The position numbers and the translations under genes are program-made. The notes beneath the pieces were generated by a model that saw only the letters and a program-made list of their open reading frames with translations, did not search any database and was not told the origin of the DNA. A stretch of 51,669 nucleotides of DNA from positions 1-51,669 of IMG/VR virus record IMGVR_UViG_3300030103_005822; one strand, given 5' to 3'. Every line of letters begins with the position of its first letter. The first letter of the stretch is position 1. Shown here one piece after another: positions 1-51,669 of this stretch. The stretch comes from a virus.

Positions 1-1633
1 GAACTAATCCACCAAAAGCGTTATGAACAGAAAGCTCCTTATTAAACGGCAAACGGACACTCAAGTTACGAAACGGCAAAGCGTTATTGGAAGAAAGCTG
101 ATCAGAGGCTACATCCCGAAACTGTTGTTTTGATACTAATTTTCCACCTGGAGCAGAGAAACGATTGACAATAATTGTTTGATTGGTTCGTCTAGACGCT
201 ATCTGCCGAGGTGCCGGATAATCTGCTGATCCTGTTAGTCCTAGCGTTCTACGTGATGGCGGTGTCACAAAAGCAGTAGGTATAGAAAAAGCATAATTTT
301 CTGGATTAAATGCCAAGTCCATATTAGTTGCTAGTCTGTCAGACCCTTGTATAACTTCATAGTTTCTGGTAAAGTTACCCACAACTCTAACACTGTCGGA
401 CGTAAATAAGGTTTTTATGTTTTTAATATTTACGGGTGCCTTCGCAGCTTGACCTCTCAGATATTTACCTTGTGGGTTTCCGACAGTTATATCGTTCATG
501 GTCCTTACTGTTGCAGACCCGCCAGCAAAAGTAGGAGTGGGTGTCACAAGACCACTTGCAACCGCATTGCCGGCAAAAGCTGTGCCATTATCTCTGACTC
601 CCGCAAAAGTACCAGTGATCAATACTTGATTACTGCCCAAACCCACACCAGATCCTATTACCGCACCTAAAGGTAAACTATCTCCTGAGGCAGCAGCATT
701 CAGACTTGCTACTATCGCTTCAGCAGCACCATCAGCATCAAGTGCGTCGGCAATACCGATCACTGTTTTTGTAGAGGACGCCCTAACAACACCAGCATTG
801 AATTGAGCCGAATAAGAAACGCCCCCAAGAGTCAAAGTTAGAATCTTGCCATTTAGATCAGCGAAGGGGTCTGCACCATTATCTACTGTTAGAGTTGCTG
901 TAGCTGCACTGGCGGGGCTTAATATAATGTTAAAAGATTCTTGCCGTTCGGTAGTTCTTAGTGGGGCATTATGTCTAGATAAAATACCGCCGACAAACCT
1001 TTCGGTGAAAGGCCCCTGTGCAGGAACTTCACCCTGGTAGGACTGAATTTTGTCATCGTGCAAGTTAGCGAAATCTACATTACCAAAACCATTTGCAGCT
1101 AGAGTCGCCTGATATCCATCTGTCACACTTGAACTAAATAAACTAAATGGTACGACTTCTTCACTGTTATATGTTTTTCCATCTATGGTTACACCAAAAG
1201 ACACTCTTTTTTTGGTATTTGGATATATTTCATTTCTGATATCTATTTCTTGATCAAAAGCTGTGAATGTCTTATCACCTAGGTGATATTTCTTATTCAG
1301 TGGTTGATTGCTGCCGCCTCGAATTGGGTTATCGATTTCAGCATCTAGATTATAAATTCTTCTCCTATCGGTCTCCCTTTGAACTTCTCTTTTGACTGAT
1401 TGTCTAGTGTAGAGAACATCTCCAGATGATGATAGGGGAGCAATATACCTTAATGCTTGTTCTTTCCACCATATGGCATTATTTGCCTGATTAAGTGGAA
1501 TAGGTGCGTGATTAAAAGACCAACCATAAGATCCCTGAAGATTTAGTCTTGCTTTACTTCTCTGATTGGAGCCGCCTATAATCCTTTTTGAGGGCTTAGG
1601 AGGAGCAGAATTTATAATAATTTTATTAGCCAT
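1..1633 (-). CDS. Large virion structural protein, C-terminus cut by the window edge
   Basis: The frame is open from an ATG at 1633 to the left edge, at least 544 residues with no stop, so the gene runs out of the window. The N-terminus reads MANKIIINSAPPKPSKRIIG, followed by a hydrophilic region. The middle is rich in Ala, Gly, Thr and Ser and looks like beta-structured virion protein. Near the edge there is a segment containing NALPFRNLSVRLPFN and ELSVHNAFGGL, of a kind I associate with large structural proteins of uncultured marine phages (from memory). No enzymatic motif is visible. It is the last gene of the baseplate/tail cluster here, 26 bases after the preceding stop. A virion role is inferred from position and composition. 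Confidence 0.7.
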   Translation of the reverse strand, partial: MANKIIINSAPPKPSKRIIGGSNQRSKARLNLQGSYGWSFNHAPIPLNQANNAIWWKEQALRYIAPLSSSGDVLYTRQSVKREVQRETDRRRIYNLDAEIDNPIRGGSNQPLNKKYHLGDKTFTAFDQEIDIRNEIYPNTKKRVSFGVTIDGKTYNSEEVVPFSLFSSSVTDGYQATLAANGFGNVDFANLHDDKIQSYQGEVPAQGPFTERFVGGILSRHNAPLRTTERQESFNIILSPASAATATLTVDNGADPFADLNGKILTLTLGGVSYSAQFNAGVVRASSTKTVIGIADALDADGAAEAIVASLNAAASGDSLPLGAVIGSGVGLGSNQVLITGTFAGVRDNGTAFAGNAVASGLVTPTPTFAGGSATVRTMNDITVGNPQGKYLRGQAAKAPVNIKNIKTLFTSDSVRVVGNFTRNYEVIQGSDRLATNMDLAFNPENYAFSIPTAFVTPPSRRTLGLTGSADYPAPRQIASRRTNQTIIVNRFSAPGGKLVSKQQFRDVASDQLSSNNALPFRNLSVRLPFNKELSVHNAFGGLV

Positions 1634-1659
1634 TTAGTAACTAGTTCCTTGTCCAATAA

Positions 1660-4600
1660 CTATCCGTAATTCGGCTCTGGTCCGCCAGGGTTGATGTTAT
1701 CAATTTCATCAAAATTTTGATCAGGGTCAAATCCTCGTGCCCAACCTTCAAGTCTGCCAGCTTGAATCTGCTCTGGTTCTTGAAATTGATCACCTCCCAA
1801 ATCACCCGGATTGGGATTAGCTGGGCGGCGGCGAGGATTGCTAACAACATCACTTGGATCACCTTCAACGCCAATCTCTGTATTATTTCCGTTTATATCA
1901 CCAGTTATTTCATTTGTTCCGGATAGAGATCCAGGTGGTTTAAGCAAGGGCGCTCGGTGCTGAATTTTGTTTCTCTCTAAAGCATGACTTTCGACCAAGT
2001 TTCTAACATTTGAAGCGTACCGAGCAGAAGCCGGCATAAGTTGATCCAACATCTCAGTCATAGCTGCATCTAACCACTTATAATAGTCAAGATATTTTTG
2101 CAGGTCTGGTATATCGTTTCGAACTTTGCGGAAAAATATTTCACGTAACTTTTCCATATGCTTGTAATTCATCCGATATTTGTTAACTGGCTCGCCAATA
2201 AGATTATTAAATTCTTTAATCGAGGCGAACAAATGTAACATACGATTTGAGATACTTCGATACATACTTTTTTCTATAGCAAAATAAGTACTTGAAGGTT
2301 TTTTAAATGTTCCAAACACTTCATCGTCAACCGACAGAACTTTTACCATCTCGTTAGAGTCGATATATTCAGGTGGCAGCAATTTGTCAGCATAAACATA
2401 TTGTTTTCTAACTGGAGTAGAACTTGCTGTAAAGAAATCTCCCCGTCCGGTATGCTGTCGAAGGTTGATTGGACTAAAAACAGAACCCTGATACGATGCT
2501 TCATATCCTGTCCCAACTGAACCCGATGATGCATCTTGAACTATAAAACGACCACTAGTATCAGAGCCAGTAACTTCAGCAAACTCCCAATTTAATGCCA
2601 AAGTCTGTATACTTGGTATATAAACTCCTGCGCTGGCTGTCTGAAACAAATATGCATTCCTAGAAGGGTGCAATGAGCCGTGAGTGTCTACTTGTTTGGC
2701 CTGCAAATCTACAACCGCAGGAGAAATAAAATCGGTCCAGTATCTAGTACTAGATGCACGAACATCAGTCGATATCAATGTGCTGCCTGTAAAGTTAGTT
2801 TTATGAGCACCAACATATATTCTCTTAGCTGAATTTACTATAGCAGATCCCGATGCATAAGTCAAGTCTGTAGTCACATTAAAATATTTTTCTTTTTTGC
2901 CTGTATTAAAATTAACTCCATACAAGCGGAGTTCGTATCCGGAATTTGCAACAGTTGACCCTAAGACACCGTTAGAGAATGGATATTTTTTTGGTTTTAA
3001 GGTAAGAGATAAATTCCACCTTTCATTGTCATAAACGTTTCTAAAAATACTTGAGCTAAGCAACGTATTTCCAGCCCGATCTTTTACAAGAAAAAATGCA
3101 TCCCTAACCTTGAAATCAGGAGATATTACCTCAGCAAATTCTCCTGGGCTCTTTACAGCATACACTTGGAGTCCATAATCATTTGCGGCTGGCTTCCAAG
3201 TCAAATCTGTTGATGTTTGAGTTGCGATATTAGGAGTATGGAAACCATAAAGTGATGAACTTATTACCTGCGGAACCGAATAAGATAGAGTGTCTTGCTC
3301 GTCCTTGTTTGGAAATACAAATTCACTTTGAAGAGAGAATGCATATTCAGACAATTGATTAGAGCCAGTGATTAAACCTACAGAATTAGAATTAGAAGAA
3401 TCATAGTATTGATATACAACTGCATCATCATCTGACTGATTCAGTAATCCTGTAAAATCTACATATTTTTTTGTACTGACTGAACTTAGGTAACTACTTG
3501 TTAATTCAAAATCTCTATCGTCTGAGTATGTATTAAACGCTAATATTTCTTCACCAACACCCAAGCAGCGTATAAAATTTCTAATTGCCTTCTGGTTGCC
3601 TTTAGATTTTAGTATAAAAGTCAAGTTATTATAAATGTTTTTATAGATTGAATTTTTAATATCCACTAACTGTTGATCAAAGTTTATCTGTTCGTCTCTT
3701 TGGAAAAACTGAGATAAAATATCAGCATTCTCAAATAATTCTGGTGTTCGGATTCCGTAATTTTCTATTAGTCGATCATTATAAGGAAACTCGTCAATTG
3801 AATCTGATAAAGACCCACTAACATATTGATTATACTTTAGTTCTCTTAAAGAAGTCAGTTGATTATATAGGGTATCAAAATAACTAGAAATTATTTGAGT
3901 TAGGGCTACAATCTCATTTGCGTTATTCTCTTCCTCTTCAATTATCCAATTAGGTAAATGATTTAGTAATCGAGCACTATTTATCCCATCATAGACAGAG
4001 CCACTTTGCTCATACCTTAACTTTGTCGTTAGATAATTAGGGTTGTTTGTTCTTACAATCGGATCTCCACGCTCTGTAATTGATTCCATGGAAAGCTGAT
4101 TTATAGCGGAACCTGTATTCCTTGCAATAGCTACCGCCGTACTGTAATTTACATATGTTCCATTTGAAACTCGTCCAGAATAATCTAACATTGTCTGATC
4201 TATAGATGATGTTCCTGTTATTCCTTCATTAAATTTAAAATATACACCCAAAGATACATTAGCGTCATATTTATCGCTTCCGCCTTCAACATTAGTAAAC
4301 CAATGACGACCAATTTGTTCAGCATTGCGGGCTTTTTTCCAGAACCTAAATTCGTCCAGAGAAGCGGAAAGTTTTCCTGAACCTTCAGCAGTAGTTCCGA
4401 AACCCTCTGTTCCTTGACGCAGAGCCCCAATGTTTGCTATCATTGTTCCTGTAACAGCGCCAATGGCACCTGAGCCAGTTACACCGGTTTCAATACAAGT
4501 TCCATTTACAAAAAGGTCAACAGTTGGAACACTAGTAGAAGTATTGAACCTAAATGAAAAGTTTCTCCAAGTAGCATCAGAAATTGTTATTTGACCTGGT

Positions 4601-5334
4601 GTACTTGGAATAGCAGTTTCGGTGAACCCATTCGATCCAGAACGCATCGTAACAAAAAACTGAGTTTCCGAACCTGAATGTATCGCTATACGAAGTCTTC
4701 CATAAGTGGCACTTGATGAGTTTGTTGTTGAGACGCCGTTTGTCAAATCCAAAACAGCCATCTTCCTTGAAGTGCCCGTAGTAATTAAAGCATCTTTTTT
4801 TAGGAAAAATTCAACAGTTGTTCCGTTGGTGCCACCAAATTCTAAGTTAGATGTCCTATCTTTAGCTACATTGAATTTTGTATTTTTATGAGGTCCACCC
4901 TTTACTTGTATATAATTTACGGTTGATACCTGATCGTATAAAGATGAATTTGTTGCAGAAACAGTATATGGTTGCCCAATGGAAACAAAACCTGTTGATC
5001 GAGGATAGGTTACCTCTAGGGTATATTTTTCAAGTGGGTTAATGTTGTTATAAAAATCTGTTTTTTCAAAACCTGACCCATCATAGGGATAGTCACTGGC
5101 TATAAATTCAAAGGCGTTTTTATAATATTTTTCAGCGGATCCAAATTTTACAAATTTTTCTGGATCTGAATAGTTTATTGGAGGAAGAAAGTAATCTTGT
5201 TTTTCTGTTAGAGCCTTTAAGTGGGATTCGGATTCAATTCCACTTCCAAGAGTACCAGGCGCACTACTCTTTAAGTATTTACTTACCGTAGTGCCTTGCT
5301 TGTTGCCTTGATATAAATCTTTTAAACTGCTCAT
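1660..5334 (-). CDS. Baseplate/tail structural protein with LamG-like lectin domain
   Basis: A 1224-residue protein. Residues of roughly 160-350 have the pattern of a concanavalin-A/LamG jelly roll, including VEFFLKKDA, WRNFSFRFN, VDLFVNG and LDEFRFWKKARNAEQI. The next section (about 440-640) is helical and resembles phage tail or baseplate-wedge proteins, with long runs such as LYNQLTSLRELKYNQY. The last 120 residues are Pro, Gly, Asn and Asp rich and probably disordered. The ATG overlaps the stop of the upstream gene (ATGA), so the two are translationally coupled. By position after gp25 and gp6 it fills the slot of T4 gp7/gp8-type wedge proteins, but I see no sequence proof of that homology. 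The LamG fold could bind glycan during adsorption (inference). Confidence 0.7.
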   Translation of the reverse strand: MSSLKDLYQGNKQGTTVSKYLKSSAPGTLGSGIESESHLKALTEKQDYFLPPINYSDPEKFVKFGSAEKYYKNAFEFIASDYPYDGSGFEKTDFYNNINPLEKYTLEVTYPRSTGFVSIGQPYTVSATNSSLYDQVSTVNYIQVKGGPHKNTKFNVAKDRTSNLEFGGTNGTTVEFFLKKDALITTGTSRKMAVLDLTNGVSTTNSSSATYGRLRIAIHSGSETQFFVTMRSGSNGFTETAIPSTPGQITISDATWRNFSFRFNTSTSVPTVDLFVNGTCIETGVTGSGAIGAVTGTMIANIGALRQGTEGFGTTAEGSGKLSASLDEFRFWKKARNAEQIGRHWFTNVEGGSDKYDANVSLGVYFKFNEGITGTSSIDQTMLDYSGRVSNGTYVNYSTAVAIARNTGSAINQLSMESITERGDPIVRTNNPNYLTTKLRYEQSGSVYDGINSARLLNHLPNWIIEEEENNANEIVALTQIISSYFDTLYNQLTSLRELKYNQYVSGSLSDSIDEFPYNDRLIENYGIRTPELFENADILSQFFQRDEQINFDQQLVDIKNSIYKNIYNNLTFILKSKGNQKAIRNFIRCLGVGEEILAFNTYSDDRDFELTSSYLSSVSTKKYVDFTGLLNQSDDDAVVYQYYDSSNSNSVGLITGSNQLSEYAFSLQSEFVFPNKDEQDTLSYSVPQVISSSLYGFHTPNIATQTSTDLTWKPAANDYGLQVYAVKSPGEFAEVISPDFKVRDAFFLVKDRAGNTLLSSSIFRNVYDNERWNLSLTLKPKKYPFSNGVLGSTVANSGYELRLYGVNFNTGKKEKYFNVTTDLTYASGSAIVNSAKRIYVGAHKTNFTGSTLISTDVRASSTRYWTDFISPAVVDLQAKQVDTHGSLHPSRNAYLFQTASAGVYIPSIQTLALNWEFAEVTGSDTSGRFIVQDASSGSVGTGYEASYQGSVFSPINLRQHTGRGDFFTASSTPVRKQYVYADKLLPPEYIDSNEMVKVLSVDDEVFGTFKKPSSTYFAIEKSMYRSISNRMLHLFASIKEFNNLIGEPVNKYRMNYKHMEKLREIFFRKVRNDIPDLQKYLDYYKWLDAAMTEMLDQLMPASARYASNVRNLVESHALERNKIQHRAPLLKPPGSLSGTNEITGDINGNNTEIGVEGDPSDVVSNPRRRPANPNPGDLGGDQFQEPEQIQAGRLEGWARGFDPDQNFDEIDNINPGGPEPNYG

Positions 5335-6818
5335 ACATCATCTTCTTCTATTTTGAACTTAAACACCTCTGGTTGTTGTCTATATTCACCTTGTAAAAAA
5401 TAAGCAAATTTAATGTCATACATATATCCAGGTTCTAAACAAGAAGTATCCATTTCAAAATAGTTTCCACTTACGTCATAAGATAAACGAGTGAAGTTAT
5501 TGTTTGAGCTTCCAGTCCCAAAAGGAATTATTTCTAAATTATCTATTGACCTATGGATGCTAAAATAAGCATCTTCGATTATAGTTGTGTCTACAGCCGA
5601 ATTAGCTACTGTAAAAATATTAGGACTCCAGTCTTTATCTCGAACATAAACACGCAGTTGTGGCTTTTGTCCTTTTTTATAACTGGCATCTAAGTTTGTT
5701 ATAGTGGTTAAATATACGGTATCATATAACAAATCACTCGTCTGAACAGGTTCTGGTTCGAAAGATCCAGTATAAAATTCTACCCTAGAAACTCCTGAAC
5801 CTGTATGCCAAACATCATACATCGTGGTAAAACTACTTGTAGAAGCAAACGATGCGGTATACACACCGGCGATAGTATTACCATTCTCAACCAATAATCC
5901 GGCGGTAATAGATGAACCTGTTGTACCTGCTGAATTAACAACTGTTAGGGGGCTACCAGTCGGCGAGGCGCTGCCAGAATATATTTCTACGGACAATTTA
6001 TTACCAGATAACCCTGGAATGTTTGACAGTTGTCCTCGAATTACGTTATATAAGAATAGTGTGTTTAAGTTATCTGCGGCAGGGGCCATACTACTGCTTA
6101 TAAAAAAATTACCTCTATTATCTTTTCGTGCTGAATCCCACCTAGCCTCCAAGGTTGGTTGATAGTGAAAAAATTCACTAGTTCTTGAGAAGAACATTTT
6201 AGTAAACAAAGAATCAGTTCCTGAAACAGACGTGTCTGGAAACTTTAATAAAAAGCCATCATTGGTTGTGCCACCAAGCCATTTATAAACTTGTTCTGAA
6301 ACGTCGAGGGAAATATCTTCTAAACCAGTATCAAATGATATACTAGATGAAGTATTAATTCCTCTATGAAAAGAGCCACCAGTTGATGCCCAGGAAACAC
6401 CAGAAGAAGCAGATATCCAGTTTGAAACACCTGCATCTGAATAATTATCCATATCCAGCCCTCTGCCCTCGTTCCAGCTTTGTGATAACATCATTAAATC
6501 TAGTGTAAAATTTTCTGGGGTTGAACTTCCGTGTGGTGCATTGTAAAGATTTAAATGAAATTTTATACTCCCCGAGTTAGTAGGAAGAGTTCCATTACCC
6601 ATATCTGTCTGAATACTACTAACTGGAAATTCAATTATAACCCTGCTCTGTTCAGCGTTTGCGGCGCTGATTGAAGCTGAAGTTTGTCCCACTATCACAA
6701 ATGTCTCTAATATGTCAGCAGCACCCATATTGGATCCGGTACCCCTTGTGATAAGGTTAGACTCAAAAGCATTGGTAATCGTATTATCTTTTGTTGCGTA
6801 ATATTTTTTTATACCCAT
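5331..6818 (-). CDS. Baseplate/tail structural protein with DNRLRE-like beta-sandwich
   Basis: A 495-residue protein. Its first 230 residues carry the pattern of DNRLRE-type beta-sandwich domains: SRVIIEFPVSSIQ, then SIKFHLNLYNA, LMMLSQSWNEGRG, and later DISLDVSEQVYKWL and GFLLKF. The remainder is beta-rich, with SVEIYSGSASPTGSP and YDTVYLTTITNLDASY, and resembles Ig-like or fibre-attachment modules. It starts one base after the stop of the gp6-like gene and ends in an ATGA overlap with the LamG protein, so it belongs to the same late transcript. DNRLRE modules are typical of cell-surface and adhesion proteins, so a role in the baseplate or a tail appendage is likely. Exact T4 equivalence is not established. 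Confidence 0.65.
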   Translation of the reverse strand: MGIKKYYATKDNTITNAFESNLITRGTGSNMGAADILETFVIVGQTSASISAANAEQSRVIIEFPVSSIQTDMGNGTLPTNSGSIKFHLNLYNAPHGSSTPENFTLDLMMLSQSWNEGRGLDMDNYSDAGVSNWISASSGVSWASTGGSFHRGINTSSSISFDTGLEDISLDVSEQVYKWLGGTTNDGFLLKFPDTSVSGTDSLFTKMFFSRTSEFFHYQPTLEARWDSARKDNRGNFFISSSMAPAADNLNTLFLYNVIRGQLSNIPGLSGNKLSVEIYSGSASPTGSPLTVVNSAGTTGSSITAGLLVENGNTIAGVYTASFASTSSFTTMYDVWHTGSGVSRVEFYTGSFEPEPVQTSDLLYDTVYLTTITNLDASYKKGQKPQLRVYVRDKDWSPNIFTVANSAVDTTIIEDAYFSIHRSIDNLEIIPFGTGSSNNNFTRLSYDVSGNYFEMDTSCLEPGYMYDIKFAYFLQGEYRQQPEVFKFKIEEDDV

Positions 6819-6819
6819 T

Positions 6820-8616
6820 TTATACTATAACTCCTACTACATCAGTATTAGGTAATAAAATCTCTGCTGCTGCGTCAGATGGAATTCTCAGAAACCTACC
6901 GTCATTAGAAAGATTGGAATTTACATCATACACAACATTGCTATATGTTCCGCCAGTACGATTAAACAATTCAACATTTTTTGTGTCTGTCACCCCTGGG
7001 ACATCATTCAGTACTTTAAAGATATCCGAAATATAAATTGATTCGCCAAGCCCAAACTTTATTGTTAGAAAATTATCATTTATTGCCTTGTTACATTGTT
7101 GCAACAGATCAAAACGATTAATATCAAGGTCAGCAATCACCTCATATCTTATTCCAATGTTTATTATTTTCCCGTTAAGTATGTCAATTGTATCATTTAT
7201 CATTCGATAATTATCAAGCCATACTTTAAGATTATTTTTTAGTACGGAGTTGGAAATAGTCAAGTTTCCATTTTCATCCTCAGATAAAACAAACATATTT
7301 AGATTTCTTTTCAAAGAATTTTCATCTCTTACAATATTTGCTCTTTTAATTTTTCCAAATTTTGCTGGCATGCGATAAGCAAGATTAATGTAATCTTCCC
7401 TTGTTACTGCACGATTTTGAGCAGCAAATGTTCCAAACGCTCTAGTTCTTATTTCATCAGCAGTTAGCGGCTCGGTGTCTCCTAATATTGGACTTTCATT
7501 ATCTACCTCAATGGAAGAAAACATTATCGATATAACATCTTCTGACAAAGCAGATCGATCTCTGAAAAGTAAATTAGAATTAATCATACTATTAATAGAT
7601 CCGACCGCAGCATTAGTTACATTAGAAGTGTTTGCTGTATAAGTAATTGTTAAAGTTGTATTTACTGGAACAACTCCGAACTTGTCTGTCTTTATTAAAT
7701 TTGTTGGATCAAAAGTTGTTTCTGTTATATAAGGCTTACTATTGACATCCAACACTACGTCTGCTGGGTCGGCAACCAAATCGCCAGTCAAGTTATTTTG
7801 AGAACCATACCCAAATTGAACACTTGTTGTGTTGTCTGTGTTAAACTCTACAACATATCTTCTTGGGACAGGAGTTAACCTCATAGAAAAAGGAACTGCC
7901 TCTCTAGAACTACTATCAACATTTTCTACCTGGGTGATCACAACATCTTGAGATAAATTTTCAACTTCAAAATATTCATTCCCTTGAGAGTCTTTGATTG
8001 AAAGTATCTCTGTTATATTATTTCTATCTAAAGATAGTTTTAAAAACCTTTGATAGTTACCAACAGTTATTTGTTCTTCAAATTGTTGACCAGATACAAC
8101 TTGTCCGAATGCTTTTACAGCAAAATAAGTTGGGTTACCTGTCGATGCATCGGTTCTAGCAACAGTTATTTCGTTATTAGAGTCAGAAAAATCAACATTA
8201 CTTGTCAAGGTATATGTTGCGCCATTATCACCAGACAAGATACTACCTCGCTGAAGGATGGGGAAATAGTTTAAATCCGGGGCTCTAGAGTTTGGTGCAA
8301 CAGGGACAAGCATAAAAATTGCTACCTGTCCAGTAGATTTAGCAGCACCCTGGTTCTTAAAGCCAAGAGTTTCTGACAAACGAACAACATTATCATACCT
8401 AATAGCGCTATCTAGAAAGCTTTCGTTAGCCTGAAAATCGGCATAAAAAGATAACTGATCTCCGACGTAGGCAACCAAATCTAACATCAAAGCCCCGAAT
8501 GAGGCTTCACTAAAATCTTTGAAAGTAGTAGGATAGTAACGCTTAGCATAATTTTCTAAGTCTTCTTTAATAGACTCAAAGTCTCTGCTAGTATAGTTTA
8601 TCGGTCTTTTAGTCAT
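6820..8616 (-). CDS. gp6: Baseplate wedge protein, gp6 / baseplate J family
   Basis: A 598-residue protein whose start, MTKRPINYTSRDFESIKED, and the following ANESFLDSAIRYDNVVRLSE segment are characteristic of T4 gp6-like wedge proteins of marine myoviruses. The middle carries TADEIRTRAFGTFAAQNRAVTREDY, the baseplate-J signature region, followed by a C-terminal part with GLGESIYISDIFKVL and DVPGVTDTKNV. In the known family gp6 dimers form the ring that ties the six wedges together. The gene follows gp25 by 17 bases, the usual 25-6 order. Length is close to the roughly 600 residues typical of phage gp6. This is one of the firmest calls in the window. Confidence 0.92.
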   Translation of the reverse strand: MTKRPINYTSRDFESIKEDLENYAKRYYPTTFKDFSEASFGALMLDLVAYVGDQLSFYADFQANESFLDSAIRYDNVVRLSETLGFKNQGAAKSTGQVAIFMLVPVAPNSRAPDLNYFPILQRGSILSGDNGATYTLTSNVDFSDSNNEITVARTDASTGNPTYFAVKAFGQVVSGQQFEEQITVGNYQRFLKLSLDRNNITEILSIKDSQGNEYFEVENLSQDVVITQVENVDSSSREAVPFSMRLTPVPRRYVVEFNTDNTTSVQFGYGSQNNLTGDLVADPADVVLDVNSKPYITETTFDPTNLIKTDKFGVVPVNTTLTITYTANTSNVTNAAVGSINSMINSNLLFRDRSALSEDVISIMFSSIEVDNESPILGDTEPLTADEIRTRAFGTFAAQNRAVTREDYINLAYRMPAKFGKIKRANIVRDENSLKRNLNMFVLSEDENGNLTISNSVLKNNLKVWLDNYRMINDTIDILNGKIINIGIRYEVIADLDINRFDLLQQCNKAINDNFLTIKFGLGESIYISDIFKVLNDVPGVTDTKNVELFNRTGGTYSNVVYDVNSNLSNDGRFLRIPSDAAAEILLPNTDVVGVIV

Positions 8617-8633
8617 AATATTCTTTCCCGATA

Positions 8634-9038
8634 TTAATTAGTCATTGTCGAAGTTATTATTAACTCATCTTTTTCGTTAAAAGGCTGTATGGTATATTTT
8701 ATAATAACTCTGACTTCGTTCAATTGCAAAGTTAAGTCTTCGTCACTTGTTAAAAAATCTATGTTTTCTAAAGAGATTGATGGAATATAGAATGATACCT
8801 GTTTATTGATTGTTTCTGCTATTGTTCCAAAAGTAACAGAATTAACTCCTTCAAAAAGGAATCCATAAAGACCAACTCCAAATCCTGGAACCATTGGTCT
8901 TTCACCAGGCATCGTAAGAATAAGCATTTTTAGATTCTGCCGAAATGTTTCTTTCAGCGTCTTATTTAATTGATAAGGTCCGTCTGTTTTATCGTAGACT
9001 AACGGTAACCTTGGTGATATGCCTTCTAACTTACTCAT
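8634..9038 (-). CDS. gp25: Baseplate wedge subunit gp25 (GPW/gp25 family)
   Basis: A 134-residue protein of normal length for gp25. Family features include the segment ILTMPGERPMVPGFGVGLYGFLFE, in which the PGERP turn and the following Gly-rich stretch are conserved, a middle helix with IAETINKQVSFYIPSI, and a C-terminal beta-hairpin. In contractile injection machines gp25 is the lysozyme-like wedge protein that joins sheath and baseplate. It overlaps the upstream 1934-residue gene by 8 bases and precedes the gp6-like gene, so order and spacing agree with the assignment. Confidence 0.93.
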   Translation of the reverse strand: MSKLEGISPRLPLVYDKTDGPYQLNKTLKETFRQNLKMLILTMPGERPMVPGFGVGLYGFLFEGVNSVTFGTIAETINKQVSFYIPSISLENIDFLTSDEDLTLQLNEVRVIIKYTIQPFNEKDELIITSTMTN

Positions 9039-12000
9039 TTCTGTTAATTAGTGTTTCCAATATACTTTTCTCTTTCAATCTTCCCTGAAGACTTACATTG
9101 TAGTTTCTGTACAAGTTGGGCAAATATATTCTAAAAAATCTTTCCGAAAGCGATTTTACTACTCTTTCAACATATAAGTCTGGAGCGCCGCCAGGCAAAA
9201 CGGGTTGCTGCGCAAACTCAAGGAGGTCAATTGAAATATCTGTAATATCTTCTCCAGCCTGTTGACGGCGGAAACGCTCATATTGCTCACGCTCTTTTAA
9301 ATTAAACGTTTCAAATATGTTCGCTAATTCATCAAAATACAAAGAAGGCATTCGATCACTTGGGAAAATTGTGTCAATACCGTTTCGACCTAAGCCTGTT
9401 CTACCCTGTATTTCTTCTGCAAGAAGTAATTCTATTCTAAGTACAGTCTGGGCTAACTCCTCACGATCACCCCTTTGAAGATTATACCATTCCCTAGCGG
9501 TAAAAGTCCTTCCCTGTCCTGGATTTGTATATTGGGTAGAAGGATTGTAAAAAAGACCATTCAAAGTTGTCAATTTATCTGATACCTCAGTTAACAACTC
9601 TCCAGAAATGCGGGCAGCTAAGTCTTGTGGTATGGGCTCATAACCACCACCCATATCAATATCGTCTCCCACTAGAGAATCAGGAGCAAAATAATCAGGG
9701 AATATATCTAGTAACGTAGCTGGTACAGATGGTTCGTCGGGTGAAAATTTAACTGTTGAACCGTTCTTCCTTAAGAATAATAAATCTCGAAGTCTTAAAA
9801 TTCTATCATCAGTTAATAAGCTGTCGCTAACCTCTTCCGTGAGGGTGCGCAACCTTTCTTCGACTTGATCAGAAGAATAGTAAGTTATTTCCTGGGTTCC
9901 ATCATAATAACCAACACTCACAGGGAACCCTGCAAAAGGAGAACTAAACTTTGTTACAAGTTCGCCCTTTATTGCTGTTAGAAGATTATCATCTGCATTC
10001 GCATTTTGTACTAAAATTCTATATTGCGTATCACTATATCTGTTTGCATACTTTATGCCACGATCAAAATAGATCATATAGGATGCTATCTGGAAAGCAA
10101 TTGGAAAATAGTAAGCTCCAGTTAATAATCCTAATTGAGTTATCTGATTACCATTATAAAATTGACCTATAATTGATTGTGCTGCTCGTGCTTGCTCTGC
10201 ATCTGCGATTCCATATTCTTCAAAATTAACGTTAAATAAAATTCTATAGAATTTAACAAGAGTGTTTTCATACCTTTGCTTAATATTGAGCGGTGATTCT
10301 GGATCAAAAACAGATCTGTTCACTGATTTATATTCAGATCTCTTAGAAATGTTCTCTAATATACCAACGTACATTGATTCTATAATATTTCTTACATTTT
10401 CCGAAGGGCTTAAATCATCAGATATCGCTGGGTTGTTTTTGAATTTACTGTCTTCTAGGTCTTGCGGAAAAACAAGCTTAACATACTGAATTGATTCATA
10501 CAAGGGTCCAATCATTTCTTTTGCAGTTAATTCATCTGTTATCTTTTTGTGGAGATAATCTGTAATTAATTTTACTGTGCCTACACTATTCCAACAAGGA
10601 TATATACGAGCTAGAGGCATAATATTCATAAAAAATGAAATCATCCTAGTTTGCAAAACTTGAATAGCTGATTCCGCTCGAAGGGTGTCCTCCGCTGTTA
10701 CACATATATCATCTGTTCTTTCCAGAGGTAGTTTTGCAACAGCCGAGACATAACGTGGCATGCGTCTTCTTCCGGTGTCATTAATAACAGCAGTGTTAAT
10801 CTGGGTGTCTATTCTTTCTCTGTAATTTTGCATACTTGTAAGATCCTCATCTCTATCGAGTGATCTCTGGGACACCTGGTTTGGTGTTGGATTTTCAACT
10901 GGTAGTCCTATAGAAAAGTTTGAATAAAGCTTAAACATTCCTCCAGAATACAAAGGAGGTAATAGTGTATCATTTATAAACAACTTATAATTATCATCAA
11001 CACGATAAGTGAAATCACCTATTTGTAAATTGTTAAAAATTCTATAATCTACAGATTGAAAATCACCGTTTTCTGTTATGGTTTGTGTATTTGACGATAC
11101 AGATCTTTCGTTATGTATTAAACCAGCAGGGTTATAGTATGCAACGGTTGGTGTTTGCCGATCAGCATTCCAATACACTATTCGTATATCTCCTTTAGAT
11201 GAATTCGAACAGTAAAGATTTGACGCTCCAGCATACCCAACATAAGGGGGAAAAGAATCTTGTTGCCTTAAATATCCATATGTAGCAAGTGATATTTTAT
11301 AAAGTTGTGTCTTTTCCCTAGTTTCCGGGAAGCCACGGTCGGTAAGTGGTTGGTACACTCGTCTTAAACTGTCTGATCCCAACAAAGCAGTTCCTTGGAT
11401 TTGTTCATTATTTAATATTTTTTTCAGCGGAGATGGTGCATTAACTATTGAATAATACGCAGTTCCAAACTCATCCCACGGCTTTGTGACGGGGGTTCGA
11501 TATTGAGGGAGAGGTAATTTATCTCGATAACTTACCCAAGTAAAACCATAAACATTGTCAGACGTCCAGCCATTTTTCCTTCCGCCTAAGTAGCCATCTA
11601 TGACGACTTCACCATCATCATCAACTCTAGAAGCTACTGCTGTACTTTGTCCATGTCCGGCAGGAGTCATAAAAAATACATCTCCGTTCGAAGATCTATA
11701 AAGCTGATTTATACTATACTCTCTTAGTTTAGTTCCAAGTTGGTAATATATTTCCGTTCCTAGCTTAGAGTTGTATACATTGTAGTCATAATTTTGAAGC
11801 CTTTTTTGTTCTTTCCCAAAAAGATCAGAGAATAGTTCTGCTAACGATTCAGCTATAGAGTTACTGATCTTTGCTATAAATTCCAGCAAATCATCATACC
11901 AAGTCATTGTTGGTAATGAATCTATCAATCTCTCAATTTTAAATTTAATGTTGGCTAAGTCTCTTAACCAGTTGCATAGATTATTGATTTTATTAATTTT

Positions 12001-14835
12001 ATCGCTGACTATATCTGTATATTGAGCTTCTATTTCCGGTATATCAAAATTTAGCTCTAAAGGATTAGTATAACTTTCTCTTTGGTCACAATATGCCTCA
12101 AGAGGAGAGCGAAATGGCAAATCACCAAACCTACCTTGATTTTCTATTGCATCACCCAAGAGGACAAAGAAATCAATTATTTTGTTGTTTGAAAAATTTA
12201 AACTATTATAATCATTAGGGTCCATAGTTAAGAGATCGGGTGTCCCTGGGTTTGAGAAAGGAGATATATAATTCACAACGTGATTACTAGACACAGTTTC
12301 AAATATATGACTAATCAGTTCATTGTCAGCATCCCCGTCCAGGAGTTGTTGCAATTCAACTGGAGTTGACATTTCTGAAACATCCTCTAATAGATTTTGT
12401 AATTGTTCTAGTGTTGCCGGGGATGTTTCTCCCTCATTGTCAATATTAAAAAGATTTGCTAATCGAGCGATTTCTACTAAATCTACCTCTTCGACAAAAT
12501 TTCTCAGATCAGTAAAACCAAAATCCTGTTTTTTAAATGAATTTCTTAAACCACTGGCTGGTCCTTTATTACCTTCAGGCCCACAACCAAGCAAGGCACT
12601 AACAACATCTTTTGCAACACCTGCTATGATAGACTTTATAAAATTTTGAAGTATAGTCTCAATGGCTTTTTGATACACTTTAGATTGTTTTGGTTTGAGT
12701 CCAATCATTTTTCTTTTCTTAAACTCTATTTTTATTGGTTGATCCAAAGTTTCTCTAATCAAAGAATTAACAACCGGTGGGGCACCGATTGGATCTAAAA
12801 AATTATCCTCAATAAAATCACCTAAAACATCCAAAGAGCAAAATATTTGCTGATTGATAGCACGCTCAATATCTTGTATTGCACGAGTAGGATTGTCAGC
12901 ATATCTGGCTGCATCAGAAATTCTTCTTTTAGTTGTTTCATCTTCTATAACTTCTTGTCGCAGTAAAATAATAGTTTCTCGTATCAATGATCTAATTTTT
13001 GTTTTACCTGTGGCAGCTTGCCAAAACCTTAAAGCATATTTGGCTGCCTTTGCTTGCCCTGTGTCACAGTCAATACTACTCAATGTTGAAGCCATTCGAT
13101 AACTCAAGGGTCTATTTGAAAATAGTCTTTCATACTCAGACGGATCTACCCTGGAAAGCTCTGAAAGTTTTGTAAACAAGTTCTTTCTTTTTAGCCTCAG
13201 CCTTTCATTCTGTTCTCTTGTGTTATTTGCACGCTTCGCCCTAATAGCATCAATTCTTGATGGCGGGTAAGAATACTTTGACAAAAAATCTAAAGCAGGC
13301 TCTCTTGTTGTTGGCGTTGTATTTTGTACTTCTGTGTATATCTGATAACTATTTTTCAGAAAAGAAAAACTAGTGGGCGTTAAAAGAGAAAAAGCATTAG
13401 CAATTCTAGCTCGTTCTTCATTGATATTAAGATAGGTTGTATTACCAGTTCCCTGATAATAGAAACTTCCGTTAATACAAATATGATCTAATAAATAATC
13501 CTTGGTAAAGAACATCTGGACAAAATCATCATCCTCTAGGGATATTTTATTATACCCATAAAACAAAGACAACAAATCGAAGAATGATTCAAGACGGTCT
13601 ACTTCCCTAGCAAGATTAATTCCATTAAGAACCTGTGGCGTAAAACCATCATCTAAAAGCTTTTCATTATATTCTCCCAACACACTTCGAACAGAAAACA
13701 TATATCTCAACATATCTTCGACCTGGAAAGTAACACTTCTCGTGGACTTGTTCTGGTCACCGATTATCCTCTTTGCCTTTTGTAGAGTAGATAATTCATA
13801 CTCCTCATATGATGGCCTATTGTTGGCTTCTGTGGAGTCTGGGAGATTATTAATATCGTTTGAATCTATCTGCAAACAATATATCCATCGAGATCCTGGT
13901 CGAAGATCTCTGTAGGATAATAAGACAAAATTGTCAGGAGCACCATATTTTGATAATAAATTTTGAAAATTTGCTTCTGAATTTTTTCCTGTGAGCTTTA
14001 ATATTTCACGGATACTCGTCTCTACTGCATCATTATACCTTCCTCTTTGACTTTCTGAAAATCTGGTAAACCAAGTTATTCTAGCGGTGGATCGCTCTTC
14101 TGTTCTCAAAAAATTATATGCATAAGCGGCAGGTTCAGTGCGACCAGTTCGCTTGACGTAGTAGAATTTTAAATCAACTGGATTGTAGTATACACGATCA
14201 TTATCTTCCCCAGGGAGTCCATTTTTTCTCCAGTCGTATAGGTCTACATTAGAATCAGAACTTATATATGTTGTTACGCTTGGGCTCAAGTTCAGCAGAT
14301 CAATGCCAACATTATCGCTGTACTGGATATCTGGCAACCCTAGTGCATTTCTTAATTGATTTTTGTATTGCTTGGAGTGGGCGGAAGGAACTGCAATCAA
14401 ATTTGCTATATCTTGATTAAGGTCTGGTCTATCGTTATCGTTTCTGTATTCTTCTTTATATGTCAACTCGGAAGTATTAGAAGAGTACTTCTCTAAAGAA
14501 CCATTCTCTCTCAATTGTTCAACCACGCTTTGTAAAGCAGCTATAGAGTCGGTATCGCTGATTTCTTCTGCATTATTATTCACTACTCTGCCATTTTGAG
14601 GGTAAAGCGCAAAATATGCAAGCATATCATCTATAGTGATTGTCCTATCACGATCTACTAATTCTTTGCCGATTTTGGGAAATTCATAAAAGAATAGATA
14701 GCTCTCGTGAATGGCATCGATAACAAACTTATTAGACTCATTTTCATAGTCGTAACCCAAACCTCGCCTAGAATCTGTATCAACAGTCTCAGCGTATGGA
14801 TTTATTATTCTTCGTTGTCTGTCTGTTAGAGCCAT
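9031..14835 (-). CDS. Giant (1934 aa) baseplate-region virion protein, unknown family
   Basis: The longest gene in the window. It lies between the spike genes and gp25. No enzymatic motif is evident. The N-terminal half is charged and helical, with FYEFPKIGKELVDRDRTI near residue 50 and long Arg/Lys/Glu stretches around 540-660. The middle (about 1060-1330) turns beta-rich with many Tyr, Gly and Asn. The C-terminal third is helical again and ends near LSERFFRIYLPNLYRNYNV. It is not an obvious tape measure because heptad-like repeats are sparse and its position is wrong for one. Its place among hub and wedge genes suggests a hub, central plug or peripheral baseplate component. Function unknown; a virion role is inferred from context. 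Confidence 0.65.
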   Translation of the reverse strand: MALTDRQRRIINPYAETVDTDSRRGLGYDYENESNKFVIDAIHESYLFFYEFPKIGKELVDRDRTITIDDMLAYFALYPQNGRVVNNNAEEISDTDSIAALQSVVEQLRENGSLEKYSSNTSELTYKEEYRNDNDRPDLNQDIANLIAVPSAHSKQYKNQLRNALGLPDIQYSDNVGIDLLNLSPSVTTYISSDSNVDLYDWRKNGLPGEDNDRVYYNPVDLKFYYVKRTGRTEPAAYAYNFLRTEERSTARITWFTRFSESQRGRYNDAVETSIREILKLTGKNSEANFQNLLSKYGAPDNFVLLSYRDLRPGSRWIYCLQIDSNDINNLPDSTEANNRPSYEEYELSTLQKAKRIIGDQNKSTRSVTFQVEDMLRYMFSVRSVLGEYNEKLLDDGFTPQVLNGINLAREVDRLESFFDLLSLFYGYNKISLEDDDFVQMFFTKDYLLDHICINGSFYYQGTGNTTYLNINEERARIANAFSLLTPTSFSFLKNSYQIYTEVQNTTPTTREPALDFLSKYSYPPSRIDAIRAKRANNTREQNERLRLKRKNLFTKLSELSRVDPSEYERLFSNRPLSYRMASTLSSIDCDTGQAKAAKYALRFWQAATGKTKIRSLIRETIILLRQEVIEDETTKRRISDAARYADNPTRAIQDIERAINQQIFCSLDVLGDFIEDNFLDPIGAPPVVNSLIRETLDQPIKIEFKKRKMIGLKPKQSKVYQKAIETILQNFIKSIIAGVAKDVVSALLGCGPEGNKGPASGLRNSFKKQDFGFTDLRNFVEEVDLVEIARLANLFNIDNEGETSPATLEQLQNLLEDVSEMSTPVELQQLLDGDADNELISHIFETVSSNHVVNYISPFSNPGTPDLLTMDPNDYNSLNFSNNKIIDFFVLLGDAIENQGRFGDLPFRSPLEAYCDQRESYTNPLELNFDIPEIEAQYTDIVSDKINKINNLCNWLRDLANIKFKIERLIDSLPTMTWYDDLLEFIAKISNSIAESLAELFSDLFGKEQKRLQNYDYNVYNSKLGTEIYYQLGTKLREYSINQLYRSSNGDVFFMTPAGHGQSTAVASRVDDDGEVVIDGYLGGRKNGWTSDNVYGFTWVSYRDKLPLPQYRTPVTKPWDEFGTAYYSIVNAPSPLKKILNNEQIQGTALLGSDSLRRVYQPLTDRGFPETREKTQLYKISLATYGYLRQQDSFPPYVGYAGASNLYCSNSSKGDIRIVYWNADRQTPTVAYYNPAGLIHNERSVSSNTQTITENGDFQSVDYRIFNNLQIGDFTYRVDDNYKLFINDTLLPPLYSGGMFKLYSNFSIGLPVENPTPNQVSQRSLDRDEDLTSMQNYRERIDTQINTAVINDTGRRRMPRYVSAVAKLPLERTDDICVTAEDTLRAESAIQVLQTRMISFFMNIMPLARIYPCWNSVGTVKLITDYLHKKITDELTAKEMIGPLYESIQYVKLVFPQDLEDSKFKNNPAISDDLSPSENVRNIIESMYVGILENISKRSEYKSVNRSVFDPESPLNIKQRYENTLVKFYRILFNVNFEEYGIADAEQARAAQSIIGQFYNGNQITQLGLLTGAYYFPIAFQIASYMIYFDRGIKYANRYSDTQYRILVQNANADDNLLTAIKGELVTKFSSPFAGFPVSVGYYDGTQEITYYSSDQVEERLRTLTEEVSDSLLTDDRILRLRDLLFLRKNGSTVKFSPDEPSVPATLLDIFPDYFAPDSLVGDDIDMGGGYEPIPQDLAARISGELLTEVSDKLTTLNGLFYNPSTQYTNPGQGRTFTAREWYNLQRGDREELAQTVLRIELLLAEEIQGRTGLGRNGIDTIFPSDRMPSLYFDELANIFETFNLKEREQYERFRRQQAGEDITDISIDLLEFAQQPVLPGGAPDLYVERVVKSLSERFFRIYLPNLYRNYNVSLQGRLKEKSILETLINRNE

Positions 14836-14845
14836 ACCTGCTTAC

Positions 14846-15754
14846 CTAGTTTACATTATTAAATTTACTACGAAAATTGTACTTTGCAAACGGATTGATC
14901 TTACTATAGTTCATTTTATGAAAAGCAAAGTTTAACTCTTGCGATTGTAAATTTCCAAGTGATAGAGCACACCTTGATAAGATTGTCCCTGCGGCAGGGG
15001 CTGCCGGAGGAAGGAAACCCGTAATAATTCCAGCCATTCCTGTTATCGATTCAACCGCTGTCGCAACTTCCCCATGCAAGTCATTAATCAATTCCAAAAT
15101 ATTGTCCAAAACCTCTGCAAGATCATCACCTTTTACCATTGGCTGTAGATCAGTATCATTATTTCCAGCAATTAAATCAATGCCTTGTACATTATCTCCA
15201 ATGAACATACCCGCAGACCCATTATAAGAATCGGTGCTTGTTACTAACTTTATACCTTCTCTGCCAATGATTCGCACAGAATCAGCTTTTATGGCGATTG
15301 CTGATCGGTTTGTCAGATTGCCAACTTTTCCTTTTGCTAATCCAAAATATTCTTTAGAATCAATATCTGCCCTCTGGGAAATATATATACGAGCAGAGTC
15401 AAGCTCGGTGCTTTTATTTGTTAATACTTTACCACCATCATTATCAACTTCTCGTGCAAGAATACCAGACAATCCAGCGATTATATCAATACACCCCACA
15501 TTAGTGTTGGCTGATGCGCCCTTACCGCTTAACTCGCTTCCAGGGCGATCACGACCTTGAATAATAATCGTGTTATGTTTGCCTTGAATAATGTTCTCAG
15601 ACTCTTTAATATTATAGCTTGGGTTTGGACCCAAAATATCTGATTGAAAATAGCCTGAATATTCTTCTGCTTCAAGTTTTGGTGAGTTCTCTTTTAGTTC
15701 TTCTTTACCATTTGAAAGGAGCGCATCTGTTATTGTTTTTCCTAAAAGTGACAT
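14846..15754 (-). CDS. Baseplate hub/spike-associated structural protein
   Basis: I use the ATG at 15754 rather than an in-frame one at 15859, which would overlap the M23 gene by about 100 bases. The chosen start lies one base after that gene's TGA and has a GGGGTC element just upstream. It gives 302 residues beginning MSLLGKTITDALLSNG. The middle has beta-strand repeats typical of needle or spike proteins (NTIIIQGRDRPGSELSG, IDIIAGLSGILAREV, SARIYISQRADID, AIAIKADSVRIIGREGIKLV). The last 90 residues are helical with an Ala/Pro-rich turn. Together with the adjacent M23 protein it probably forms part of the central spike, comparable to the C-terminal helix of T4 gp5. That comparison is inference. 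Confidence 0.65.
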   Translation of the reverse strand: MSLLGKTITDALLSNGKEELKENSPKLEAEEYSGYFQSDILGPNPSYNIKESENIIQGKHNTIIIQGRDRPGSELSGKGASANTNVGCIDIIAGLSGILAREVDNDGGKVLTNKSTELDSARIYISQRADIDSKEYFGLAKGKVGNLTNRSAIAIKADSVRIIGREGIKLVTSTDSYNGSAGMFIGDNVQGIDLIAGNNDTDLQPMVKGDDLAEVLDNILELINDLHGEVATAVESITGMAGIITGFLPPAAPAAGTILSRCALSLGNLQSQELNFAFHKMNYSKINPFAKYNFRSKFNNVN

Positions 15755-15755
15755 A

Positions 15756-16916
15756 TCAAGACCCCTGCTTCTGGTAAAAATTTTGATTGATAAAAAATGC
15801 CATTGGATCTTTTTTATCGCCAGCAGAAAATGGGGTGGTAGAATTAGTAACGTATTCAAAGTGCAAGTGAGGTCCGCTGCTTATCCCTGAATTAGCCGAG
15901 AAACCTATTGGTTGTCCTCTTTTTACTTTTTGTCCATTCTTAACAACTGGATATCTTAAATGATTCTGAAGGTGAGCGTATAAGGTGAAGAAAGGTTTTG
16001 GTATTCCTCCTTCTTTTGTACTATAAGTTGTATGTTTTATAAATATATAATACCCGTAGCCCTTAGTCGGTCCACCCTTATTAGTTCGTAGAGTAACAAC
16101 GCCATCCAAAGCAGCGAAGATAACTTCTCCAATAGGCGCAGTAAAATCTACACCGTAGTGCGGTTCTGTCCTTTTTTTAACAGGATGAAATCTCTCTAAA
16201 TCAAAAGGAGATGAGACATTTATATTTCTAACCGGGGGTGCTGGTAAAAATTGTTTCTCGCCAGAAGCTAGCGGTGTCGGTGGTAACCCTACTGGCTCCA
16301 CTTCTCCGAGGCGAAAAACCTTTTCACAAGGGTCTGGTAATTGTTTCTCTTCTTCTGGCAGCAATGATCGACAAGCATCTCCTATATCAATATCCCACTT
16401 GCCAGTAAGGTGCCCCTCGATACTTATAACTTTACCTGTTTCCATATGACTAGAAAATTGGGCCCGAGGATTATTAAACTGAACTGTCACTATATCACCA
16501 GGCTTTAACATTGGAGCGCCGGTTCCATACACATATTTAACCATAGGATAAAAACCTATAACAGGGTCATTTGATCTTTTTGCTTCTGGTATCCAATAAT
16601 GTCGTGTATCACTTAAAACCATTACTCTGATCATTTGATACTCAACTCCTGCTTCCTCATTTTTAACCGTCTCATAGAAAGACTTTATGTTATCGTCTGT
16701 TCTTAAGACCAAAGCATGAACAAGGGTTAAGTTCAAAGCCCTGTCAGGAGTATTAACTTTTCTAATTAAACCCTTCAGGGTTCCCATCGGAGTTGAACGA
16801 TCTAAATCCCACGCATTGGCGGCTAGATCAGTGCCAGTAGACATTTCATTTTTAAGAAGCTGACGAACCTTATCGTCAAATACTGTTGGTTTAGCCGTTT
16901 TTTTAGGAGTGGTCAT
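15756..16916 (-). CDS. Baseplate hub/spike protein with C-terminal M23 peptidase domain
   Basis: A 386-residue two-domain protein. Residues about 95-175 look like the OB-type region of phage spike proteins (IGFYPMVKYVYGTGAPML, KPGDIVTVQFNNPRAQ, GKVISIEGHLTG). Residues about 235-375 form an M23 (lysostaphin/LytM-like) zinc endopeptidase. The ligands are visible as H253 and D257 in EPHYGVDFTAP, with H315 in LYAH and H350/H352 in GPHLHFE. M23 enzymes cleave peptide cross-links in peptidoglycan, so this is the likely local wall-piercing enzyme used during DNA entry, replacing the lysozyme domain of T4 gp5. It lies directly upstream of another spike-type gene, separated by one base. All key residues are present. 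Confidence 0.85.
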   Translation of the reverse strand: MTTPKKTAKPTVFDDKVRQLLKNEMSTGTDLAANAWDLDRSTPMGTLKGLIRKVNTPDRALNLTLVHALVLRTDDNIKSFYETVKNEEAGVEYQMIRVMVLSDTRHYWIPEAKRSNDPVIGFYPMVKYVYGTGAPMLKPGDIVTVQFNNPRAQFSSHMETGKVISIEGHLTGKWDIDIGDACRSLLPEEEKQLPDPCEKVFRLGEVEPVGLPPTPLASGEKQFLPAPPVRNINVSSPFDLERFHPVKKRTEPHYGVDFTAPIGEVIFAALDGVVTLRTNKGGPTKGYGYYIFIKHTTYSTKEGGIPKPFFTLYAHLQNHLRYPVVKNGQKVKRGQPIGFSANSGISSGPHLHFEYVTNSTTPFSAGDKKDPMAFFINQNFYQKQGS

Positions 16917-16917
16917 T

Positions 16918-17208
16918 CTAGTCCTCCTTTAATATATCAAACAACTGGTTCTTATCATCGTCTGTAAGACCTGCTTGATTAGAGGACTGATCTTTCTTAT
17001 AAACTAATGTGGCTAATTTTACCAATTGCTCGTTGCTTCTTTGTAATGTTTCAACAAATTTAGCAGCGGTGGCACCAGAATCAGAGTACCTTTCTTTTGA
17101 TACATTTAAATACTCCTTAAGATTATCTAGAAGTATCTCTGTTTCTTGTCTGTCCTTGTTTATATTTTCAAGGGCCTGTTCAATTAGCGAGTTTAGATCT
17201 TTTTTCAT
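16918..17208 (-). CDS. Small helical protein, unknown function
   Basis: A 96-residue, charged, almost entirely helical protein (MKKDLNSLIEQALENINKD at the start, VETLQRSNEQLVKLATLV in the middle) with coiled-coil character, no cysteine and no membrane segment. It sits between the late sigma factor and the M23 spike gene, ending one base before the latter. There is no clear Shine-Dalgarno sequence. Instead the bases before the ATG contain CTATTTAT (17212-17219), a motif that recurs upstream of other virion-type genes here. It could be a small baseplate or tail assembly factor, but I do not recognise the family. Confidence 0.6.
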   Translation of the reverse strand: MKKDLNSLIEQALENINKDRQETEILLDNLKEYLNVSKERYSDSGATAAKFVETLQRSNEQLVKLATLVYKKDQSSNQAGLTDDDKNQLFDILKED

Positions 17209-17223
17209 ACAATAAATAGGATG

Positions 17224-17913
17224 CTAGCTAATTTCTCCGTCATTCCATTTTTTCTTAAAAGTTCTATATCTTTCCCGCATTTTATTGAGAGCACTAACGA
17301 TTTGTTTGGTATTGAGACCCGTTATCTCTCTCATATATAAATAGACAGCTTTTTTATTGAAGATTTCAATTTGCTCTATGTTTTCCATTAGGGTAACTAC
17401 AGCATCTAATACTTTTTGTTCATTGGGTTTTAATTTTAATTTTTGCCAGCTATTAATCTCGGTTAAAAGAGAATGCCAGAACTGCTTATCTTCAATCTCG
17501 TTTAAAAAACTAGCGTCCGAACCTGTAGATATAGCTTCTACTTCTCGGACCATTTCATCATAATTTACTTCACGACGGTTTTTCTTAGTTTGTTTCTTTG
17601 CTTTGTGAGTAAACCAATTCTTAGTCACAACAGAGAAATATGAAAACGCTTTTTTCCCCTGAGAAGGGTCGAACTTTCCTAGGATAGTGGTGAGCCAAAT
17701 TTTGCAATCATCTTTGTGATATTCAACATTTTCAAGAGAGGTAAATTTATAAGTATAAACTATCTTGTCCACTAATTCATCGAAAGCAGGCTGTATATGT
17801 TGAATATAAAGTTCTGATCTTTTGGATAAACTTTCCGTATTACAATAGTCAACTATGGCTTTCTCAGTTATCTCCGTAAAGTAATAATTGTTTTTCTTCT
17901 TTTTTCTAGGCAT
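17224..17913 (-). CDS. Late-transcription sigma factor, T4 gp55-like
   Basis: A 229-residue protein with a basic start (MPRKKKKNNYYFTE). Around residues 80-115 the segment containing FDPSQGKKAFSYFSVVTKNWF followed by THKAKKQTKKNRR matches the region of T4-type late sigma factors in which aromatic residues read the -10 element. The C-terminus has a region-4-like helix pair (LKPNEQKVLDAVVTLMEN, TGLNTKQIVSALNKMRERY). In T4, gp55 directs host RNA polymerase to TATAAATA late promoters together with the sliding clamp. The gene overlaps the upstream small membrane-protein gene by 8 bases and leads into the baseplate genes. Family assignment is by pattern; the promoter preference of this version is unknown. 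Confidence 0.75.
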   Translation of the reverse strand: MPRKKKKNNYYFTEITEKAIVDYCNTESLSKRSELYIQHIQPAFDELVDKIVYTYKFTSLENVEYHKDDCKIWLTTILGKFDPSQGKKAFSYFSVVTKNWFTHKAKKQTKKNRREVNYDEMVREVEAISTGSDASFLNEIEDKQFWHSLLTEINSWQKLKLKPNEQKVLDAVVTLMENIEQIEIFNKKAVYLYMREITGLNTKQIVSALNKMRERYRTFKKKWNDGEIS

Positions 17914-18211
17914 TAGTGTTCTCTAGTTCTGTTTCTGTAAGCTCCTGGTTTGCTGCTATATAAAGCTGTATCTCATCGGCTAACTTACTCGTGTGTTCCA
18001 ATAAAGCTTCTAGAGTGGCATCACCGTAGAAAATATCTCTACCATATACATCTGATAAATGGTTTTCGTATTCAGCCACTGATTTAAATATATCTCGGGC
18101 TTCTTCATTAGTCATCTCAAGATAGTTAATGAGCTTTCGTGTATACCAAACAAAAACAATATTAATAATCGCTGAGGATGCTAATAAAACTGATAGTAGT
18201 ATAGTTGTCAT
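17906..18211 (-). CDS. Small single-pass membrane protein
   Basis: A 101-residue protein whose first 22 residues (TTILLSVLLASSAIINIVFVW) form one clear transmembrane helix. A soluble, acidic helical part follows (EEARDIFKSVAEYENHLS, ALLEHTSKLADEI). It overlaps its neighbours on both sides: 4 bases with the zinc-ribbon gene (ATGA) and 8 bases with the sigma-factor gene. Small membrane proteins of this shape are common near the late sigma gene in marine T4-like phages, but the function is unknown. It is not an obvious holin because it has only one membrane span. Confidence 0.65.
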   Translation of the reverse strand: MTTILLSVLLASSAIINIVFVWYTRKLINYLEMTNEEARDIFKSVAEYENHLSDVYGRDIFYGDATLEALLEHTSKLADEIQLYIAANQELTETELENTNA

Positions 18212-18471
18212 TTTTGTTTGTGAATTCTCTTCTTTTGTTTATTTTTATACTCTTCTAAAGTTTTTTTACTTTCTTCGATCGCTTTGTTAACTTCAGTCCC
18301 TGTTTTTTCTTTATCGGTTGTAATCTTCTTTGTTACATGTAATACAGTTGATAAATTTTTCCGTATGTCTTTAGAATTACACAACGGACACTCTACATCT
18401 TTTTCTTTATACGAATGTCGGATATTAACCTGTTTGTCACACCCGAGACAATCATAAAGGTATAAAGGCAT
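18208..18471 (-). CDS. FmdB-like zinc-ribbon protein
   Basis: An 87-residue protein starting MPLYLYDCLGCDKQV, with a second pair of cysteines in VECPLCNSKDIRK. The CxxC...CxxC arrangement (C8, C11, C28, C31) and the MPxYxYxCxxC start are the signature of the FmdB family of small zinc-ribbon proteins, often called putative regulators. The C-terminal half is Lys/Glu rich and probably a coiled coil. The ATG overlaps the upstream TAA (TAATG). A role in transcription or nucleic-acid binding is plausible but only inferred. Confidence 0.75.
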   Translation of the reverse strand: MPLYLYDCLGCDKQVNIRHSYKEKDVECPLCNSKDIRKNLSTVLHVTKKITTDKEKTGTEVNKAIEESKKTLEEYKNKQKKRIHKQK

Positions 18472-18644
18472 TATTCAGTTTCAAAAACTTGAGTCTTTAC
18501 AGTTGGTGGGTTTATTACTACAACTTCACCATTTTCAACTTCCAAGTTCCAGTCAGCTAACATCTCTGTTATATCTGTTTGTTCTGCCAAACACTTTTGA
18601 AGTGTCATCAATAGTGCTCCTACAGCTTGATTTGAAAACTTCAT
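18471..18644 (-). CDS. Short conserved phage protein (57 aa)
   Basis: An ORF of 57 residues beginning MKFSNQAVGALLMTLQKCLA and ending TVKTQVFETE. It is held between two TAATG overlaps: its ATG uses the last base of the upstream SIS-HAD stop, and its TAA shares a base with the ATG of the zinc-ribbon gene. The upstream sequence on the minus strand has GGAGAAGA as ribosome-binding site. Short proteins with the start MKFSNxAxGALxMxLQK are, to my knowledge, common in marine T4-like phages near the late sigma and baseplate genes. The function is unknown. The context and the shape of the protein make it a real gene despite its size. Confidence 0.8.
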   Translation of the reverse strand: MKFSNQAVGALLMTLQKCLAEQTDITEMLADWNLEVENGEVVVINPPTVKTQVFETE

Positions 18645-19636
18645 TATTCTTCTCCTTTCATATTGTTAACCTGAGTGATGACATTATCCCAGCCGCCTGT
18701 AAATGGAACCGCTTTATCGTCAATATAGGCAAAAGCTCTTGGTTTTTCAGCAGTAACCTTTGACACATATTGTGCCATATCATGCTTTTTAAGCCATTCC
18801 CAGACTAGTTCAGAACCAGTTCTTCCATTTACCAAGCCTCGATCTGGTTTTGCTTTACAGGTATAAACAATGACTGTATGATCTCTAGATAGTTTTTGTA
18901 GTGCCTCCTTAGCACCCTCAACTGGATCATCGTAGATTGTGCCGTCGTGATATCCCTTTGAACACTTATGGATTACCCCATCAAAATCAATACCAATATT
19001 TACCTGTTCATCTGGATAACTATGTTTTCTGACACTTGGACCTTTCCAATTGATTTTTTCTAAATCGTCAGGAGAGTTTTTGCCGATTGGAGGACACTCC
19101 TTTCCTGAACCGTGAGTTAATTGATATTGCAATAACAAAGTTAAAACTTCTGCTGTGTGGTAATACTCGGCTCCAAGGACTACTTGAGCTAATCCTTTAA
19201 TTTCTTCTTCAATAGGATTAGACGTCACCAAAGCTGTCCTTAGTCCATTATCCGAAGCCCATTGAAGTGCTTTGATTACATCTTTTGATTTCCCAGACGA
19301 AGAGATCCCATATACTAGAGACTTTTTCATTTGAGATTTAGTTTTAGTACAAGTTCTTTGTTGCAACCAAGCAACCATCCATTGATCAAAACTTGTATCG
19401 TTGATCAAGGAAGTTGCTACTACACAACTCCCAGGACACATAGCGTTCTTTGTCCCATTGGATAGTCTTGTCATATCTACAGCGGTGTGATCAGCAACAC
19501 CCATGTTTCCACCGTGCCCAAGAACATAAATGTCATCACATTCATTATAATATTCTTGTAGCTGTCTCCACTCTTTTGAGCTTATAGTTTCGTAAAATTT
19601 GCTCTCTAGATTTTCAATGTCAAGTGCTGAACTCAT
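18644..19636 (-). CDS. SIS-domain sugar isomerase fused to HAD phosphatase-like domain
   Basis: A 330-residue fusion. Residues 1-180 form a SIS domain of the phosphoheptose-isomerase (GmhA) type: VLGHGGNMGVADH at 38-50, SSSGKSKDV at 112-120, and a final helix with EVLTLLLQYQL. Residues 210-330 form a HAD domain with D217xD219 in GIDFDGVIH, a Thr in IVYTCKA (about 256-262) and an acidic pair in AYIDDKAV (D306/D307). GmhA makes D-glycero-D-manno-heptose 7-phosphate, and a separate HAD enzyme (GmhB) removes a later phosphate, so the fusion might combine two heptose steps. The motif DFDGV differs from GmhB's usual DRDGT, so the HAD substrate is open. It is the last gene of the glycan island and overlaps the aldolase gene by 17 bases. 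Confidence 0.8.
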   Translation of the reverse strand: MSSALDIENLESKFYETISSKEWRQLQEYYNECDDIYVLGHGGNMGVADHTAVDMTRLSNGTKNAMCPGSCVVATSLINDTSFDQWMVAWLQQRTCTKTKSQMKKSLVYGISSSGKSKDVIKALQWASDNGLRTALVTSNPIEEEIKGLAQVVLGAEYYHTAEVLTLLLQYQLTHGSGKECPPIGKNSPDDLEKINWKGPSVRKHSYPDEQVNIGIDFDGVIHKCSKGYHDGTIYDDPVEGAKEALQKLSRDHTVIVYTCKAKPDRGLVNGRTGSELVWEWLKKHDMAQYVSKVTAEKPRAFAYIDDKAVPFTGGWDNVITQVNNMKGEE

Positions 19637-20315
19637 TTATCCCTAGCTCCTTATAAAATTCTAAAAGTCCGGTTGTGTCCATCCCTAATGCTATAATACC
19701 ATAATCTGAATATTTCTTTAGATATTTTTTAACTTCTGTTGGAATATGGACTGCCATCTTTTCTTTTGGTATTAATTTTTCCATTTTCTTAATTGCATCT
19801 AGATACAAGTTTGAACTAAAATCTCCTGGCACTCCAAGACTAGCGGACAAGTCATAAGGTCCGATCATATAATAGTCAAAATTATAACTCATTATCTCCT
19901 CTAAATTATTTACGCCATCAATAGTTTCAATCTGAGCTACAATAGAAGGTGGTTCTGATACTAAAGGTAATAATCCCCATTTATTAGCCCTAGTTAAACC
20001 AAGCCCTCTGCGTCCGCCGTGTTTTGGGAATTTGCAAGAGTTCATTATCTTGTTACACTGCCGTGCATTTTCAACGGTAGAGAAAATTAAACCTGTTGCT
20101 CCTGCATCCAAACACATCCTAATACTTGATTTGGTCGGAACCATCAATCTAACAAAACATTTCCTATTTAATGAAGTTATAGTCTGAATACAATTATAGA
20201 TTGTTTCATTGTTGTAGGATGCGTGCTCTGTATCTATAACAACACCATCAACACCAGTGTGGCATAAAAGTTCTGATACAACTGGTGATGGTATTTGTTG
20301 CCAAGCTAATTTCAT
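19620..20315 (-). CDS. HpcH/HpaI family aldolase
   Basis: A 231-residue protein using the ATG at 20315; a TTG at 20336 would extend it by 7 residues but has no visible ribosome-binding site. Family motifs are present: VDGVVIDTEHASY near the start, FVRLMVPTKSSIRMCLDAGA, the catalytic-metal segment AQIETIDGVNNLEEI and YYMIGPYDLSASLG. The known family cleaves or makes 2-keto-3-deoxy acids with a divalent metal and pyruvate. In a surface-sugar island it may build or trim a ketodeoxy sugar, but its true substrate cannot be read from sequence. It starts 4 bases after the stop of the methyltransferase gene. Confidence 0.82.
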   Translation of the reverse strand: MKLAWQQIPSPVVSELLCHTGVDGVVIDTEHASYNNETIYNCIQTITSLNRKCFVRLMVPTKSSIRMCLDAGATGLIFSTVENARQCNKIMNSCKFPKHGGRRGLGLTRANKWGLLPLVSEPPSIVAQIETIDGVNNLEEIMSYNFDYYMIGPYDLSASLGVPGDFSSNLYLDAIKKMEKLIPKEKMAVHIPTEVKKYLKKYSDYGIIALGMDTTGLLEFYKELGINEFST

Positions 20316-20319
20316 TGTA

Positions 20320-21015
20320 TTATACTTTCCTGACAAATGCGCTCGGTGCGATATAATTTAGGTTTTCTACTTGTACGTTTTTGTCTTTAAAAAATTTGTC
20401 TACACCTTGCGATTCTGACCAGTGATGAAAAGCATATTCATCGAACACTACAATACCACCCTTAGACACCCTATCCCAAGCAGCCTCAAGAACGTCGTAT
20501 GTTGGTTGTGCTAGATCAAGATCCAAATAGAGAAGAGATATTTTTAACCCAGGCTTATTTGAAATATATTCTGGCATTGTTTTAGAAATATCACCTGCAA
20601 TTAACTCATAGTCGTAATCTTGAAATCCTGCCTCTTGAATAACATTTTCAAGATAATTTTGATAGTTATGATCGTGACTAAAGTTTCTTTTTTCAAAGAG
20701 TGTGGACATTGCTAATTTGTCTTGTGATGATAAACTATCAATTAGACTATCTGTATCAAAAAAATCAAATCCTAAAACTTTCTTTCCAGAATTTGGATTA
20801 AGGTATTTTTTTAATTTAAGAAAAGTTAAAATACCTGTTCCCTTAAAAACACCACATTCAACAATATCGCCAGGAATATCTTTAACCTTGTTCATTAGAA
20901 GTGTTCGAGCTAAAAGCTTCCCAAACACTTTTGTGTCATCACTCAATATAAACCCGTTAAAACTGTCAAAAAGAGATTGACTAGTTTTTATTATTTCTAA
21001 ATCTTTTATTTCCAT
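20320..21015 (-). CDS. TylF/MycF-type O-methyltransferase
   Basis: A 231-residue class I SAM methyltransferase. The SAM loop is GDIVECGVFKGTGILTFL (about residues 49-66), and the segment SLLYLDLDLAQPTYDVLEAAWDRV then GGIVVFDEYAFHHW is the hallmark of the TylF family, whose aspartates bind a metal. TylF/MycF enzymes methylate sugar hydroxyls of macrolides; relatives in polysaccharide clusters methylate surface sugars. Here it probably adds an O-methyl cap or side group to a phage-directed glycan (inference). Its ATG shares a base with the upstream TAA. Confidence 0.82.
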   Translation of the reverse strand: MEIKDLEIIKTSQSLFDSFNGFILSDDTKVFGKLLARTLLMNKVKDIPGDIVECGVFKGTGILTFLKLKKYLNPNSGKKVLGFDFFDTDSLIDSLSSQDKLAMSTLFEKRNFSHDHNYQNYLENVIQEAGFQDYDYELIAGDISKTMPEYISNKPGLKISLLYLDLDLAQPTYDVLEAAWDRVSKGGIVVFDEYAFHHWSESQGVDKFFKDKNVQVENLNYIAPSAFVRKV

Positions 21016-21443
21016 TACTTAAAATTTCCAACAAAATCAGAACAAACACCTTCAAGATTAGAATTGTCTGGTATCTTTTGATTATTATTCAACACTAGTA
21101 TGCCACCATCTAGAGGTTCTTTATTGGGGTATATCCATATTTTTCCTCTAGATGTTAAAGCATAATCATCTCTCTCGTGCCAAAAACAGTGTATTTTTGA
21201 ATTTTTGAGCATTGCACTAAAAGCTTGTGAATTTTTGGCGTGACACCAGAGACCTGCTTTTTCTAAAAAACTTTCAGAAACTTTATACTCAGGATCATCA
21301 TGACCAAGATAATAATTCCCTAATATGCTCCAAACGTCTATTTCAACATCATAACCTTTAGACAGAGCCTCTTCAATATATTGCGGCATATTCTCTCTAT
21401 CTGTTCTTCCTTTGATATTACCACGATGAGCTATTAACTTCAT
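21015..21443 (-). CDS. Short glycerophosphodiester phosphodiesterase-like protein
   Basis: A 142-residue protein starting MKLIAHRGNIKG with EIDVW about 35 residues in. This is the HRG...ExD active-site arrangement of GDPD/PI-PLC-like TIM barrels, with a later YYLGHDDPEY segment. It is much shorter than full-length GDPD enzymes (about 240 residues or more), so it is a minimal or partial barrel, yet the reading frame is intact and the ends are tightly packed against neighbours. It may act on a phosphodiester in a teichoic-like or lipid-linked glycan, or be a non-catalytic relative. Confidence 0.7.
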   Translation of the reverse strand: MKLIAHRGNIKGRTDRENMPQYIEEALSKGYDVEIDVWSILGNYYLGHDDPEYKVSESFLEKAGLWCHAKNSQAFSAMLKNSKIHCFWHERDDYALTSRGKIWIYPNKEPLDGGILVLNNNQKIPDNSNLEGVCSDFVGNFK

Positions 21444-21444
21444 A

Positions 21445-22818
21445 TCAACCCTTATAATTTCTCAAATAAGTGTCTAAATCTTCTGGTGTTCCTATGCCCC
21501 ACATTTTTTTAGCTGGGAAGATTTTTATCTTTTTATCGTCTCCAATGGCCTCATTGAATACGGGACAAACATAGAATTCATTGTTAACCCTAATATCCTT
21601 TTCGATCATCTGTTCGGCATACTTAACATAGTCAGAACCCTGTTTCCAGTAATAAATCCCAGTAGTCGCAATGTTGCTAATTGGTTTCTTTTCTGCCACT
21701 TCTGCTACATACCCATCAGGACCTAACTTGGCAAAACTCCACTTTGGGTGAGTAGCTTCAAAAGTTAACATACCACCATCGATATTATCTGCCATCATAG
21801 AATACATAAACTCATTACTATCCCACTCTAGAAACTGGTCTGAATTTGCATAGAGCAAAGGTTCATCATTATTAATGAATTCTTTTGCTAACAGTGTTGT
21901 ACAAGCAGCACCCTCTGTTAGTCCATCTGTATAAATAACCTCACACCCTGGAGAGATCAATTGTAAAAGATGTTTTATGTTGTATCTTTCTTCATGTTCC
22001 TTGCGGACCACAAAAATATGCTGCGCATCTATATTCAAGTTTTCAACAACAAGTTGAATCATTGGCTTTCCGTTAACTTCAATTAAAGGTTTTGGAAAAG
22101 CGTAGCCAGCCTTTTGAAAGCGAGAACCTTCGCCAGCCATTGGAATAAGAACCTTCATATCTCCTCCTTGCCATTTTGGTCTAGACAAAGTTCTAGGACG
22201 ATTCTTTTCAATAAATCCAAAAACCTTTTCTTTTGTTACATCTTCACTATTCATTACACCGCATACGTGAGCCCCAGCACGCTGTGCTGCTTCACGTCCA
22301 ATATGTGAATCTTCAATTATTACAGTTTCTTGAGGTCCGACTTCCGCCTTCACCATACATTTAAGATAAATTTCTGGATTTGGCTTAGGGTTTCTTACAT
22401 CCTGATTAGAGTAGAAAAAATCAACATACTCCATAAATCCTTTGCGCAACAAAACCATCTTTATGGTTTCTCTGATAGAATTTGAAGCAACCGCAATTTT
22501 AAGACCCTCTTGTTTAAGGTCTCTCAATAAATTACAGATTCTTTCGTCTCGACCATATTCATTTGATATTATATTGATTGTATGTTTTTGTTTGTTTTTC
22601 CATACAGAATGGTGACTCTCCAGAGGGAGCCCCTTCATCTCTGTAAGCATCTTTAATTTCTTACTGGTTGGTAGTCCATCGAATGTTGATAGGTGTTCTT
22701 CTCTTTCAACAATATACTTTGGATCTACCTCTTTTAGAGAGCGGTTTAGAGCTTCATAGTGAAGTTCCCTAGCATCTACTAATACGCCATCCAAGTCAAA
22801 AACTACTAATTTAATCAC
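21445..22818 (-). CDS. HAD hydrolase fused to sugar nucleotidyltransferase
   Basis: A 457-residue fusion starting with GTG, which overlaps the previous stop (GTGA). Residues 1-195 are a beta-phosphoglucomutase-like HAD phosphatase: DLDG at 8-11 (nucleophile D8, acid D10), VASNS at 110-114, K144 in NPKPNPEIY and acidic pair E169/D170 in VIIEDS. Residues 221-457 are a nucleotidyltransferase, with MKVLIPMAGEGSRF (the NTP-binding loop), K243 in FPKPLIEVNGKPMI and YANSDQF near 324-330 with a metal-binding Asp. The pair could remove a phosphate and activate a sugar 1-phosphate, as HddC-like or RmlA-like enzymes do. The sugar is not determined. The fusion pairs well with the SIS-HAD gene downstream. 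Confidence 0.85.
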   Translation of the reverse strand: MIKLVVFDLDGVLVDARELHYEALNRSLKEVDPKYIVEREEHLSTFDGLPTSKKLKMLTEMKGLPLESHHSVWKNKQKHTINIISNEYGRDERICNLLRDLKQEGLKIAVASNSIRETIKMVLLRKGFMEYVDFFYSNQDVRNPKPNPEIYLKCMVKAEVGPQETVIIEDSHIGREAAQRAGAHVCGVMNSEDVTKEKVFGFIEKNRPRTLSRPKWQGGDMKVLIPMAGEGSRFQKAGYAFPKPLIEVNGKPMIQLVVENLNIDAQHIFVVRKEHEERYNIKHLLQLISPGCEVIYTDGLTEGAACTTLLAKEFINNDEPLLYANSDQFLEWDSNEFMYSMMADNIDGGMLTFEATHPKWSFAKLGPDGYVAEVAEKKPISNIATTGIYYWKQGSDYVKYAEQMIEKDIRVNNEFYVCPVFNEAIGDDKKIKIFPAKKMWGIGTPEDLDTYLRNYKG

Positions 22819-23744
22819 TTCCTAAACCTTTCATTATCTTTAAATGGGTGCTTGTCAATATCTTCACATTTGTTGAGGTCAAGCCAAAAATCACCCTCTC
22901 TCCAGCCAACATAGTTTTGTTCCTCAAGTGTTTCAACATCTTTTTCAAAATAATAATATTGTACGAAGTTCGGAACTGTTGGTAGATTTGGTGGGTTATC
23001 AACAAAATCTTGAGACCATCTCGTTAACCACCCAGTATAAGCGGGCTGTGTTTTCCAGGTGTCTTTCCATTTCCAATACAAAATTTGTGATGTATGATAC
23101 CAACCTTCTCTCGATATATTATTCGATTTCTCTTTTCTCCACTCAGGTTCACCACCTTGATATTCTGATGTATCTAGTGGTAGTGCATCTTGACTGTTTA
23201 ATAGTCTGCCATGGATCCTATCATTTATTAAGGACTTTTCTTTGTTTAAAATTAGAGCCCTAATATAATAGTCAGCTTCTTTATTTGCTGGTGTTATAAA
23301 ACGCTCATCCCATAATCCTATTCTTTTTACCGCTTCTGGTCTATAGCTAATAATATTATCGCCCAATTGCCCTGTAATAAAAGTGTATTTCTTGTGCATC
23401 TTTAAAAGATTTGTTGCCCACTTTGGATCTAATACAATATCGTTCTGCATTGTCACAACAATTTTTGCCTCCGGGTTATTCAAATCTTTAAACCCATGCA
23501 CAAGTGCTTGATTCCAGTTTCTTGCTAAGTTACCTGTATCCCAATCAGGTCTGGCGTTGTTGTGAATTACATTTACCTTGTTTCGAAATCTTTCCTCTAG
23601 AAAAAAATCACTGTGATTGTTGATAACATTTACTTCTGTATCAGAAACAAGCGAAAAATCTGTCTTATTAAATAAGGTATCCAAGGTTTTGTTTAGTATA
23701 TCTTGCCTTCTATACGTTACAATATAAATCTTGATATTTTTCAT
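22815..23744 (-). CDS. Glycosyltransferase, GT2-like (GT-A fold)
   Basis: A 309-residue protein opening with IKIYIVTYRRQDILNKTLDT, the start of a GT-A glycosyltransferase. It continues through VNVINNHSD and a VVTMQNDIVLDPKW segment in which the acidic residues probably bind the metal and nucleotide sugar. A later part has RIGLWDERFITPANKEADY, matching the acceptor region of GT2 enzymes, including the conserved Asp/Glu. The C-terminus is Trp-rich. It overlaps both the CMP-sugar synthetase gene upstream and the HAD-nucleotidyltransferase gene downstream by 4 bases. Donor and acceptor are unknown. Confidence 0.8.
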   Translation of the reverse strand: MKNIKIYIVTYRRQDILNKTLDTLFNKTDFSLVSDTEVNVINNHSDFFLEERFRNKVNVIHNNARPDWDTGNLARNWNQALVHGFKDLNNPEAKIVVTMQNDIVLDPKWATNLLKMHKKYTFITGQLGDNIISYRPEAVKRIGLWDERFITPANKEADYYIRALILNKEKSLINDRIHGRLLNSQDALPLDTSEYQGGEPEWRKEKSNNISREGWYHTSQILYWKWKDTWKTQPAYTGWLTRWSQDFVDNPPNLPTVPNFVQYYYFEKDVETLEEQNYVGWREGDFWLDLNKCEDIDKHPFKDNERFRK

Positions 23745-24406
23745 TTTCTGTTTACCTTATCAAACAAAGCCTCAGCAACCATGAAATCAAACTCAGTATC
23801 AACATCTACTGATTCTATATCATCCAACATAAGCGGATAAAATTTATTCCCAAGAATATTTTTATTTTGTATCATTAATTCTCTGGGCAATATGTTTGCC
23901 GCAAAATTCAAAGCATACACATCAGGCAAGTCCTGAGATCTTGGATGATTTTTAGGATCATAATTCATAGCTGCATTATCAAGCCACAGATATTCTCTAA
24001 TATAATTGGCTGTGACCACTGAATCATACTCTTCTATCTCTTTGTATAAGTCAATACACTCTTGAACTGACTCATCTTTTATAAGTGGACTCGTTACTGG
24101 TGTCCATAATATATCCTTACAATCTAAAGAGGAAGCTAAGTGAACATATACATCCCCCATAGGAACTGTATCACTAGCATAAAATGGGTCTCTTCTCATA
24201 GTAGTTGCACCAAGAGAGTTTGCCAACTCTAACATACCCTCATCATCAGATGTTACAACTATGTTATTAATACCACTTAATCTTGTTGCTTGTTCTATTT
24301 TCATTTGGAGCATGTTGGAACTTCCGAATGGTCTTATATTTTTTCCTGGTACACGTTTAGATCCACCTCTTACTGCAATTAAGACAGTAATATCAGTATC
24401 TCTCAT
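23741..24406 (-). CDS. neuA: Acylneuraminate cytidylyltransferase-like (CMP-sialate synthetase)
   Basis: A 221-residue protein, the normal size for bacterial NeuA. The N-terminal loop VLIAVRGGSKRVPGKNIRPF has the RxGSKR(V/I)PxKN signature that binds CTP, followed by NNIVVTSDDEGMLELA and TPVTSPLIKDESVQECI. A C-terminal ESVDVDTEFDF holds the conserved metal-binding Asp pattern. The enzyme activates a nonulosonic acid (sialic, legionaminic or pseudaminic type) as a CMP sugar. No NeuB-like synthase is in the window, so the acid must come from elsewhere in the phage, from the host, or the substrate differs. An ATG at 24406 with GGAGGT upstream gives the start. Confidence 0.85.
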   Translation of the reverse strand: MRDTDITVLIAVRGGSKRVPGKNIRPFGSSNMLQMKIEQATRLSGINNIVVTSDDEGMLELANSLGATTMRRDPFYASDTVPMGDVYVHLASSLDCKDILWTPVTSPLIKDESVQECIDLYKEIEEYDSVVTANYIREYLWLDNAAMNYDPKNHPRSQDLPDVYALNFAANILPRELMIQNKNILGNKFYPLMLDDIESVDVDTEFDFMVAEALFDKVNRK

Positions 24407-25116
24407 AGCTGACCTCCGTTTACATCAATTGCTGCTCCTGCAATATATGAAGCAGCCGAAGAACATAAAAACAATATTGGTAAAGCCTGTTCTTTTGTAG
24501 TTGCAATTCTTCTAACAGGTATACTATGTTCTAATTTTTCTATTTGCTCTGTAGTCATAGATTCTTGCAACATCTCTGTCATTGTCTGTGAGGGACAAAC
24601 ACAATTCACAAGAATATTGTGTTTTGAGACTTCATTCGACAACTGCTTAGTCAAGCCAATTATGCCATATTTACTAGACGTATAATGAACACCACTTACA
24701 ATACTTTTATTTCTTCCTGCGATTGATGAAACATTTACAATCCTGCCAAAGTTTTTTTGTTTCATTATCTGAACTGCTAATTTAGAAGTATAATAAAATG
24801 ATTTAAGATTAGTGCTCATCACTCTATCCCATTCATCACTATCAATATCTTCTATAGGACAACACAAGTTGGTTCCAGCAACATTGATTAAAAAATCTAG
24901 TGTTTTAATTGAATCAAAAGCTAGTTTTATACTTAATTGATTTCTTAAATTACACCCTATATGATGACAACCATCTATCTTCGGATCTGTTCGTGATAAA
25001 CAATAGACAACTGCGCCCGAATCTATAAATCTTTTAACAACCTCAAGTCCAATACCTTTACTTCCACCTGTAACTACAACTGTCTTGCCTGTGAAATCAA
25101 AAAATATATCAATCAT
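24403..25116 (-). CDS. Short-chain dehydrogenase/reductase (SDR)
   Basis: Starting from the ATG at 25116 (inside the GATGATTGA overlap with the cupin stop), 237 residues. Longer starts at 25122 and 25137 exist in frame. The Rossmann glycine motif is VVVTGGSKGIGLEVV, followed by the structural LINVAG, the catalytic Ser in VNVSSIAGRN and the YxxxK in HYTSSKYGIIG. A C-terminal AGAAIDVNGGQL closes the fold. This is a classical FabG-like SDR that oxidises or reduces a sugar hydroxyl or keto group with NAD(P). In this island it probably modifies a nucleotide sugar. The substrate cannot be told. Confidence 0.85.
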   Translation of the reverse strand: MIDIFFDFTGKTVVVTGGSKGIGLEVVKRFIDSGAVVYCLSRTDPKIDGCHHIGCNLRNQLSIKLAFDSIKTLDFLINVAGTNLCCPIEDIDSDEWDRVMSTNLKSFYYTSKLAVQIMKQKNFGRIVNVSSIAGRNKSIVSGVHYTSSKYGIIGLTKQLSNEVSKHNILVNCVCPSQTMTEMLQESMTTEQIEKLEHSIPVRRIATTKEQALPILFLCSSAASYIAGAAIDVNGGQL

Positions 25117-25534
25117 CTTCATATACGTGATCCACATCCGGCCTGGTTATCGCATACCTTACCCCTGGTTTATCTCCCACACACTTTATGTGATGCCAGA
25201 CGCCGCAAGGAACTACAATAATATCATTCGTAGTAACAGTCCTTGTTCCTATGCCGTCTATCCACCACTCCCAAGTTCCATCTAAAATAACCCAGTTCTC
25301 ATCGGCGTCATGATGATAATGTTTTCTATTGCCTTCGCCAGGTTGTTGTTGTATAACAACTCCTCCAAAGAGTTCATTATAAGCAATTCGTACAGCCCAA
25401 GACCCCATGCCAAGATCTTTTCTTAATTCTTCTAAATTTACAGTAGAACAATTTTCATACTTAACCAATTCTGAGACTGGAACTCCGTCATCTTCTAAAA
25501 CTCTATTTAAATTTGAATCTGATTTTCTGGTCAT
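25109..25534 (-). CDS. Cupin-domain protein
   Basis: A 141-residue single-domain cupin. Metal-ligand motif 1 is seen as RKHYHHDADENWVILDG (two His, Glu), and motif 2 around VPCGVWHHIKCVGD. It ends with VDHVYEDD and shares bases with the SDR start. Small cupins in polysaccharide clusters act as sugar isomerases, epimerases or metal-dependent enzymes, and some only bind sugars. It is one of three different cupins in this island, with the others at 29045 and 30017. No substrate assigned. Confidence 0.8.
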   Translation of the reverse strand: MTRKSDSNLNRVLEDDGVPVSELVKYENCSTVNLEELRKDLGMGSWAVRIAYNELFGGVVIQQQPGEGNRKHYHHDADENWVILDGTWEWWIDGIGTRTVTTNDIIVVPCGVWHHIKCVGDKPGVRYAITRPDVDHVYEDD

Positions 25535-27477
25535 TATCTGGTGTCCTTTTTAAATTTTGGCAAATTTGAAAACCTATTAATCCTATCACAAACTGTTTTA
25601 GAATTTAATTTTTCCACAACAATTGGGTCAAAAAACAGCCTTGGATCCCTCATAAGGACATTTTTACAATGCATCATCTGAGAAACCTGGTCATGAAGTA
25701 ACTTGTCTGGACCCAAAGGGGTCCCTTCTGAACCATATGTTTTTATATATTCCGAATTATACTTCTCTTCATTTGTTTGAGGTAGTCCCGTATTATAAAA
25801 ATCCATTCCATATACACGTAATTCCTTCAGAGAGTATCTTAAAAGAAAATTAATAGATCCATAACCAGAGTTGAAATTGGCTGTAAACGTCGTATAATTT
25901 CCAGTAGAAAATCTTTCAAGATGCTGCTTCGCATAAACTTGCCAATAAAGCCCCCAGCGATCCCAAGTCCCATCGCTTCTTTTAAGATTCACAAGAGGAA
26001 TATTTAATTCTTGAAAAATATTACCATACACTTCATCCGTAAAGAACCATCCTTTTTTCCACTCAAGCCCGCCAACAGCCACCTCATTATTGTTTGGTGC
26101 TGAAACTGAGTCGTTACAAATAATGAATTTTGGTCTATCTTTTGGTGATAAGCTTTTTATATGGCTTACAAGTGGGTTGCCGTAATTAGGATTCAAGCAA
26201 CTTTGTATTATGTCTGAGCGTTTTCCAAAGTCTTGCTCCGAATATATGTTGTGCTGAATTCTAACAACCACGTCGCAAGAATCTATTTCTTGTCCTCTGC
26301 CTTGACCTCTTAAATATGGAGAAGGCCCCACTAAAGCAACTGTCTTGTCTTTTAAAAATTTCTCCAAGTCACTATCCATAACAGAATTCCTGTGAAAGAC
26401 TGATTCATTGTCCTCCAGGTTTTGATATATACGGAGGCACTCATTTATTGAGATTTTTTTATCACTCAATCTTTCGTTGACATCTTTCACAATACCAGGC
26501 CACGGGTCTAGCGGGGTAACAAAATCATCAAATTTTAACTCTCGTAGGCAAGACTTTACCACCTCGATGGATTCCTTGCTGATGGGTTTAAATTTTTCCG
26601 CCAATGATAGATTGCAGTTTAAAAACTGATCGTGATTTAAGTCAAAGAATTTTGATATTTTTTGCTCATCATAATAATCTACATCGTATGAGTTTTTTAT
26701 AACCTCAAAATTCTTTTGCCGAAACAACGAAACAAAAAACTCTTTGATACTCAATGAATTGTAATTCAGGTTATAATCTACATCTTTTATCTGTAGTAAG
26801 CCTCTTTTCTTAAACGCTGGAAGTATATCCTTAAACATTTGATTCATCTTGTATGTTGTATAGGCTCCATCGCTATTGTATATTTGGTCTGCTGTGCTGT
26901 CATTAGGTGTATTATGATGAACCATTTTGTGACTACAAACAACATTTCTTAAAAAAGGTATTTCCTGAATGTTGAACATATGACAGGCATCAGTGTCTGT
27001 GCGATATTTTGTATATAAGGGAAAGAACCATTTCATTAAACTTTTGTGAACAATTTTAATGCCATTATGAGTAAATGGTATACAAGAATAATCTCTGCTA
27101 GTTAAGAAATTTTGATCCTGTACTAAAGGGCTATCAATTCCTGTACCCGGATAATAAGTTAAAACGGCTGGATTTAGTTCCAAATCTTCTAATATTTGCT
27201 CATAGGGATCTAAGTTAAACCTTGGCTCAAGAACAAGATCATGATCAAGAAACATATAATAATCATATTTCTTAGGAACAAGCTCTGCCATGATATTTCT
27301 TGTCTCAGACCAGACAGTGCCAGGGCAAAACTTTAGAGACTTTTGATTTTCTTTTTCGTAGGTAACAAAATAAAGGTCTGACTGTTCTCTATCTTCAAAC
27401 AACTTACAATGAACAGCATTTGGCTCACTAGGAGTCACCTGTAAAATACAAAAACGTTTATTTTTGCTTTTCCCCAC
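25534..27477 (-). CDS. Two-domain glycosyltransferase with GT29-like sialyltransferase domain
   Basis: Starts with GTG at 27477, one base after the gmd TAG (a TTG at 27504 would overlap gmd and add 9 residues), giving 647 residues. Residues up to about 215 form a GT-A-like domain with YYMFLDHDLVLEP, whose D-H-D may bind metal. The C-terminal part from about 375 resembles a GT29 sialyltransferase. The large sialyl motif is VALVGPSPYLRGQGRGQEID followed by CDVVVRIQHN. The small motif is NFNSGYGSINFLL then LKELRVYGMDFY, and a later LHDQ supplies a candidate catalytic His. GT29 is mainly the eukaryotic family, which makes this unusual. A CMP-sugar synthetase lies nearby (23741), supporting a CMP-sugar donor. 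Motif-based; not proven. Confidence 0.72.
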   Translation of the reverse strand: MGKSKNKRFCILQVTPSEPNAVHCKLFEDREQSDLYFVTYEKENQKSLKFCPGTVWSETRNIMAELVPKKYDYYMFLDHDLVLEPRFNLDPYEQILEDLELNPAVLTYYPGTGIDSPLVQDQNFLTSRDYSCIPFTHNGIKIVHKSLMKWFFPLYTKYRTDTDACHMFNIQEIPFLRNVVCSHKMVHHNTPNDSTADQIYNSDGAYTTYKMNQMFKDILPAFKKRGLLQIKDVDYNLNYNSLSIKEFFVSLFRQKNFEVIKNSYDVDYYDEQKISKFFDLNHDQFLNCNLSLAEKFKPISKESIEVVKSCLRELKFDDFVTPLDPWPGIVKDVNERLSDKKISINECLRIYQNLEDNESVFHRNSVMDSDLEKFLKDKTVALVGPSPYLRGQGRGQEIDSCDVVVRIQHNIYSEQDFGKRSDIIQSCLNPNYGNPLVSHIKSLSPKDRPKFIICNDSVSAPNNNEVAVGGLEWKKGWFFTDEVYGNIFQELNIPLVNLKRSDGTWDRWGLYWQVYAKQHLERFSTGNYTTFTANFNSGYGSINFLLRYSLKELRVYGMDFYNTGLPQTNEEKYNSEYIKTYGSEGTPLGPDKLLHDQVSQMMHCKNVLMRDPRLFFDPIVVEKLNSKTVCDRINRFSNLPKFKKDTR

Positions 27478-27478
27478 C

Positions 27479-28450
27479 CTAGAGTTCCCTATCCCATCGA
27501 TCAATCATTTCTTCCAGCATTGATTCAAATGTATATTCAGGTTTCCAGCCCAAGATTTCCTGTGCTTTAGATGGATCACCTTTTAAATATTTGAGTTCCT
27601 CTGGTCTCATAAATTTTGGATTTTGTATTACATAATCTTCGTAATTTAATCCTATTTTTTCAAAAACAATTCTACACAAATCCCTAACAGAATGCGTTTC
27701 GCCAGTAGCAACAATAAACTCATCTGCAACTGAATGGTTTATGATTTGATGCATTGCTCTAACATAATCTTTTGAGTGTCCCCAATCTCTGTATGAATCC
27801 ATATTACCTAGTTCAAGGTTTTGTTGTAAGCCTTTCTTAATTGAAACAGCACCTTTTACCACCTTGTTTGTTACAAAGTTCGAACCACGGCGTGGAGACT
27901 CGTGATTAAATAGAATACCATTACAAGCATGAAGGTTATAAGCATTTCTATAGTGTCGAACTAAATTATAACCCATCACCTTAGCGCACCCATAAGGACT
28001 GACCGGGTTCATTGGAGTGGTCAGCCGTTGCACACCATCTTCATCTACTGAATTTCCAAACATCTCTGATGATGATGCTTGGTAAAATTTAGCGTTCGGA
28101 ACTGTATTTCTATAAATCTCCAACATATGAAGAACACCAAGGGCGTTAGTTTTGATCGTAAAAGATGGCATATCAAAACTAATACGAACGTGACTCATAG
28201 CACCCAAATTATAAATTTCATCAGGCTGAATCTCTGACATTAACCTCTGTAAGGAAGGATAATCTAAAAGATCGCCATAGTGAGTATTAATTTTATCACT
28301 AACATCACTCTGCCCCAGACGATAATTTTGATTTTCAGCTACTGAGTGTCTTCTTACTACTCCGTGGACTTCGTATCCTTTTTCTAATAACAACTCAGCT
28401 AAATAACTGCCGTCTTGACCATTCAATCCCGTAATAAATGCTTTCTTCAT
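27479..28450 (-). CDS. gmd: GDP-mannose 4,6-dehydratase
   Basis: A 323-residue protein of normal size for Gmd. The Rossmann motif is AFITGLNGQDGSYLAE, followed by GVVRRHSV (the cofactor-binding region), YNLGAMSHVRISFDMP, the active-site region ASSSEMFGNS with YxxxK in SPYGCAKVMGYN, and LFNHESPRRGSNFVTNKV. The sequence continues with NMDSYRDWGHSKDYVRAM, as in characterised Gmd enzymes. It converts GDP-mannose to GDP-4-keto-6-deoxymannose, precursor of fucose, rhamnose, perosamine and colitose. A DegT-like aminotransferase overlaps it upstream, so GDP-perosamine or another amino sugar is a possible product (inference). Confidence 0.93.
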   Translation of the reverse strand: MKKAFITGLNGQDGSYLAELLLEKGYEVHGVVRRHSVAENQNYRLGQSDVSDKINTHYGDLLDYPSLQRLMSEIQPDEIYNLGAMSHVRISFDMPSFTIKTNALGVLHMLEIYRNTVPNAKFYQASSSEMFGNSVDEDGVQRLTTPMNPVSPYGCAKVMGYNLVRHYRNAYNLHACNGILFNHESPRRGSNFVTNKVVKGAVSIKKGLQQNLELGNMDSYRDWGHSKDYVRAMHQIINHSVADEFIVATGETHSVRDLCRIVFEKIGLNYEDYVIQNPKFMRPEELKYLKGDPSKAQEILGWKPEYTFESMLEEMIDRWDREL

Positions 28451-29043
28451 TTAAAAATCTCCATCTTAGTTAAGTCAGGCCAGTCGTTCAAACTCCAAGA
28501 TTTAGGCTTTTTTTCAATAGCCTCTGGTAGTTTTTTTAATCCAAGCGCTGCTGTCTCTGGTGTCATATAATAATGGTACCCCATCACATTAATATTTTGA
28601 GTTCCCCAAGGTATATGAGGCTCCCTTCCATCATACGACATTTTCTTTAAATGTTTAGCTGCCTCCTCGTTATCCGTTAAAATAATACCACCTCTTCCTA
28701 GACTTAAGTGTTTTTTGAATTGAAAACTTACACACATAAATGTTCCGGGAACATAACTATCTTTTTCCCATAGGACAGCAGCATCTACCACTTTATCAGT
28801 CAGGTAGTAAAATTTTTTCCACTCACAATCTTTCCATTCTAGATCAATATTTAACTTGTTTGATAGAAAAGGCACTGAAATATAAGTGTGATGGGGTACT
28901 GAAATCTTATTTGCGTTAGTGTATATTAGACACAACTCTAAAGCGTGTGTACAACAGTCAACCGCTACCGCATATTTAGAACCAAAAAAATTACTTATAT
29001 TGTTCTCGAACTCTTCAACAATATGAAAATCCCACTTACTCAA
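28447..29043 (-). CDS. Minimal DegT/DnrJ-type PLP aminotransferase-like protein
   Basis: A TTG start at 29043, with AGGAGA six bases upstream, gives 198 residues. The pattern follows the large PLP domain of the DegT/DnrJ/EryC1 sugar aminotransferases: NFFGSKYAVAVDCCTHALEL, VPHHTYISVPFL, the PLP-pyridine Asp in VVDAAV (D87) and the likely PLP-binding K111 in SFQFKKHLSLGRGG. Normal members have about 370 residues; the second domain, which completes the active site, is missing here. The compact frame between tightly spaced neighbours argues against random decay, so it may be a functional short form or need a partner subunit. It may aminate the Gmd product. Confidence 0.75.
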   Translation of the reverse strand: MSKWDFHIVEEFENNISNFFGSKYAVAVDCCTHALELCLIYTNANKISVPHHTYISVPFLSNKLNIDLEWKDCEWKKFYYLTDKVVDAAVLWEKDSYVPGTFMCVSFQFKKHLSLGRGGIILTDNEEAAKHLKKMSYDGREPHIPWGTQNINVMGYHYYMTPETAALGLKKLPEAIEKKPKSWSLNDWPDLTKMEIFK

Positions 29044-29044
29044 T

Positions 29045-29458
29045 TCATTCTCCTATGTAAGTTTTATCTTTCTTTACGCCGTAGTATGGTCCATTTTTAA
29101 ATTCATATAAAATTGTATCATCATCTAATATCTTCAATGAATGTCCGCCTCGATATATAACAACACAATCTCCATCGCTTATTTCAAGCGAACACAATAA
29201 AGAATCATCTAAATCATAAAAAGTTCCCTCAACCTTACCATCCAAAATAACCCAAGCTTCTTGAGTTGTAGTGGCAACTTTATTGCAGGGCAAGTGTTTA
29301 TGAGCTTTAAAAAAATCTTCTGCTTTTGTTATTTTTACCCCAGCCTGTAAAAACTCTTCGTCTGGTGTTATATTTTGTCTAGAGTTTGTAATCTCATTTT
29401 TTCTTATTAGGGATAAAATAATTTTTTCAGGGTCAACTTTAGAATAAATATTTAACAT
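29045..29458 (-). CDS. Cupin-fold protein, WbuC-like
   Basis: A 137-residue protein with FFKAHKHLP as first metal motif, EAWVILDGKVEGTFYD as the cupin hairpin, and DGDCVVIYRGGHSLKI with a second His. These patterns resemble the WbuC family, cupin-fold proteins found in O-antigen clusters. Its start overlaps the previous methyltransferase stop by 7 bases and its TGA is one base from the TTG of the aminotransferase gene. Function in sugar or lipid processing is unknown. Confidence 0.7.
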   Translation of the reverse strand: MLNIYSKVDPEKIILSLIRKNEITNSRQNITPDEEFLQAGVKITKAEDFFKAHKHLPCNKVATTTQEAWVILDGKVEGTFYDLDDSLLCSLEISDGDCVVIYRGGHSLKILDDDTILYEFKNGPYYGVKKDKTYIGE

Positions 29459-30015
29459 TTTCTACACCATATATTAAGCATCATTGGTACACCATTTTCA
29501 TCTCCATGGGGAACATAAGCAGCCGAATAATCATCATACCCCTCTGGTAAGAATTCTTTCCAGTTATACCTTTGATAATCTTTGAAACCATTGCTTTCTA
29601 AAACCTTCTTCAAATATTTGAAGTCATAAGCATTCTTTTTGTACATACTTTTATTTTGTCCTTCGGGCGTCGTATAATCCCATTTACCAAAAATAGGTCC
29701 TAGAACCCCAAGGTGTTCTAAATCTGCATTGCTGCTCAGATATACCTCAACTTGTCTTTCAAAATCAATCACTGATATTCTTAATATACCATCTTTTTTT
29801 AAAACACGATGCCATTCACAGAGAGCAGTATTTATCTCATCTCGATCAAAGTATGGAATAACACCACAGGTATATATTTCATCAACTGAATTGTCTTGTA
29901 TCATTGGCAAGTTATCAATAGATGTGCAATAATCTATATGCGGGTGGGCATCGACATCAATGTGGACGTACCCTGGTAGGTTTCTTTTTCCGCAACCTAG
30001 GTGAAGTTTTAACAT
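29452..30015 (-). CDS. SAM-dependent methyltransferase (class I)
   Basis: ATG at 30015, one base after the previous TAA, gives 187 residues; a GTG at 30024 would add three residues. SAM motif I is LKLHLGCGKRNLPGYVHID, with motif II VDEIYTCGVI and the DEIN/ALCEWHRVLKKDGILRIS region (motifs post-I to III). It looks like the small family of phage and bacterial methyltransferases whose conserved middle has VIDFERQVEVYL. The target could be a sugar or protein; no specificity is visible. Its last bases overlap the next gene's start. Confidence 0.8.
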   Translation of the reverse strand: MLKLHLGCGKRNLPGYVHIDVDAHPHIDYCTSIDNLPMIQDNSVDEIYTCGVIPYFDRDEINTALCEWHRVLKKDGILRISVIDFERQVEVYLSSNADLEHLGVLGPIFGKWDYTTPEGQNKSMYKKNAYDFKYLKKVLESNGFKDYQRYNWKEFLPEGYDDYSAAYVPHGDENGVPMMLNIWCRKC

Positions 30016-30016
30016 A

Positions 30017-30424
30017 TTATTCACCGATTATACTTTCGGACAATCTATAAGTGTCATCTTCATAATCTTTTCCCCCTCTTAACCCTTCTGTAAATACTAC
30101 AAATTCATTATCTTCAACTATCTTTAATGCGTGGATTTCATCTGGAGGTGTTGTTATAAAGTCTCCTGCTTCCAAAAGAACAAAACTTGCAGGATCATCA
30201 GAATTAAGTGGCTTATGCCAGTATTCTAATGATCCTTTTGTAATTAGCATATGTTGAGTTGTATATTTGTGATAATGGTTTCCTCTGATTGCACCTTTTG
30301 CCGATTGTATTACAGCAACGTGCTCTATCTTATCTTTATAAAATATGTCAACAATTTTACCCCTGTCGTCAACGTGTTTTTCTAGGGGTGGCTGTGGATT
30401 ATTCCAGATGTTTTTCTTTTCCAT
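30017..30424 (-). CDS. RmlC-like cupin, sugar-nucleotide epimerase-like
   Basis: A 135-residue cupin. It begins in the style of 3,4-ketoisomerases and RmlC-like proteins (DDRGKIVDIFYKD), then VAVIQSAKGAIRGNHYHKYTTQHML (the RGNHYH metal motif), LEAGDFITTPPDEIHALKI (second His motif) and FVVFTEGLRGG. It may be a dTDP-4-dehydrorhamnose epimerase relative or a sugar ketoisomerase. Both use nucleotide sugars, so it fits a deoxysugar route with gmd. The ATG at 30424 has GGAGAGA upstream. Confidence 0.75.
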   Translation of the reverse strand: MEKKNIWNNPQPPLEKHVDDRGKIVDIFYKDKIEHVAVIQSAKGAIRGNHYHKYTTQHMLITKGSLEYWHKPLNSDDPASFVLLEAGDFITTPPDEIHALKIVEDNEFVVFTEGLRGGKDYEDDTYRLSESIIGE

Positions 30425-30432
30425 GGTCTCTC

Positions 30433-31653
30433 CTATTTGTAAAAACTTATATATTCTATATTAGGATTAATTTCTCTGATCTTATTTTTTATAGGCTCTG
30501 ATAAATTCCAAGATAATATTAGTCCACAGACTTTATCAACTGTTGCAAAAACTTCGTCACCACATATTTCTATATCTGATAGTGGTGTTGTTTTGCCCTG
30601 TTTATACTTTGAAGTATCTGTTACAAAATCAATCAACGAATTGTTTAAATTCAAAAAGTTTAACAACGTATTTCCTTTTGCGGCTGCTCCAATTGCGATT
30701 ATATTATACCCTTTTTTCTTGTATCTTATAATTTTAGATACAAAATCTATCTTCCTCTTTAATAAATGTTTATTTAAAACTTCATAGGTCTTTTTTTCAA
30801 ATAAGTAAGACTCTTTTTTGATTTGTTTTGTTATATCTTTATAATGTGAAATTTTTTCGTTTAGGTTCTTTTTTGCAATTACACGCAAGGAACCACCGTG
30901 ATAATCAACAACTTCAATATTTACTATTTCAAATTTACACTTTTCCAATAAGTTCTTCAAGGAAGTGATCGTATAATATGTGACGTGTTCATGGTATATT
31001 TGATCTATTTTTTTTGAATCTATTGTTGATTTCCAATAAGGAACTTCAAAAACATAGTGACCACCGTTTTTCAGTAGTGTATTTACACCCATAGTAAAAG
31101 ATATAGGGTCATCTGAATGATTATATACATTATTTGCTATAACTAAGTCGGATGGTCCTACTTTTTCAACTATCCTATCAGACTCCTCTTGGTTAAAAAC
31201 ACAGTTTTCAGTAAATATGCCAGCCTCATTGGCAATATCACACATAGCCCTTGATGCATCAATTCCATATACTTTATTGTTTAATTTATTCTTAAACTGA
31301 CTGAGAAGATAGCCATCATTGGATCCAATTTCATATATTATTGACTCTTTACTTAACGATAATTTGTGACTAATTAACTCACAATATTCTTCCCAGTGAC
31401 TTCTAGATGTTAAAGAATTTGACGATGTATAAGAGTAATCAAAAAGATTATATCTCTCAGTAGCATCAGTCGCTGCCTCAGTTTGAATTAATTTACACTC
31501 CTCACACATAACACAAGAAAGGTTATATACAGGCAATGGCATAGACTTGTGTTTTTTATCAATAAAAGTATCTGCATAAGGATGCATACCAAGATCAATT
31601 ATCTTAGTTAGTTTTGTGGATCTACAAGTTAAGCAAGTTTTTCTTCTAGTCAT
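30433..31653 (-). CDS. NDP-sugar C-methyltransferase-like protein (Methyltransf_13/14 type)
   Basis: A 406-residue protein with the three-part layout of TylC3-type sugar C-methyltransferases: an N-terminal zinc-binding domain (CLTCRSTKL and a CVMCEECKLIQTE pair), a class I methyltransferase core (ESIIYEIGSNDGYLLSQFKN, then VIANNVYNHSDDP, HYVFEVPYW, QIYHEHVTYYTI) and a C-terminal domain with IIAIGAAAKGNTLLNFLN. In known enzymes C3 of an NDP-4-keto-6-deoxysugar is methylated. This indicates that the glycan carries a branched-chain or C-methylated sugar (inference). It overlaps its upstream neighbour by 4 bases. Confidence 0.85.
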   Translation of the reverse strand: MTRRKTCLTCRSTKLTKIIDLGMHPYADTFIDKKHKSMPLPVYNLSCVMCEECKLIQTEAATDATERYNLFDYSYTSSNSLTSRSHWEEYCELISHKLSLSKESIIYEIGSNDGYLLSQFKNKLNNKVYGIDASRAMCDIANEAGIFTENCVFNQEESDRIVEKVGPSDLVIANNVYNHSDDPISFTMGVNTLLKNGGHYVFEVPYWKSTIDSKKIDQIYHEHVTYYTITSLKNLLEKCKFEIVNIEVVDYHGGSLRVIAKKNLNEKISHYKDITKQIKKESYLFEKKTYEVLNKHLLKRKIDFVSKIIRYKKKGYNIIAIGAAAKGNTLLNFLNLNNSLIDFVTDTSKYKQGKTTPLSDIEICGDEVFATVDKVCGLILSWNLSEPIKNKIREINPNIEYISFYK

Positions 31654-32342
31654 TTTAAAGCATCCTGTAATGAAATCTTTCTAAAACATTTTAAGTTTGA
31701 TATAGGGCTACAGTTTATCACTTCTATATCAGCGTGTGCAGCCCTATACGCAAACATATTCCAAGTTGGCATATGAAATTTAATACCATCAGGAATATTA
31801 TATTGATCACCTTTTTGTTGATAGTCATCAAACCAATAGTTCGGGTTCTTATCTGGTGTTTTATCCATAATCAGTCCGGGTCCGTCTTTTTTACTGCCGT
31901 CAACAAATTCAACATAGTTACAGTCTACACCCAAAAGGATAATTTTTTTATACCCCATACAAACAGCCGCCGAACAAGCGTTAGCACCACTATTACCATT
32001 ATCGTGAAACTGAGTAAAACAATCTTCTGAATGGTTCATCTTGTTGGTGCTACCATACGGTAGCATATTTACAAATTGGAAATTATCTTTGTCACTTAAG
32101 TTCCTTATATAAAAGCTCTTTTTAAATTTGCCTGAATCGATAAGATCAATGAAGCTTTGTTGGTGATTATCTGTTACACGATAATCAAAGCAGCCGTGAT
32201 AGGTAGGCCACCAGTCTAAACGAGGATAGGCTCGATAGGCAGAATTTAATCCAAATGTGTCAATACCATCTAGCATAGAAAAATCAACATCCTTAAGGGA
32301 TGGACCATTTCCCATAATAACTATCGTTTCACTCTTAGTCAT
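31650..32342 (-). CDS. GT42/DUF115-like protein (possible sialyltransferase)
   Basis: A 230-residue protein with IVIMGNGPSLKDVDFSMLDG followed by DTFGLNSAYRAYP, closely following the start of Campylobacter Cst-type GT42 enzymes (GNGPSLKEIDYSRLP). A second matching block is GANACSAAVCMGYKKIILLGVDCNYVEF, similar to the CAVAIALGYKEIYLSGIDF region of CstII. A terminal HADIEVINCSPISNLKCF follows. GT42 transfers sialic acid from CMP-sialate; DUF115/MptE-like proteins share the same fold and part of these motifs, so the function is uncertain. It stands in the same island as a NeuA-like enzyme and a GT29-like enzyme. Confidence 0.6.
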   Translation of the reverse strand: MTKSETIVIMGNGPSLKDVDFSMLDGIDTFGLNSAYRAYPRLDWWPTYHGCFDYRVTDNHQQSFIDLIDSGKFKKSFYIRNLSDKDNFQFVNMLPYGSTNKMNHSEDCFTQFHDNGNSGANACSAAVCMGYKKIILLGVDCNYVEFVDGSKKDGPGLIMDKTPDKNPNYWFDDYQQKGDQYNIPDGIKFHMPTWNMFAYRAAHADIEVINCSPISNLKCFRKISLQDALK

Positions 32343-33186
32343 AAAAACTCCAAAATGTAGAACACCTTGTGTTCATATGTTCTCGACAAGATTCAGCACT
32401 ATTAGCCCAAGATTCATATCTATGTTGGACGTTTTCATTTAATATGGTCTCACACCCTAGCATTTGTGCTTCCATAACAAGCCTAGGGCAAGTATCTGCA
32501 CCATCAGGTAAAAATATAAGACCCTTTGAAGTAGACAGCTTTATTAGTAATTCGTGATAAGGCAAACCAGCAACTACTTCTGCCTCTAACGAGTTATCTT
32601 GCGCATACTTGACACATTTTTCATAACCCTTAATCCAAGAGTTTGTTCTAACAATAAGATATTTGTCGTTTTTTTTATTGTCTCTTATCGAGTCAATAAA
32701 TCTTAAATCACCCTTTGAAAAAACAGAATTTAAAGTTTCTGTATTTTCTTCTTTGATTGTCTTAACCTTCTGTAAGAAGATATTCTTTTGCGCATCGCTC
32801 ATAAACCAGATTTTTTTTGCATACCCATAAAAGGCTAAATTTATCTTGTTCTCTTTTATGTCTGCACAATCACACTCCTGACCTGTTTGAATTCTGTGAA
32901 GATCCAAAGATCTGAATTTACAGAATTTGTAGTCGTACTCGACTATAGAATAATTTACATTTTTAATCAAATGAAGTTTTAACCTGTAATCAAGCGAAAC
33001 AAAATTTAATACAACCCAGTGAGCTTCTTTATATTGATTGATTACAGAGCTTGTAAGCTCAGCACATCTTATCTTTATTATGTTTTTATTATTGGGTCTC
33101 CCTTGAATAATAGCCTCCGAGGTAAGCTCCGCTCCACCAACATAATCTTCAGCAAAAGCATCAGCTAAGAATATCATAAGACTCAT
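32335..33186 (-). CDS. Glycosyltransferase, GT4-like (GT-B fold)
   Basis: A 283-residue protein. It begins with MIFLADAFAEDYVGGAELTS, the glycine-rich entry of GT-B glycosyltransferases, and later has KKIWFMSDAQKNIFLQKV, YLIVRTNSWIKGYEKCVKYA and a donor-binding segment KGLIFLPDGADTCPRLVMEAQMLGC. The glutamate in LVMEAQMLGC corresponds to the E(x7)E donor motif. It is shorter than typical GT4 enzymes (about 370 residues). It overlaps the preceding and following glycosyltransferase-type genes by 4 to 8 bases. Confidence 0.75.
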   Translation of the reverse strand: MSLMIFLADAFAEDYVGGAELTSEAIIQGRPNNKNIIKIRCAELTSSVINQYKEAHWVVLNFVSLDYRLKLHLIKNVNYSIVEYDYKFCKFRSLDLHRIQTGQECDCADIKENKINLAFYGYAKKIWFMSDAQKNIFLQKVKTIKEENTETLNSVFSKGDLRFIDSIRDNKKNDKYLIVRTNSWIKGYEKCVKYAQDNSLEAEVVAGLPYHELLIKLSTSKGLIFLPDGADTCPRLVMEAQMLGCETILNENVQHRYESWANSAESCREHMNTRCSTFWSFYD

Positions 33187-34475
33187 ATTAAATCATCCAA
33201 AAGTGAATCCACTTCATCCTCATATTCTTGAACTGTTTTTAAATACGGAGAAAGTTCTTCGTTATTGAAATCCTTATACATCCCCTTAATAACTTTTAGA
33301 TTGTTTTTTTCTCTAAGATAATTTGAAAGATTTTTAGAATCTTCTAGGAACGATTCTTTATTCCTTCGGATAAAATTAAGAGACTTCTTAAAGGAGTCTT
33401 CTTTTGGATAAGCCCAAATACAAGACTCAGTAATTAAACCAGGCATCAAATGTTGTTGTTCTACAGGTTTTAAATCATAAGCTACTTTGATAAAGTGGCT
33501 TTTAAGCTTAGTATTTCCTGCCCTGTTTTTACTGGGGGCTCTAAGAAAATCCAAATGGCCAGACCAGTTTGTTGCTATAATTGGAATACCGTTACAAGCT
33601 GCTCTAAAGATAGGTATACCAAAGCCTTCGCCATGTGTGGCTGTAACATAACAGTCAATATAATCTGGATTATATAATGACTCCATCTCTTGTTCTGTTA
33701 AACTACCGTGAATGAAATAAACCTTACACTTTCTACTAGGCGCTATAGCTTGAAGAGTTGCTTCAATATCCTGCTTTGTTGCATAGAAATCCATAGTACT
33801 ATTATTATGCATATGTGTTTTTACAATAAGTCCTACTTCTTCATCGTCTTTAAAGTTCTCTATAAACCATTTTAATGTCATCCCAAAGTTTTTTCTTGGT
33901 GCCATTTGAAGAACAGTAAGAAAGTTAAACTTTGTTTTAATATTCATACCTTTATAGATGTCTATTTGTTCCACAGTATCATCGTGTCCAAATGGTACAA
34001 CTGTGATCGGACACGAAATCCCAACACCGTTTTCATCTTTTGTATTTTTAAGGTTTTCTTTTGCGTGATTGGATACAACTAAGATATGTTTCATAGTGTT
34101 ACACTTAGCAACCCATTCTGATGGTGCAAATGTTGTTTCTAAAGCGGCCGTGACACCTATGTCGTGTGGTGACATAGGATGGAATTCATTAGGTGGTCTC
34201 ACTTGGTAAGTGGCAGTAAACAAGTCACTTATATTAATATTACCTTGAGCATCCTGTCGAGATACAAAAAGCCGATTTGTTTTGTCAATAAGATTTTTGT
34301 ACTTTTCGTAATATTTTGAGCTACGACTAGTAGCAGCCCACTGTGTATCTTGGACATAGACTTCTATTGTATCTTGTAATTCCAACAATGAGTCCAGTAA
34401 TGTTCTTGCGTGTTCACTGTAGCCTGATAGGTTGCAAACGGGACCAACCACTAATATTTTAGGTTTATTAATCAT
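33183..34475 (-). CDS. Glycosyltransferase family 4
   Basis: A 430-residue GT-B enzyme. The N-terminus, ILVVGPVCNLSGYSEHAR, holds the Gly-rich acceptor loop. Near residue 170 PSEWVAKCNTMKH is followed by HILVVSNHAK-type residues. The donor domain has FLTVLQMAPRKNFGMTLKW and a C-terminal EGFGIPIFRAACNGIPIIATNWSGH, in which the glutamates bind the nucleotide diphosphate. It is one of two adjacent full-length GT4 proteins. Donor sugar is unknown; it likely extends the glycan made by this island. Confidence 0.85.
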   Translation of the reverse strand: MINKPKILVVGPVCNLSGYSEHARTLLDSLLELQDTIEVYVQDTQWAATSRSSKYYEKYKNLIDKTNRLFVSRQDAQGNINISDLFTATYQVRPPNEFHPMSPHDIGVTAALETTFAPSEWVAKCNTMKHILVVSNHAKENLKNTKDENGVGISCPITVVPFGHDDTVEQIDIYKGMNIKTKFNFLTVLQMAPRKNFGMTLKWFIENFKDDEEVGLIVKTHMHNNSTMDFYATKQDIEATLQAIAPSRKCKVYFIHGSLTEQEMESLYNPDYIDCYVTATHGEGFGIPIFRAACNGIPIIATNWSGHLDFLRAPSKNRAGNTKLKSHFIKVAYDLKPVEQQHLMPGLITESCIWAYPKEDSFKKSLNFIRRNKESFLEDSKNLSNYLREKNNLKVIKGMYKDFNNEELSPYLKTVQEYEDEVDSLLDDLI

Positions 34476-35731
34476 AATTCCACTGTCCTAATATTATTGT
34501 ATTTCTTTCTATTATCCCAAGATCCTCTTTCCTCATGAACTCGCAACATCAGATCAACCCACTGTTTCTTAAAAACATCAAAATTGTAGTTGTTCTTAAC
34601 ATGTTGTTGTCCAAGATCGCCTAGTTCTTTTAGTTCTTGGGGAGTTTTATTATACATTTCTAGAAGAGCGTTAATAAAGTCGTCTTTGTTAATTCTATCC
34701 TCGTAAATGTATGGCACCTGCTGCGATCCAATCACAGCCTTAGAGCTTGGCTCAATTCCAATACCAAACCATTTCTCTCCATCCGTGACTTGTTCCTGTA
34801 AACCACCTGTCATATTAACAATAATTGGAGTGCCGCAAGATAGAGACTCAAGAGTTGCCAACCCGAACCCCTCTGCATCTGAAATATTAACTGTACAATC
34901 AGCCATTGTGTAAAGCGCTGCTAATTGTTCAGCCTGAAGTTTATTGGTAGAAAGAAAAATCTCCCCGTCATTAAACCCTAAATGAGAAGCAAGGTAATGC
35001 AATGGTTGCCCATGGGGATCGGTAGGATCAGTATGCATAAACAAACAAACCTTTGATCGATCTACATCCTCCCTCTCTAGAAATTCCTTGAACCAATACA
35101 CCAAACTACCAGACTGTTTTCTTCTAGCGTTCCGATTATTCCAGAAAAATATAAATTTATCTTTTAGTGTTGGATTTATTTTATATAGGTCGTCTATTTC
35201 TTTTGAAGGTCTTGGATAGAAATGATCTGAATTTACTGCGTGTGGAACATATTCTTCCTCAACTTCTGGGCAGACGTTCTGAACTATATCGCTTGTGACT
35301 TTTGAAATACTTGCGATTACATCATTAGCATCATAATATCTCTTGTTATATTTTGGGTATGGGTAATTATCCCAAACGTGATAGTAAACCATAGGTAGCT
35401 TATCTCGAATTTGATCGTCTATTGACCACAACCACTCATAAAAACGTGGATCGGTCATAAAATATAGGATATCTGGTTTTCGATCTCTAATAAATTGACC
35501 AATCATTTGAGCATTGCCATAACCATCAACTGGGAATATTTCCCAAAATCCTGGATATCCTTCAATTTTTTTAGGTTCATAACTCTGGTGTTTAATCGCT
35601 CCTCCAAGGGAGATCACATTAAATTTGCCACTATTAAGAAGGGCTTCTATAACATATTTTGTCTGGGTCCCTACTCCAGAAGGCAACAAAGGGTGGTCAC
35701 TTATCGTCATAACCGTAATTTTTTTATCCAA
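34472..35731 (-). CDS. Glycosyltransferase family 4
   Basis: Starts with TTG at 35731 (GTGAGG seven bases upstream), 419 residues. N-terminal motif MTISDHPLLPSGVGTQTKY is the GT4 acceptor loop. Donor-domain motifs are FIFFWNNRNARRKQSG, then KLQAEQLAALYTMADCTVNI and DAEGFGLATLESLSCGTPIIV, with the E(x7)E pattern intact. It precedes another GT4 gene with a 4-base ATGA overlap, suggesting consecutive sugar additions. Unusual non-ATG start, shared with several genes of this island. First gene of the island. Confidence 0.85.
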   Translation of the reverse strand: MDKKITVMTISDHPLLPSGVGTQTKYVIEALLNSGKFNVISLGGAIKHQSYEPKKIEGYPGFWEIFPVDGYGNAQMIGQFIRDRKPDILYFMTDPRFYEWLWSIDDQIRDKLPMVYYHVWDNYPYPKYNKRYYDANDVIASISKVTSDIVQNVCPEVEEEYVPHAVNSDHFYPRPSKEIDDLYKINPTLKDKFIFFWNNRNARRKQSGSLVYWFKEFLEREDVDRSKVCLFMHTDPTDPHGQPLHYLASHLGFNDGEIFLSTNKLQAEQLAALYTMADCTVNISDAEGFGLATLESLSCGTPIIVNMTGGLQEQVTDGEKWFGIGIEPSSKAVIGSQQVPYIYEDRINKDDFINALLEMYNKTPQELKELGDLGQQHVKNNYNFDVFKKQWVDLMLRVHEERGSWDNRKKYNNIRTVEL

Positions 35732-35740
35732 TTTAATACC

Positions 35741-36580
35741 TCACTTGCAATATTCAGTCCTATAAAATTCACAAACACCTGGGCGGTGTTTGCAACTCGT
35801 ACAAGAATTTCTGTTTTTAATATATCGTTCTTTTGTAATGTTGTATAGGGCTGTAGTCAAAGATTTTAATGCATCTGTCGTTCTTTTTTTAGCCGCTGTA
35901 ATTCTGACAAACTCAACTTTCTTTCCAGGCTTGGCAGTACGCTTTAAAAGAACAAAATGGCAATCAATATCCTTGGGATCGACATCATATTTTTGCGAGT
36001 AAAAATGTTTATATAATACAAGCTGGTATGCCATAACCTTATCGCTTTTCTTTTCACGACGCCAACCCCAGGAGCAAGTCTTCCAATCAATTAAGTGAAC
36101 CTTCTCATCTTTTTTAGAATAAACTACAAGGTCAATAAAGCCTTTAAATTTTTTTTCTGCGTCAGTAAATTCAGTAATTGGTTGGTATAGAAACTCCTCA
36201 GCAGCTAAAACGTGCCAATCCTCGCCAAGCTTCCCAAATTTTTCTACCAGCGAGCGATAAAGGTCGGGAATAATCTCAATGCCGTGAGACATCCATAAAG
36301 GCAAGTCAAAGTCGTTAGCCGCCCTCTGTTGTTCACCAGCCGGCAAAGCTTTCAGTTCTTTTACAAACTGCTCCTTGAGTAGAGTAGTGATCTTTTCTTG
36401 AGACCTATACTGCTCAGTCTTTGTGAGAGTCTCCTCACACAGGGTATGTAAAGCTTTTCCAAAGGCAGTGTAGATATTACCCTCAAACTTATTAATCTTG
36501 TCAATATAGGTAAGTTTATGATAGTGTGGGCAAATAAGCCAATTCTTCCACTCTGAATAAGAAATGTGTTTTCCAGCCAA
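35741..36580 (-). CDS. PD-(D/E)XK nuclease, Cas4/RecB-like with Fe-S cysteines
   Basis: The ORF starts at a TTG, the first usable start after the previous stop (TAA at 36596), and has 279 residues. The nuclease core shows FKGFIDLVVYS then VHLIDWKTCSWGWRR, giving the catalytic D...(D)xK motif of RecB/Cas4 nucleases, with YQLVLYKHFY downstream. Cysteines in SCTSCKHRPGVCEFYRTEYC and an N-terminal Cys in LICPHYHKL could hold a 4Fe-4S cluster, as in Cas4 and AddB. T4-like and marine phages often encode such enzymes for DNA processing. No cas1 or cas2 genes and no repeat array are present, so a CRISPR role is not suggested. Confidence 0.8.
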   Translation of the reverse strand: MAGKHISYSEWKNWLICPHYHKLTYIDKINKFEGNIYTAFGKALHTLCEETLTKTEQYRSQEKITTLLKEQFVKELKALPAGEQQRAANDFDLPLWMSHGIEIIPDLYRSLVEKFGKLGEDWHVLAAEEFLYQPITEFTDAEKKFKGFIDLVVYSKKDEKVHLIDWKTCSWGWRREKKSDKVMAYQLVLYKHFYSQKYDVDPKDIDCHFVLLKRTAKPGKKVEFVRITAAKKRTTDALKSLTTALYNITKERYIKNRNSCTSCKHRPGVCEFYRTEYCK

Positions 36581-36595
36581 AGTTCCGCCGCTTTC

Positions 36596-37255
36596 TTAGT
36601 TGTTGACGAGTTCATCGATCTTGTTATATAGTTCCGGACTAATTTTCTTTAGTTTTTGTTTGCTTCCCAAAAAATATTGCTCGAATCCAGTAGCAAAGTA
36701 TTCACGTAATGAAACAGAACCATAAGGTCGAATAAACATCCCGGAGGTAATCATTCTGAGTAGGTTTTTGCCGACTCTTTTATAGAGAAACTGATCGAAA
36801 TCCTCATCAAATTTGAGGTTTTTAAAATCATATTCCTGTGTCCAATATCCCTCTGACTTCAGTTCAAATTCTAACTCATATCTTTTTTTGAGAAACTCTT
36901 TCTTTATTTTTTGATCGCCATAAATTTGTTCTGGGTATAAAACTTCTGCGTGGTGCGCAAATTCGTGAACGATATCATCTATTAAATCAGCATCATTATC
37001 TTGATCTTGAGTTATATAAAAAACACCATCTCTGTACAAGGCATTAGCTTCACGATCATCAAAAACCTCTTGGTGACCTATTTGCACTCCCTTAAGACCA
37101 CTAAACAACTTAGATGGTATTAACTTCTCTACAGAACGAAAAATAGCTTGGGCATCAACGTTGTCTGGTAGTTGGTCTTTTTGATAAACAGGAACATTTC
37201 CAAACCGAAAATGCCTGGTGGTATTTTTTACCTTCTCAAAAACATATTCTCTCAT
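36596..37255 (-). CDS. HExxH metallopeptidase-like protein
   Basis: A 219-residue protein with IDDIVHEFAHHAEVLYP, a zinc-binding HExxH (H97, E98, H101). A downstream SLREYFATGFEQYFLG could supply a third, glutamate ligand as in gluzincin peptidases. There is no signal peptide, so it would act inside the host cell. It is coupled by an ATGA overlap to the PhoH gene upstream. Similar small peptidases occur in marine phages near phoH (from memory), with unknown targets; capsid maturation or cleavage of a host protein are possibilities, not conclusions. Confidence 0.75.
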   Translation of the reverse strand: MREYVFEKVKNTTRHFRFGNVPVYQKDQLPDNVDAQAIFRSVEKLIPSKLFSGLKGVQIGHQEVFDDREANALYRDGVFYITQDQDNDADLIDDIVHEFAHHAEVLYPEQIYGDQKIKKEFLKKRYELEFELKSEGYWTQEYDFKNLKFDEDFDQFLYKRVGKNLLRMITSGMFIRPYGSVSLREYFATGFEQYFLGSKQKLKKISPELYNKIDELVNN

Positions 37256-38556
37256 AATATCTCCGAAGCAAGAGTTGCTAATTGTGATCTCTCACCTTTA
37301 GTTAGTGTGATATGTCCAGCAATGTCATAATTTTTAAATTTTTCTACCGCATGAGTCAAGCCATTTGATACTGAGTCTACATAGGAATTGTCTATTTGTT
37401 GGATATCTCCTGTAAGGACTAACTTAGTCCCATGTCCTACCCTTGTTATTATAGTCTTTAATTCGTGTGCTGTCAAGTTTTGAGCTTCGTCAACTATCAT
37501 AAAAGCATTTGCAATAGATCGACCACGGATATAGGTCATAGCCTCAATCTCAATAGTTCCCTGTTCTATTTGCATATCTAAAGCAGTGCGATCACCAAAA
37601 AGATGTTCTAAATTATCTCTGATTGGTGCAATCCAAGGCAACATTTTCTCTTCTAAAGTTCCAGGTAAAAATCCGATATCTCTGCCCATAGGTTGAACCG
37701 GTCTAGTTATTATTAATTTGTCGTAACCTCCAGATGCTCCAGATGTATTGATAACTTGTTCTAAAGCACAGGCAGTAGCCAATAGTGTTTTACCAGTACC
37801 GGCTGGTCCTGTTAATGACATAATATGGATATTTCTATCAAATAAAAGATCCATAGCATATTTTTGTTCTTTATTTCTCGCAGATAATCCCCAAATATTT
37901 TTAAATTTATTTACTTTTTTCAAAGGTTTATCAGCACCACTAAATCTACAGATAGCTGATTTATTTGTTGCTTCATTTTTAAGGAGCAGGAATTGATTGG
38001 GAAACAATTTATTTTTTTGCTCAGGCAAGCAAAATGGATCTCCTGTGTAAAAACGGTCGATGATTGAAAAATCAACCTCTAATTCTTCTGTCCCAGTAAA
38101 TAAATTATCAACAGAATTAATGACCTTTTGAGGTTGATAGTCAAAACATTCAATCCCATAAGCGTCACATTTAACTCTCATATTAAGATCACGAGATACT
38201 ACTGAAACTTCGTGTCCTTTATTTTTCAATCTTAAAGCTATGGCTATTATTTTATTGTCGGAATCATCTTCTTTCATACCAGCCGGCATAAACTTCTCAT
38301 CATAATGGGCGGCGAATATTTTACCCTTACCTCTGCCCAAGGCAACACCATCCATAAGACTGCCTTTTGATCGCAAGGCGTCTAAGACTCTATTCATAGT
38401 TCGAGCATTTAAGCCAGCGGTATCTTGACGATGTTTATGTTTATCAATCTCGTCTAGCACTATCGTTGGAATGGCGATGTTATTTTTTCCAAATGCTAAT
38501 ATAGAACCTGCCTCTGTAAGATACACGTTGGTATCTAAAATAATGGTTTTTTTCAT
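37252..38556 (-). CDS. phoH: PhoH-family ATPase with N-terminal PIN domain
   Basis: A 434-residue two-domain protein. The N-terminal PIN nuclease-like domain starts KKTIILDTNVYLTEAG (D8, N10), with an Asp-rich segment MKEDDSDNKIIAIA near 120-135 as the second acidic cluster. The PhoH ATPase has Walker A in LTGPAGTGKTLLATACAL and Walker B in NAFMIVDEAQNLT, with DIQQIDN after. This PIN-PhoH arrangement (PhoH2-like) is thought to combine RNA unwinding with cleavage. PhoH is common in marine phages, mostly as the shorter form without a PIN domain. Its 5' end follows the tmRNA terminator, so a promoter must lie in 38557-38616; AT-rich boxes are present but none is convincing. Confidence 0.9.
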   Translation of the reverse strand: MKKTIILDTNVYLTEAGSILAFGKNNIAIPTIVLDEIDKHKHRQDTAGLNARTMNRVLDALRSKGSLMDGVALGRGKGKIFAAHYDEKFMPAGMKEDDSDNKIIAIALRLKNKGHEVSVVSRDLNMRVKCDAYGIECFDYQPQKVINSVDNLFTGTEELEVDFSIIDRFYTGDPFCLPEQKNKLFPNQFLLLKNEATNKSAICRFSGADKPLKKVNKFKNIWGLSARNKEQKYAMDLLFDRNIHIMSLTGPAGTGKTLLATACALEQVINTSGASGGYDKLIITRPVQPMGRDIGFLPGTLEEKMLPWIAPIRDNLEHLFGDRTALDMQIEQGTIEIEAMTYIRGRSIANAFMIVDEAQNLTAHELKTIITRVGHGTKLVLTGDIQQIDNSYVDSVSNGLTHAVEKFKNYDIAGHITLTKGERSQLATLASEIL

Positions 38557-38615
38557 ATTTTCCCCGAAAAAAGTGGGTTTATATAATTAGTTCCTAGTGT
38601 AAACTTAAACGTAAT

Positions 38616-38638
38616 AAAAAAGCCGCCCGAAGGCGGCT
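38616..38638 (-). terminator. Rho-independent terminator of the tmRNA
   Basis: On the minus strand the tmRNA 3' end runs into a stem of AGCCGCC and GGCGGCT closing a TTCG loop, followed by at least five T. The stem begins with the final A of the tmRNA CCA end, so the terminator is immediately downstream of the mature RNA. This is a textbook intrinsic terminator. Confidence 0.92.
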
Positions 38639-38961
38639 GGTGGAGGTAGGGAGAATTGAACTCCCGTCTTGTCTAGTTCCATAGAGAGGTCATTCACAAG
38701 GTTAGAACTGTTTTTTTCGTCGGACAGACCACTTGACTAGATCATCTTATTATGGCTGAGATAATCAAAAGCACTTAGAAGACAAAAATACGGCTTTCTG
38801 TTTCTTGGCTGCCGTCGCCTCAAGTCAAGTCAGGTTATTAAGCTGCTTGTGCTAGTTGAAAATCGTCGTTTGCGATTAAAAGATAAGCGTTTTTAGTGAG
38901 CCACGCTTCCCTCACCCTTGCACCTTTTCTACTTTCCTATCAATCGATTCCGGTTACCCCC
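38638..38961 (-). ncRNA. ssrA: tmRNA (transfer-messenger RNA)
   Basis: A 324-nt RNA. The 5' strand GGGGGTA pairs with 3' TACCTCC, followed by discriminator A and an encoded CCA. The T-arm is GGGAG-TTCAATT-CTCCC. The tag frame lies at 38838-38873: resume codon GCA, then AACGACGATTTTCAACTAGC, ending GCAGCT-TAA-TAA. The tag peptide is ANDDFQLAQAA, with the usual AND start and an AA end recognised by ClpXP in known systems; the bases before it (TAATCGCAAAC) match the usual upstream context. tmRNA with SmpB rescues stalled ribosomes. It is encoded in an otherwise phage region. Whether it is used by the phage or is host-derived cannot be told. Confidence 0.95.
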
Positions 38962-38971
38962 TTGTGTATTA

Positions 38972-39000
38972 ACTATACAATATAACAAATTACTTGTCAA
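38972..39000 (-). promoter_or_regulatory. Sigma70-type promoter of the tmRNA
   Basis: The minus strand has TTGACA (39000-38995), a 17-base spacer and TATAGT (38977-38972), a near-perfect sigma70 promoter. The mature 5' end is about 10 bases downstream of the -10 box, consistent with a short leader removed by RNase P. Recognition by the host housekeeping polymerase suggests expression from early infection onward, unlike the late virion genes. Confidence 0.88.
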
Positions 39001-39148
39001 CTTTTATAGCCTTCTATATATGCTAGCAAGCTATCAAGCTGAAATAAAGCTAGAAATAAGTAAGAAAAGTAGAAAAGAGTTTTTTTCGTTGTTTAACAGC
39101 TTGCAGCTATTATAACGAAGCCTGACAAAGTGTTAAGGGGAAATCTTA

Positions 39149-39925
39149 TTAAAGATCTAATTCCATATCAACCCCTTGTTCAACATCATCTGTAGGGTCT
39201 TCTTTTTCCTCTTCATATTCGGGAGTAGAAACAGGAGCAAGATCGTTCTGAAGTTCATCTTCGAATTTATCAAAATATAAAAGCAAATTGGTAACAAGAT
39301 AATCATAAAAAACATCCTTATCTTTTTCATCTGCTAGCATATCATAAGCATCAACAATTTGTTTTTCTACCCTTTTGTATGAAGCTTGAGCAAAATTTCT
39401 GCCAGTTTCATTCTGATCATCTAATTTTATGAAGTCATCTTCATCTGAATCACCATCGCCATCAACATCAATAAATTCACCTTCTATTGATTGTGCTTCT
39501 TTTCCGTCATCTTGTGGATCAAGATCTATGGATATTTTTTCTAACAGTGTATCTCTGTCAATTTCATACTCTATATCTTCAGTTTGTTTTTCACCCTGTG
39601 TATTAGCCTCTATGGGTCTTAAGGAGTTTTCGACTGCATGTACAATATGATTTTTAAAAGATTCTCTTTGTTCCTCTGAGGTTGTCAGCATTTTATAATC
39701 GTCTTGGAGTGTTGGAATAATATTCTGCAAAAGATCAGCAAGAACATTAATGCCAGTACTACGACTAGCTTCCTCTGTGCCAGTTTCAGCTTCAATTAAT
39801 TGACGAACAACTTTTCTTATTTTCACCTCAGCGAGTTTCTGCTGTTCTAGCTTCAAAGCTATTCTTTTACGGATATGTTCCCTGATAAGTTCTTCAGCGA
39901 TAAGTTGATTTCGTTCAATAGTCAT
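39149..39925 (-). CDS. Acidic protein with dockerin-like Ca-binding loop, unknown function
   Basis: A 258-residue, strongly acidic protein. The first 60 residues are basic and helical (IREHIRKRIALKLEQQKLAE and KVVRQLIEAET). A long acidic middle follows, containing DVDGDGDSDEDDFIKL (about 152-167). This matches the 12-residue calcium loop of EF-hand/dockerin repeats with acidic residues at positions 1, 3, 5, 9 and 12. The C-terminus is Glu/Asp-rich. It lies downstream of the giant adenylyltransferase-like gene, 10 bases from its stop. Scaffold-like or internal virion proteins can have this composition, but I do not recognise the family. About 150 bases after its end up to the tmRNA promoter contain no gene that I can see. 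Confidence 0.65.
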   Translation of the reverse strand: MTIERNQLIAEELIREHIRKRIALKLEQQKLAEVKIRKVVRQLIEAETGTEEASRSTGINVLADLLQNIIPTLQDDYKMLTTSEEQRESFKNHIVHAVENSLRPIEANTQGEKQTEDIEYEIDRDTLLEKISIDLDPQDDGKEAQSIEGEFIDVDGDGDSDEDDFIKLDDQNETGRNFAQASYKRVEKQIVDAYDMLADEKDKDVFYDYLVTNLLLYFDKFEDELQNDLAPVSTPEYEEEKEDPTDDVEQGVDMELDL

Positions 39926-39935
39926 AGTATTATAA

Positions 39936-42900
39936 TTATCTCCGTCTTTGACGTTTTGCTCTTCTAACTTTAGGTTTCTCTGTTTTAGATCGTTTCCTTA
40001 TATTAACAGTTCCGCCTCTTGGGGCGGCATATCCGGCAACCGCCCCACCAGCCATGGCAGCCATCTCATCAATAGTGTCATCTATCACTGAGTTCAACCT
40101 CTCAGTTTGAGTAGTTAAAGAATTCCAAAGAGCATTGCCATCAATTGAAGGGGGAGCATAAGATAGAAAAGTTTCTTTATCTCCGTCAGCAAGAGCTTTT
40201 CTCATATCACGAGCACTATAAACAATACCATCCTTAGACTGGACAGGATCTTCAACGATATCCTCCACATTTACACCAGGGTTATGACGCTCAGCATACG
40301 ATTGCGCACGATCAAAGCGAGTATCCCCTACATCCTTACTGCTCTTGACTAAAAGGATTGTATCTCCATCTGAGGCTGACTCAGGATCAGCAACAAATTC
40401 GTAGACTGCCTGGACTGGACTACGATAGTCAGCGATCTTAGCTGTGATGTTTGGTTCACCATTCTCAAGATATTCTTCCCAGATGCGCAAACTTTGCGCA
40501 TTGCTTACCTCTGGGTAATCAACGGGAGAAATTAAAACAATCACCTCATCAACATCAGACCGTTTAGCAATCTTATTCACATAATCAAAGTGACCACGAT
40601 GTGGTGGCTTAAACTTACCAGGAAATAGAGCTATGCGCTTACCTTCTTTTTCAGTGATAACTTGAGTGGTGTTATTTAGTGATTCGTTTCTTTGGGCTGG
40701 TGCTGATTTATCTTTAGCAACTTGAGTTTTCATCTCTTGTCCGATAATTTCACTATTTTTAATAGCTCCATCACCAGCAGTAATAGCATCACTCCTATCA
40801 CCGTAAGTGAAGTACCCATCTATATCATCAGATAAGTTTTTTGTAGCCTTGAAAATTTCTTCAATAGAACCCCCAAGACGGTCCATATAGTTTTCAGCAA
40901 CAGCAATAATTCTATCAGGTGAAACGGGTAGATTACCAATAATTTTAAACCCTGATATATCTGAGGATATTCCTGTACCTTTTTTAGTATCAGGGACAAT
41001 CTCTTTAACAGATATATTCCAGCTTCTGCCTTTTGCGCTCTGTTCCTCTGTTAATAAATCAGTTTTCCAAAGTTCTCTTTGTTCTTCAATAGTTAATCTA
41101 ACAAGTCCCTCTTCTGCGAGTTCAGGATTATTTTCAACAGGCTGTGTCTCTTCTTCGGGTTGGGTAGCTTGAGTATCTTGTTGTTTTAAACGAGCTTCTT
41201 TTTCTTTCTTTGCCTTCTCATACTTAGCAGCCATGGCATCCCTTTTTTGGGCGCTATATCCGTATGTATTTTTAAGAAGCTCATACCTAACGGGCCATTC
41301 AGCAGCAGCATAGAGCTTCTTTAATTCTTCCACTTGTTTTACGACGTTATTTTTGTATCTCAGTAATCTTCTATCGTATTTAGCGAGTAGGTCTGCTGAT
41401 AATTTTTTATCTTTTTTACCAGGGTAAACAAGGGGTTTATCACCGGAACCAAAAAGTTCATATTTGGCTTTTTCTTGTTTGCCGGCAGTTAATAACTCTA
41501 TAACATTGTCTCGTGTGATAGCAAATTGCTGAATTTGAATTTCGTCGCCTAATTTTCTTGTGACAATATAGAGCATCTCTGGATATTTATTTAAAGCTTC
41601 TACAAGGTTTGTAAAACTTCCCTCTATTTTTCCATCTTCTTTTAATAATTTTAGACTAACAGGGATTCCCTCAGCACCTTCTATAGTTTTGAACGCTATA
41701 ATATCCTCAATAGGTTTACTGCCGTCATCAGGGTCTACTACCTGCTCTCCAGAGAACATGGCTGCTAGAAATCCTTCAAGCACAAAACCGGCTGACGATT
41801 CAGTGAAACTAAGAATCACCGCAGATAAAGATTCTAGAAAGATAAGAGTACTAATAATTCTTCGTGGCGATCTCATATTAGTATCAAAATTGGCTCTTCC
41901 AATTATATCGTCAAATTTAGCTTGAATACTAGTACCACCTGAAATTGTTGCAAAAATCTTCTCAACCTGTTTTCTTTCCATGGATTGAGGCTTGCCCCAA
42001 GACTCATTAGGGGAGAACTTAGGAAGATTTAAAATAAATTGTTTTGCTCTTTCTTTCTTAATATTATTTTCTTTCTCTGTTATGATTGGTTTGTCAACAA
42101 CTAGAGATTCTTTTGTACTTCTTTTTAGGTTCCCGTAGCGGAACATCCCAAGTATCTGATTTAGCGGAGCAAAATTGCCCGCAAACTTGTATGTATGCCC
42201 ATTATAATCAAAGACCACCGCCTCAACTGGAGTAGTGATCGTAGAGAAGTCCTTGATTTTATTGAGATGCCGCTGCATAACAGCCATGGCTTCGGGATTC
42301 TCAGTACCAACTGAAGTGATTTCTTTTACAGCATTCGCAAGCTCATTTTTGAGACGCATTACTTCTTTGTCATTATCTTCGATATAGATACTTCTAAGAC
42401 CTTTTAACAATTCAACAGTAAAATCGTGAATAGCTAACTCTAATGGTTCAACAGATTGTTGAAGCAATACTTTACTACCCGCTATTATTGAGTTAAGGTC
42501 TTGCAAGTCTTGAGGATTCAAGCCTTTTTTTAGTGCTCGGAGTCCTATGTTTCCGGGAAGTTTAAGAATGTAATTTATTATCTCTTCTTTTAAATTTCTA
42601 GGTAATTCAGAATCAATACCATTCATTAACCTTTTGTACATATAATCAAGGATAGTGGAGTCATCATTTAATCCTTCTTTCCTCATCTCATTATTAATGC
42701 GATTAAAAGCTTGATTTAAGGCTTGTCCATCATCTTCAATTTTTTTAATGTCTACTAAAGCTCTTCGGGCTAAATTAAAATCATCGCTGTGAAGTTGGTT
42801 CTCCATTCTCTCCATAGCATTATCAAGAGTTTCGAGAGTTCCTTTGGGGATTGGTGATTGATCTCCAGTTTCACGATCAAACACAAAATGACCAACGTCG

Positions 42901-43328
42901 TGTATTTTTAGTGTTTTATCATCGTAGAGGATAACATTTGCATTACCTGGATCCATAACTTCGGCATTATACCAAATATTTGTGTTGGGTCCAAAGATTC
43001 TCTCTTTCTCTTCGTCTGATAACGCCTCAACAGCTTTTTCAAAAGTAGCAAAGCCGCCACTAAAAGCCTTTTCTAGCCCTCCACGACCAGCAAACTTTTG
43101 TGCAAGCCCTACGGCATCTAAACCGCCAGACTTTAAATTTCCTTTGTTACGGGCTCCCTTGGCTTTTCCCTCGGGAATAGAATAAGAAAGAAATAAATTC
43201 TGACCATCTACTTTTTCTTCGGCGGTCAATTCTCCATTGGCAGCAGCTTCAAGGATCTGCTTCATTTCACCAAATGTTAAATCTCTATTTTCATAGAGAT
43301 GATCCATGTGACCAGCTACGCCACCCAT
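39936..43328 (-). CDS. Large protein: KxDG ligase-like N-terminus and NMN-adenylyltransferase-like domain
   Basis: A 1130-residue protein. The N-terminus (HMDHLYENRDLTFGEMKQIL, then LTAEEKVDGQNLFLSY) has a KxDG motif typical of nucleotidyltransferase/ligase active sites (candidate Lys in EEKVDGQN). It is followed by KGNLKSGGLDAVGLAQKFAG and NIWYNAEVMDPGN, which may correspond to later ligase motifs, but the rest of the ligase fold is not confirmed. Near residue 935-1085 is an adenylyltransferase-like Rossmann domain, IALFPGKFKPPHRGHFDYVN with HxGH, a later RxxR-type VYSARDMRKAL, and a basic C-terminal tail. The same kind of protein occurs, from memory, in marine myoviruses. The domains could process nucleotides, RNA ends or NAD; none is proven. 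Confidence 0.7.
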   Translation of the reverse strand: MGGVAGHMDHLYENRDLTFGEMKQILEAAANGELTAEEKVDGQNLFLSYSIPEGKAKGARNKGNLKSGGLDAVGLAQKFAGRGGLEKAFSGGFATFEKAVEALSDEEKERIFGPNTNIWYNAEVMDPGNANVILYDDKTLKIHDVGHFVFDRETGDQSPIPKGTLETLDNAMERMENQLHSDDFNLARRALVDIKKIEDDGQALNQAFNRINNEMRKEGLNDDSTILDYMYKRLMNGIDSELPRNLKEEIINYILKLPGNIGLRALKKGLNPQDLQDLNSIIAGSKVLLQQSVEPLELAIHDFTVELLKGLRSIYIEDNDKEVMRLKNELANAVKEITSVGTENPEAMAVMQRHLNKIKDFSTITTPVEAVVFDYNGHTYKFAGNFAPLNQILGMFRYGNLKRSTKESLVVDKPIITEKENNIKKERAKQFILNLPKFSPNESWGKPQSMERKQVEKIFATISGGTSIQAKFDDIIGRANFDTNMRSPRRIISTLIFLESLSAVILSFTESSAGFVLEGFLAAMFSGEQVVDPDDGSKPIEDIIAFKTIEGAEGIPVSLKLLKEDGKIEGSFTNLVEALNKYPEMLYIVTRKLGDEIQIQQFAITRDNVIELLTAGKQEKAKYELFGSGDKPLVYPGKKDKKLSADLLAKYDRRLLRYKNNVVKQVEELKKLYAAAEWPVRYELLKNTYGYSAQKRDAMAAKYEKAKKEKEARLKQQDTQATQPEEETQPVENNPELAEEGLVRLTIEEQRELWKTDLLTEEQSAKGRSWNISVKEIVPDTKKGTGISSDISGFKIIGNLPVSPDRIIAVAENYMDRLGGSIEEIFKATKNLSDDIDGYFTYGDRSDAITAGDGAIKNSEIIGQEMKTQVAKDKSAPAQRNESLNNTTQVITEKEGKRIALFPGKFKPPHRGHFDYVNKIAKRSDVDEVIVLISPVDYPEVSNAQSLRIWEEYLENGEPNITAKIADYRSPVQAVYEFVADPESASDGDTILLVKSSKDVGDTRFDRAQSYAERHNPGVNVEDIVEDPVQSKDGIVYSARDMRKALADGDKETFLSYAPPSIDGNALWNSLTTQTERLNSVIDDTIDEMAAMAGGAVAGYAAPRGGTVNIRKRSKTEKPKVRRAKRQRRR

Positions 43329-43567
43329 TACTTATCCTCTGTGAGTACTTTTAATTCTTCTTCGAGAGCATTTACACGCTCATTTAGAGATCTTACGTGG
43401 CGTTTAATAGAACGTATATGTTCTTTTGCTAACTGAACTCTCCCGGAGTCTCTTTTGTTAGTAACCCTAATACTAGATACAATATCATAAAGGGCCTGAA
43501 CAGAAGCCCCAGCATCTACTTTAAACTCTTCGTTTAGAAGAAACTTCTTAGTCAGCCTTTTTAGCAC
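43328..43567 (-). CDS. Small coiled-coil protein
   Basis: Starts with GTG at 43567, overlapping the H1-like gene by 20 bases, and has 79 residues. Residues 40-79 form a long charged helix with leucine-like heptads (ERVNALEEELKVLTED). The stop TAA shares a base with the ATG of the giant gene. No cysteine or membrane segment. An alternative start farther inside is not obvious. The function is unknown; a chaperone or structural linker would fit. Confidence 0.55.
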   Translation of the reverse strand: MLKRLTKKFLLNEEFKVDAGASVQALYDIVSSIRVTNKRDSGRVQLAKEHIRSIKRHVRSLNERVNALEEELKVLTEDK

Positions 43568-43733
43568 TGGACTTCTTCACTTTCTTGGGTGCTTTTGCAG
43601 CCTCAACTTTAGGTGCAGCTTTAGGTGCAGCTTTAGGTGCAGCCTTGGGTGCAGGTGCTGTTGCTCTACGTGCAGCATCTCTCGCTGCAACTCTTGCAGC
43701 CCTTCTTGCTTTTCTTACTCGTGGACTAGGCAT
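43548..43733 (-). CDS. Histone-H1-like Lys/Ala/Pro-rich basic peptide
   Basis: A 61-residue peptide with ATG at 43733 and a strong AGGAGG upstream. The N-terminus is Arg/Ala rich (RKARRAARVAARDAARR) and the second half has the repeat KAAPKAAPKAAPK followed by KKVKKSSAKKAD. This composition resembles the tail of histone H1 and bacterial HctB/AlgP-type proteins. It would bind nucleic acid by charge. It overlaps the next gene by 20 bases. Whether it packages phage DNA, binds host DNA or is a virion component is unknown. Confidence 0.7.
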   Translation of the reverse strand: MPSPRVRKARRAARVAARDAARRATAPAPKAAPKAAPKAAPKVEAAKAPKKVKKSSAKKAD

Positions 43734-43767
43734 TATTAATTCCTCCTAATATTTGACTCTAAGTCAT

Positions 43768-43776
43768 TATAAATAG
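43768..43776 (-). promoter_or_regulatory. Possible late promoter element CTATTTATA
   Basis: The minus strand reads CTATTTATA about 35 bases upstream of the H1-like gene's ATG, with AGGAGG in between. The same string occurs before other virion-type genes. It is the reverse complement of the T4 late promoter core, so orientation is puzzling and the call is weak. Confidence 0.3.
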
Positions 43777-43815
43777 TAAGCAGCAAAGCTATATTCTTAT
43801 ATTGTTATCTTATTT

Positions 43816-44067
43816 TTAGGATGAACCAGTAGGAAGGGCAACCAACATACTGCCTGTGACTCCAAGTTGAAAAGTTTTAGCTTGGCCTAGATGATTAGTT
43901 CCTTGAATAAAAAGCCCGGCGTTGGGTTCAGTAATATAAACTGATCCGGAATTTTGCTGTGAGCCGTGAATATGCCCTTCCTCTAGTGCCTTATCTAAAG
44001 CCTTAGTAGCCTCTGCTTTAAGTTGTAGAATAGATGAAACGTGACCTAGGAATCTTCGTTTCTTCAT
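43816..44067 (-). CDS. Small virion-type protein (fibre/decoration-like)
   Basis: An 83-residue protein. The C-terminal half, NAGLFIQGTNHLGQAKTFQL followed by GVTGSMLVALPTGSS, resembles the end of the tail-fibre-like protein at 48757 (NTGLFLTGTDQDGNAEHYQV and VVQGGMLQL). This suggests a shared short beta module. The N-terminus is helical (KAEATKALDKALEEGHIHG). The ATG shares a base with the preceding TAA. It could be a small decoration or fibre-tip protein; inferred from the resemblance and neighbours. Confidence 0.6.
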   Translation of the reverse strand: MKKRRFLGHVSSILQLKAEATKALDKALEEGHIHGSQQNSGSVYITEPNAGLFIQGTNHLGQAKTFQLGVTGSMLVALPTGSS

Positions 44068-44534
44068 TATGAACTACCACCATCATACCCTAGAGTTATG
44101 TCAGTTACATCTAATCTGTAATGCCTATCCACATAACCAAATATATTAATTTTATCATTTGATGTAGTTGATGCATAAATTGAAACATTTTTATGGGGTA
44201 CACCAGGATAAATTTGTTGAAGCCCTTCCCTATTTAATATTTGGATAACAAATGTTTTTTTAGCATCCGAAAAAGCAGCCGAAGATGCTGTACTACTAGG
44301 AACTATTGCTATAGTTAAATTCAAATCACTACTTGAATCATGATTCGCTGCCCATAGAAAAACCTCATCAAAAGCATAATCTGTTGTTGTATGGATCAAG
44401 GTTGTGCCCGATACATTAAGTGGAGCAGTCGATTCATCACCAGAGAGAGCATTACGACTTCTTAATATGCCTTTAGTATTATATGCACCACCGGATAGTG
44501 ATGGAGCAGACAATTGATTTCCTAGTTTAGCCAT
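44067..44534 (-). CDS. Small beta-rich virion-type protein
   Basis: A 155-residue protein beginning MAKLGNQLSAPSLSGGAYNT. It is beta-rich with many Ser, Thr, Asn and Tyr (FLWAANHDSSSDLNLTIAIV, NVSIYASTTSNDKINIFGYV). It has the look of a phage head or tail accessory protein, but no family is recognised. A GGAGA ribosome-binding site is present. A TATTTATA motif lies about 25 bases upstream. Translationally coupled to the next small gene by TAATG. Confidence 0.6.
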   Translation of the reverse strand: MAKLGNQLSAPSLSGGAYNTKGILRSRNALSGDESTAPLNVSGTTLIHTTTDYAFDEVFLWAANHDSSSDLNLTIAIVPSSTASSAAFSDAKKTFVIQILNREGLQQIYPGVPHKNVSIYASTTSNDKINIFGYVDRHYRLDVTDITLGYDGGSS

Positions 44535-44555
44535 ATTGAAGTCTCCTTATTGTTT

Positions 44556-44563
44556 TATAAATA
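44556..44563 (-). promoter_or_regulatory. Possible late promoter element TATTTATA
   Basis: The minus strand reads GAGTATTTATAAAAC about 25 bases upstream of the gene starting at 44534, with AGGAGA between. It shares the core TATTTATA with the elements at 43768 and 48682. Weak, motif-only evidence. Confidence 0.3.
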
Positions 44564-44573
44564 CTCTTAAGAA

Positions 44574-44768
44574 CTATATTTTTTCATCTCCAAATAAATT
44601 TACTATTTGCACGCCCCGTGTGGGCTTAGTTTCTTCTTTTGTGATGACTTGATTAATTTCATAATCCACTACAGGTATTTCAAGAGCAATTTCTTTACTT
44701 ACCGGCTTTTTAGCTGGCTGTTTTTTTTGATATATTGTAACAATTACTGGTTTGTAATTGCTTGGCAT
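44574..44768 (-). CDS. Short hypothetical protein
   Basis: A 64-residue protein with basic N-terminal half (YQKKQPAKKPVSKEIALE) and the C-terminus RGVQIVNLFGDEKI. The ATG at 44768 has AAGGGG 8 bases upstream. It lies 39 bases from the next gene. No recognisable motif. Being in frame and in a packed region makes it likely real, but function is unknown. Confidence 0.5.
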   Translation of the reverse strand: MPSNYKPVIVTIYQKKQPAKKPVSKEIALEIPVVDYEINQVITKEETKPTRGVQIVNLFGDEKI

Positions 44769-44783
44769 TTTATTCCCCTTATA

Positions 44784-45716
44784 TTACAGAGGTTCAAAAC
44801 CTCCACCATCTTTAACGGAACCAATGTGAAAATATTCATGCAGATTGTTGTGCAAATTTTGCATCATCTTGATCATAGTAGAATCTGTTTTATCTTGATT
44901 GTTGTTTAATTTTTGCCATACTTGCATCTCAGCTTTAGCAATTGAGTTTCTTAAAAATACTTTTATTGCAAGAAGTGGTGATGCGACACCAATGTTTTCC
45001 ATTGATCGATATCCAGCAAAAATATTGCCAATCAATTCATTATTGCTATTAACAATTGGAGACCCACTGCTTCCTGGTTTAGTTGGTATACTATACATTG
45101 CATATCCCTCTGGTGAGTATCCTGTGAAATATCCATCAAATGTCATTACCATTCTTGGGAAAACAATACCGTGAGGTGCTGCCATATTATAAGCAAGTTG
45201 TCCTCTTTTGGGTCGATCTTTAGCTACTTTGAGAGTTGGCGGTTTGGTTAAGACAGTGTTTACTCTTAACAAACACAAATCAAATCTTTTGTCAATGGCA
45301 ACTACATCGGCATTGTATTGAAATCCGTTATAATCAACAACTGTAAATTTTTGACCTAGATGAGTTACAACTACACTGTCTATTTTTCTTTCTTTTATAA
45401 ATGTACTGCGACAGGAGTGTCCTGCGCTTAAAACATAACTTACATCACTTGAAACTTCACTATGTTTAATAAATGATCCTGATGAAACAGCACGGGATTT
45501 TGCATTTTGACATTCAACTTTATTATCTTTGCCAAGTTCACATCCTTTCCAAAGTGTATCACTCCTCAACTGGATAAAGGATTTTACTGGGAAATTGTGC
45601 GCTAATGGTTTTGCCTTGCTGTGGTAAGAAGTACAGGCACCAGAACAGCTTGCAACCGTAAAATATAACAGGGTAATTAAACACACTCTAAAGGTATCCG
45701 TAATTATTCGTATCAT
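44784..45716 (-). CDS. Exported trypsin-like serine protease lipoprotein
   Basis: A 310-residue protein with an N-terminal hydrophobic segment (CLITLLYFTVASCSG) ending in a lipobox at C24. The mature part shows the trypsin-like catalytic triad: H100 in YVLSAGHSC, D146 in RFDLCLLRV and S217 in KPGSSGSPI. C-terminal to it is a helical, Asn-rich tail. Such lipoproteins are placed in the periplasm or outer membrane. It is transcribed away from the three exported proteins at 45802-47838, sharing the 85-base region between them. Possible roles are processing of envelope proteins, or blocking superinfection (both inference). It looks more like a host-derived gene than a virion part. Confidence 0.82.
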   Translation of the reverse strand: MIRIITDTFRVCLITLLYFTVASCSGACTSYHSKAKPLAHNFPVKSFIQLRSDTLWKGCELGKDNKVECQNAKSRAVSSGSFIKHSEVSSDVSYVLSAGHSCRSTFIKERKIDSVVVTHLGQKFTVVDYNGFQYNADVVAIDKRFDLCLLRVNTVLTKPPTLKVAKDRPKRGQLAYNMAAPHGIVFPRMVMTFDGYFTGYSPEGYAMYSIPTKPGSSGSPIVNSNNELIGNIFAGYRSMENIGVASPLLAIKVFLRNSIAKAEMQVWQKLNNNQDKTDSTMIKMMQNLHNNLHEYFHIGSVKDGGGFEPL

Positions 45717-45801
45717 AAAATAACTATTTCCGAATAAAGAGTTTCAGTCTATTTAAGTTGTAATAATGTTATAAACATACAAACCAAGAAGGTGTTATAA
45801 G
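45717..45801. promoter_or_regulatory. Divergent intergenic region between two exported-protein units
   Basis: This 85-base AT-rich region separates the serine-protease gene (leftward) from the exported-protein operon (rightward) and must hold both promoters or one of them. On the plus strand CTATTTAAG (45749-45757) resembles the CTATTTATA motif seen before virion-type genes, and AAGGTG serves as ribosome-binding site. No confident -35/-10 pair was identified. Confidence 0.45.
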
Positions 45802-46101
45802 ATGTTATCAATGTGTCAAAAAATGATTAAAATAGCCGCTTTTGTATTAGCGGCTTTAGTTTTATTTCCATCAACTGCTATTTCAGAGCCAAAAACTGCT
45901 AATTTGCAACCTATTTGGGAAAAAATCAATGGTGAGTGGAAATTTAACGAAGTAAAGAGACAAAAGCACCAAAGTCTTGTCTATGTTATAACTACAACTG
46001 AGAATAACTCCAGTAAAAACATACTTACTAAAGAAATGGTGAAACTCCCCTTCATTCAAATTATAGATGAGAACAAGAAAGAGGGAATATCACTTCACTA
46101 G
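45802..46101 (+). CDS. Small exported protein, unknown family
   Basis: A 99-residue protein with a typical signal peptide (MIKIAAFVLAALVLFPSTAI followed by SEPKT), predicted to be cut after about residue 28. An ATG eight codons in (MIKIAAFVL) is an alternative start. The mature part is basic and short (NGEWKFNEVKRQKHQSLVYV). No homology seen. First gene of the plus-strand exported-protein operon; the next ATG begins 17 bases after its stop. Confidence 0.65.
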   Translation: MLSMCQKMIKIAAFVLAALVLFPSTAISEPKTANLQPIWEKINGEWKFNEVKRQKHQSLVYVITTTENNSSKNILTKEMVKLPFIQIIDENKKEGISLH

Positions 46102-46117
46102 TTTTTTAGGAGAACAT

Positions 46118-46591
46118 ATGACAAGAGTATTAACTAATAGATGGGTGCTCTTATGTGTTCTTTTCGTAACAATCGTAGTATCATCTTTTTTAATATACAA
46201 AAACAATTTTCAGCCAGAATTAGTTTTATTAAAAAATACAACTTATTATTTGCCGGGGCAGAGAAATAATTGTAAGTGGATTTTACAAGTAGAGAACGAC
46301 TTAAAAAATGTTCCTGGTGAAACTACAGAAATTCGTATAGGAATCCCAGAAGTTCAAGCAGATGGATACTTAAGTGGACGAGTAGAGGTTGGGCAACACA
46401 ATAATTTAATGTTAGCCTTTATTCCTCCAGGATCACAAAAAAATAAAGTTCCTGTAATTTTAACAGCCGATTACTCTGAGCAAAAATTACCTATTGATTT
46501 TTTAAGATTTCGATGGGTGCAAAGCAGCACAATAACTATTCTTATATTTTCTTCCGAGGAGAGATGTATAATCTCTAGGAACGCAAAATGA
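46118..46591 (+). CDS. Membrane-anchored exported protein with beta-rich ectodomain
   Basis: ATG at 46118, chosen because AGGAGA lies just before it; the longer frame from 46067 would overlap the preceding gene. It gives 157 residues. Residues 9-25 (WVLLCVLFVTIVVSSFLIY) form one membrane anchor near the N-terminus. The rest is beta-rich with an Ig-like pattern (TTEIRIGIPEVQADGYLSG, VPVILTADYSEQKLPIDF) and two cysteines. Its last bases overlap the next gene (ATGA). It may form an envelope complex with its neighbours. Function unknown. Confidence 0.65.
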   Translation: MTRVLTNRWVLLCVLFVTIVVSSFLIYKNNFQPELVLLKNTTYYLPGQRNNCKWILQVENDLKNVPGETTEIRIGIPEVQADGYLSGRVEVGQHNNLMLAFIPPGSQKNKVPVILTADYSEQKLPIDFLRFRWVQSSTITILIFSSEERCIISRNAK

Positions 46592-47838
46592 AAAAAGTTT
46601 GTGTATTCCTAATTGCGCTCGGGACGATATTGGGCTGTGAAGAAGAGCGGCTTGTAAAATTAGATTGCATTCCGGGCGAAAAACTTGTTTGTGATGAACA
46701 TGGGCAAGATTTTCCTAATGCTGACCCTATTGATATTATTCAAAGATCGGGTCAGTGCTCATACGGATTAAAAACTTGTACAAGGAGTGGATGGTCAGAG
46801 TGTGAAGGCGCAAAAGGACCAGAACCAGAAATATGTGATGGAATTGATAATGATTGTGATGCAGTCATTGACGAGACGTATCCAGAAGAACATCAACTAT
46901 GCGGGTTTGAGGAAAATGTAGATTATGGAGTAGGGATATGCAAACCCGGCGTAATGAGTTGTTACAATGGCGTTTTATACTGCGATGGTCATACAGGACC
47001 AGCCGAGGAAATATGTGATGGAGTAGATAATAATTGTAATGGAACTGTTGACGAGGGACTTCCCAATACAACCGCTGTCGTCTGTTACGAGGGACCAGAT
47101 GGAACTCTTGGAGTGGGCGAATGTAGAGCAGGCGTGAGATATTGTACGGACGGAAACTTTGGTGGACCTTGTGATAGTCAAGTTCTCCCGATAATGGAAA
47201 GGTGTGATGATCTAGACAATGATTGCGATGGAGAAGTTGATGAGGGTTTTGATACTCGTGGTGTAGATTTAGTTTTTGTCCTCGATATATCTGGTTCTTT
47301 TAGAGATGAAATAGACTCGATGATACAAGGTATAACTCCTCTTTTAGATGACCCAATAACGAGCCAGTTTCGATTTGGACTGGTTGTTGTGGGTGCTAGG
47401 GCGGGTGACGACCTAAGACCTCCATATTCTCTTGCAAGAATGGTGTCTGATTTTGTGCCCGCTAATGAGTTTTTGGCTGTGATAGAAGCTGGCAGAATGA
47501 TTGATAGTGCTGGACAGGAGCCAACTATAGATACAATGTTTTGGTCAATGAACACATATCCATTTTCTTGGAGACCAGACGCACAAAAAGTTATTATAAC
47601 AATGACTGATGAAGAAGCTCAAACAATGAATTCTGACCCGATGTCTTGTTTTGAGGTTGCAGATCTATCAAATACTTTAGGTTTTGAGCTTTTTGTATTT
47701 GCCCTAGAGCACCATCATAATACGTTTATAAATTGTGTAAGAGGGGAAAGAGATAGACTTTATACTCCTACAGCAAATTCAGAAACTGTATTTTTACAGA
47801 TCAGAGCTATATTCGAAGACCTTTGTATTGGTCGTTAA
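46588..47838 (+). CDS. Surface lipoprotein with MopE-type metal-binding repeats and VWA domain
   Basis: A 416-residue protein. A lipoprotein signal ends at C17 (ALGTILGCEEE). Three MopE-like metal-binding repeats follow: EICDGIDNDCDAVIDE, EICDGVDNNCNGTVDEGLP and ERCDDLDNDCDGEVDEGFD, all with the Asp/Asn calcium-type pattern and flanking cysteines. Residues about 225-415 form a von Willebrand factor A domain with the MIDAS DxSxS (D233, S235, S237 in VLDISGSFRD) and a later TMTDEEA. Such proteins usually bind metal ions and ligands on the cell surface and are plentiful in Myxococcota-like bacteria. It is very unusual in a phage region. Its stop abuts the next, convergent gene. Confidence 0.87.
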   Translation: MKKVCVFLIALGTILGCEEERLVKLDCIPGEKLVCDEHGQDFPNADPIDIIQRSGQCSYGLKTCTRSGWSECEGAKGPEPEICDGIDNDCDAVIDETYPEEHQLCGFEENVDYGVGICKPGVMSCYNGVLYCDGHTGPAEEICDGVDNNCNGTVDEGLPNTTAVVCYEGPDGTLGVGECRAGVRYCTDGNFGGPCDSQVLPIMERCDDLDNDCDGEVDEGFDTRGVDLVFVLDISGSFRDEIDSMIQGITPLLDDPITSQFRFGLVVVGARAGDDLRPPYSLARMVSDFVPANEFLAVIEAGRMIDSAGQEPTIDTMFWSMNTYPFSWRPDAQKVIITMTDEEAQTMNSDPMSCFEVADLSNTLGFELFVFALEHHHNTFINCVRGERDRLYTPTANSETVFLQIRAIFEDLCIGR

Positions 47839-48108
47839 TTACTCTTCTTCAGTTTCTAAGTCTGGAATTTCCCCGATTAAATCCGCTAGATTTTGCAATT
47901 CTTTAATGCTTTCTTCTAATCCTTCAATTACATTCTGAACTTCTGTAAGAATATCAACACTGTTTCCTTCTTGTAGTGAATCACTAACTTGTGCTGTATT
48001 TTCTTGGAATCTAGTACCTAAACGACCAATTACCAGAGATAGGCTATTTCTAGCTATTCCTCTTATGTCTTCTTCTAAAACTTTAAATGATATCTTTTTT
48101 AACTTCAT
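47839..48108 (-). CDS. Small helical acidic protein
   Basis: An 89-residue, mostly helical protein (KKISFKVLEEDIRGIARNSL, then VQNVIEGLEESIKELQNLAD) with no membrane segment. It follows the J-domain gene by one base, so both are probably on one transcript, and its end abuts the convergent plus-strand operon with no space for a separate terminator. Could be an assembly partner; family unknown. Confidence 0.6.
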   Translation of the reverse strand: MKLKKISFKVLEEDIRGIARNSLSLVIGRLGTRFQENTAQVSDSLQEGNSVDILTEVQNVIEGLEESIKELQNLADLIGEIPDLETEEE

Positions 48109-48109
48109 T

Positions 48110-48679
48110 TTATTTCCCCGTAAAGTGACTTATGATTGTTCTTAAAACCAGATCTTTTTCTTCATCTGTTTTTGCAACGTGAAAAGACCAAGCTGCTGTG
48201 CTCTTTTGAGTATGTATCTTCTTAGAAAGTAAAACAACATTATTTTCTAAAATTTGTATTGATTCTGGTGTTAATTCCATTAACTCTATATTCAGGTTGC
48301 CTGCCAATTCTAGTAAGGTCGCTAGATCATTTTCCTGATAAGCTAAAGAAGCTTTAGAAAACATATCAGATCGAGTATCATCTCCAATCTTATCAGGATG
48401 AGTTTTTTCTGCTATCTTTCTGTAGAGCTTTTTTACATCATTGTTTTTTTTGTTTTTGGTTGCCTCTATTTCCTCAGATATCTCCTCTTTATTTTGCACA
48501 TCTGGGTTTTGTTTTGTAATTTTGTTTTCAAATATCTTTTTATATTCTTCAGGATATCTTTGTTCTATCATTTCCCTTATTTGTTTATCTGATTGCAGAC
48601 AAATCTCATCAACCTCTTCTTTTTCAAGAATGAGATAAGAATGTTGAAGTGTAAGTTTCTTAATTTTGATGGAAGACAT
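48110..48679 (-). CDS. J-domain (DnaJ-like) protein
   Basis: Start chosen at the ATG at 48679, giving 189 residues; the longer frame to 48724 would begin inside the terminator. A J domain is visible near residues 78-120: NDVKKLYRKIAEKTHPDKIG with the key HPD at 94-96, then MFSKASLAYQENDLATLLEL. J domains stimulate Hsp70 (DnaK) ATPase. Phage J proteins could steer the host chaperone to virion or replication proteins. The N-terminal 75 residues are charged and coil-like. No zinc fingers are present. The region just upstream holds CTATTTATA and no clear Shine-Dalgarno sequence. Confidence 0.8.
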   Translation of the reverse strand: MSSIKIKKLTLQHSYLILEKEEVDEICLQSDKQIREMIEQRYPEEYKKIFENKITKQNPDVQNKEEISEEIEATKNKKNNDVKKLYRKIAEKTHPDKIGDDTRSDMFSKASLAYQENDLATLLELAGNLNIELMELTPESIQILENNVVLLSKKIHTQKSTAAWSFHVAKTDEEKDLVLRTIISHFTGK

Positions 48680-48681
48680 AA

Positions 48682-48690
48682 TATAAATAG
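48682..48690 (-). promoter_or_regulatory. CTATTTATA element upstream of J-domain gene
   Basis: Minus-strand CTATTTATA ends three bases before the ATG of the J-domain gene and follows the terminator directly. If it acts as a -10 box, the transcript would be almost leaderless. Weak motif-level evidence only. Confidence 0.25.
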
Positions 48691-48691
48691 A

Positions 48692-48720
48692 TAAAAAAAC
48701 GGGGAGCCGAAGCCCCCCGT
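48692..48720 (-). terminator. Rho-independent terminator after the tail-fibre-like gene
   Basis: On the minus strand the stem ACGGGG-GGC and GCT-CCCCGT closes a TTCG loop and is followed by seven T. This is a strong intrinsic terminator, 37 bases beyond the fibre gene stop at 48757. It separates that transcript from the J-domain gene. Confidence 0.92.
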
Positions 48721-48756
48721 TCATAAAAAACCTTTAACTGATTAAATCAGTTGTTA

Positions 48757-51198
48757 TTATGCATCAGCACCAGCAGCAGCAGCAGATGTAGTTCCAGACT
48801 CAGAAGGTTGCGAAGCACCTTGCTTAAGCTGTAACATTCCACCCTGTACGACTACTTGGTAGTGTTCAGCGTTGCCATCTTGATCTGTCCCAGTTAAGAA
48901 AAGACCAGTATTGGATACGCCGTTTGCATCAAACACCATATTTTCGCCAGAGGCGGTACGGTGAATAGAAGCTGCAAGCTTGTCACTGCTGACACTAGCG
49001 TCAAGTATTTTAGCACCATTAACAGCATTGTTTTGGAGTTCGGCTGTACCTACACCCAAAGCAACGATTTCTGTAGCACCGACTCGGCTATCAGCGATAG
49101 AAAGAACACCGCTTGAAACACCGAAGTCAGCACCAGAACCAACGAAATCACCAATGCGCTCGACCGTGGCTTTCTTGTTGGAGCCACCGTCACCATCATC
49201 GACAGCGAAGGTATCAGCAGCAACAAGGGCTGCGCCGATTTCATCCATTCCGTCGATATCAAGTGCAAGGTCACCTACAGCAGTAGAACCGTTGTAAGAT
49301 GTAAGCAAGACACCACCCTTAGAGGTAGCAGTCAATGCGGCAAGGTTGCTACCTAGAGCAACACCAGAGATGGTGCTGTTTGCCAACTTAGCGTTAGCAA
49401 TCGAACCAGCCAACATAGCGTTGGTGATACCAAGAGCCTTAACACGCAAGACGTCGCTGTTAGTTTCGATAGAACTATCATCAACTCCAACAGCAAGAGA
49501 AACCGATGCACCAAGAGCTACAGATCCACCGCCACTGAGACCATCACCTGCGGTGACTGTCACAGCAGAGTTAGACAACTTAGCGTTAGCAATCGAACCA
49601 GCCAAGTGTCCGTTCTGAATAGAGCCAGAAGCATAGTGCTCAGCGTCAAGAGCGCCGAGAACGATGTGCTCAGAATTAACTGCATCATCAGCAATGTTGT
49701 CGCCATCAACAGCGTCGTTGGCCAACATTGCGTGAGCAATACCACCCGCCTTAACACGCAATGTGTCGCTGTTGGTTTCGATAGAGCTATCATCAACGTT
49801 GACAGCAAGAACACCAGAAGACAAAGCGAGACCATCGCCAGCAACACTAGCAGACAATTCTAACTTACCTGTTCCACCAGCAACATCAAATTGGAACGAT
49901 TGATGACTAGCAGACAAGCTGATAACATCGGAATTTAGAGCCGATGAATCAATACCTTGTCCTGGTGTAAAGTCGCCTTCACTCTGCAAAAAGTTGAGTG
50001 CTGCAATAATAGAACCTGACGAGTTAACGAAACTCGAATGAAGTGCTCGACCAGCGACTCTATCAGCAGAAATTGCTGTAAGACCTTCAACTGGAATTGC
50101 CTGAAATTGACCAGCGCTAGAACCTGAAACGAAGCCACCAAGGACTCCGGCATGTAACTGATAAGGGATAGCATCGCTACCTGATAACATTGTACCAGAC
50201 ATACTATTTCCTCCACCTAAAGTTATTTGGACCGAACTAGAGTCCACCGAACCATAAATGTTCGTGGCTCTAAGTTTATATGAAACTGCTTGAGTTATCG
50301 TAACAGATTTAGAACTTGTACCTGTAACCGTTTCTGTACTACTAAGTAGTCCATCAACAAACTTTAAGAGTTGTAAAGTTGTACCAAAATCAACATCCCA
50401 AGATAAGGTTACAGCACTGCCGCTGCTAACATATGTAGCGGACGTAGAAAAAGAGTTTATAACAGGATCTATTTTAGCGTATCCATCAGAATCAGTTTCT
50501 AAACTTCCTGTTCCAATGCCGTGATTCAGAGTTAAGAAAATATCATCATAAAGACCACCAGCAGTCTGACCAGAGGCAAAATCACCACCTACACGAATAT
50601 GTGGTGTGCTACTACTAGCTTCAAAGATATTGCCTGTTTGAGTTGTATCAGACCAAGTTGTTGGGTTTCCATCATTATCTGTGATAACGCTGCCAGTGGC
50701 GTCAAAAAGAGTATAATAAAAAGCACCACTAATTCTACTGGCATAAACCTTGATCCAAGGGTTACCAGTTAAATCAATATCAAAAGCTTTAGATTTTGAC
50801 GGTGTTCCGTTGCCATATCTAAATTTAGCGTACAGATTGTAATCACTTTGTACGTCTGAAGATAAATCGGCACTATGATAAACTTCTACTACTGCCCCAG
50901 GAGAGTACTGGAATAAATGTCTTTGTCCACCTCCCCCATAGGAACTATTGTTTGGCTGCCACCAAAAAGCAACCGTAATATCTCCTGTGCCTAAGTTTGG
51001 AAGAGCATCAGGACCATTGGTGTTATAACCTGAATATAAAGTAGCTCTTGAGGAAGTAGAAGTTCCAATTTCCCAAGCACTACCTGAACCATAACGACTG
51101 CTATTAGCTACAGCTTGCGCACCATAACTAGCAGTTAGAAAAATCCCGCTATATAGATCAGTCTGGCTTCCTGTAAGCCAGTGATAAACATTAGCCAT
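48757..51198 (-). CDS. Tail-fibre-like protein; LamG and Ig-like N-part joined to repeat-rich C-part
   Basis: The ATG at 51198 (MANVYHWLTGSQ) has GAGGA six bases upstream; an alternative at 51204 is less well spaced. It gives 813 residues. Residues about 30-245 are LamG-like (ITVAFWWQPNNSSYGGGG, YDDIFLTLNHGIG); about 255-335 is an Ig-like segment (VTLSWDVDFGTTLQLLKF). Then at about residue 333 a new part starts MSGTMLSGSDAIPYQLHAG, which continues with repeats such as VDDSSIETNSD-LRVKA-GI and AGSIANAKL. The GC content rises markedly in this second part. An internal ATG at 50202 has a perfect ribosome-binding site, so the gene may be an in-frame fusion of two genes. Adsorption role inferred. 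Confidence 0.75.
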   Translation of the reverse strand: MANVYHWLTGSQTDLYSGIFLTASYGAQAVANSSRYGSGSAWEIGTSTSSRATLYSGYNTNGPDALPNLGTGDITVAFWWQPNNSSYGGGGQRHLFQYSPGAVVEVYHSADLSSDVQSDYNLYAKFRYGNGTPSKSKAFDIDLTGNPWIKVYASRISGAFYYTLFDATGSVITDNDGNPTTWSDTTQTGNIFEASSSTPHIRVGGDFASGQTAGGLYDDIFLTLNHGIGTGSLETDSDGYAKIDPVINSFSTSATYVSSGSAVTLSWDVDFGTTLQLLKFVDGLLSSTETVTGTSSKSVTITQAVSYKLRATNIYGSVDSSSVQITLGGGNSMSGTMLSGSDAIPYQLHAGVLGGFVSGSSAGQFQAIPVEGLTAISADRVAGRALHSSFVNSSGSIIAALNFLQSEGDFTPGQGIDSSALNSDVISLSASHQSFQFDVAGGTGKLELSASVAGDGLALSSGVLAVNVDDSSIETNSDTLRVKAGGIAHAMLANDAVDGDNIADDAVNSEHIVLGALDAEHYASGSIQNGHLAGSIANAKLSNSAVTVTAGDGLSGGGSVALGASVSLAVGVDDSSIETNSDVLRVKALGITNAMLAGSIANAKLANSTISGVALGSNLAALTATSKGGVLLTSYNGSTAVGDLALDIDGMDEIGAALVAADTFAVDDGDGGSNKKATVERIGDFVGSGADFGVSSGVLSIADSRVGATEIVALGVGTAELQNNAVNGAKILDASVSSDKLAASIHRTASGENMVFDANGVSNTGLFLTGTDQDGNAEHYQVVVQGGMLQLKQGASQPSESGTTSAAAAGADA
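50202..50216 (-). promoter_or_regulatory. Internal ribosome-binding site and possible second start
   Basis: Inside the fibre-like gene the minus strand reads AGGTGGAGGAAATAGTATG. GGAGG is seven bases from the in-frame ATG at 50202. This would start a separate protein of about 481 residues corresponding to the GC-richer C-part. It also encodes LGGGNS in the long frame, so it is either a relic of a fusion or a functional second start. Confidence 0.5.
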
Positions 51199-51345
51199 TA
51201 TCATTCCTCAAATAAAGAGAAGAGTATAACTTATGATAAACTATTTGGGAACTTGTAAATACAGAAACGGCAACAATTTACAATGATCTCGAACTGTTAG
51301 TAGCGCCCGAGATACTCCTTAAACGATGGTATATTATTTTTATTC

Positions 51346-51372
51346 AAAAAAAAAGCCCTGCTGATGCAGGGC
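51346..51372 (-). terminator. Rho-independent terminator after the tRNA cluster
   Basis: Minus strand GCCCTGC-ATCA-GCAGGGC followed by nine T, immediately after the CCA of the tRNA-Ser. It ends the tRNA transcript. The 140 bases between it and the fibre gene hold the latter's leader; only an ATCTCG/CGAGAT inverted repeat is visible, with no confident promoter. Confidence 0.93.
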
Positions 51373-51460
51373 TGGAGGAAGAGGTGGGATTCGAACCCAC
51401 GGTACATCGCTGTACAAGGCATTTCTAGTGCCTCACCATCGACCACTCGGACACTCTTCC
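51373..51460 (-). tRNA. tRNA-Ser, anticodon AGA
   Basis: An 88-nt tRNA with acceptor GGAAGAG/CTCTTCC and an encoded CCA. The anticodon arm AGGCA-CTAGAAA-TGCCT gives anticodon AGA (reads UCU). A long variable arm (GTACA-GCGA-TGTAC) and T-arm GTGGG-TTCGAAT-CCCAC fit serine class. The discriminator base is T (U), unlike the G usual for serine. An A34 serine anticodon is unusual in bacteria. Confidence 0.9.
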
Positions 51461-51509
51461 ATAAACAGTTTTATGACTTGTTTAGGTCATGGTACTAGAA
51501 CCGCACTTT

Positions 51510-51585
51510 TGGAGCCGCTTATCCGACTTGAACGGATGACCGTCGGTTTACAAAACCGATGCTCTACCAACTGAGCTAAAGCGGC
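51510..51585 (-). tRNA. tRNA-Thr, anticodon TGT
   Basis: A 76-nt tRNA. Acceptor GCCGCTT/AAGCGGC with encoded CCA and discriminator T. D-arm contains AGCTCAGTTGGTAGAGCA, the anticodon arm TCGGT-TTTGTAA-ACCGA gives TGT (reads ACA), and the T-arm is ATCCG-TTCAAGT-CGGAT. Complete cloverleaf. Confidence 0.93.
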
Positions 51586-51587
51586 AT

Positions 51588-51664
51588 TGGCACTCCCTGG
51601 AGGATTCGAACCTCCGACCTACGGCTTAGAAGGCCGTTGCTCTATCCGGCTGAGCTAAGGAAGC
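51588..51664 (-). tRNA. tRNA-Arg, anticodon TCT
   Basis: A 77-nt tRNA. Acceptor GCTTCCT pairs with AGGGAGT (including G-U pairs), discriminator G, encoded CCA. The anticodon arm ACGGC-CTTCTAA-GCCGT gives TCT (reads AGA), a codon common in AT-rich phages and rare in many hosts. T-arm GGAGG-TTCGAAT-CCTCC. Only two bases separate it from the tRNA-Thr gene, so the set is probably co-transcribed. Confidence 0.93.
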
Positions 51665-51669
51665 TTATG

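Follow-up and report, generated by a model that had tools for sequence, protein, structure and literature searches.

Introduction

The lipoprotein Bd0875 of Bdellovibrio bacteriovorus is a lipobox-bearing MIDAS adhesin that requires its MIDAS for function (PMC11003981), and CglB of Myxococcus xanthus carries a VWA adhesin domain and is a lipoprotein on the outer-membrane surface (PMC12288465). The Cu(I) site of MopE consists of His132, His203, and kynurenine-130 and does not belong to the PF11617 repeat of this protein, which was stabilised by calcium during purification (PMC3423442). Here we describe a phage-encoded protein, c0, in which PF11617 repeats and a MIDAS-bearing VWA domain follow a lipobox, together with three partner genes, c1, c2, and c3. 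A title and abstract search of an incomplete open literature identified no paper describing a phage MIDAS lipoprotein, and module members were not found in any cultured phage searched.

Results

Position of the Module

The window, i.e., the whole stretch of DNA that was analysed, is a complete IMG/VR virus record of 51,669 bases and probably represents a genome fragment. It encodes T4-like features, such as a baseplate wedge protein and a PhoH-like protein, as well as tRNAs and a tmRNA. The tmRNA (38638-38961; tag peptide ANDDFQLAQAA) adjoins PhoH, and a search for host prediction, run without a positive control, revealed no match to it in 141 genomes of one phylum. The window also contains a cluster of glycosyltransferase-like and sialyltransferase-like genes (30433-35731), which might possibly modify surface glycans.

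Almost all genes of the window are located on the minus strand. The original prediction had placed a MopE-type, VWA-containing lipoprotein of likely host origin at 46118-47838, behind two other exported proteins on the only plus-strand transcript. Indeed, real genes occur on the plus strand in a single run only, 45802-47838, but its divergent minus-strand partner c1 had been missed. The range covers two genes and only the second one, c0, encodes the MopE/VWA lipoprotein, whereas 46118 is the start of the preceding gene c2, which encodes a separate protein. As to the two upstream products, c3 looks secreted as predicted, whereas c2 looks anchored in the inner membrane (Table 1).

Table 1. Coordinates of the c1-c3-c2-c0 module and of sequence features of c0 in the window.
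Feature	Position	Strand	Basis
c1, lipoprotein of 310 aa, serine protease of the trypsin-like type (Trypsin_2)	44784..45716	-	PF13365, E=7.5e-15
Divergent intergenic region c1/c3, 85 bp, presumed promoters	45717..45801	.	coordinates
c3, small protein (99 aa) with a signal peptide for export	45802..46101	+	43/44 close loci plus window
c2, inner-membrane-anchored periplasmic protein, 157 aa	46118..46591	+	AlphaFold2; 44/44 close loci
c0, MopE-VWA lipoprotein, 416 aa	46588..47838	+	Pfam, relatives, AlphaFold2
Lipobox ILGC, predicted lipidated Cys17	46627..46638	+	sequence; lipoboxes in relatives
MopE repeat 1, CDGIDNDCDAVIDE, aa 83-96	46834..46875	+	PF11617; conserved in A1
MopE repeat 2, CDGVDNNCNGTVDE, aa 143-156	47014..47055	+	PF11617, best stretch 139-156
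MopE repeat 3, CDDLDNDCDGEVDE, aa 206-219	47203..47244	+	PF11617
VWA domain, aa 226-414	47263..47829	+	Pfam; AlphaFold2 pLDDT mostly 75-92; PDB search
MIDAS loop 1, D233-x-S235-x-S237 (DISGS, 233-237)	47284..47298	+	invariant in 80/80 phage VWA domains
MIDAS loop 2, Glu311	47518..47520	+	invariant in 80/80; integrin beta-8 best sequence-profile PDB match
MIDAS loop 3, D341-E342 (TDE 340-342; motif [TS]DExxQ)	47608..47613	+	invariant in 80/80

Architecture of c0 and Its Relatives

The N-terminus of c0 is MKKVCVFLIALGTILGC and comprises the lipobox ILGC. In Pfam, Cu-binding_MopE (PF11617) matches c0 in three stretches (E=2.9e-14), in agreement with the three repeats predicted, and VWA (PF00092) matches with an E-value of 3.8e-5, exceeding the curated cut-off. 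AlphaFold2 proposes a confident VWA fold for residues 225-414 and models most of the MopE region at low confidence. The best PDB chains for this model are VWA and integrin I domains (Z about 17, 2.5-3 Å). The MIDAS is complete, with DxSxS, the Glu of loop 2, and the Asp of loop 3 all present, and an alignment of 80 VWA domains (from the window, 78 relatives, and the phage contig G020) shows no exception at D233, S235, S237, E311, D341, and E342, confirming the MIDAS-bearing VWA domain. Whereas most VWA domains possess a Thr in loop 2, c0 has Glu311, presumably in an arrangement like that of the integrin-beta Glu; integrin beta-8 is the top sequence-profile PDB match (E=0.004).

Metal binding in the copper sense of MopE, as the original wording implied, is not supported for c0 because the known Cu(I) site, two His and a kynurenine, is situated outside of the PF11617 repeat. 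The name of this Pfam family is therefore misleading for c0, where the repeat more likely forms a stalk held by disulphides or divalent ions.

A scan of viral contigs detected 79 loci with c0 relatives (27-90% identity), many of which are near-duplicates. All relatives possess two to seven MopE motifs, and DxSxS is present in every one bar a C-terminally truncated copy. Lipoboxes were judged by eye on complete N-termini only and occur in each of those read, so that the predicted lipobox holds and no loss of the signal peptide was encountered in close relatives. The more distant phage relatives (27-36% identity) retain lipobox and MIDAS as well. In some distant relatives, genes that were read from their sequence as coding for GroEL-like chaperonins (L074:953-2644, L047-L049, L051, L053, L060, L070, and L077; cluster 25) or, weakly, for a Cpn10-like protein (L071:3145-3465; cluster 9) are found near the VWA gene.

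Longer MopE-containing relatives comprise about 540-750 aa, their length varying with the N-terminal MopE region, which is consistent with a protein that reaches outward from the surface. Such a variation would also suit an adhesin for transmission or cell contact, i.e., a c0 that sticks infected cells to kin, prey, or particles and thereby raises host density at burst, the protease releasing the cells later. The strong conservation of c0 would fit a conserved cellular ligand. We know of no phage that mediates contact adhesion via a lipoprotein adhesin, and we regard this explanation as unlikely, although it is the strongest competitor of the one that we favour. In its support, the closest functional analogues, Bd0875 (PMC11003981) and CglB (PMC12288465), are contact adhesins.

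The Partner Genes

The protease c1 has the lipobox VASC and an apparent His/Asp/Ser triad (AGHSC, DLCLL, GSSGSP). For c2, a TM helix is predicted at residues 2-31 without a lipobox, and in the model (mean pLDDT 88.9) this single N-terminal helix precedes a beta-barrel-like domain, in which two Cys are invariant. A family could not be assigned to c2 from its fold, as only weak lipocalin/avidin-like barrel matches were obtained (best Foldseek E 0.14, VIA Z <=8.1). No significant match was found for c3 in Pfam or PHROG.

Promoters of the divergent transcription units would be expected between c1 and c3. Scanning the module with the sigma-70 consensus gave results no better than chance or shuffles, and the T4 late promoter TATAAATA was discarded, its matches being scattered over large contigs with none upstream of the module. 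A terminator scan yielded eight terminator-like matches versus 2 expected, none of them after c0.

NCBIfam contains no family above cut-off that describes c0, INPHARED has no record for c0, for two distant c0 relatives, or for c2, and offers only weak DegQ-like matches for c1. PADLOC-DB has no match for c0, c2, and c3, and only weak generic protease matches for c1.

A Conserved and Mobile Module

ORF clustering and the gene-order layout of all loci reveal that c0, thought to act as a single factor, is one gene of a conserved four-gene module with c1 on the opposite strand followed by c3-c2-c0. In all 44 close loci c1, c2, and c0 are present, c3 being called in 43, and c0 opposes the strand of nearly all of its neighbours. 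In the 190-kb contig G004, the only stretch of several genes that opposes the genome direction is c3-c2-c0. Distant long forms of c0 are mostly co-oriented with their neighbours.

Among close relatives, the module was found at three different genomic loci. It is flanked by ligase/cytidylyltransferase genes and the fibre region in group A, by genes for DNA polymerase III, class II RNR, and helicase in group B, and by UvdE/SLT genes in group C. The 1,130-aa protein encoded at 39936-43328 of the window combines the ligase-like motif KVDGQN with a cytidylyltransferase domain at its C-terminus and is conserved beside the module in group A. The loci differ between G004, G005, and G008, and the former neighbours remain elsewhere: G005 has homologues of the flanking genes of group A, and G004 has homologues of those of group B, in each case at sites without the module. 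We conclude from this that the four genes move together, that c0 has its partners in c1, c2, and c3 and not in the flanking genes, and that the linkage within the module is specific.

Proximity to fibre-like or tail genes in some groups might suggest that c0 resides in particles or vesicles and aids adsorption to myxococcotal surfaces. However, this proximity is not conserved, group B being a replication locus, the lipobox is kept in every complete N-terminus read, and neither c0 nor c2 nor c3 matches any PHROG at E<=1, structural families included. An adhesin of the virion is thus very unlikely, and no relative of c0 is a known structural protein, the closest ones not being the exclusively structural phage proteins that would have spoken against the original prediction.

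In group C, the protease gene precedes those of a small TM protein and of a lipoprotein that is an SLT transglycosylase. Together with the combination of outer-membrane lipoproteins and an inner-membrane-anchored periplasmic partner, this arrangement might point to lysis or envelope disruption, in which two lipoproteins and c2 would weaken the outer membrane late in a spanin-like manner. Nevertheless, we consider such a role improbable: the linkage to SLT and TM genes is restricted to group C, the SLT homologue of both G004 and G005 being located at a distance from the module, a spanin-like coiled coil was not seen in the c0 sequence, and lysis would not need a MIDAS.

A cascade of regulated proteolysis like that of DegS, RseA, and RseP was considered because in group B a one-TM protein and an M50 protease resembling RseP come after the protease; it was dismissed as the corresponding pair of G004 is located at 186 kb, far from the module. 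RseP-like M50 site-2 proteases are encoded in L007 (1762-2562, minus strand; TIGR00054 above cut-off), L026, G004 (186403-187206), and G008 (34419-35225), and in G004 and G005 the gene adjoins one for a one-TM coiled protein.

Comparison with four relatives gives dN/dS values of 0.06-0.09 for c0 and 0.05-0.10 for c1, so the module is under strong purifying selection. Between the window (44784-47838) and L004, dS amounts to 0.48 for c1, 0.34 for c3, and 1.29 for c0; c1 and c3 thus are far nearer to L004 than c0, which suggests recombination inside the module.

Trypsin_2 genes, one each, are present in eight of eight tested MopE-VWA contigs of at least 97 kb (G004, G005, G013, G016, G017, G019, G021, and G049, a small and non-random sample), adjacent to c0 or elsewhere, and the proteases read in such contigs are c1-like lipoproteins. 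Adjacency of protease and c0 is not constant in distant relatives; in L095 there is an overlap of ten bases between the VWA ORF and that of the protease. Neither VWA nor Trypsin_2 is present in the cultured relatives Microcystis phage Mel-JY01, Flavobacterium phage immuto 3-5A, and Synechococcus phage ACG-2014e, the three that were tested, and G020, which has a VWA lipoprotein devoid of MopE repeats, lacks Trypsin_2. Matches to Trypsin_2 and VWA in LR756508 were set aside as unrelated, signal peptides not being seen.

Origin and Host

When VWA domains of phages (25) and of bacteria (14) were placed in one tree, all 24 phage proteins of the MopE-VWA type grouped together (support 91/92). The VWA domain of G020 is placed among bacterial proteins (support 97/96) on a long branch, tentatively suggesting a second, separate acquisition. 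G020 is a phage contig of 184 kb, in which the VWA lipoprotein gene is situated near a sheath-like gene and one for a thioredoxin-like lipoprotein (G020:62826-63182; L252, L311). As the closest relatives of c0 are all phage proteins of one clade, the host-derived origin that had been proposed does not hold as a recent event, and any capture from a host must be old.

Since Myxococcota genomes typically encode MopE repeats and VWA lipoproteins, one might suspect misassembled host DNA or a recently carried host gene without phage function. Against this stand the same module in 44 related viral contigs of up to 190 kb, where it is surrounded by phage genes, the phage-only VWA clade, and a GC content of the region similar to that of the remaining window. 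Also, no c2 homologue was detected in 195 Myxococcus-phylum genomes, in a search without a positive control. Such an explanation is hardly credible.

The predatory or deltaproteobacterial style seen in c0 is borne out by the distribution of its domains. The VWA profile matches 65 of 146 genomes of the Myxococcus phylum and 65 of 141 genomes of the phylum of an Oligoflexales MAG, versus 4 of 200 in a sample of Pseudomonadota, or 3 of 200 without a misbinned phage contig. The latter (PBOB01000020.1, here L095), a match in an Acidiferrobacteraceae MAG, was treated as misbinned for its phage neighbours; its VWA domain is 65% identical to that of L061. MopE-only matches derive chiefly from Myxococcota/Deltaproteobacteria, the bacterial VWA matches share the Glu/SDExxQ signature, and the nearest cellular VWA subfamily occurs in Myxococcota-type surface lipoproteins. 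Lipoproteins of Myxococcota style are also encoded in G005 (573-2618; L267; MopE plus propeller), in G008 (85067-87307; L280; TIG-domain), and in L095 (10036-11625; LDL-receptor-A repeats).

A second MopE lipoprotein of G005 is 69-73% identical to genes of the Myxococcus-phylum bacterium G203. Some of the G203 copies form a tandem array beside pyruvate-dehydrogenase and lipoate-synthesis genes, assigned by eye from translations, and therefore belong to a bacterial chromosome. Because of this identity to chromosomal genes, the hosts of the phage group are probably Myxococcota, and for the phage of the window such a host is deduced from the shared module.

Discussion

The c0 gene does not represent an isolated capture from a host but the fourth member of a conserved gene module. 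Given the computed gene content, lipoboxes, domain architecture, conservation of MIDAS and protease triad, purifying selection, and module linkage, we propose, with a probability of roughly 45%, that the module remodels the surface of an infected, predicted myxococcotal host, either for superinfection exclusion or for another surface modification. Since Bd0875 and CglB are surface MIDAS/VWA lipoprotein adhesins, c0 is, by analogy, most likely a stalked, metal-dependent binder, with c1 as protease partner and c2 and c3 as periplasmic helpers.

The infected cell would make four envelope proteins from the divergent, counter-strand module. Lipidated at Cys17, c0 would reach the outer membrane and be displayed on the surface, where disulphide-rich MopE repeats, probably stabilised by calcium, would form a stalk bearing the VWA head. 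With a divalent metal, the MIDAS (DxSxS/E311/D341) might grip an acidic side chain of a ligand, and the membrane-tethered protease c1 might cut the ligand captured by c0 or trim and shed surface adhesins. Inner-membrane-anchored c2 and periplasmic c3 would probably localise, assemble, or restrain c0 and c1 across the periplasm. As a consequence, phage receptors or host adhesins would become occupied or removed, superinfection exclusion being the outcome that we infer to be foremost.

We rank exclusion or surface remodelling before contact adhesion and the latter before lysis; the role in adhesion or exclusion that was originally suggested remains the best guess. Several points count against our proposal. 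The strong conservation of the VWA head is easier to understand for a conserved host component as ligand than for phage tips, which change fast. The promoter scan did not exceed chance, the protease of distant relatives does not always adjoin c0, G020 has its VWA lipoprotein without the protease, and the MopE stalk was modelled at low confidence. If the module acts at the surface of the infected cell, it would open a new way to study how the phages of predatory and gliding bacteria control host surfaces, would be a new candidate for an exclusion system, and would serve as a marker that ties a large group of uncultured phages, with contigs reaching about 190 kb, to hosts among the Myxococcota.

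Integrin beta I domains resemble c0 in their MIDAS and in the Glu at loop 2, and complement factor B/C2 combines a VWA domain with a serine protease, which recalls the pairing of c0 and c1 as an analogy only; homology of c0 to these proteins is limited to the VWA fold, and in the phage module the protease is encoded by a separate gene. A rather unlikely idea is that an integrin-beta-type MIDAS receptor, displayed on the infected cell, selects a surface target which the tethered protease then cuts, so that the mobile phage module would be a two-gene analogue of factor B/C2 and, at the same time, a new type of surface remodelling or exclusion confined to phages that infect predatory or social Myxococcota.

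T5 encodes Llp, a superinfection-exclusion lipoprotein, and thereby provides an example of the mode proposed for c0, i.e., a phage-encoded outer-membrane lipoprotein. To our knowledge, the known phage exclusion lipoproteins are small and have neither VWA domain nor stalk nor protease partner. MopE of Methylococcus capsulatus shares with c0 the PF11617 repeat that is named after it, and we know of no VWA head in MopE. As far as we know, the vWA-MoxR-trypsin conflict systems (VMAP) are intracellular and involve NTPases, whereas both c0 and c1 are lipoproteins, and c0 remains without a match in PADLOC. Like the phage module, these systems combine VWA with a trypsin-like protease (PMC7159879).

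Among the studied proteins closest in kind to c0 are Bd0875 and Bd1483 of B. bacteriovorus (NF052240), which possess a lipobox, a VWA domain with a DxSxS MIDAS, and an acidic loop-3 residue (PMC11003981), but they are bacterial and no MopE stalk has been described for them. NF052240 does not match c0 at E<=0.1, and its match to the MopE-less VWA lipoprotein of G020 is weak (22.9 bits versus a cut-off of 700). CglB resembles the proposed c0 in being a lipoprotein that bears a VWA adhesin domain at the outer-membrane surface (PMC12288465), but it acts in the gliding complex of the host, whereas the proteins of the phages cluster in a clade of their own; CglD is matched weakly by two VWA domains from the phage set. 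MIDAS lipoprotein adhesins are known from predatory and gliding bacteria, and the phages described here hold a long-standing, conserved, and mobile version with a dedicated protease partner.
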